Origin: Chloroflexota bacterium | GTDB lineage: Bacteria; Chloroflexota; Dehalococcoidia; Lucifugimonadales; Lucifugimonadaceae | Assembly: GCA_002699165.1 (NCBI GenBank) | Contig: PABO01000015.1 | Coordinates: 29,221-67,331 of the forward strand | Length of the DNA stretch: 38,111 bases | Reading direction: 5' to 3' | In this document: positions 1 through 38,111 of the stretch, piece by piece | How the letters are laid out: every line of letters begins with the position of its first letter | How positions within the stretch are numbered: the stretch's first letter is position 1 | The notes under the pieces: model-generated | The model's database searches: none | What the model was told of the DNA's origin: nothing | The model's input: only the letters and a program-made list of their open reading frames with translations | Translations under genes and position numbers: made by a program

Positions 1-718
1 TTAATTTTATTACTGGCTTTAATTCCATATTTATTTCTCTAAAAACCTCTCCTAAGGTAATTTGATTTTTTGAAACTAAATTTATAGGGCCTTTTAGTTT
101 TTCATTATTAATTATGTGAAGAATTGCTCTTATTGCATCTATTTTAGAAATCCAGGGGAAATAATTTTTTCCTGAACCGATTTTATTGATTCCAATTATG
201 CTGCTGTATTTCTTCATATAAGTATATATGTCTGCATTTTTATCTATTATTGTTCCAAATCTTAAAAAAACAATCCTTGTTTTTTCAAGTTGCTGAATTG
301 ATTCCCATTCTTCTACTAAATCTGCAATTATCCCTCTTCCTTTTGGAGATCTTTCATCAATTATTTCATTTGGTCTATCTCCATAAATCCCACATGCAGA
401 TGCTGAAATTATTAATTTTGGAGGTGTTTTAGAATTCTTAATTGAATTAATCAAAGTTTTAGTAGAGCTAATTCTACTAGACTTTATCTCTGAAAATTTT
501 TTTCTTTTAAATGGATTTATTATTCTTTCACCATTTAAATTTATTATTATTTGAGATTCATCGATTAAGTTTTGAGGTAAAAAATTATTTTGAGGATCCC
601 AAAAATATTTTTTATTTTTATTCCTTAGAAGACAATTTATTTCAAAATTTTCTTTTGAAAGTGCTGATACTAAACTTTTTCCTAAATATCCACTAGAACC
701 ACTTATAGTAATTTTCAT
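1..718 (-). CDS. NAD-dependent epimerase, TIGR01777/SDR39U1 (YfcH-like) family, 3' end truncated by window edge
   Basis: Manual reverse-strand translation from ATG at 718: MKITISGSSGYLGKSLVSALSKENFEINCLLRNKNK...IIINLNGERI...SSRISSTKTLINSI...IISASACGIYGD...DERSP...VEEWESIQ...FLRFGTII...IGSGKNYFPWISKIDAIRAI...GPINLVS. Rossmann glycine motif and family signatures present. Open to base 1; absent from the ORF track because it is partial. Confidence 0.9.
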   Translation of the reverse strand, partial: MKITISGSSGYLGKSLVSALSKENFEINCLLRNKNKKYFWDPQNNFLPQNLIDESQIIINLNGERIINPFKRKKFSEIKSSRISSTKTLINSIKNSKTPPKLIISASACGIYGDRPNEIIDERSPKGRGIIADLVEEWESIQQLEKTRIVFLRFGTIIDKNADIYTYMKKYSSIIGINKIGSGKNYFPWISKIDAIRAILHIINNEKLKGPINLVSKNQITLGEVFREINMELKPVIKL

Positions 719-805
719 TATATTTTTTTAAGCTGATATACTTTCAATAAACTTTTTATAGAAAAATAATAATATATATATAAAATAATCTCCAAGAGAA
801 TTAAA

Positions 806-1792
806 ATGCAATATACCCAAAAAATTACAAATATTTCAGATAAATTAGTTGAAATTTTAAATTCATTAGATAATTTTCAATTAAAGAAAATTAATTTTAA
901 ATTTGAAGATGATGAAAGATTTATTTGGTATTACACTCCGCATGAACAAAATGGACTTTTGGTTTTTCAGATGAAACCATATCAACGTAAATTAGTTTAT
1001 GAATTATTGGAACTTACATATTCAAATAAAGGATATCAAACAGCTAAATCAATTATAAATTTAGAATCTATTTTAGGTGATTATGAAGCAAATCACTCAA
1101 ATTCTAACGATGGAGGTAATGGTGCATGGGTTAGATCTGAAGAAAGATACTGGTTAGCTATTTTTGGAGATCCTTCTTCGGATAAACCATGGGGTTACAG
1201 ATTTGGTGGACATCATATAGGTTTAACTGTAAACGTGAAATCTGATTATATTTCTATGCACCCTCTTTTTTTTGGAGCAAATCCAGCAAAGGTTCTTGAA
1301 GGAGAAAAAAAAGGATTTAGGGCACTCAGTCTTGAAGAAGATGTAGCTCGAAAGTTAGTCACATCCCTATCCGAGGATAATAGAAAAATTGCAATTATAA
1401 ACCCAACGGCTCCTCCTGATATATTAACTGCAAATTATAGGAATTTTAATTCCTCAGATTTTAATGCAGGGCTAAATTTCAATAAATTAAATGATAAACA
1501 GAAAGATAATCTTATAGACCTGATTAAGGTGTATACGAATAGATTTACAGAAGAATATGCTCTAAATTATCTAAATCAAATATTAAAAAATGGATTTGAA
1601 AATACAACTTTTGCTTGGTCAGGATCGATTGATATATCAAAAGAGCATTATTATTTTATAAGACATGATAAATTTCTAATTGAGTATGATAATACTCAAA
1701 ACAATGCAAATCATATTCATTCAGTTTTAAGAGATTTCAATGGAGATTATGGAGAAGACATTCTTTCTAAACATTATAATTCTAATCATTAG
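806..1792 (+). CDS. DUF3500 domain-containing protein
   Basis: 328 aa ORF with DUF3500-like WLAIFGDPSSDKPWGYRFGGHHIGLTVNV segment. Confidence 0.8.
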   Translation: MQYTQKITNISDKLVEILNSLDNFQLKKINFKFEDDERFIWYYTPHEQNGLLVFQMKPYQRKLVYELLELTYSNKGYQTAKSIINLESILGDYEANHSNSNDGGNGAWVRSEERYWLAIFGDPSSDKPWGYRFGGHHIGLTVNVKSDYISMHPLFFGANPAKVLEGEKKGFRALSLEEDVARKLVTSLSEDNRKIAIINPTAPPDILTANYRNFNSSDFNAGLNFNKLNDKQKDNLIDLIKVYTNRFTEEYALNYLNQILKNGFENTTFAWSGSIDISKEHYYFIRHDKFLIEYDNTQNNANHIHSVLRDFNGDYGEDILSKHYNSNH

Positions 1793-3423
1793 GTAGATAG
1801 AATATTTATTATTTCTCCTTCATCGTTAAGATCAATATCGAAAGCATTCGGATTACTAGGGAGACCTGGTAGTGTAATTATGTCTCCAGCTAAAGTTACT
1901 ATTTGTTTAGCCCCTCCAAGTACTCTCACCTCTTTAATTGGGAGTGTGTGACCAGTAGGAGCCCCCCGTAATTTAGAGTCTGCAGAAACAGATAAATGTG
2001 TTTTAGCCATGCAAATAGGAAAATTCCAACCTTGACTCTCAAAAAGCCTTAGCGTTGTTCTTGTCATTGGACTCCATGAAACCTTATCAGCAGAATAAAT
2101 ATTTTTAGCAAGACTTTCAACTTTATCAATTGGACTATCAGAATCTTCGTATAGTAAATTAATTTTTTCATTATTATTTTCTAAACTTGAAATATATTCA
2201 GCTAATTCAATCATTCCGTCTCCACCTTTTGCAAATCCATCAGACTCTATAGCAATAGAGTTATTTTCTTTACAAATATCTTTTATAAGTTCTATTTCTT
2301 CCTTTGTATCGTCTGGAAATTTATTTATTGCAACGACCGATTTTAATCCATATCTAGAAACTATTCTTATAGCATTTTTTAAATTTTCAGCACCGTCAAT
2401 TATAGCTTTTTTATTTTTCTCATTAAGTTTCTTAACATCAACTCCACCATGCCATTTTAATCCTCTAATAGTCGCAACAATTACAGCACAGAAAGGTTTT
2501 GGTCCTCCTTGGCGAACCTTTATATCCATAAATTTTTCGAATCCTAAATCCGCTCCAAATCCAGCTTCAGTTATTACATAATCCGCAAAAGATGATGCTA
2601 TTTGATCTGCTAATATTGATGAGCATCCATGAGCAATATTTCCAAAAGGTCCCATATGCACAATAGCAGGTTGCCCTTCAACTGTTTGAGCTAGATTTGG
2701 TTTGATTGCATCCTTAAGCAATGCCATCATTGATCCTACAGCATTGATCTCTTTAGCCAACACAGGCGTTTTATCTTTCTTCCAACCAACAACGATATTC
2801 CCTAATCTTTCTCTAAGATCGGAATATGAATCAGTTAATGCCAAAATAGCCATTATTTCAGAAGCTGCTGATATATCAAATCCAGTATTCCTTAATGGAG
2901 AAGTATTTTTACCTCCAGTTCCAGCAATAATATTTCTTAAGGATCTATCTTCTGCATCTGTAACCCTTCGCCAAGTTATATTCTCAGGATAAAATTCTTT
3001 GATAGCATTTCTATAAACTGTATTATCTACCATTGCAGCCAATAAATTATGAGCAGATTCCATTGCATGAAAATCACCATTAAAATGTAAATTAATATCA
3101 ACTGCAGGCTCTACGGTAGCCTTTCCTCCGCCTGTTCCTCCTCCTTTATGGCCAAATACTGGTCCTAATGAAGGTTGCCTTATTGTTAATGCCACATTTT
3201 TATTTATTTTTCCTAGGCCTTGAGTTAATCCTATGGCAGTTGTGGATTTCCCTTCACCAAGTGGAGTAGGAGTTATTGCAGTTACAACAACCAATTTAGA
3301 AATTTTATTTTTATTTATATTTTCAAGAGGAATTTTAGCCTTAAATTTCCCGTATAATTCTAATGAATCTTTCTCAATTCCTAATTCATCTGCAATTTGT
3401 TCTATATGTTTAATTTTTTTCAT
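1789..3423 (-). CDS. fhs: Formate--tetrahydrofolate ligase
   Basis: VVVTAITPTPLGEGKSTTAIGLTQGLG...RQPSLGPVFGHKGGGTGGGKATVEP...INLHFNGDFHA. Likely start MKKIKHIEQ at 3423 rather than 3447. Confidence 0.96.
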   Translation of the reverse strand: MKKIKHIEQIADELGIEKDSLELYGKFKAKIPLENINKNKISKLVVVTAITPTPLGEGKSTTAIGLTQGLGKINKNVALTIRQPSLGPVFGHKGGGTGGGKATVEPAVDINLHFNGDFHAMESAHNLLAAMVDNTVYRNAIKEFYPENITWRRVTDAEDRSLRNIIAGTGGKNTSPLRNTGFDISAASEIMAILALTDSYSDLRERLGNIVVGWKKDKTPVLAKEINAVGSMMALLKDAIKPNLAQTVEGQPAIVHMGPFGNIAHGCSSILADQIASSFADYVITEAGFGADLGFEKFMDIKVRQGGPKPFCAVIVATIRGLKWHGGVDVKKLNEKNKKAIIDGAENLKNAIRIVSRYGLKSVVAINKFPDDTKEEIELIKDICKENNSIAIESDGFAKGGDGMIELAEYISSLENNNEKINLLYEDSDSPIDKVESLAKNIYSADKVSWSPMTRTTLRLFESQGWNFPICMAKTHLSVSADSKLRGAPTGHTLPIKEVRVLGGAKQIVTLAGDIITLPGLPSNPNAFDIDLNDEGEIINILST

Positions 3424-4639
3424 AATTTTTTGGATTTTTAATAACAATTATAAGTATACAAGAGATTATACAGAGAGTAGCCATAACAATGAATGAATGG
3501 TAATAGGTATCATATTTGTCATAAAAATAACCAACAATTACAGGAGATATCATCATGCCTATACCCATAGGGAAGGCATTTAATCCTAAAATTGTACCGT
3601 AGTATTTTCCACCGAAAAAATCTCCTCTTAAAGCATGAAATACTGGTGTTCGCATCCCAAAACCTATTCCCCAAAGAATTGAAAATAAAATAACTATTGA
3701 ATAACTACTTGCATATGCAAGTATTACGATAGCTAATGCTTGGACTATAAAAAATATTGGAATAATAATTTTTTTATTAAAAATATCTCCTAATATTCCT
3801 CCTGATAGCTGTCCAAAAAACTGCAGTATAGAAATAATAGGTAAGATTGTACCAGCGGTTATAATATCTAAACCAACGCCATTTTCATCTGTCAAATATA
3901 AAAACAGATGAGCAGAAATTGCTCCAACAGATATATTTGCAAAAAGATGTGATAAAGCTAGTATCCAAAAAGGCTGAGTTTTCATTGCTTCTTTAGGATG
4001 CATATTCGTATCTGAAAAAAATTTTCTTTTAGATTCTTTTAGCTTTTCTAAAAAACTTATATCTGGTCTTTTCTTTATTATGAATGATAATATTGGACCA
4101 GCAATGATAAATATTATAGCTAGATAAATCATTGTTTCTCTCCATCCATTTTTATCAATTGAAAGTACCATCAAGGGTAAAAAAAATCCTCCAAAAGAAC
4201 TTCCTCCAATTACCCAGCTCATAGCTGTAGATCTTTTGTGAGGCATCCAAACATTAACTGCGGACATTGAGGGTACAAAACCTCCAATACTTACACCAAT
4301 TGATACCAATAAATAAGATAAGTAATAAAACAAAATCGTATTAATAGTACTAAGCCAAAATAAACCTAAGCTAGCAACAAAAAATCCAATAAGAATCATC
4401 TTCCATGCACCAAATCTATCTGTAAGAAATCCTTCAAGAGGCCCCAGTAAAGCTCCTCCGAATCTACCAAATGATGCGACTCCTGAAACTACTGTTCTTG
4501 ACCAATTAAATTCATCTTCAATAGCCTTGAAAATAATACTTCCACCACTAAATGTAGGAATACTTGATATAGCAGTATTTAATCCACCAGCAATACTAAT
4601 CCACCATCCATAATAAATTTTTTTTATTTTGCTTTTCAT
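3410..4639 (-). CDS. MFS transporter, OFA/monocarboxylate-like
   Basis: About 409 aa, 12-TM hydrophobic pattern, YYGWWIS N-terminus and GPLEGFLTDRFGAWKM loop typical of OFA/MCT-type MFS. Ends 14 nt inside fhs. Confidence 0.8.
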   Translation of the reverse strand: MKSKIKKIYYGWWISIAGGLNTAISSIPTFSGGSIIFKAIEDEFNWSRTVVSGVASFGRFGGALLGPLEGFLTDRFGAWKMILIGFFVASLGLFWLSTINTILFYYLSYLLVSIGVSIGGFVPSMSAVNVWMPHKRSTAMSWVIGGSSFGGFFLPLMVLSIDKNGWRETMIYLAIIFIIAGPILSFIIKKRPDISFLEKLKESKRKFFSDTNMHPKEAMKTQPFWILALSHLFANISVGAISAHLFLYLTDENGVGLDIITAGTILPIISILQFFGQLSGGILGDIFNKKIIIPIFFIVQALAIVILAYASSYSIVILFSILWGIGFGMRTPVFHALRGDFFGGKYYGTILGLNAFPMGIGMMISPVIVGYFYDKYDTYYHSFIVMATLCIISCILIIVIKNPKNYEKN

Positions 4640-4648
4640 CAATTATTA

Positions 4649-4696
4649 CGTGTACACGGTATCATGTATCAATTTACAGGTAAACGTTTCCGTGTA
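4649..4696. promoter_or_regulatory. Candidate operator region upstream of MFS-fhs
   Basis: Perfect palindrome CGTGTACACG (4649-4658), perfect palindrome AAACGTTT (4682-4689), and TACACGG (4653-4659)/CCGTGTA (4690-4696) inverted repeat, all in the short gap upstream of the MFS start. Confidence 0.4.
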
Positions 4697-4697
4697 G

Positions 4698-5375
4698 TTA
4701 TTTAAATTTTGTAAATACTTTATTTTTATATTTGAAAATTATTGGTTTTCCAGTCTGAATTTCGAGCTTTTCTGTCTCTTTTTCTGACTTATTTTTTATT
4801 ATTTTTATTAAAGCTCTTATGCTATTTCCATGAGCAGCTATCAAAATATTTTTTTCTTCTTCTAATTTATTAAACAAAATTTCATTACAGAATTCTTTTA
4901 CTCTATTTACTGTTTCTTCAAGTGATTCTCCTAGGGGTATTCTAGATTTAGGTATGTTTTTAAAAAGAGGATTCTCTAATTGTTTTTGTTGATCTTTTTT
5001 TTCTAGCAATGGAGGTTTTGTTTTGAAACTTCTTCTCCATTGGAATACTTTTTCTTTTCCAAATTTTGCTGCTGTTTCATCTTTATTTAGACCTTGTAAA
5101 TCTCCATAATGCCTTTCATTTAAGCGCCAGTCTTTTTCTAATTTTACAAACTCATGATTTGATTTATTAAGAATTATTTCACCTGTTTTGATAGCTCTAT
5201 TGAAAATAGAACTATAAGCATTATCTATATTTATTTTGTTATCTAAAATTTCTAAAGCTGCAATTTCAGCCTCTTTGATACCATCATTTGATAAAGAAAT
5301 ATCAGTCCATCCTGTAAATCTATTTTCTACGTTCCATAAACTTTTACCATGCCTGACTAGGATTAATAAGCTCAA
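4698..5375 (-). CDS. gpmA: 2,3-bisphosphoglycerate-dependent phosphoglycerate mutase
   Basis: LILVRHGKSLWNVENRFTGWTDISLS...ERHYGDLQGLNK...LIAAHGNSIRAL. Likely TTG start at 5375 (MSLLILVRHG) preceded by GAGG; the ORF track gives 5387. Confidence 0.94.
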   Translation of the reverse strand: MSLLILVRHGKSLWNVENRFTGWTDISLSNDGIKEAEIAALEILDNKINIDNAYSSIFNRAIKTGEIILNKSNHEFVKLEKDWRLNERHYGDLQGLNKDETAAKFGKEKVFQWRRSFKTKPPLLEKKDQQKQLENPLFKNIPKSRIPLGESLEETVNRVKEFCNEILFNKLEEEKNILIAAHGNSIRALIKIIKNKSEKETEKLEIQTGKPIIFKYKNKVFTKFK

Positions 5376-5409
5376 TTGATTCCTCAAATTTTTAGATACT
5401 GATATATTA

Positions 5410-5962
5410 TCAATTTTTTATAATAAGTCTAAGGTTTTCTTCTTTCTCTAAACTAATTATTTCTTCTAAATATTTATAATCATTTTTTATTTCTAGGACA
5501 TTTATATATTTTTTTGTAGGCAAATAATCATATGATTCTTCTAAACACCTAAATTCAAATCTATTTTTTGTTTCTAATATTTTTCTTGTACAAGGCTCCA
5601 TGCTTGATAAACCAACTGAATTACCAAATTTATCAAAATATATTATTGTAAGAGGGAAATAAGTTTTATACATCCAAAATCCTTTTTGTTCTTGTTCTTG
5701 TTCATATTGGAAAATCATTCCGTCTATATTTGGGCTTAGATCTTCTCTGCACATTAGTCCAAATTTATATTCGTTAATATTTTTACCAAGGTATGTTTCT
5801 AGAGGATAATTAAAGTCTTTAGTTTGGATATTTATTGATATAGATTCATAATTAATTAATTTTTCATCACAACCATTGTAAAAATCAATAATTCGATTAT
5901 CTAATTCACAAGAATTTATAAGTGGTATTACTAGTACAATTAAAAATACTTTTTTTTTTCAT
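5410..5962 (-). CDS. DUF192-family lipoprotein; N-terminus out of frame by 1 nt at an A10 homopolymer
   Basis: GLMCREDLSPNIDGMIFQYEQEQEQKGFWMYKTYFPLTIIYFDKFGNSV...PCTRK matches the DUF192 layout. The same frame extends upstream as KKKVFLIVLVIPLINSCELDNRIIDFYNGCDEK... (lipoprotein signal), but ATG at 5962-5960 is one base out of frame because of the 10-T run 5950-5959. Confidence 0.7.
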
Positions 5963-6876
5963 TCATTTAGGAGTTCTTTTACTTTTCTAGGTATCTCAAA
6001 CTTAATATCTTCATCTATATCATCAAACTTATAAACATTTGAAGGGTTAAGTTTTTTTATTATTTCGTAGACTAACTTATCAGGTGTAGATGCTCCTGAA
6101 GTTAATCCTATTTTTTCAATACCTTTCAACCAATCTGGATTTATTTCGTCATAAGAATTTATAAGATATGCTTTTGTCCCTGATTGTATAGATACATCTC
6201 TTAATCTGTTACAATTTGAAGAATTTGAAGCTCCAACTACTAAGATTAAATCAACTTTTTTTGCAAGCTTCACTGTTACTTCTTGTCTATTTGTTGTTGC
6301 ATAACAAATATCATTTCTAATTGTTGCATTAGGGTAAATAGACTTGATTTTATCTACTGTTTGCTGTGTATCTCTAACTGATAATGTAGTTTGAGAAAGG
6401 ACGACGACATCTTTATCTTTTGATTTTTCTTTTTCTAACTGAAATTTTTCTCTATCGTCAATTATCTTCATGTTTGCCTGACCTGAAGTTCCTATAACTT
6501 CTTGATGTCCTTTATGTCCAACTAAGATTATATTTTTACCTTCTCTTGAGTATTTTTTTGCCTCGTTATGAACTTTTGTAACTAAAGGGCAAGTTGCATC
6601 AATCACAGTTATATTTTTTTTCTTTGCTAAAGCATAATCTTCAGGAGGGGAGCCGTGGGCAGAAAATACTACTACAGAATTATTAGGAATATCTTTTACA
6701 TTTTCTACTGTGATTGCTCCTTTAGATTCTACCTCAGAAACAACTACAGGATTATGTACTATTTGATGTTTTACATATACCGGAGAGCCATATTTCTCTA
6801 AAGCAATTTCTACTAAATCAATTGCAAGTACAACTCCGGCACAAAAACCTCTAGGGTTTGCTAAATAAATTTCCAT
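5959..6876 (-). CDS. ispH: 4-hydroxy-3-methylbut-2-enyl diphosphate reductase
   Basis: ANPRGFCAGVVLAIDLVE...HQIVHNPVVV...FSAHGSPPE...DATCPLVTKVH...GHKGHQEVIGT...GASNSSNCNRL. Confidence 0.97.
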   Translation of the reverse strand: MEIYLANPRGFCAGVVLAIDLVEIALEKYGSPVYVKHQIVHNPVVVSEVESKGAITVENVKDIPNNSVVVFSAHGSPPEDYALAKKKNITVIDATCPLVTKVHNEAKKYSREGKNIILVGHKGHQEVIGTSGQANMKIIDDREKFQLEKEKSKDKDVVVLSQTTLSVRDTQQTVDKIKSIYPNATIRNDICYATTNRQEVTVKLAKKVDLILVVGASNSSNCNRLRDVSIQSGTKAYLINSYDEINPDWLKGIEKIGLTSGASTPDKLVYEIIKKLNPSNVYKFDDIDEDIKFEIPRKVKELLNE

Positions 6877-7017
6877 ATTTTAAAAAGTTTATACTTAAAG
6901 TATAATATTTTTTTTTGATATTACATATATTAGAAAAATTTTAATACTTTTATATTTATAAAATTATTATTTTTAATATTTTTTTTTGATAGATTATGAA
7001 TATACATAAAATTGAAT

Positions 7018-7965
7018 ATGAAAAATACACAAAAAGGTCCATTAATTATTAGTGGGAACGCTCACAATACACTAGCAAAAGATATTGCATCATACATAGG
7101 GCAAGATTTAACTAGGGCAGAGGTATTTAAATTTAATAATGATAATACTTTTGTAAAAATACTTGAAAACGTCAGAGAGCGTGATGTTTTTATAATACAA
7201 CCTACGGCTTTTCCTGTGAATGATAATATAATGGAATTATTGATTATGATAGATGCAGCTAAAAGAGCATCTGCAGGAAGAATAACTGCAGTTATTCCAT
7301 ATTTTTCCTACGCAAGAACAGATAAAAAAGATCAACCTCGGGTTCCTATTACAGGTAGACTGATCGCAGATTTAATAACTACAGCAGGTGCAGATAGAGT
7401 AATGATGATGGATTTACATGCAGGTCAAGTTCAAGGTTTTTTCTCAGCTACAGTTGATGAATTAACTGCATTACCCATACTAGCAAGTTATTTTATAGAT
7501 AAAAAATATGATGATTGGGTTGTAGTATCTCCAGATATTGGAGGAACAAAAAGAGCTAGAGATTTCGCAAATAAATTAGGAGCTCCACTAGCAATTATAG
7601 AAAAAAGAAGAATTGGGAATAAAGATACGGTAGAGACTCTTAATATAATTGGAGAGGTAAAAGATCGATCAGCAATTTTATTTGATGATGAAATAAATAC
7701 AGGCGGAACTATGATAGCGGGTTCAAAAATTTTGAAGGAAAATAATGTTAAAGATGTTTATGTTGCCGCTACACATGGAGTTTTTCCAAATGGGTCTCTT
7801 GAAAAAATAGTAAGCTCAGAGGAAATAAAAGAGATAGTAGTAACAGATAGCTTACCTATTCGGAATGAAAGCTCTAAGCTTAAAATTCTTCCTATTTCTG
7901 AACTTTTAGGAGAAGCTATCAAGCGAACAAATCGTGGTGATTCAGTAGGTGCACTTTTCTTGTAG
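7018..7965 (+). CDS. prs: Ribose-phosphate pyrophosphokinase
   Basis: DLHAGQVQGFFSATVDELTALPI, VVSPDIGGTKRARDFANKLGAPLAIIEKRR, ILFDDEINTGGTM. Start ATG 7018 (TTG at 7012 also possible). Confidence 0.96.
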   Translation: MKNTQKGPLIISGNAHNTLAKDIASYIGQDLTRAEVFKFNNDNTFVKILENVRERDVFIIQPTAFPVNDNIMELLIMIDAAKRASAGRITAVIPYFSYARTDKKDQPRVPITGRLIADLITTAGADRVMMMDLHAGQVQGFFSATVDELTALPILASYFIDKKYDDWVVVSPDIGGTKRARDFANKLGAPLAIIEKRRIGNKDTVETLNIIGEVKDRSAILFDDEINTGGTMIAGSKILKENNVKDVYVAATHGVFPNGSLEKIVSSEEIKEIVVTDSLPIRNESSKLKILPISELLGEAIKRTNRGDSVGALFL

Positions 7966-7975
7966 TAAATTCTTT

Positions 7976-10558
7976 ATGTTTAATTTTATAAAAAAATTAA
8001 TAAAAAATTCTAATGAAGAAGAAATCAAAAATTTATTAAAAATTGTTGATGAGATAAATTCTTTAGAGTCTAATTATAATTCATTGAGTGATGAAGAATT
8101 AAAGAAATCTACCTTGATTTTGAAGGAAAAATATAGTGTTAATAAGTCTCTTGATGAAATTCTTCCAGAGGCATTTTCAGTTGTAAGGGAGGCATCAAGT
8201 CGTTGTTTATCTATGAGGCATTTTGACGTTCAACTTATTGGAGGGTTATGTCTTCATCAGGGTAAAATAGCTGAAATGAGAACGGGAGAAGGAAAAACTT
8301 TAGTTGCAACCTTGGCTGCTTATCTAAATACGTTGTCTGAAAAAAGTGTTCATGTTGTAACAGTAAATGATTATTTAGCTAAAAGAGACTCACTGTGGAT
8401 GGGAAATATTTATAATTTCCTAGGATTAAGTGTTGGTTGTATTCAAAATAGTGGTTCTTTTTTACTTGAAAAAAACTCTAACGATCAACTGGAGCTAGTT
8501 GATGCAACTAGAGAAGAAGTTTATAAATCTGATATTGTATATGGAACAAATAATGAATTTGGTTTTGATTATCTTAGAGACAATATGGCTCAAGAATCTA
8601 AAGAAAAAGTGCAACGAGACCTTGATTTCGCAATAGTTGATGAAGTTGATAATATTCTTATAGATGAAGCCAGAACACCTTTGATAATTTCAGGACCAGC
8701 TCCAGATAAAACCCAAGATTATAAGAAATTTTCTAAAATTGCTTCTAAATTAGTTTTGGAAACTGATTATCAAATTGATTCAAAGCGACAATCTGTAGCC
8801 TTAACTGAAAAAGGTATTGATAAAGTAGAGAAAGAATTAGATATTGAAAATCTTTACTCAGAAGAAAATCAAATATTTTCTCACCTACTAGAAAATTCAA
8901 TAAAGGCGAATAATTTCTATATAAAAAATGATCAGTATGTAGTCAGAGATTCCGAAGTTGTTATTGTTGATGAGTTTACAGGTAGATTAATGGAAGGCAG
9001 AAGATATTCTGATGGGTTGCATCAAGCAATTGAGGCAAAAGAATCAGTAAGTATAAAAAGAGAATCTGTTACTTATGCAACTATAACTTTACAAAATTAT
9101 TTTAGATTATATGGGAAATTATCTGGAATGACTGGTACTGCTGCAACTGAAGCTGAAGAATTTCAAAAAATATATAAATTAGAAGTTTTAGAAATACCTA
9201 CTAACAAAGATTCTCTAAGAAATGATTTACCTGATCAAATTTATATGACTGAGGAAGCAAAATGGAAAGCTGTTTCAGATAAGATCAAAGAATTAAATTC
9301 TAAAGGTACTCCTGTTTTAGTTGGTACTACAACTATAGAAAAATCAGAATTTTTATCAAAATTACTTAAGTCTGAAGGATTAAAATGTAACGTTTTAAAT
9401 GCGAAACAGCATGAATCTGAAGCAAAAATTATTTCAGAAGCTGGAGCTCCTCATTCTATAACAGTTTCAACAAATATGGCGGGAAGAGGTACAGATATCA
9501 TATTAGGAGGAAATCCTGAAAATTATAATCAAGTTTCTGATTGGGAAAAAAATAATAAAACTGTTTTAGATACTGGAGGTTTATATGTCCTAGGTACTGA
9601 AAGGCACGAATCTAGAAGAATAGATAATCAATTAAGAGGTAGGTCTGGTAGACAAGGTGATCCTGGTATAACTCAATTTTTTATTTCAACAGAAGATGTT
9701 CTAGTTAGAAGGTTTGGTGGAGATAGAATTAAATCTGCCATGAGTATGTTTAAATGGGATGAAAATGAAGCAGTAGAAAATAAAATGATATCCAGATCTA
9801 TTGAATCTGCTCAATCAAAAGTTGAAGCATATCATTTTGAAATTAGGAAAACTTTAGTTGATTATGATGATGTAATGAACACCCAAAGAGATGTTATATA
9901 TAAATTAAGAACCAAAGCTCTTTTTTCAGAAAAATTAAGTGATGAAATATTTGACTATATAAATTCTGAGATGTCTAATTATTTTTTATCAAATGATTTG
10001 AATTCAGAATTTGAGGAGGTAAATAAACTAGCATTTTTACGAAACTATTTCCCTGAAGAAAGTATTCATGATTTAACTGACCCTAATTTATTCAATCAAG
10101 AAAATCTTATTGAAAAAGCAAAAAATATTTATGATTTTAGAAAAGAAAGCCTCTCAGAGGATTTATCAAATAGATTGGACAGTCAAATTTTTATACATGC
10201 TATTGATTCTAAATGGGTAGAGCATCTAACAATAATGGATAACATGCGACAATCTATAGGCCTTGAAGCAATAGGGCAGAGAAATCCATTAATTCAATAT
10301 AAAAAAATGGGATTTGATATGTTTTCATTGCTTATGCAGCAAATACAGTCTCAAATTGCAAGTGATGCAATTAGAGTAAGTAATATCCAAAAAACTTCTA
10401 ACAGAATTTTTAAAGAACAAAAAAATAATTTTGATGACACAAGAAAAAATATGGAAATGGCATCGAATAACTCTAATTCCACAAACTCTAATCTTTCGAG
10501 AAAAGATAGAAGAAGAATGGAAAAATTGAATAGAAAAAATTCTAGAAAAAGAAAATAA
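7976..10558 (+). CDS. secA: Preprotein translocase subunit SecA, lacking the C-terminal Cys-rich SEC-C motif
   Basis: AEMRTGEGKTLVATLAAYL, VVTVNDYLAKRD, VDEVDNILIDEARTPLIISGPA, TNMAGRGTDIILGG, GRSGRQGDPG. Likely start MFNFIKKLIK at 7976. C-terminus is ...SRKDRRRMEKLNRKNSRKRK. Confidence 0.97.
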   Translation: MFNFIKKLIKNSNEEEIKNLLKIVDEINSLESNYNSLSDEELKKSTLILKEKYSVNKSLDEILPEAFSVVREASSRCLSMRHFDVQLIGGLCLHQGKIAEMRTGEGKTLVATLAAYLNTLSEKSVHVVTVNDYLAKRDSLWMGNIYNFLGLSVGCIQNSGSFLLEKNSNDQLELVDATREEVYKSDIVYGTNNEFGFDYLRDNMAQESKEKVQRDLDFAIVDEVDNILIDEARTPLIISGPAPDKTQDYKKFSKIASKLVLETDYQIDSKRQSVALTEKGIDKVEKELDIENLYSEENQIFSHLLENSIKANNFYIKNDQYVVRDSEVVIVDEFTGRLMEGRRYSDGLHQAIEAKESVSIKRESVTYATITLQNYFRLYGKLSGMTGTAATEAEEFQKIYKLEVLEIPTNKDSLRNDLPDQIYMTEEAKWKAVSDKIKELNSKGTPVLVGTTTIEKSEFLSKLLKSEGLKCNVLNAKQHESEAKIISEAGAPHSITVSTNMAGRGTDIILGGNPENYNQVSDWEKNNKTVLDTGGLYVLGTERHESRRIDNQLRGRSGRQGDPGITQFFISTEDVLVRRFGGDRIKSAMSMFKWDENEAVENKMISRSIESAQSKVEAYHFEIRKTLVDYDDVMNTQRDVIYKLRTKALFSEKLSDEIFDYINSEMSNYFLSNDLNSEFEEVNKLAFLRNYFPEESIHDLTDPNLFNQENLIEKAKNIYDFRKESLSEDLSNRLDSQIFIHAIDSKWVEHLTIMDNMRQSIGLEAIGQRNPLIQYKKMGFDMFSLLMQQIQSQIASDAIRVSNIQKTSNRIFKEQKNNFDDTRKNMEMASNNSNSTNSNLSRKDRRRMEKLNRKNSRKRK

Positions 10559-10560
10559 GA

Positions 10561-11268
10561 ATGCCCATATTTAATAAAGAAGAAATAAAAATCATAGAGT
10601 CTTTTTCAGATATAAATAAAGAAAATTTTAGGACTAATATTTTAAGCATAATTGGTAATTGGAAGATAAGTAATCTTAATAGTTATGATTACTTATTAAT
10701 GAAAGAAGCTTTTAATTGGAGAAGATTAGCAATAAAAATAATTGATTATGTTGAATGTGATAAAAAATTATATTCAAAATTATTAGATTGGATTTTTACT
10801 CCTCATTTATATGCTACTTTTTCTGAAAATGGTTTTAGGGAGCTAATTGGTTATGAAAAGTATAATGCTCACTTGTCTTATTTTTATGGAGTAACAATTG
10901 AAAGATGCCTAATTTCTTATACTGAAGAAGAATTATTTAAAAGACAAATCTCATATGGGAATTTTGTTAGATACACTCCAGAAGATGTATACTCAAAAAT
11001 ATATAATATTTCTTATAATGAATTGATTGAAGAATTTTTATCTAAATATAATCTTAATCCAAATAGTTTAACAGAAATAGAATTTGAAAACTTTACATAT
11101 TGGTGCTTTAAGAAGAGGGTTGAAAATTCTGAACCATCAAAACTTGCTTCAGATACAAAAAAAGGAACTATGTTTTTATATAAATTTTTAGAATCCGAGA
11201 ATAAAAGATTGAACTCAACAGAAAAGATTGAGGATAATAGAAAAAAAAAAGTTGATTTTGCTTTTTGA
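10561..11268 (+). CDS. Conserved-looking hypothetical protein, 235 aa
   Basis: ATG 3 nt after the secA stop, full-length ORF, soluble protein; no family recognised. Confidence 0.75.
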   Translation: MPIFNKEEIKIIESFSDINKENFRTNILSIIGNWKISNLNSYDYLLMKEAFNWRRLAIKIIDYVECDKKLYSKLLDWIFTPHLYATFSENGFRELIGYEKYNAHLSYFYGVTIERCLISYTEEELFKRQISYGNFVRYTPEDVYSKIYNISYNELIEEFLSKYNLNPNSLTEIEFENFTYWCFKKRVENSEPSKLASDTKKGTMFLYKFLESENKRLNSTEKIEDNRKKKVDFAF

Positions 11269-11306
11269 TTAAGTAAAAAAATATTATTAAGTTTGGAGGT
11301 GTTGGT

Positions 11307-13955
11307 ATCCAAAAAAAATTTAAAATTGTAAATCCTAAAGATCTTGCTAAACGTTTTGATTTTAAAGAAAAAGAGTTTTTTTGGAGAAAAATTTGGGATG
11401 AAAATAAGATCTATGAAAGACTTGAAAATCAAAACAGAGATGCTTCATTTGTAATAGATTCGCCTCCACCTACTGTTTCAGGTTCGCTTCATGTAGGACA
11501 TATTTTTTCATATACTCATCAAGATATAATTGCTCGTTTCAAAAGAATGAATAATTTTAATGTTGTATATCCTATGGGATGGGATGACAACGGATTACCC
11601 ACTGAAAGAAGAGTTCAAAATATATTTGGCGTAAGAATAGATAATAATATTCCATACATAGAAAACTTAAATGTAGATAAACAAAAAAAACTAGATGGTA
11701 TTTCAAAAGATGAGCCTCTCATAGTAAATAGAAAAAATTTCATTGAAATGTGTGAACTAATCACTGCAAAAGATGAAGTGGTTTTTAAGGATTTATTTAG
11801 AAAAATGGGTTATTCAATAGACTGGAAAGATGAATATTCAACTATAGATTCTAAATCAAGAATAATTGCACAGTTATCATTTATTGATTTATTCCACAAA
11901 GACTTAATTTATCAGTCCAATGCTCCTACAATGTGGGATATTGATTTTCAAACTGCGGTCGCACAAGCTGAAATTGAAGATAGAGAAATTCAAGGAGCAT
12001 ACCATGATATTAAATTTGGCGTAAAAGGCTCTAATGAAAATATTATAATATCAACTACTAGACCTGAACTATTAGCATCGTGTGTAGGAATTACAGCTCA
12101 TCCGGATGATAAAAGATATAAACATTTATTTGGGAAAACAGCTATTTCTCCTGTATTTTTTTCACCAATACGAGTATTCCCAAGTGAATTAGTTGATATG
12201 GAAAAAGGAACAGGTATATTGATGGTTTGTACATTTGGAGATCAAACAGATGTTTTATGGTGGAGAGAAAATTCTCTTCCTCTAAGGCAACTATTCAATT
12301 TAGATGGAATTGTTGCAAATATTAATTTTGAAAAAAGTGATAAAGATGTAATTTGGGAGAGTGAAAACCCAGAATTAGCTAATGAAAATATAAAACATAT
12401 TAAGGGAAAAACCCTAAGTCAAACTAAAAATATCTTAATTGAATTGCTGAAAGATCCTAAAAATTCACTTGATCAAAAACCAGCTTTAGTAAAAGAGCCA
12501 GAGAAAATAAATCATCCTGTTAGATTTTATGAAAAAGGAGAATCTCCTATTGAATATATTTCTTCAAGGCAATGGTTTGTAAAAATAACAGATAAAAAAG
12601 AAAAATTATTAGATGCGGGTCGGAAAATAAAATGGCATCCAGATTATATGTCTAAGAGGTATGAAAATTGGACAGAGAATCTATCTATTGATTGGTGCAT
12701 AAGTAGGCAAAGGTTTTTTGGTGTTCCAATTCCTGTATGGTACAAACTAGATTCTAATGGGAATCCAAATTATAAAGAAGTAATAATTCCAAATAAAGAC
12801 AGTTTACCAATCGATCCGGAGATAGATTGCCCTGAAGGTTATTCCGATGAGGAAAGAGGTGCTCCTAATGGATTTATAGGAGAAAAAGATGTATTTGATA
12901 CTTGGTTTACATCTTCCTTAACACCACAAATAGTTGCTAAATGGGGGATTGAAAAATATGATGAGATGGAATCTATATTCCCAATGGATATTAGGCCTCA
13001 AAGTCATGAAATAATTAGAACATGGGCATTTTATACAATTGTAAAATCTGTGCTTCATAATAACTCAATTCCTTGGAAGAATGTAATAATATCTGGTTGG
13101 ATTTTAGATCCTGATAGAAAAAAGATGAGTAAATCAAAAGGAAATGTAATCACCCCAATAGAAACTATTGATGAGTATGGATCTGATGCAGTAAGATACT
13201 GGGCAGCTTCAGCAAGACTGGGTACGGATACGACTTATGATGAAAATGTTTTTATTATTGGAAATAAACTTGTAACAAAATTATATAATGCAGCAAAGTT
13301 TGTTTTATCTCATGATTCATACTCAACGAGTAAATTAATTGAATTAGACTCTTCATTTATGGACGAATTACTTAATTTAGTTGAAAATGTAACCCATTAT
13401 TATAATTCTTATCAATTTGCGCAAGGGTTACAAATCACTGAAGAGTTTTTTTGGAATACCTTTACCGATAATTATCTTGAACTTGTAAAAAAAAGAGTCT
13501 TTAATTCAGAAGGTGATGATAAAGCTTCAGCCGTAACATCATTGAGAATGGGATTATCAGTAATTCTTAGACTTTTAGCACCAGTTCTGCCCACTATAAC
13601 GGATGAAATATGGTCATGGTGCTTTTCTGACGAAACAAAAACATTATCTATCCACCAATCAAAATGGCCAAATAAAGAAGAGTTTAAGGAATTAAATAAA
13701 TCAAAATATAAGAATTCATTAGAAGTTGCAATTAAAGCGATTAGATCAGTTAGACAATCTAAGACTTCGGAAGGAATAGGCTTAGGTAAACCTGTAGAAA
13801 AAATGAAAATTACAACTAATCAAGAAAACCTTGAAATTATTGATTTTATTTTTGAAGATTTTTCTAATGCTTCAAATTGCTTTAATTTTGATAAAGAAAA
13901 AATAGATGATGAAAATATAAAAGTAGAAATAATTTCTAAGATCGAAGATTTATAA
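11307..13955 (+). CDS. valS: Valyl-tRNA synthetase, actinobacterial/archaeal-like short type; probable non-canonical start
   Basis: In-frame upstream extension IQKKFKIVNPKDLAKRFDFKEKEFFWRKIWDENKIYERLENQNRDASFVIDSPPPTVSGSLHVGHIFSYTHQDIIARFKRM contains the HIGH-type motif (HVGH). Downstream GWDDNGLPTERRVQ, KMSKSKGN. No ATG/GTG/TTG in frame between stop 11274 and ATG 11547. Confidence 0.93.
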   Translation: MQKKFKIVNPKDLAKRFDFKEKEFFWRKIWDENKIYERLENQNRDASFVIDSPPPTVSGSLHVGHIFSYTHQDIIARFKRMNNFNVVYPMGWDDNGLPTERRVQNIFGVRIDNNIPYIENLNVDKQKKLDGISKDEPLIVNRKNFIEMCELITAKDEVVFKDLFRKMGYSIDWKDEYSTIDSKSRIIAQLSFIDLFHKDLIYQSNAPTMWDIDFQTAVAQAEIEDREIQGAYHDIKFGVKGSNENIIISTTRPELLASCVGITAHPDDKRYKHLFGKTAISPVFFSPIRVFPSELVDMEKGTGILMVCTFGDQTDVLWWRENSLPLRQLFNLDGIVANINFEKSDKDVIWESENPELANENIKHIKGKTLSQTKNILIELLKDPKNSLDQKPALVKEPEKINHPVRFYEKGESPIEYISSRQWFVKITDKKEKLLDAGRKIKWHPDYMSKRYENWTENLSIDWCISRQRFFGVPIPVWYKLDSNGNPNYKEVIIPNKDSLPIDPEIDCPEGYSDEERGAPNGFIGEKDVFDTWFTSSLTPQIVAKWGIEKYDEMESIFPMDIRPQSHEIIRTWAFYTIVKSVLHNNSIPWKNVIISGWILDPDRKKMSKSKGNVITPIETIDEYGSDAVRYWAASARLGTDTTYDENVFIIGNKLVTKLYNAAKFVLSHDSYSTSKLIELDSSFMDELLNLVENVTHYYNSYQFAQGLQITEEFFWNTFTDNYLELVKKRVFNSEGDDKASAVTSLRMGLSVILRLLAPVLPTITDEIWSWCFSDETKTLSIHQSKWPNKEEFKELNKSKYKNSLEVAIKAIRSVRQSKTSEGIGLGKPVEKMKITTNQENLEIIDFIFEDFSNASNCFNFDKEKIDDENIKVEIISKIEDL

Positions 13956-13983
13956 AGATCTATATCCTATTTTACCTGTGTAT

Positions 13984-14619
13984 TTATAATTTTTTTTTTA
14001 GTTCGTCAAATATGCCAGTTTCAAAATCGCGAACTTTTTTACATCGTTTAAGTGTTTCTTCCGCAATTTCAATAGGGACTCTTGTAATTCCGTCCGTATC
14101 TCCGACGATTAAATCTCCAGGATTTATGACTAAATCTCCAACTTCAACAGGAGTTTGTGTCTCAATTAGATTAAAAGGACCATGTCCTGGTACTCTTCCA
14201 GTTGCCCATACAGACATACCTACTTCAGAAATACCTGGCAAATCTCTAATCGATCCTCCATTAATCACACCTACTGCACCAATTACCTTGTGCTTTAAGG
14301 CCATTCCATCACCCATAACAGCACCTCTACCTTTATTTTTTTCAATATCTACTATTACTCCAATTACAGGTAATTCAGATTGATCAATTGTGTCGTAGTA
14401 TTCATCCCAGTCTAGTTTTTCTGCTGGTTCATAAAGAGGAGTAACTTTACATGTTACAGCTATACCTACAACTGTTCCTGATTCTAAATGGAATGATTTT
14501 AAATCTGGTCCAGAGTAATCAATTTGTTCTTTATCATATTCATCCATAGTCATCATAGCGTTTTGAACTGTTGCTGAATCATATTCTTTCAGACCTTCAA
14601 TAATTTCTCTTAATTCCAT
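13984..14619 (-). CDS. RraA-like / 4-hydroxy-4-methyl-2-oxoglutarate aldolase family protein
   Basis: GVINGGSIRDLPGISEVGMSVWATGRVPGHG...GDLIVGDTDGITRVP; GGAG ribosome-binding site upstream. Confidence 0.85.
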   Translation of the reverse strand: MELREIIEGLKEYDSATVQNAMMTMDEYDKEQIDYSGPDLKSFHLESGTVVGIAVTCKVTPLYEPAEKLDWDEYYDTIDQSELPVIGVIVDIEKNKGRGAVMGDGMALKHKVIGAVGVINGGSIRDLPGISEVGMSVWATGRVPGHGPFNLIETQTPVEVGDLVINPGDLIVGDTDGITRVPIEIAEETLKRCKKVRDFETGIFDELKKKL

Positions 14620-14622
14620 TTT

Positions 14623-14877
14623 TTACTCCATTTCTATATTTAAATCTTCTCCAGGAAAAAATTCTAACCAAGGCTGGAAGTTTTCTACAAAAATCTTTCC
14701 TTCTTCCATTGATGATAGTCCTTTTATAGCTCTGTTAGGATCATAGCCAGTAGTTTTAGCTAAAGCTTCAATACCTCTTTTAGTATCCCTGACTCCTCCA
14801 ACAATAAAAATATCTTTTTCATCATTTTCTACAACTAAATCTAATCCTTTTTTTCTAGTTCTCCAATAAAGTCTCAA
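14623..14877 (-). CDS. Small hypothetical protein, 84 aa
   Basis: TTG start preceded by AGGAG with 6-nt spacing; sits in operon between coaBC and the RraA-like gene. Confidence 0.65.
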   Translation of the reverse strand: MRLYWRTRKKGLDLVVENDEKDIFIVGGVRDTKRGIEALAKTTGYDPNRAIKGLSSMEEGKIFVENFQPWLEFFPGEDLNIEME

Positions 14878-14886
14878 CTTATTCTC

Positions 14887-16083
14887 CTAATCAATGAATT
14901 TTTTTGCTCTATCAAGTATTTTGTGTGCCAATTTACTTTTACTCATTAGTGGAAAAGATTCTTCTCCGTCCAAATCTACTATTACAGCTTTGTTATTATC
15001 GGATCCAAAACCACTTCCTTCTAAAGTTATATCATTAGCAACGATTATTTTACAATCTTTAGATGATAGCTTTTTTTTAGCATTTATTAAAAGATTTTCT
15101 GATTCTGCTGCAAAACCAACTTTAGCTATTTTTGATCCATCTATACCTTTTAAGATATCTGGATTTTTTTCCAATTGAATATAATCTAAAGAATCTTTTT
15201 TGATTTTCTCTTTTGATATATTTTTTACTTTATAGTCAGATACAGCTGCAGACATTATAATAATTTGACATTTATCAACAAGGTTATCAATTGTATTTTT
15301 CATTTCTATAGCACTTTTTGTAAAAATCTTTTTTATACCCTGTGTCTCTTCAGCTGAATCTATTTTTCCATGTATTAATGTAACCGAAGCACCTCTATCT
15401 CTTAGAGCTTTTGCAATTTCTATTCCCATTTTCCCAGAAGATTTATTTGATATATACCTCACTGGATCAATTTCTTCTATAGTTCCTCCAGCTGTTACTA
15501 TGGCTTCTACTTTTTCATAGTCTTTTTTTTTTGAAAAAATACTTATAATCTCCTCAAATAGAATATCTGGTTCACTCATTCTTCCAAACTCATTCATTCC
15601 AGAAGCAAGTCTTCCTTTTTCCGGACCAGAAATATAATAATTAAATCCTATTAATTCTGTAATATTTTTTTGGACTTGTTCAGATTTGAACATATCTCCA
15701 TCCATAGCAGGTGCTATTATAACTGGAGCTTTGGATGCTAAAATACTTCCAACAATCGGGTCACTTGATATCCCTAGTGCAATTTTGGCAATAATATTTG
15801 CTGTTGCAGGTGCAACTAAGATTACATCTGCTTTTTTTGCTATATCAATGTGATCAATTGATAGAGATGTCTTTGAGTCATAATATCCAGTAATAACTGG
15901 ATTATGAGTTATTCCCGAAAATGAAGATTCTCCAACAAAATTTTTTGCAGATTCAGTCAGAATAACCTGTACATTAGCTCCTTCTTTTACAAGTAAAGAA
16001 GATAAATATATAGATTTATATGCTGCTATAGATCCAGAAACACATAAGATTATATTTTTATTTTTTATTATTTTCTTGTTCAT
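14887..16083 (-). CDS. coaBC: Bifunctional phosphopantothenoylcysteine decarboxylase/phosphopantothenate-cysteine ligase
   Basis: ILCVSGSIAAYKS, VLVAPATANIIAKIALGISSDP, APAMDGDMF, VTAGGTIEEIDPVRYISNKSSGKMG. Confidence 0.96.
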   Translation of the reverse strand: MNKKIIKNKNIILCVSGSIAAYKSIYLSSLLVKEGANVQVILTESAKNFVGESSFSGITHNPVITGYYDSKTSLSIDHIDIAKKADVILVAPATANIIAKIALGISSDPIVGSILASKAPVIIAPAMDGDMFKSEQVQKNITELIGFNYYISGPEKGRLASGMNEFGRMSEPDILFEEIISIFSKKKDYEKVEAIVTAGGTIEEIDPVRYISNKSSGKMGIEIAKALRDRGASVTLIHGKIDSAEETQGIKKIFTKSAIEMKNTIDNLVDKCQIIIMSAAVSDYKVKNISKEKIKKDSLDYIQLEKNPDILKGIDGSKIAKVGFAAESENLLINAKKKLSSKDCKIIVANDITLEGSGFGSDNNKAVIVDLDGEESFPLMSKSKLAHKILDRAKKFID

Positions 16084-16837
16084 AAATATATTTTAACCCC
16101 ATAAATGATAAATTTTCATTATATATATATTCTAAATCTAAAATAGGTAAGATTAATTCAGCTCCTCCACCAGTAATAATTAAAGGACATTCATTTTTAG
16201 GAGAAATTTTATCTGAAAATTTTTTATAAACTCCTTTTATTAATTCTGCGTAACCTAATATAATCCCTGATTGAATTGATTCAATAGAATTTTCTCCTAT
16301 TATATTTTTTGGAATTCTTAATTCAACTGGTCTGAGTAAAGCTGTTGAATTAGCTAAACTATCAGCAGCCATATTTAATCCTGGAATTATTGACCCTCCA
16401 AGATATTCATTTTCTGACGATACAGCATTAAATACTAAACATGTTCCAATATCTAAAATAACTGCAGGGGATCCATAAAGCCTTATTGCAGCCAGGCTAT
16501 CTACAATCCTATCTATACCTACATCTTCAGCAGGATTATATTTATTTTTAATGGAGAGATCAAATTTATGAGTTACAACAATTGGTTTTTTATTATTAAT
16601 TATTTGTGAAGCTTTTTCTACTATTTGAGTTTTATTTGGAACTACTGAGCTGATAATTATATCTAATTCATTTGGTTCTATTTCTTGAATTCGTAATAGA
16701 GACTTTATTGAATCGGCAATTTCAAACTCAGATTTATTATCTTTAGTAGAAATTCTAGCTGTAAATGTTAATTTTTCTCCCGAAAAAAGCCCCAAGTCTA
16801 CACTGGTATTTCCTATGTCAATAACTATTAATCTCAT
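16058..16837 (-). CDS. coaX: Type III pantothenate kinase
   Basis: MRLIVIDIGNTSVDLGLF, VGIDRIVDSLAA, DIGTCLVFNAVSSENEYLGGSIIPGL. Confidence 0.95.
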   Translation of the reverse strand: MRLIVIDIGNTSVDLGLFSGEKLTFTARISTKDNKSEFEIADSIKSLLRIQEIEPNELDIIISSVVPNKTQIVEKASQIINNKKPIVVTHKFDLSIKNKYNPAEDVGIDRIVDSLAAIRLYGSPAVILDIGTCLVFNAVSSENEYLGGSIIPGLNMAADSLANSTALLRPVELRIPKNIIGENSIESIQSGIILGYAELIKGVYKKFSDKISPKNECPLIITGGGAELILPILDLEYIYNENLSFMGLKYIYEQENNKK

Positions 16838-16862
16838 TTATTAAAACTGATTTATAAACTAA

Positions 16863-17528
16863 TTATAAACTATCAGTCATGGGGAAAATTTTAGCAATAA
16901 CTTCAGCACATGCTTTAGCTATTTCAATATGTTCTTTTTGAGTACCATGGCCAGCTCTAAGTTGAATATAATGAATCCAGCTTCTTAGAGTTCCATTCAT
17001 ATATAAACGGCTTTTAGTATTTCCTTCTGGCAATACAACCCTTGCCTGCTCCTTTGCAATTCCTTTTTCTATTGCCCATTGATAAGATTTCAAAGCCTCA
17101 TCAATTACTTTTTGTTGTTTGATATTCCATTCTTCTTGTAATTTTGAGTCTTCAATATCAATAGAGTTTTGCCTGTTTTTATCATCCTGAAGCCTTGCTT
17201 CCCTAGTGACAAATTCCATATCTTTAGTTGGGTTTGCATACCTTTGACTAAATTCTTGAAAACTGAAGCTTCTGTGTCTAAGTATCTGTCTTGCTATATC
17301 TCTTGTTGTTTCAATTTCTAAGCAAACATTAACCATTTCTAAGGGAGACCAATGTTGATTATTAATTAAATATTTAATTAATTTTTCACTAGTTTCTGAG
17401 TTTAGTTGATTTGAAGGATTTGATACTCTAGCACAGTATGCTATTAACTCTTGGCAATCTTTTAGACCTAAATCTTCAAACTTATCAGAAGCCTGAGAAT
17501 AGCTTATAAGAGTTACGTTAGATGTCAT
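16863..17528 (-). CDS. thyX: FAD-dependent thymidylate synthase
   Basis: RHRSFSFQEFSQRYANP corresponds to the ThyX motif; AGHGTQKEHIEIA C-terminal region. Confidence 0.96.
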   Translation of the reverse strand: MTSNVTLISYSQASDKFEDLGLKDCQELIAYCARVSNPSNQLNSETSEKLIKYLINNQHWSPLEMVNVCLEIETTRDIARQILRHRSFSFQEFSQRYANPTKDMEFVTREARLQDDKNRQNSIDIEDSKLQEEWNIKQQKVIDEALKSYQWAIEKGIAKEQARVVLPEGNTKSRLYMNGTLRSWIHYIQLRAGHGTQKEHIEIAKACAEVIAKIFPMTDSL

Positions 17529-18796
17529 AATAATAGCCTTGAAGGCTTCTCTAGTAATTGACTAAATTCTTTCATGAAAACTGCACCTTCAGCACCATCT
17601 CCAACTCTATGGTCTGCAGATAAAGTTGCATACATAATATCTCTTATTTCAACTTTATTATCAACTACCTTTGGTTCTTTTTTTACTTCTCCTAAGGCAA
17701 TAATTCCACTTTGTGGAGGGACAATTATTGCTGTAAATGCATGAGTTCCAAACATACCTAAATTTGATGTAGAAAATGTACCTTTAGTAAGTTCTTCATT
17801 ACTTAATGGATTCCCATTACCTCTTGATCTACTACCCAAATCTTTAGATTGTTTAGATAAAGATACTAAATCTAAATTTTGAGCATCTAATATTGAAGGA
17901 ACAATCAGACCTTGTTCAAGTGCTATTGCAATTCCTAGATTGATTTGAGAATGCATAATTAATTTATCCCCATCAAAAGAAGAGTTCCATTTAGGATTAT
18001 TTATTAAGGAATTTATGGTAGCTTTCAGGACTAAGTCATTGACAGATACTTTCATCCCGTCTTTTTCTAGATCTTCATTTATATCTTTCCTCATTTTCAT
18101 TGATTCAGTCATATCTACTTCTACTGTAACTTGGAAATGAGGGATTTCAGTTTTAGATTTAACTGTAACTCTCGCAATAGCTTGTCTCATACTATTTAAT
18201 TCAATATCTTTTCCATCTAAAGTCATATTTTTATTTTTATTTACTTGTGATGAAGAAACAAGTCTTGGTCCAGGAACATGATTATTGACATCATCCTTAG
18301 TTATTCTTCCTCCTGGGCCTGTTCCATTTATATCTGATAAAGGTATACTTTTTTCTCGAGCAAGTCTCTTAGCCATTGGAGATGCTTTAATTTGCACTGA
18401 ATCGGAATCTAAAGAAATTTCTACAGAATCTTCAATTTGAGTTGGATTTTGCTCTTGTTGTTTTTCTTCTGATATGCTGACGACAGTATCATCTACTTGT
18501 TCTACAGACTCGTTTTTTTTATCATTTTGAATTTCATCAGCTTCAGGTATTTCCTCATTCATTTCACCTACATAACCAATAATTTTCCCAACTTGTACTT
18601 TTGATCCCTCATCAGCAGTGATTTTTCTTAGGAAGCCATCATTATATGATTCCATTTCTACAACAGTTTTATCTGTTTCAATCTCTGCTAATTTATCACC
18701 TTTTGAAACTTTATCTCCTTCTTGTTTCAACCACTTTACTATTGTTCCTTCAGTCATATCTGCACCCATTGAAGGCATTGTAATTTCTTTTGCCAA
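17525..18796 (-). CDS. pdhC: Dihydrolipoamide acetyltransferase (E2) of pyruvate/2-oxoacid dehydrogenase complex
   Basis: Lipoyl domain EIETDKTVVEMES, peripheral binding domain ASPMAKRLAREKSIPLSDINGTGPGGRITKDDV, catalytic SADHRVGDGAEGAVF. TTG start after AGGAGAG. Confidence 0.94.
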   Translation of the reverse strand: MAKEITMPSMGADMTEGTIVKWLKQEGDKVSKGDKLAEIETDKTVVEMESYNDGFLRKITADEGSKVQVGKIIGYVGEMNEEIPEADEIQNDKKNESVEQVDDTVVSISEEKQQEQNPTQIEDSVEISLDSDSVQIKASPMAKRLAREKSIPLSDINGTGPGGRITKDDVNNHVPGPRLVSSSQVNKNKNMTLDGKDIELNSMRQAIARVTVKSKTEIPHFQVTVEVDMTESMKMRKDINEDLEKDGMKVSVNDLVLKATINSLINNPKWNSSFDGDKLIMHSQINLGIAIALEQGLIVPSILDAQNLDLVSLSKQSKDLGSRSRGNGNPLSNEELTKGTFSTSNLGMFGTHAFTAIIVPPQSGIIALGEVKKEPKVVDNKVEIRDIMYATLSADHRVGDGAEGAVFMKEFSQLLEKPSRLLL

Positions 18797-18813
18797 GATT
18801 CTCTCCTATAAGG

Positions 18814-19788
18814 TTAAATTAATTTTTCTAATATATGATTTGCAATTTTTTCAGCTGAGGGATATGCTTCAGCTTCTAAATTTTTATTGTAAGGCCAAGG
18901 AACATCATTTGCTCCTATCCTAATTATTGGACCATCCAGCCAATCATTAAATGACTCTTGTACATTTGCAACAACTTCTGCCATTATTCCACCATTTTTT
19001 CTAGCTGTATCTATGGCAACTAATCTGTTTGTTTTCTTTACTGATTTTCCTATTGTTTGATAGTCTATCGGACTTAGCGAGCGCAAGTCAATTAATTCAC
19101 AACTAATATTTTTCTTTGATAATATTTCAGAAGTTTCATATAATATACTCATTCCTGCACCATAAGAGACTAGAGATAAATCATTACCTTCTTCCTTAAT
19201 GGAAGCTGATCCTAGAGGTATTTCATAATATTCATCAGGAACTTCTCCTTTAAGTCCATACAAAAGCGCAGGCTCTGCAAAAATAACGGGATTATTATCC
19301 TTAATAGAAGTTCGTAATAAACCAAGAGCATCTTTTGGATTTGAAGGACACACACAAAAAATCCCAGGAACTTCAGCTAGCCATGTTTCAAAACTTTGTG
19401 AATGAGTAGCTGCAAGCTGAACTCCAGCACCTGTAGGAGCTCTTATAACCATAGGAACATTTATTTGGCCTCCTGACATATATCTTATATTGGCTGCCAT
19501 ATTTACAATTTGATCAAATCCTACTAGAGAGAAACTTATAGACATCAGTTCAATAACTGGCCTTAATCCAGCTGCTGCAGCACCAATTCCTGTCCCAATA
19601 AATGTTGCTTCAGAAATTGGAGTATCCTTAATTCTTTCTGGTCCAAACTTAGATAGAAATCCATCTGTTACAGCATATGCTCCACCATATTCTCCTATAT
19701 CTTCTCCCATTACTAAAACATTAGGATCTCTTTCAAGAGCTTCTTCTAATCCTCTTTTTATAGCTTCTCGCATTAAAATTTCGGTCAT
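18814..19788 (-). CDS. pdhB: Pyruvate dehydrogenase E1 component beta subunit
   Basis: MTEILMREAIKRGLEEALERDPNVLVMGEDIGEYGGAYAVTDG...APTGAGVQLAATHSQSFE. Confidence 0.95.
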   Translation of the reverse strand: MTEILMREAIKRGLEEALERDPNVLVMGEDIGEYGGAYAVTDGFLSKFGPERIKDTPISEATFIGTGIGAAAAGLRPVIELMSISFSLVGFDQIVNMAANIRYMSGGQINVPMVIRAPTGAGVQLAATHSQSFETWLAEVPGIFCVCPSNPKDALGLLRTSIKDNNPVIFAEPALLYGLKGEVPDEYYEIPLGSASIKEEGNDLSLVSYGAGMSILYETSEILSKKNISCELIDLRSLSPIDYQTIGKSVKKTNRLVAIDTARKNGGIMAEVVANVQESFNDWLDGPIIRIGANDVPWPYNKNLEAEAYPSAEKIANHILEKLI

Positions 19789-19796
19789 TTTATCTT

Positions 19797-20804
19797 CTAC
19801 TTCTTGTAAATATCTTTATCAAGTTCAGAAATATCTGGTTCATCACTTGATTCTGCAAAATCAACAGCTTTTTCAACAACTTCATTGATTTCAGATTTTA
19901 TTTTTTCTAAATCCTTATTGGTTGCTATTCCAGCTGATTTAATCCAATCAGGAAATTTCACTAAAGGATCTTGTTTCTCCCATTCTGTAATTTCATCATT
20001 ATTTCTATACTTTTGACCGTCAGCAAGAGAATGGCCAACAAATCTAAATGTTTTACATTCTAAATAAAAAGGTCCGCCAGTTTGACGAACCTTTTTAACT
20101 GCTATTTCAGTTGCTTCTTTAACCGCTAGAACATCCATTCCATTGACTTGAGCTGCAGGTATATCATATGTGTCAGCACCTGTATAAAAATCTTCTCCAC
20201 CTGCTCTAACTCTATCTATTGCAGATCCCATTCCGTACTTGTTATTTTCTAATATAAACAATATTGGGAGGTTCCAAACAGAGGCTAAATTTAATGTTTC
20301 ATGATATGTACCTTGATTTGTAGATCCGTCTCCAAAGTAACAAACAACTAAACCTCCTGTTTTTTTATATTGACATGCTAATGCTAAGCCAGTCGCAACA
20401 GGAAATTGGCCACCCACAATTGCATGACCGCCCATAAATTTTTTAGATGAATCAAAAAGATGCATTGATCCTCCTTTACCCTTGGAAAGACCTGTTTTTT
20501 TTCCAAATAATTCAGCCATTGATCTATTTACATCTAGTCCTCTTGCTAATGCATGTCCATGATCTCTGTAATGCGTAATAATATAATCTTCTTCATTAAG
20601 GCAAGATATTGAACCTACTGCAGTAGCTTCTTGACCAATATACAAATGTAAAAATCCTCTTATATTTCCTTTTGTATAATTTTCCCCACAAGCTAATTCA
20701 AATTGTCTAATGAGATACATTTGCTTGTATAGTTCAAGCATCTCATTTTTTTCATTATGAATTTTTTTTACTTTTTTATTCTTATCTTCTTTTAGTGTAG
20801 CCAT
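19797..20804 (-). CDS. pdhA: Pyruvate dehydrogenase E1 component alpha subunit
   Basis: YIGQEATAVG, HYRDHGHALARGLD, GKGGSMHLFD, FGDGSTNQGTYHETLNLASVWNLPILFILENNKYGMG (TPP motif). Confidence 0.95.
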   Translation of the reverse strand: MATLKEDKNKKVKKIHNEKNEMLELYKQMYLIRQFELACGENYTKGNIRGFLHLYIGQEATAVGSISCLNEEDYIITHYRDHGHALARGLDVNRSMAELFGKKTGLSKGKGGSMHLFDSSKKFMGGHAIVGGQFPVATGLALACQYKKTGGLVVCYFGDGSTNQGTYHETLNLASVWNLPILFILENNKYGMGSAIDRVRAGGEDFYTGADTYDIPAAQVNGMDVLAVKEATEIAVKKVRQTGGPFYLECKTFRFVGHSLADGQKYRNNDEITEWEKQDPLVKFPDWIKSAGIATNKDLEKIKSEINEVVEKAVDFAESSDEPDISELDKDIYKK

Positions 20805-20855
20805 AGGAGAATTTTAAATTAACTTTGCATTTACATCTAGCTTTTATAATATTAT

Positions 20856-21749
20856 TTACAGTTTTTTAGCATTGTTTATGTAAAATGCTTTTGTAACATT
20901 TTCAAGTAACATTGCTATTGTCATAGGGCCGACCCCACCTGGTACAGGAGTTATTTTCGAAACAATATCAATAATTTCATCGAAATCAGAATCGCCTATG
21001 AGTCTAAATCCATTTTTTTTTGATTTATCTTCTATTCTATTAACACCAACATCTATGACTATTGAATTTTTTTTCACCATATCTTTTTTTAATGTGTGCG
21101 GGAATCCTGTAGCTACTATAATAATATCTGCACTCAAAGTATGCGAGCCTATATCTTTAGATTTACTATGACATATAGTTACTGTAGCATTTCCTTTTGG
21201 AGTTTTTGATGAAAGAAGTAATGCTAATGGTATTCCAACCAACTTACTTCTACCTATGATTACTATTTTTGATCCTTCAGTCACAAAATCTAGTTGATTT
21301 ATCATAGTTTGAACCCCCAAAGGCGTAGCAGGAACAAATCGTGGTTGCCCAGATGCAAGTAAACCTAGATTTTCATTATTTAATCCATCTACATCTTTTA
21401 AAGAGGATATAGTTTGAATTATTTTTTCTTCATCTAAATTTTGAGGAAGAGGTAATTGTACAATCATTCCGTCAACTTGATCATCTTGGTTTAATTTTTC
21501 AATATATCTTATAATATCGCTTTCTAAAACTTCTTCACTAAGTCTTTCAACATGACATTTTATTCCAACTAACTGGCATGCTTTTTCTTTTGCTTTTACA
21601 TAAGATATTGAGGCAGGATTATTACCTACAAGAACAACAACCAAATGAGGAGTTCTTGGAAAATTATTTTTTATTTTATCAATTGATATTTTTAGATTGT
21701 TTTTAATTTCAGCACTTATTTTTTTTCCATCAATTAATTTAGAAGACAT
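20856..21749 (-). CDS. folD: Bifunctional methylenetetrahydrofolate dehydrogenase/cyclohydrolase
   Basis: VGNNPASISYVKAKEKAC, IVQLPLPQNLD, PATPLGVQTM, VIIGRSKLVGIPLALLL, TPVPGGVGPMTIAMLLENV. Confidence 0.97.
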   Translation of the reverse strand: MSSKLIDGKKISAEIKNNLKISIDKIKNNFPRTPHLVVVLVGNNPASISYVKAKEKACQLVGIKCHVERLSEEVLESDIIRYIEKLNQDDQVDGMIVQLPLPQNLDEEKIIQTISSLKDVDGLNNENLGLLASGQPRFVPATPLGVQTMINQLDFVTEGSKIVIIGRSKLVGIPLALLLSSKTPKGNATVTICHSKSKDIGSHTLSADIIIVATGFPHTLKKDMVKKNSIVIDVGVNRIEDKSKKNGFRLIGDSDFDEIIDIVSKITPVPGGVGPMTIAMLLENVTKAFYINNAKKL

Positions 21750-21818
21750 TTTTCTCTTTCTTTATGTATTTAAAAATAAATAACTTTTATACTAAATAAT
21801 ATATTCAAATATAAAAAA

Positions 21819-22178
21819 ATGTTATTAACTGGAATTGATATTATTGAAATTCATAGAATAAAGGATGTTTGTAAAAAATATCCTGAAAGATTTATGAAAA
21901 AAATTTTTACAGATCAAGAAATTTCCTATTGTAGAGGTAGGTATCCTCAGATAGCCGCAAGATTTGCTTCTAAAGAAGCTGTTATGAAAGCCTTGGGTAC
22001 AGGAATAAGAGGAGTGCCTTGGAAGTCAATTGAAGTATATAGGGCAAGGGGTAAAGCTCCTGAAATTTTACTTCATGGTAATGCTAAAAAGAAATCTCAA
22101 GAATTAGGCATAAAGCGCATAGCCTTATCAATTAGTCATTCAAGGAATTATGCTATTGCATCAGTAGTTGCAGAATAA
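21819..22178 (+). CDS. acpS: Holo-[acyl-carrier-protein] synthase
   Basis: GIDIIEIHRI, ARFASKEAVMKALGTGIRGVPWKSIEV, LSISHSRNYAIASVVAE. Confidence 0.95.
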   Translation: MLLTGIDIIEIHRIKDVCKKYPERFMKKIFTDQEISYCRGRYPQIAARFASKEAVMKALGTGIRGVPWKSIEVYRARGKAPEILLHGNAKKKSQELGIKRIALSISHSRNYAIASVVAE

Positions 22179-22191
22179 AATACTCTGTCTT

Positions 22192-23652
22192 CTAATTCTT
22201 AATATAAACATAAGATAATATTAACGCTGAAAAAGACGCTAATAATGAAAATATAAAAGCTCCTAACATTATTTCATTGAAAACTTCTAACCCAGCTTGA
22301 TTGATGTTGTCATTTATTTTGTTTTGTACATTTGGATCCAAAGAAAAAACTTGAATACCAGTGACTAATTCAGAGAATCTAGCGGTTCCTATTGTTGTCA
22401 TTAATGAGAGCCCAAAAATCATACCAATCATTCTAGAAAGTGAGATCATAGATGATGTTATACCTCTAATATTTTCACCAATATTATGAAGTCCAGTGTT
22501 GTGAATGGGCACTATAAAAAGTCCAAAACCAATACCAATTATAAAAAATATAATATTAATTTGATCAGTCGGGATATCTAAATTTTTTGAATATAGAAAT
22601 GTTCCCATAGAAATAAATATTGATCCTAAAATCATGGTAAGAGAAGTGCTTATTTTTGAAAAAAATATTCCGAAAAGAGATCCTACTCCAATAAATGCAG
22701 TTACTTTGAGTAAAGATAATCCTATAGAAATATTATCTAACTGATATATAGTTGATCCAGATAGAGGAATTACCACCATAACTATTATTAGACTGCATCC
22801 AATAAAAAAGTGAGTTATAAATGTAAATAAAAAAGTTCTTGAAACTATGAGCTGGCTTGGAATTAGATCTTGGCCATAAAATCTTATTTTTATTACTCCG
22901 ATTGAAATTATTAAGGAAAGAATAATTATAATAACTATTTGTATAAAACCTAAATTATTGAACTCAGATACTAATAGTGTGATCAAAATTAATACTAATG
23001 AAATTAATACAGTATCTACTAACTTTATCTTTACTATATTTTTTTTTGATTTTGGCATAGTAAGAATTAGGATAATAACAAAAAAAGATAAAGGTAAATT
23101 AAGGAAAAATGCTGCAGGCCAATCCCATATCTCTAGGATTAAGCTACCCCACAAAGGGCCTATAACTCCACCAGCTTCAGCTGAAGCTCCAATAAGTCCA
23201 AATCCGTATATCCAATATTTCTTTTCTAGTATTATTGATACTGATGCTATAGCTATTGGAATAATAGCTCCTCCTCCCATAGCCTGTAGGAATCTAAAAA
23301 AAATCAACCAATTTAATTTAGATAAGAAAAAAAGTTTATCAGGTATGCTTGAGGTTATTCCTACTAGTAATGAACCTATAGAAAAAACTAATAATGAAAA
23401 TATTAAAGAATTTCTAAAACCATACTTATCACATAACTTTCCTGCTAATGGCATAACTATTGTAAACCCCAATAAATAGGAAGTGATTGTCCAAGAAATT
23501 TTATTTAATTCCCCTATAGAAATACTTAGGTCCATTACCATACTTGGTAACAAAGTAACTATAACAGTTTGATCATCTGCAGCTATGAATACAGCAAGGC
23601 AAAGTATAAAAATATAAAATAATCGTTTATTTGATTTTAAGGTTGCTGCCAT
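22192..23652 (-). CDS. MFS efflux transporter, DHA2/EmrB-QacA type, P55-like
   Basis: 486 aa, 14-TM-like pattern; FIAADDQTVIVTLLPSMVMDL, YLLGFTIVMPLAGKLCDKYG. Overlaps the LppX/LprAFG lipoprotein gene by 16 nt. Confidence 0.88.
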   Translation of the reverse strand: MAATLKSNKRLFYIFILCLAVFIAADDQTVIVTLLPSMVMDLSISIGELNKISWTITSYLLGFTIVMPLAGKLCDKYGFRNSLIFSLLVFSIGSLLVGITSSIPDKLFFLSKLNWLIFFRFLQAMGGGAIIPIAIASVSIILEKKYWIYGFGLIGASAEAGGVIGPLWGSLILEIWDWPAAFFLNLPLSFFVIILILTMPKSKKNIVKIKLVDTVLISLVLILITLLVSEFNNLGFIQIVIIIILSLIISIGVIKIRFYGQDLIPSQLIVSRTFLFTFITHFFIGCSLIIVMVVIPLSGSTIYQLDNISIGLSLLKVTAFIGVGSLFGIFFSKISTSLTMILGSIFISMGTFLYSKNLDIPTDQINIIFFIIGIGFGLFIVPIHNTGLHNIGENIRGITSSMISLSRMIGMIFGLSLMTTIGTARFSELVTGIQVFSLDPNVQNKINDNINQAGLEVFNEIMLGAFIFSLLASFSALILSYVYIKN

Positions 23653-24308
23653 GATATTTTTTCATTCCATTTTTCAAAATTTATCTCTCTAATTGTTTCA
23701 TAATTATCCTCAGGTTGAACCTTACCATAAATGTATATTTTTTTTACAGACCCATCATCTTTAATAATCAAAGATAAATTAATTTTTTCATTTGGAATGA
23801 TTATGTCTCCAACTAAAGACTTAAGATTATTAGAATTTATTTTTGCGCTTATTTCGTATAAACCTTTATTTACAGAACTAATTGATTCATCTTCGATTTC
23901 AGTAAAAATATCACTGATAATATTTATTGGATTTATGTTCTTAAATGGGTTGTCTTCCTCTGGAGTTTTTATCCATTCAAAATTAATAGGATTTGTAATC
24001 CAATAATTATTTTCTAAAGATAAGTATGAAAGTTTTATTAAGAAATTATTAGAAATTATTTCAGCTTTGATCTGTAATTTATCGGGCTTTTCAATATCTC
24101 CTTCTGCTTTTGAAATTTTATATCCTCCAGGTAAGGAAGTGAAACCATTTTTATGATTTAGAATAAAGCTAAATGATTGTGAGTTTGAGATTTTTTGATT
24201 TGATAGATCTAATAATTCTTGAACTGACAAATAATTTATTTTTTCTTCATTATTAGAACAAGAAAAAAATACTAAAAAAATGATTGCTACAATAAAATTT
24301 TTATTTAT
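23637..24308 (-). CDS. LppX/LprAFG (LprG-like) lipoprotein; probable non-canonical ATA start
   Basis: Called ORF begins at TTG 24230, but in-frame upstream sequence reads (ATA)NKNFIVAIIFLVFFSCSNNEEKINYLSVQELLDLSN..., a lipoprotein signal with lipobox FFSC. AAAGGA lies 7 nt upstream of the ATA. Confidence 0.8.
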   Translation of the reverse strand: MNKNFIVAIIFLVFFSCSNNEEKINYLSVQELLDLSNQKISNSQSFSFILNHKNGFTSLPGGYKISKAEGDIEKPDKLQIKAEIISNNFLIKLSYLSLENNYWITNPINFEWIKTPEEDNPFKNINPINIISDIFTEIEDESISSVNKGLYEISAKINSNNLKSLVGDIIIPNEKINLSLIIKDDGSVKKIYIYGKVQPEDNYETIREINFEKWNEKISWQQP

Positions 24309-24397
24309 GCTATTTTCCTTTGATTCGTTATTACCATTCTATAAGAAAAGATTAAAGTTTCTAAAAAAGTATTTATATAGTATATTTAAGTTGTGTA

Positions 24398-24479
24398 TTA
24401 CAGGGGAGCTTATAATGCTGAGAGGGTTATTACAACCGACCCATTAAACCTGAACTAGATAATTCTAGCGGAGGGAAAA
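24398..24479 (+). promoter_or_regulatory. TPP (thiamine pyrophosphate) riboswitch
   Basis: ACAGGGGAGCTTATAATGCTGAGAGGGTTATTACAACCGACCCATTAAACCTGAACTAGATAATTCTAGCGGAGGGAA retains THI-box blocks GGGGAGC, GCTGAGAGG, GACCC..AACCTGAACTAGATAATTCTAGCG.AGGGAA. Confidence 0.95.
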
Positions 24480-25235
24480 ATTAATAGTATCGTTTTAGAA
24501 AATTTAACTTTTGGTTTTCAAAACCAATCTTCCATTATAGATAATTTGTCATATACTTTTCCTTCAAATAAAACTGTATCTATTATTGGGCATAGTGGTT
24601 GCGGGAAGAGTACATTATTGCAACTGATTTCGGGAGTTTTAGAACCATCTAAAGGTAAAGTATTCTTGCAAGATAAAGATAAAAGGTTAGGTGAAATTGC
24701 TTATATGCAACAAAATGACCTATTATTACCCTGGTTGAATGTTCAAGAAAATGTTCAACTTCCATTAAAAATAAAAAATAAAAAAAATGCTGAGACATAT
24801 GATGATATGTTACAAAAAGCTAAAGTTTTAGGAATTGAAAATTATTTAAACTTTTACCCTAAGGAACTTTCGGGCGGATTAAGGCAAAGAGTAGCTTTTC
24901 TTAGAACTATATTACAAGACTCTAATTTCATATTATTAGATGAACCTTTTGCATCTCTTGATGCTATTAAGAGAATTGAAATTTATAGTTGGATAGAAAA
25001 CTTAAAAGACTATATTAATAAATCTATTATTTTAGTGACTCATGATATTGAGGAAGCTTTATTCCTCTCAGATCAAATTATAGTTATGGATTCGGGGTTT
25101 GATAATTTTAAGTTTAAAATGGATATTCTTATGCCTCATCCTAGAAAAACTAGTGTTATTGTTGAAAAAAAATTTATTGAACAAAAAACATTGTTAACAA
25201 AGAAATTAGATGAGGTGAAAAAAAATGATATCTAA
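24480..25235 (+). CDS. ABC transporter ATP-binding protein, ThiZ-like (thiamine-precursor uptake)
   Basis: Walker A GHSGCGKST, signature LSGGLRQRVAFLRTI, Walker B ILLDEPFASLD. In-frame upstream extension INSIVLENLTFGFQNQSSIIDNL supplies the usual ABC N-terminus; ORF track starts at TTG 24546. Confidence 0.93.
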   Translation: MNSIVLENLTFGFQNQSSIIDNLSYTFPSNKTVSIIGHSGCGKSTLLQLISGVLEPSKGKVFLQDKDKRLGEIAYMQQNDLLLPWLNVQENVQLPLKIKNKKNAETYDDMLQKAKVLGIENYLNFYPKELSGGLRQRVAFLRTILQDSNFILLDEPFASLDAIKRIEIYSWIENLKDYINKSIILVTHDIEEALFLSDQIIVMDSGFDNFKFKMDILMPHPRKTSVIVEKKFIEQKTLLTKKLDEVKKNDI

Positions 25236-25980
25236 TTTACCAAAGCTTATTTCAATATATCTTCTTCCAATTTTGACTTTTGTAATAATAATTTTTATTT
25301 GGCAAATTCTTTGTAATATAGGATATTTTGAAACATGGTTACTGCCTTCTCCTAAAATGATATTTCAAGAACTATATTATTCGAAGTTTTTTTTACTCAA
25401 ACATACATTTACTACAGCTTCTGAGATTTTTTTAGGATTATTTTTAGCAATTTTCTTAGGAATTTTAATGGGTGTTTTAATGTCTAGTTATAAATTCTTT
25501 GAAAGATCTTTTTTACCTTATGTAATTGCTTCTCAAGTTATTCCTATATTTGCTTTAGCTCCAATCTTAATTGTTTGGTTTGGAGCAGGGTTGTTTTCAA
25601 AAATAGTAGTAGTTTTTTTGATTTCATTTTTTCCTATTGTTATAGGAGTTTTTGATGGACTAAGAACAAATGCTTTAGAGATGGAAAATATGCTCAAAAC
25701 AATGGGAGCAAATAATTTCCAAATATTTAGGATTTTAAGGATAAAGTTGGCTTTACCTAGTTTCTTTTCTGGCCTAAAAGTAGCTAGTGTAAGTTCAGTA
25801 ATTGGAGCAGTCGTTGCAGAATGGATTGGTTCAAAATCTGGCTTAGGATGGATAATGAAAGTCTCCGGTCCTTTATTTCAAACTGAAAGAGTTTTTGCAT
25901 CAATTGTAATTCTTTCAGTTTTTGCATCTATATTATTTTTGGTTGTTAAATTATTAGAAAACAAACTAGTGAAAGGATAA
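25225..25980 (+). CDS. ABC transporter permease, ThiX-like
   Basis: 251 aa, multi-TM, EMENMLKTMGANNFQIFRILRIKLALPSFFSGLK (EAA-loop) typical of SsuC/TauC/ThiX permeases; overlaps the ATPase gene. Confidence 0.92.
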   Translation: MISNLPKLISIYLLPILTFVIIIFIWQILCNIGYFETWLLPSPKMIFQELYYSKFFLLKHTFTTASEIFLGLFLAIFLGILMGVLMSSYKFFERSFLPYVIASQVIPIFALAPILIVWFGAGLFSKIVVVFLISFFPIVIGVFDGLRTNALEMENMLKTMGANNFQIFRILRIKLALPSFFSGLKVASVSSVIGAVVAEWIGSKSGLGWIMKVSGPLFQTERVFASIVILSVFASILFLVVKLLENKLVKG

Positions 25981-25983
25981 AAA

Positions 25984-26949
25984 ATGAAAATTTTGATAAC
26001 TTTATTATTTTCAATATTACTTATTGGATGTAGTACAGATAAAAATGATGAGGTAAGTTTAGCTTTAGATTGGTACCCTAATTCTAATCATGCCGGCATA
26101 TACTCGGCAATAGATGAGGGTTTTTTTGAAAGTGAAGGAATTAATTTAGATCTATATACCCCTTCAGATCCTACTGCTATTATTTCTGCGGTAGCATCAG
26201 GAAGAGATGATTTTGGCTTGTCTTATCATCCAGATATATTACAAGCTCAATCAGCAGGTTTAGAAATAGTTTCAGTTCTAAGTATCTCTCAACATCCTTT
26301 AAACTCAATTATGACTCTTGAAAAATCAAACTTAAAAACTCCCAAGGACCTTAAGGGTAAAGTCATAGGATATCCAGGTATCCCATCAAATAAGGCAATG
26401 CTAGAAACAGTTCTAGAAAATCAAGGCATAGATATAAATGATGTTGAGACAGTTGATGTTGGATTTGAATTAGTAAAAGCTCTTGTTTCAGGTTCAGTAG
26501 ATGCAATAATAGGTGCATATTGGACTCATGAGTCTATAGTAATGGAACTACAAGGATTTAATATAGAAATTATGAAGTTAGAGGAATGGGGAGTTCCTAA
26601 TTACTATGAGTTAATTTTGATAACAAATAAAAGGTTTCTTGATGAGAATGAAAAAAAAGTTGAGAAAGTTGTAAATTCTTTTAAGAAAGGGTTTGAATTT
26701 GCAATCAATAATCCAGAAAAATCCATTGATAGTCTTATAAAAATAGCTGGCGAGGAAATTGTAGAAGAAGATGTTGAAAGAGAAGGTATTCAACTATTAA
26801 TTCCTGTATGGGAATCTAATGGGAATCCATTTGGTTATCAAGAAAAATCAAAGTGGGTTGAAACATATAATTGGATGTTTAAGAATAATTTTCTAGAAAA
26901 AGAATTAGATATAGATGATTTATTTATAACTAAATATTCTAATGATTAG
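25984..26949 (+). CDS. ABC transporter substrate-binding lipoprotein, ThiY/NMT1-like
   Basis: Signal KILITLLFSILLIGCS; VSLALDWYPNSNHAGIYSAIDEGFFESEGI...LKTPKDLKGKVIGYPG; TPP-riboswitch operon context. Confidence 0.92.
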   Translation: MKILITLLFSILLIGCSTDKNDEVSLALDWYPNSNHAGIYSAIDEGFFESEGINLDLYTPSDPTAIISAVASGRDDFGLSYHPDILQAQSAGLEIVSVLSISQHPLNSIMTLEKSNLKTPKDLKGKVIGYPGIPSNKAMLETVLENQGIDINDVETVDVGFELVKALVSGSVDAIIGAYWTHESIVMELQGFNIEIMKLEEWGVPNYYELILITNKRFLDENEKKVEKVVNSFKKGFEFAINNPEKSIDSLIKIAGEEIVEEDVEREGIQLLIPVWESNGNPFGYQEKSKWVETYNWMFKNNFLEKELDIDDLFITKYSND

Positions 26950-27823
26950 GAAAAATATGTAAGCCTTCTAGTTCTGTTTCTGCAACTAGAAGGTGCCCTT
27001 CAATACTAGTAACATAAATTTTATTACCGACAATAGTACAATTTGTAGGTCTTTCGCATGGAGTTTGATGTCTTTCAATAATTTTTCCATTTTTATCAAA
27101 AACAGTTATATTACCTTTTGGACCAGATATTTCCCATCCTGTAGCAGCAACAATATAATTTTCATTTGATTTAGGATCATGTGCCAAAGTCATTCCATCA
27201 ATGCCTCTATGTGGACCAAAATTATGTAATATATTCATGTCTGATAATGAGCCATCTTTGTTCACCACATATGATCTTAATTCTCTTTCTTGATCAGCTC
27301 TATAGTCTGACTGAGCAACATATAATATATCCTCTGATTCATTGAATAGCAGTCCATTTGGCATAGAAGTGTCGAAGGTTCTTCTGAAAGACTTATAAGT
27401 TCCATCTTCTTGCTTTTCCGCAGAAATTATAGCTGAAAAATTTAGTCCAAGTTTTGGATTTATATCTCCTACTCTATCTGAAAAATATATATCTCCATTT
27501 CTATTTATGGCTAAATCGTTTGGACTATTTATTGAAATCCCATCTAAATTATCAACTATTGTTTCTTTTTTTCCATCAAGATTATATTTCGCGATTCTTC
27601 TACGACCACCTTCACATGCAAAAAGTTCACCACTACTATTGAAATTTAAACCATTTGCCTCTCCGGTGTCATTAAATAGTTCTTTTATAATTTGAGTTTC
27701 TATGTTTAGTGAAAGTATTCTATTATTAGATATATTAGAAAATAATAGATTGACTCCATCCCAACAAGGCCCCTCAGTTATATTTCCTAAATTTGGTATA
27801 AGATTTTTGAAATTCCAAGACAT
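26939..27823 (-). CDS. SMP-30/gluconolactonase/LRE-like family protein
   Basis: NITEGPCWDGVNLLFSNISNNRI...GEANGLNFNSSGELFACEGGRRR...SPNDLAINRNGDIYFSD. Start set at ATG 27823 (MSWNFKNL), not the track start 27961. Confidence 0.88.
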   Translation of the reverse strand: MSWNFKNLIPNLGNITEGPCWDGVNLLFSNISNNRILSLNIETQIIKELFNDTGEANGLNFNSSGELFACEGGRRRIAKYNLDGKKETIVDNLDGISINSPNDLAINRNGDIYFSDRVGDINPKLGLNFSAIISAEKQEDGTYKSFRRTFDTSMPNGLLFNESEDILYVAQSDYRADQERELRSYVVNKDGSLSDMNILHNFGPHRGIDGMTLAHDPKSNENYIVAATGWEISGPKGNITVFDKNGKIIERHQTPCERPTNCTIVGNKIYVTSIEGHLLVAETELEGLHIFPNH

Positions 27824-27887
27824 TTTAACCTCTGTTAGAATAATTATTATAAATATTTTATAACTTAATTTAGATAAAAGTAAATCC

Positions 27888-28691
27888 ATGAAACCTGATG
27901 GTAAAATTTTTCCTATTTGTATGACTATAGCAGGCTCAGATTCAGGAGCAGGAGCTGGCATTCAAGCAGACTTAAAAACCTTTGGATCACTAGACTGTTA
28001 TGGCGTTTCAGTAATTACTTCTGTAACAGCTCAAAATACTACAGGTGTCAGTGATATTCATATTATTCCAAACAGTGTTTTGAAAAATCAAATTAATTCA
28101 ATAAAAGAAGATATTGGGTTTAATGCAGTTAAAACTGGTATGCTTCCAGAAGATTCAACGGTTATCGACGTAGCTGAATCTTTGAAAGGATTGAATGAAC
28201 TAAAATTAGTTATTGATCCTGTTATTGTAGCTACTTCAGGGGACATTCTAATTTCATTAAAGGCGATAAATGCACTCAAGGAAAAATTATTTCCACTAGC
28301 TACAGTAATTACCCCAAATTTATCGGAAGCAGAAGAATTAACGCAAATTGAAATAAGAACTAAAGATGATGTTTATCAAGCCTGTAAAATTTTGAAAAAT
28401 TATGGTCCTAAGTCCGTAGTTATTAAGGGTGGTCATTTTTTTGAATCTGATGTGTCAGAAGATATATTTTATGACGGGAAAAATTTCCAATCTTTTACTG
28501 TAAAAAGAATTGATACGACTTCAACACATGGAACGGGTTGTACTTTTTCGGCTGCAATTACAGCTTATTTAGCTAGAGGCGAAGATTTAATAGATTCAGT
28601 AAGGTTATCTAAAGAATATGTCACAAATGCTATTAATAAAGCATATAAGATAGGGAATGGAAATGGTCCATTAAATCATTTTTTTAAGTAG
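27888..28691 (+). CDS. thiD: Hydroxymethylpyrimidine/phosphomethylpyrimidine kinase
   Basis: TIAGSDSGAGAGIQADLKTF...VTAQNTTGV...KTGML...VIDPV...TPNLSEAEEL...GTGCTFSAAITAYLARG. Confidence 0.96.
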   Translation: MKPDGKIFPICMTIAGSDSGAGAGIQADLKTFGSLDCYGVSVITSVTAQNTTGVSDIHIIPNSVLKNQINSIKEDIGFNAVKTGMLPEDSTVIDVAESLKGLNELKLVIDPVIVATSGDILISLKAINALKEKLFPLATVITPNLSEAEELTQIEIRTKDDVYQACKILKNYGPKSVVIKGGHFFESDVSEDIFYDGKNFQSFTVKRIDTTSTHGTGCTFSAAITAYLARGEDLIDSVRLSKEYVTNAINKAYKIGNGNGPLNHFFK

Positions 28692-28705
28692 TATCAAAAT
28701 TGCAC

Positions 28706-29467
28706 TTACATTACGCTATATCCACCATCTACAGGAATAGATACACCATTAACAAAATCTGAGAATGAACTAGAAAGAAAAATTGCAGTTCCAGCTAAAT
28801 CTTTTGGTATTCCCCATCGTTCAGCTGGAGTTCTACCCGCAATAGATGCATATCTTTTAGGATTTACTTTTTTGAATTCATTAGTCATATCAGTAACAAT
28901 CCATCCTGGTAAAATAGTATTGATTTGAATATTGTATTTTGCCCATGCAATAGCACAACTTTTAGTATATTGAACTACTCCACCTTTACTAGCAGCATAA
29001 GCAGCAGAATTGGCATTTCCAAAAATTGACATCATTGAACCTATATTTATGATTTTTCCAGATTTATTTTTTTTCAAATGTGGAAAAACGGCAGAAGTCA
29101 TATGGTGAATTGAATTTAAGTTAGTGTCAATAACATCATTCCAATCACTTTTTGGTAAAAGATGAGGTTCATCACTTCTTCTACTTATACCTGCATTATT
29201 TACTAATATATCTATCGAACCATATTCTTTTATCGCAAAATCCATAAGGCTATTTATTGAATCTTGATTATTTACATCAAGTTCAAAAGTTGTAGAATCT
29301 TTACTAATATTTTTTATTTTTTGAATTGCAGAATTATTTTTTTCTTTATTTCTTGAAGCTATTATAACTTTAGCTCCTTCTTCAGCAAAACCTTCTGCTA
29401 TTCCTAATCCAATACCACCATTTCCACCAGTTACAATTGCTATTTTACCGTCAAGTAGATTTTTCAT
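28706..29467 (-). CDS. SDR-family oxidoreductase (gluconate 5-dehydrogenase/3-oxoacyl reductase-like)
   Basis: AIVTGGNGGIGLGIAEGFAEEGA, NNAGISRR, YAASKGGV, SIPVDGGYSVM; GGAG ribosome-binding site. Confidence 0.93.
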   Translation of the reverse strand: MKNLLDGKIAIVTGGNGGIGLGIAEGFAEEGAKVIIASRNKEKNNSAIQKIKNISKDSTTFELDVNNQDSINSLMDFAIKEYGSIDILVNNAGISRRSDEPHLLPKSDWNDVIDTNLNSIHHMTSAVFPHLKKNKSGKIINIGSMMSIFGNANSAAYAASKGGVVQYTKSCAIAWAKYNIQINTILPGWIVTDMTNEFKKVNPKRYASIAGRTPAERWGIPKDLAGTAIFLSSSFSDFVNGVSIPVDGGYSVM

Positions 29468-29497
29468 AAAGATACTCCATAAATTTGGTTTAATTCA

Positions 29498-29809
29498 TCA
29501 TAATTTTAAGATAATTTTTTTTTCAATAGTTTTTTCTTTGAAAGTTTCATTAAATTTATAAATAATTCTAATATATAACTCTCCTTTTTTTCTAATAACT
29601 TTAGATTTTTCTGGATCTATAGAATGATTTTCATCTTCTTTGTGATCAAATAAAACAATATTTTTGTTTGAAACTTCAAAATTATTTTGTTCTAGTTTTC
29701 CAGATATAAACTGAAGCAAATCATGCTCTGTTAATTTCCAATTAATATTTTCTTCAACAAAATCTATAGCTTCATTTAATATATTTTCAATTTCATTTGA
29801 ATTATTCAT
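29498..29809 (-). CDS. Hypothetical protein, about 103 aa
   Basis: Follows the MocA-like gene directly; likely start MNNSNEIENILNEAID at 29809. No family recognised. Confidence 0.6.
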   Translation of the reverse strand: MNNSNEIENILNEAIDFVEENINWKLTEHDLLQFISGKLEQNNFEVSNKNIVLFDHKEDENHSIDPEKSKVIRKKGELYIRIIYKFNETFKEKTIEKKIILKL

Positions 29810-30410
29810 TTTTTTCCAAAGGGTATAAAAGCGCTTCCTCATATATTGATTTAGTATTAAGGTCCAAATGTGTCCATTTATTTTTCATTTTAACTGTGCT
29901 TACTAAATCATTATTTTCTCTAAAAATATCCTTAAGCCCATTTTTATAGTTGTTAATATTTAAAATTTGATTAAAAACTTTTTTATTTAAAATAATAGGA
30001 TGCCCTCTTTTTCCTTCACTTATAGGAGCTGTAATTATTGATTTTTTTTCTAAATGTTCTGTAATGATTTTTTTTAAAAACCATATGGGTCGTGGTTGGT
30101 CTACACTTTTTAATATAATATTTTCTGCCTCATTTTTAATATTTTTTAGTCCTTCAAGAATAGAGGACGACTTACCTTGTTTGTAATTATTATTAAATAT
30201 AATATTTACTTCTTTCCTTTGTGCATATGGTAGAATTTTTTCTTTCTCATGACCCAAAACTAAATTTATATTAGTAATTCCATTGGTGATCAAATTATCT
30301 AGGTTATATTCAATAAGTTTTTGACCATGCCAATTTAGTAATGCTTTAGGTGTACCCATTCTAGATGACATACCTGCTGAAAGGATTATTGCATGAAAAT
30401 TGTTATGCAT
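29802..30410 (-). CDS. MobA/MocA-like molybdenum cofactor nucleotidyltransferase (NTP_transf_3)
   Basis: HAIILSAGMSSRMGTPKALLNWHGQKLIEY...GKSSSILEGLKNI; paired with XdhC, which favours a MocA (cytidylyl) role. Confidence 0.85.
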   Translation of the reverse strand: MHNNFHAIILSAGMSSRMGTPKALLNWHGQKLIEYNLDNLITNGITNINLVLGHEKEKILPYAQRKEVNIIFNNNYKQGKSSSILEGLKNIKNEAENIILKSVDQPRPIWFLKKIITEHLEKKSIITAPISEGKRGHPIILNKKVFNQILNINNYKNGLKDIFRENNDLVSTVKMKNKWTHLDLNTKSIYEEALLYPLEKNE

Positions 30411-30414
30411 AGAT

Positions 30415-31542
30415 TCAATTTTTTATTTCACTTGATTTTGAAATTTTGGCTCTAATTTTATCTATAAATTTTGATTCAAGCATCATTGAATTTCCATCTC
30501 CTCCTAATCTAAAAGATAGAATCTCAGATATTATGGATATGGCTATTTCTTCAGGTGTTCTTGCTCCAATGTTTAATCCTACGGGAGCTTTTAATTTTTT
30601 GAAGGATTCTTCATCTATTCCTTCTGAAAGGAGCTTTTCTATTATAAGAATAGTTTTTCTCTTTGATCCTAACAATCCCACATAAGATGCATTTGTACTT
30701 AATGCAGCTTTTGTAGCTGTATCATCTTGTCGATGACCTCTAGTAGCAATAATTATAAATGTATTGGCATTTATATTAAATTGGTCAAATCCTTCACCGT
30801 AACTTGCTACTTTTACATCGTTAGCTTCTGGAAATCTTTCTTTGTTTGCAAATTCATCTCTATCATCAAATATATTTAATTCGAATCCCAAGGGTTTCGC
30901 CAAATTAGCAATAGCTTTAGAAACATGACCTCCTCCAGCTATTAGTAATTTTGGAGGTGTAGTAAAAGCTTCTATATAAAATAACTTATCTTCAATCTTT
31001 AATGTTTTATTTTTGCCTAGTGCTAATAGTTCTCTAGATTCTTTAATTAGTTTTTCATCAATAATTTCAGAAATTAAATCTCCAGATTTTGATCCATCTT
31101 CTCGTATCAATATTTTTTTGCCTGTTTCTTCGTCTTTTTCAGATTCTAGTACTTGTACTAGTGCAACAGGCTTGTCTCCGTTATAAGCTTTATTTATTTC
31201 ATCTAAGAAAAATTCAAATTCTAATTTATTTTCAATAGGATCTATCATAAAATGCATAGTTCCTCCACAGACTAGTCCATCTTTAGCTGCTAAATCTTCA
31301 TTTAATTCATAAGGTCTAACCTCAGCAGATTCTTCTCTTTTTATTTTTTCACTTGATGCAAACCAGATATCTCCCTCTACACATCCTCCTCCTAGAGTCC
31401 CAACTCCTGATCCATCTTGTCTTACAAGTAATTTAGCTCCAGGTTTTTGAGGCGTTGAACCTTGGGTTCTTGTTACTGTAGAAATAACAAATTTTCTATT
31501 ATTTTTAATTTCATTTATTGCAGCGTCAAAAACGTCTTTCAT
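30415..31542 (-). CDS. XdhC/CoxI family molybdenum cofactor insertion protein
   Basis: FVISTVTRTQGSTPQKPGAKLLVRQDGSGVGTLGGGCVEGDI...LLIAGGGHVSKAIANLAKPLGF...YVGLLGSKRKTILI. Confidence 0.93.
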   Translation of the reverse strand: MKDVFDAAINEIKNNRKFVISTVTRTQGSTPQKPGAKLLVRQDGSGVGTLGGGCVEGDIWFASSEKIKREESAEVRPYELNEDLAAKDGLVCGGTMHFMIDPIENKLEFEFFLDEINKAYNGDKPVALVQVLESEKDEETGKKILIREDGSKSGDLISEIIDEKLIKESRELLALGKNKTLKIEDKLFYIEAFTTPPKLLIAGGGHVSKAIANLAKPLGFELNIFDDRDEFANKERFPEANDVKVASYGEGFDQFNINANTFIIIATRGHRQDDTATKAALSTNASYVGLLGSKRKTILIIEKLLSEGIDEESFKKLKAPVGLNIGARTPEEIAISIISEILSFRLGGDGNSMMLESKFIDKIRAKISKSSEIKN

Positions 31543-31587
31543 AAGAATTCTCCATTTTTCATAATATAATTATATAATCAGAAGTAA

Positions 31588-32685
31588 TTAAACTCTATAA
31601 GGTTCTAAATCTTTCCATTTAGGATTAAGTCCGAATCCTGGAAGATCTGGGGCATAAACGTATCCATCTTTTAATATTAATTCATTTTCCCATATTTTTC
31701 CGTGCATGGGATTCACTGTATCTCTGTAATATTCAAGAATCAATCCATTTGGAATGGCTGATACTAAATGAATATGTACTTCTTGAGCTCCATGAGGAGC
31801 TATATCTAAGTCATTGCTTTGAGCAAGTGCGCATACTTTCATAAATTCAGTAACACCCCCAAGAATAAGACAATCTGGCTGTAAAATATCAACAGCTCTA
31901 TGGTTTATCATGTCTCTAAATCCATATCTTGTATATTCATTTTCACCTGCTGCGATTGGTATTGAAGTCGATCTTGTAATTTCTGCTTGACCTATATAAT
32001 CATCAGGCTCTACTGGTTCTTCAAACCAAAATAAATCATATTTTTCTGCTTTTCTAGCAAATTCTATAGCTTGATAATGTCTGTATGCATTATTTGCATC
32101 AACCATTAATTTGACATCATTTCCAATTACTTCTCTACAAACTTTTACTCTCTCTATATCTTCATTTATAGATAAAGCTCCTACCTTGATTTTTACCGAT
32201 TTAGCTCCCATATGAACATTATCCTCCATTTCTTTTGCTAATTCTTTTAATCCTTTTCCCTTTTCGTAATATCCGCCGGCTATGTATGTATCAACTTTAT
32301 TAGTAAAGCCTCCTAATAATTTATAGACTGGTAAATTTGCTACCTTACCTTTGATATCCCACAAAGCAATATCTATTCCCGATATAACTCTAGTTGTAAC
32401 TCCTCTTCTTCCAACAAGTTTTGGTCTCCACATTTCATGCCAAATCCTTTCATTATCTAAAGGATCTAAGCCTATTATTCCTTTCTTGAAATGATCTACA
32501 AGTTCTCTGGCAACATAAGGACTAACATCTATACCTGCTGAGATCCCTATTCCAGTAATATCAGGTTCATCAGTTTCAATTTCAATAATATTTAATACAT
32601 TATGTGTGTATGTATACAGCCCATTTGTTATGGGAACCGATCTTTCCCATCGATAAATTTTTAAATTTATATCTGTTATTTTCAT
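31588..32685 (-). CDS. Enolase-superfamily protein, mandelate racemase subgroup-like
   Basis: ISGIDIALWDIKGK, KSVKIKVG (KxK), DANNAYR, WFEEP, GENEYTR, DILQPD...GG, APHGAQEVHIHL (Asp/His dyad kept). Start at ATG 32685 after GGGGG. Confidence 0.92.
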   Translation of the reverse strand: MKITDINLKIYRWERSVPITNGLYTYTHNVLNIIEIETDEPDITGIGISAGIDVSPYVARELVDHFKKGIIGLDPLDNERIWHEMWRPKLVGRRGVTTRVISGIDIALWDIKGKVANLPVYKLLGGFTNKVDTYIAGGYYEKGKGLKELAKEMEDNVHMGAKSVKIKVGALSINEDIERVKVCREVIGNDVKLMVDANNAYRHYQAIEFARKAEKYDLFWFEEPVEPDDYIGQAEITRSTSIPIAAGENEYTRYGFRDMINHRAVDILQPDCLILGGVTEFMKVCALAQSNDLDIAPHGAQEVHIHLVSAIPNGLILEYYRDTVNPMHGKIWENELILKDGYVYAPDLPGFGLNPKWKDLEPYRV

Positions 32686-32805
32686 TTTTTGCACCCCCAA
32701 ATTATGTTTTTATGAAATAATTATTTTAGAAAGTTTAAACCTTTTCTTCTTGAAGGTAAACGTATAAGATTATCTTCAATGAAGAATGAGAGAAATTAAA
32801 CTGCA

Positions 32806-32881
<76 letters not shown>

Positions 32882-32901
32882 TATTATGAGGAGGGCTAAA
32901 T

Positions 32902-33900
32902 ATGAAAGCTGCACAAATAACTGGATACAGAAAAGTTGAAATAAGGGATATTCCTGACCTTGGAGATCTTGAAGAAGGTCACGTAAGATTTAAGACTGAA
33001 TGTATTTCAATATGTGGATCAGATATTCATAGTGCTTTTGATAAGGTTATACCTGAAGAGGACTATCCATTACCTCCAGGAATGCCAACTCATGAAGTTG
33101 CTTCAATTGTTGTTGAGTCAAAAGATGAAAGATATCCTGTAGGTTCAAGAGCTATTGTTATTCCAAATTATAGAAAGCCTGATGGTAGTCTTGGAACAGG
33201 TGGTGCAGTTGAATACATAGATCAGACTCATGACAGAATTATTCAGTTACCAGATTGGGGAGATCTTGAAGATTGGTTGATGTTACAACATTCTGGAACT
33301 GTTTTGTATTCAGCTAAACATTGGGGAAATATATTTGGGAAAAAAATAGCTGTTCTTGGTCAAGGTGGAATCGGTTTATCTTTTACCATGTTTGCTTCAA
33401 AACAGGGAGCTGCAGAAGTTGTTGGTATAGATAAACATGATTACAGGCTTGAAAAAAGTATTTCATTGGGCGCAACTAAGTCTATGAAATTTACCTCTCT
33501 CGAAAATTTAATTCAACAAACAGAAGATATTACAAATGGTGAACTATTTGATATTGTTGTTGACGCTTCAGGTAATAAAGATGGATTTAATATCTGCTTA
33601 AATCTATTAAAACCTCAAGGAAAATTTATTACTTTTAGTATTGTCACCGAAGACATGGTTGAATTTGAACATAGTCTAATGTTAAGAAAAAATTTAGATA
33701 TACATGCAACTCAAATTGCTACAACTCCTTTGCCTATAGACGAGATAAGAGAATTAGTCTCATTAGCTGAAAGAGGTTGGTGGGATCCAAAATCTTTGAA
33801 AACACATGTTTCTGATCTTTCAGATCTACAAAACTGCTATGAAGATTATACCGACCAAAAAAATAAAGTTATCAAAAATGTAGTTAGATTTAATCCTTAG
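32902..33900 (+). CDS. Zinc-type medium-chain alcohol/polyol dehydrogenase
   Basis: CISICGSDIH, PTHEVASIV, VLGQGGIGLSFTMFASKQGAAEVVGID; GGAGGG ribosome-binding site. Lacks the four-Cys structural zinc lobe. Confidence 0.9.
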   Translation: MKAAQITGYRKVEIRDIPDLGDLEEGHVRFKTECISICGSDIHSAFDKVIPEEDYPLPPGMPTHEVASIVVESKDERYPVGSRAIVIPNYRKPDGSLGTGGAVEYIDQTHDRIIQLPDWGDLEDWLMLQHSGTVLYSAKHWGNIFGKKIAVLGQGGIGLSFTMFASKQGAAEVVGIDKHDYRLEKSISLGATKSMKFTSLENLIQQTEDITNGELFDIVVDASGNKDGFNICLNLLKPQGKFITFSIVTEDMVEFEHSLMLRKNLDIHATQIATTPLPIDEIRELVSLAERGWWDPKSLKTHVSDLSDLQNCYEDYTDQKNKVIKNVVRFNP

Positions 33901-33902
33901 AT

Positions 33903-34598
33903 TTATGAACCAAATCTTTCAGTATAAATATCAAAATTAATTTTTATTTTAGATATTATTTCTAAAGCATTTTCAACAAATAAATCTGAACCACAAATGT
34001 ATAGTTCATAATTTTTATTTTTGTCTAGGTTTATGAAAGTTTTAGAATTAATTCTCTCTTTACCTCCAAGCCAATTAAGAGGTTTTTCTCTTGTTATAGA
34101 TGGAAAATAGAATGAATTTAAATCTTTTTTGTTTTCCATAAAGTTTACAAGACCTGAAAAGTTTTTAGACCAATGATACATATAAAAAAGCTCTCTTTTA
34201 TTTTTGAGATAATTTGACATCGAAATAAAAGGAGCAATCCCAGACCCTGATGCAATAAATATTGGTATCTTTTTATTTTGTAATATAAACCTCATACCGA
34301 TAGGATTAGAAATTTGAATTTTATCTCCAATATCAGAAAAATCATATAAAAAACTAGAAACTTCTCCATTTGGAATTTTTTCAACTAAAAAACTTGCACC
34401 GTCTATTTTGGGAGTACTTGCTATTGAGTAAGGTCTTATTGCTTGATATCCATTTTCTGCAGTTAAGCACATTTCTGAATATTGACCGGGTATATGACCT
34501 TTCCAATTTTCAATTTTGAAATCAATCATACAAAGATCTTCATTTATTATTTTTTTATTTTTTATTACCGCATGATTGAAATATTGAGATTCTATCAT
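33903..34598 (-). CDS. FAD/NAD(P)-binding oxidoreductase (ferredoxin reductase-like), no 2Fe-2S domain
   Basis: GQYSEMCL...RPYSIAS (FAD-binding RxYS), NGEVSSFLYD, FIASGSGIAPFISMS, YICGSDLFVENALE, terminal YTERFGS. Start likely ATG 34598. Confidence 0.87.
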   Translation of the reverse strand: MIESQYFNHAVIKNKKIINEDLCMIDFKIENWKGHIPGQYSEMCLTAENGYQAIRPYSIASTPKIDGASFLVEKIPNGEVSSFLYDFSDIGDKIQISNPIGMRFILQNKKIPIFIASGSGIAPFISMSNYLKNKRELFYMYHWSKNFSGLVNFMENKKDLNSFYFPSITREKPLNWLGGKERINSKTFINLDKNKNYELYICGSDLFVENALEIISKIKINFDIYTERFGS

Positions 34599-34600
34599 TG

Positions 34601-35191
34601 TCAAGAATATCTTTGCTCTTTCCAAGGATCTCCATACATGTGATATCCATAATTTTCCCAAAATCCAGGAGTATCTTTATCTAGAAATGTGATTTTATCG
34701 AACCATTTTGCAGATTTCCAAAAATATAAGTGAGGAACTATTAATCTTATTGGACCTCCATGTTCAGCTGATATAGGTTCATCTTCATAAGAATAAGAAA
34801 TTATAGTATGTTCCATTATTAGGTCAACTAGGGGGACATTTGTTGTATAACCTGTAAATGATCCTATCATTGTCCAATCAGTAGGAGGTTTTACTTTCAA
34901 ATTCTCAAATAAAGTTGATATTTTTACACCCTTCCAATTCATATCAAATTTAGTCCATCTTGTTACACAATGAATATCTTTTGTAATTAATGATGAAGGT
35001 AAACTTTTTAAGGTATCCCAATTTATTTCTGCTAAAGTTTCATTATTATAAATTATAGAAAGATTCCAATCTTCTAAATTTATTTTTGGAGTAGGTTCAG
35101 CAGATAGCACAGGGAACCTATTCTCTAAATATTGCCCTGGAGGAACTCGATCATTTTTATCTTTTTTCCCAAAAAAACCTCTAGTTACCAA
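34601..35191 (-). CDS. Sulfite oxidase/YedY (MsrP)-like molybdopterin-dependent oxidoreductase, no export signal
   Basis: DIHCVTRWTKFDMNWKGVKISTL (Mo-ligand Cys), SFTGYTTNVPL, EHGGPIRLIVPHLYFWKSAKWFDKITF. N-terminus MVTRGFFGKKDKND has no Tat/Sec signal; TTG start. Confidence 0.88.
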   Translation of the reverse strand: MVTRGFFGKKDKNDRVPPGQYLENRFPVLSAEPTPKINLEDWNLSIIYNNETLAEINWDTLKSLPSSLITKDIHCVTRWTKFDMNWKGVKISTLFENLKVKPPTDWTMIGSFTGYTTNVPLVDLIMEHTIISYSYEDEPISAEHGGPIRLIVPHLYFWKSAKWFDKITFLDKDTPGFWENYGYHMYGDPWKEQRYS

Positions 35192-36342
35192 TTTGTAAAA
35201 CTCCCATCTTCTCTTGATAATCTTGGTGAAAATCCTGTTGGATCTACTCTCATTGATTCTGCAATATCCATATCAATATCAACTCCTAGCCCAGGAGTAT
35301 CTGGACACCAAGAATATCCATTTTCCCATTCAATTTGTTTTGGGAAAAGCTTTTGAGCATAACTACCAGGAGCTTTTGGCATCTCTTGAACCCCAACATT
35401 GCTTGAAGCCATACACAATGAAACGCAAGCTGCAGCTGATACAGGACCTAATGGGTTATGAGGAACTATATTTATATAATGGGTTTCAGCCCAATGAGTA
35501 ATTTTTAATGCTTCAGTTAAGCCCCCAACTATGCATAAATCTATCCTTGCATAATCAATTAATTCATTTTCTATAACTTCTCTAAATGGCCATTTAGAGG
35601 CCCATTGTTCTCCTGCAGCAATTGGAAGGTTTATCTTATTTCTTATATGATTATATGACCCAGGGTTCTCTGATCTAATAGGGTCTTCTATAAAGAATGG
35701 CTTTAAGGATTCTAAATCCTTGCACATTTCAATAACTTCTGGAGGATCAAGCCTTGTGTGAACATCAAACGTTATTTCTGGATCAAATCCAAATTTTTCT
35801 CTCACTTCACCCATAATTTCAACAGCAATTTTAATAGACTTTCTTGGCTCTAAAATATTTGATTCTAGATCATTGATAAAATTACCAGGTTGGTGCCATC
35901 TGAGAAATTTCCAACCTTTATTGAGATGTTCTTCGCATGTATCCAAAAGTTCTTTTAAAGAATTTCCTTGGGTATGAGGGTAACATATAACTTTCTCTCT
36001 ATAAGGTCCTCCGAGTAGTTTATACACAGGCATATCGACAGATTTTCCTTTTATATCCCACAAGGCAATATCTATTGCTGATATAGCACACGAATAAACT
36101 TTGTCAGCTGGGAAAAATGATGATCTGAACATTACTTGCCATAATCTTTCAGTTTCCCATGGGTCAGATCCAATAACTATTTCACTTAAATGTTCTATTG
36201 CTTTTGCAATTGCATTTCCTTGTCTAGCAATTCCTACTTCTCCTAATCCATGGATTCCTTTGTCTGTGTCAACTCTGACAAAAAAATAAACCCTTCCCTC
36301 TTCATCTTTAATTGGAATGCTAGTTATTTTTGTTACTTTCAA
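35185..36342 (-). CDS. Enolase-superfamily dehydratase, mannonate dehydratase (ManD)-like
   Basis: ISAIDIALWDIKGKSVDMPVYKLLGG, KFLRWHQPG, FDVHTRLDPPEV, FIEDPIRSENPGSY, PIAAGEQW, IVGGLTEALKI, PHNPLGPVS. TTG start with GAAGGAG. Confidence 0.88.
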   Translation of the reverse strand: MKVTKITSIPIKDEEGRVYFFVRVDTDKGIHGLGEVGIARQGNAIAKAIEHLSEIVIGSDPWETERLWQVMFRSSFFPADKVYSCAISAIDIALWDIKGKSVDMPVYKLLGGPYREKVICYPHTQGNSLKELLDTCEEHLNKGWKFLRWHQPGNFINDLESNILEPRKSIKIAVEIMGEVREKFGFDPEITFDVHTRLDPPEVIEMCKDLESLKPFFIEDPIRSENPGSYNHIRNKINLPIAAGEQWASKWPFREVIENELIDYARIDLCIVGGLTEALKITHWAETHYINIVPHNPLGPVSAAACVSLCMASSNVGVQEMPKAPGSYAQKLFPKQIEWENGYSWCPDTPGLGVDIDMDIAESMRVDPTGFSPRLSREDGSFTNW

Positions 36343-36357
36343 CTGAAAAACTCCTTC

Positions 36358-37524
36358 TTATTTCCACTTTACTTCATTTTTCTCAAAATCATGGATAAAT
36401 AACCCAGCTCCTTTTCTTCTTCCCCAAGGTTTTCTAGGTTCTCTTTCTATTTTTTGATTTTTTAATTCTAATAATGCTTTCTCATCAACTATGAGTCCTA
36501 TTCCTGGAGTTTCATCTAAATGTAGATAACCATCTGCAATATTATCATTCCACTTAGAATAAGCTTTTTCTCTTCCAGGATCAACTACTTCCATCATTAT
36601 ATGATTTGGAATAGATGTAGCAATGTGAGCATTATAATTCCCTATACAATTCATAGTTGTAACTGGAATCTCATATGCATAAGCTACATTACTAATCTGT
36701 CGTAATCCAGTTACTCCAGATTGATAACTACTAACATTTAGTATGTCAGCAGCTTGATTATTTATTAGTGAATAAAAATCACCAACATTATTTAGGTTCT
36801 CCCCTGTAGAAACTGCAGCTTTAATATTATTTGAAACCATTTTTAGCCCTTTATAATCCCATCTTCTAACAGGTTCTTCTGCCCAAAAAATATCAAATTT
36901 TTCTTCTATTTTGTTTATGGTTTGAATAGCTTGCTTTACGGACCAATATTCATTTGAATCAATCATTATTCTAGGTCTTTTAGTAATTTTAGATAAAGCA
37001 TCATAAACGATACCTATTCTTCTAAGGTCATCTTCTAAAGAGATTCCAATTTTTACTTTTGCAGAATCCACTCCTTTTTCAGACATCTTAGAAAAAAAAT
37101 CAAAGAGTTCTTCATCTGAAAGGTTATATCCAATATCAGATGCGTAAACTTTACATCTAGGTTCATTTGATCCTAAAGTTCTCCATAAAGGTTCAGAATT
37201 TATTTTTGCTTTTATATCCCATAAGGCTATATCAATTGCTGATAATGCTGCATGCGCTTCACCTTCATCTCCACCCTTAAAAACAAAATCAATCATTGAT
37301 TTCCAAATAGAAAATACTTCTCTAGGGTCTTTTCCTTCTATCAATGGGAAAAAATCTTTCACATAATCATTACCTAACGGTGCAATACCTGTTATTCCTC
37401 CATCTGTGTATATTTTCAATATATTTGAGGAAATCAAATCTTCTCCACTGGGCCCATTTGAGTCGCCAAGAGGACGATTCATTATTTCTTTATATTTTTC
37501 TAATTTATAGGAAGTGATTTTCAT
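36358..37524 (-). CDS. Enolase-superfamily protein (MR/MLE), non-canonical active site
   Basis: LSAIDIALWDIKAK, SAKVKIG (KxK), MIDSNEYW, WAEEPVRRWD, STGENLNNVGDF, PGIGL; terminal PWGRRKGAGLF. Confidence 0.88.
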   Translation of the reverse strand: MKITSYKLEKYKEIMNRPLGDSNGPSGEDLISSNILKIYTDGGITGIAPLGNDYVKDFFPLIEGKDPREVFSIWKSMIDFVFKGGDEGEAHAALSAIDIALWDIKAKINSEPLWRTLGSNEPRCKVYASDIGYNLSDEELFDFFSKMSEKGVDSAKVKIGISLEDDLRRIGIVYDALSKITKRPRIMIDSNEYWSVKQAIQTINKIEEKFDIFWAEEPVRRWDYKGLKMVSNNIKAAVSTGENLNNVGDFYSLINNQAADILNVSSYQSGVTGLRQISNVAYAYEIPVTTMNCIGNYNAHIATSIPNHIMMEVVDPGREKAYSKWNDNIADGYLHLDETPGIGLIVDEKALLELKNQKIEREPRKPWGRRKGAGLFIHDFEKNEVKWK

Positions 37525-38111
37525 TTTGTTTGAGCCTCTCTCATTTCTTCTTTGGTTGGAGGAATCTCAAATAGTCCTGCACCTGGTCTTCTTCCATAGG
37601 GACTTGGACCAGCCTTTTGAGAAACTTTTTCTACTTTATGCTTGGAAAGTTCTTCGTAATTTATTTCTATTCCAAGTCCAGGTTTATTCCCTACAAATGC
37701 ATATCCATCCTTGATTTTTACATCTGAAGTAAAAACTTTTGATTCAGGTTCGGGGTGAGGAACTTCTACAGTTATACAATTAGGAATTGCATTTGCAATG
37801 TGAGCGTGAATTATTCCAATAGAGCCACCTAGCGTAACCGGTAATTCTAAAGCATAAGCAGCATCAGCTATTTGGAGAGCACCTGATATACCTGTCATTC
37901 CTTGGCTTATTTGAATCACATCTGCAGATCTATGATGAAAATATGGCAGAAAATCTCCAAGAGTATCTAAGTTCTCTCCTGCACATACTGGAGTTTTTAT
38001 AGAATCAGAAACTTTTTTTAAACCTAGGAAATCCCATCTTCGTGCTGGTTCTTCAATCCATCCTAAAGTAAATCTTTCTTCCATTTCCGAAATGTTTCTT
38101 ATTGTTTGCTT
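37521..38111 (-). CDS. Enolase-superfamily protein (MR/MLE), paralogue of the downstream gene, 5' end beyond window
   Basis: Frame open to window end (KQTIRNISEMEERFTLGWIEEPARRWDFLGLKKVS...GENLDTLGDF...NKPGLGIE...PYGRRPGAGLF). 4-nt overlap with the next gene. The Met at 38084 is internal. Confidence 0.88.
   Translation of the reverse strand, partial: KQTIRNISEMEERFTLGWIEEPARRWDFLGLKKVSDSIKTPVCAGENLDTLGDFLPYFHHRSADVIQISQGMTGISGALQIADAAYALELPVTLGGSIGIIHAHIANAIPNCITVEVPHPEPESKVFTSDVKIKDGYAFVGNKPGLGIEINYEELSKHKVEKVSQKAGPSPYGRRPGAGLFEIPPTKEEMREAQTK

Follow-up and report, generated by a model that had tools for sequence, protein, structure and literature searches.

Apparent AUC and AUU starts of valS, and about a dozen candidate AUU/AUC/AUA-started genes, in a genus of SAR202 Chloroflexota

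How is a valyl-tRNA synthetase (ValRS) gene translated when its reading frame holds no ATG, GTG or TTG ahead of the catalytic motif? Gene finders normally accept only these three codons, and the question is raised by valS in the stretch of DNA analysed here (the window, 38,111 nt). The source of the window is a SAR202 (Chloroflexota) MAG, labeled G000, that comprises 1.38 Mb in 37 contigs and is 88% complete with 6.7% contamination. A sequence-only reading of the window had claimed that the first canonical codon of valS, ATG 11547, follows the HIGH-type motif, and had preferred as start an ATC at 11307, placed 6 nt behind a GGAGGT at 11295-11300. On re-examination, the frame is indeed open from 11277 without an earlier ATG, GTG or TTG (translation of 11274-11600: KNIIKFGGVGIQKKFKIVNPKDLAKRFDF...SGSLHVGH...), and the Shine-Dalgarno sequence is present at that spacing (Table 1).

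The 882-aa product read from ATC is a full-length match to ValRS models, with 1045 bits for NF000540 (cut-off 900), 634.8 bits for TIGR00422 (cut-off 612.1) and 1014.5 bits for NF009687, of which profile position 5 falls on residue 12. The HIGH motif occupies residues 58-65, and the KMSKS motif was read in the translation as KKMSKSKG. A start at ATG 11547, which lies 3' of SGSLHVGH, is too late for an active synthetase. Other matches to ValS within G000 are weak (25-37% identity) and fall in long frames of IleRS/LeuRS size; because valS thus appears to be single-copy, its HIGH-containing N-terminus must be made. The gene directly 5' of valS (10561-11268, +) encodes 235 aa and has no match in Pfam or NCBIfam; its orthologue in G005 shows 55% identity.

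Table 1. Positions of the valS features and of the second ATT-started gene in the window
Feature	Position	Strand	Basis or remark
In-frame stop TAA, upstream bound of the valS open frame	11274..11276	+	translation
Shine-Dalgarno GGAGGT	11295..11300	+	6 nt before ATC; the four ATT species have GGAGG/GAGGT in the corresponding position
Proposed valS start codon ATC	11307..11309	+	homologous codon is ATT in G008, G007, G003 and G005
Catalytic HIGH-type motif SGSLHVGH	11478..11501	+	upstream of the first canonical start
First in-frame ATG of valS	11547..11549	+	90 codons into the open frame
valS coding sequence, 882 codons from the proposed ATC	11307..13955	+	matches to NF000540, NF009687, PF00133 and PF08264
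ABC transporter ATP-binding protein, 251 aa, apparent ATT start	24480..25235	+	PF00005, 100.7 bits
TPP riboswitch aptamer	24392..24493	+	RF00059, 60.3 bits (gathering score 54.3)

The comparison set consisted of nine species of the genus, eight of which gave a valS match. An ATG at the codon homologous to ATC 11307, which would have spoken against the preferred start, is present in none of the relatives; instead, the codon is ATT in G008, G007, G003 and G005. In all five species the ATC or ATT follows the final G of GGAGG/GAGG at 6-7 nt, and the codon just before the ATC or ATT is different in each (GGT, CAA, CTA, GAG and GAA). Recurrence of the codon as ATT in four other species, at this distance past a Shine-Dalgarno sequence, makes the putative start ATC at 11307 more than a chance occurrence. 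Both valS-bearing contigs of G007 (L006 and L034; C15 and C21) carry the ATT; they are nearly identical and probably reflect a mixture of strains in that MAG.

The immediate surroundings of the codon vary among the species. In G008 (ATTTCTGAAAATTTT) and G007 (ATTTCTGAAAAATTT), five codons separate an in-frame stop from the ATT, none of them is ATG, GTG or TTG, and there is no A-run. An in-frame ATG exists in G003, nine codons ahead of ATT and 5' of the Shine-Dalgarno sequence. The three remaining species carry an upstream ATG: two codons upstream in G002 and G006 (ATG AAA ATT AAT; a weak GAGAGT directly adjoins the ATG) and three codons upstream in G004, so that ATT was already an internal codon in these species. 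With an apparent AUC/AUU start in five of the eight species with a valS match, the ATG-less valS start is conserved in part of the genus, neither universal nor the error of one assembly.

Two artefactual or indirect routes to a valS product were weighed against initiation at this codon. The sequence-only reading had itself named a 1-nt indel in the A8 run at 11311-11318, which would join TTG 11302 or GTG 11299 to the frame. As an artefact, this would be a slip of assembly or in the homopolymer that masks the start. Both codons and the run are where it had placed them, with the codons one frame away and the run in between, and another gene of the window (5413-5958, -) looks like a case of an ATG displaced by an A-run. 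However, TTG and GTG are at most 2 nt behind GGAGG, several unrelated genes show the pattern as well, and the relatives without the A-run carry ATT at the same codon and have no canonical start. Because G008 and G007 combine an upstream stop with the lack of an A-run, neither a sequencing indel, nor an A-run frameshift, nor an upstream start can explain the clade; the indel alternative is refuted there, and for the window we regard it as very improbable. Less probable still is translation that begins at an out-of-frame ATG or TTG at -14, overlapping the Shine-Dalgarno sequence, and then shifts into the valS frame. Such a codon exists as TTG in G000 and G007 and as ATG in G003 and G005, but it precedes the Shine-Dalgarno sequence instead of following it, G008 has CTA there, and the frame meets a stop at once or within a few codons in G007 and G005 (TTGGAGGTACTCTAA, ATGGAGGTTAGAAATTAA). 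No slippery sequence is shared, and the frameshift route was rejected as not common to all species.

Beyond the view that a single window allows, valS turned out to be one of many genes of the lineage with apparent AUH starts (AUU, AUC or AUA). A second one in the window encodes the ATP-binding protein of an ABC transporter: its start reads GCGGAGGGAAAA-ATT here versus GCGGAGGGAAGA-ATG at the same place in G005, and the open frame reaches its first canonical codon after 29 codons. The TPP aptamer overlaps the Shine-Dalgarno sequence and the start of this gene. Two lipoprotein-like ORFs of the window were also inspected. The one at 5413-5958 (-) has no in-frame canonical start before its signal sequence, and an ATG lies one frame off, immediately ahead of about ten consecutive A; an A-run indel, in the assembly or real, is the likelier cause of this start loss. 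In the one at 23640-24338 (-), the first canonical codon comes after the signal sequence, canonical codons are present in G005, and an ATA at a suitable distance from AAAGGA makes it a further AUH candidate.

For a genome-wide view, 1.36 Mb of G000 was compared with 1.17 Mb of G005, yielding 1,007 pairs of orthologues with a length of 90 aa or more, and pairs were listed when no canonical start precedes the conserved N-terminus. Once its artefacts (rRNA, tRNA, antisense frames and overlapping genes) are discounted, the list still contains a set of real genes. Apart from valS, infC and the ABC transporter gene, these are named after inspection of their sequences rather than by family searches. 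The infC gene starts with ATA after AGGAG in all nine species (e.g. AGGAGTAAAAA ATA GCT AAG). Four genes of the list were read across the genus, namely those of a multihaem cytochrome, an SMP-30-like protein, a MerR/HspR regulator and an N-acyl-D-amino-acid deacylase. The cytochrome gene has ATA, ATT or ATC shortly after GGAG/GAGG in 9/9 species, and the SMP-30-like gene has ATT, ATC or ATA in all seven species that possess it, with the ATT slightly further upstream in G002 and G006. The regulator likewise shows ATT, ATC or ATA in every one of the nine; a TAG stop directly precedes the ATT in G004 and G001, so ATT is the first available codon there. For the deacylase, two species have ATC, three ATA and a single one ATT, and G002 and G006 carry ATG at this position. 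Further candidates, limited to two genomes, are nadC, a DUF3105-like gene, rsfS and a PhoR-like kinase gene, with recF, purE (ATA versus TTG), a MaoC-like gene and dnaA (CTG) as weaker ones. Altogether, about a dozen genes of the genus, valS and infC among them, appear to have AUU, AUC or AUA starts.

Statistical support was sought at the level of whole genomes. A strict Shine-Dalgarno sequence is present in both genomes for 8 of the 11 AUH genes with a start assigned in both, versus 137 of 594 ATG/ATG genes (Fisher p = 8e-4), an enrichment that is partly circular because some start assignments were guided by the Shine-Dalgarno sequence. The 16 aligned columns of the AUH genes with a Shine-Dalgarno sequence in both species include AUH/AUH for six genes, AAH for two and TTH for one. 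Pairwise columns did not single out AUH, either with a permissive Shine-Dalgarno definition (11 ATH versus 6.3 expected) or with a strict one (five ATH genes versus five AAW genes), and in codon-blind genome-wide scans AUH did not stand out from the remaining codons. A start-codon model fitted by EM to 1,954 gene ends was uninformative, with abundant AAA and TTT absorbing weight where no canonical start exists. Because neighbouring codons and shadow frames make column scans noisy, the argument rests on the loci read in several species.

The initiation machinery looks ordinary. The 16S 3' end carries a normal anti-Shine-Dalgarno (reverse complement AAAGGAGGTGATCC), and the IF3 protein sequence reads as that of an ordinary IF3. 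A pattern search found the canonical initiator anticodon arm GGGCTCATAACCC, with anticodon CAU, in G001, G002, G004, G005 and G007. ARAGORN reports only two CAU tRNAs each in G000 and G005, which had raised the suspicion of a missing or altered initiator tRNA; the canonical arm in these five members of the genus, in G005 on a contig outside the fetched set, speaks against this. Among the ARAGORN tRNAs from the fetched sequence of the two genomes, no further initiator type with another anticodon was seen. The absence of the arm from the G000 assembly is most simply put down to incompleteness. Within the window, ARAGORN calls a tRNA-Met(CAT) at 32806-32881 (+), which we take to resemble tRNA-Ile2 (lysidine-modified CAU, reading AUA) more than an initiator.

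We infer initiation at AUC/AUU itself from the lack of canonical starts, the conservation of the AUH codon with its Shine-Dalgarno sequence, the ATG/AUH swaps between species, and the ordinary initiator arm and anti-Shine-Dalgarno. In the reading that we favor, with a probability of roughly 0.92, valS would be translated from AUC here and from AUU in the four other species by ordinary fMet-tRNA(CAU), aided by the Shine-Dalgarno sequence and probably damped by IF3. The strong GGAGG at normal spacing would position the 30S subunit, and the initiator tRNA would pair with the first two bases, the mismatch at the third base being tolerated, so that fMet would presumably be the first residue of ValS. 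As IF3 discriminates against such codons, initiation is expected to be weaker than at AUG and may depend on IF3.

AUU, AUC and AUA starts are a kind already known from infC and ccpN. In E. coli, pcnB has an AUU start and encodes a housekeeping enzyme; valS shares both traits with it where it would start at AUU, but is another gene in another lineage. valS shows several features of an infC-type start, namely no canonical start before the conserved N-terminus, a difference from AUG in the third base only, a strong Shine-Dalgarno sequence at normal spacing, and conservation among related species. The third-base mismatch, strong Shine-Dalgarno and cross-species conservation are those of infC itself, whose start is AUU/AUA, with autoregulation by IF3 in E. 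coli and AUA in S. aureus (PMC13009471), whereas valS encodes an aminoacyl-tRNA synthetase and would use AUC/AUU. In S. aureus, the AUA/AUU starts of infC, ccpN, cvfC1 and citZ have been mapped by Ribo-Ret, and such non-canonical sites characteristically carry extended Shine-Dalgarno motifs (PMC13009471). Three of these genes in S. aureus/B. subtilis, ccpN (AUA), cvfC1 (AUU) and citZ (AUA), are likewise ordinary genes with conserved non-canonical starts and extended Shine-Dalgarno motifs (PMC13009471). Against the four mapped sites of S. aureus (PMC13009471) stand about a dozen sequence-based candidates in a Chloroflexota genome of 1.4 Mb. A literature search returned nothing on SAR202 start codons or on bacterial valS genes started with AUU. 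As far as our searches show, a cross-species conserved valS of the AUH type is new, and so is a genus in which the number of such genes reaches about a dozen; the comparison of genomes covered this one genus.

If initiation at AUC/AUU is real, it may be regulatory or neutral, and for valS we judge the two about even. A regulatory role, in which the level of IF3, itself encoded by an AUA-started infC, would set the output of valS, is a tentative proposal. It agrees with the ATA of infC in every species, with the starts of the cytochrome, SMP-30-like and MerR genes, which drift among ATA, ATT and ATC and never to ATG, and with S. aureus reporters, in which such starts of ccpN, cvfC1 and citZ yield about 10% of the output of AUG in poor medium, and that of ccpN up to 30% in rich medium (PMC13009471). 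Against it, valS regained or kept an ATG in G002, G004 and G006, and the affected genes have no evident common pathway. Equally open to belief or doubt is a neutral origin, in which a streamlined, AT-rich lineage would tolerate weak starts given a strong Shine-Dalgarno sequence, and ATG and AUH would drift into one another. The interchange of ATG and AUH between species in the deacylase and ABC ATPase genes and the number of unrelated genes affected fit such drift, but several genes do not return to ATG in any species, which points to some constraint.

For the genus, we consider it rather likely that a small but regular share of genes, about 1% (an estimate from roughly 11 of the 1,007 pairs), starts at AUU, AUC or AUA. 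This share would include valS and infC, probably also nadC and rsfS, and would reflect either relaxed start selection or IF3-linked control of housekeeping genes. Standard gene finders would then truncate the essential ValS at the cost of its catalytic motif and misplace the starts of perhaps 1% of genes. The conserved AUH starts, together with the swaps between ATG and AUH in sister species, would offer a natural experiment on Shine-Dalgarno strength versus initiation fidelity versus control by IF3.
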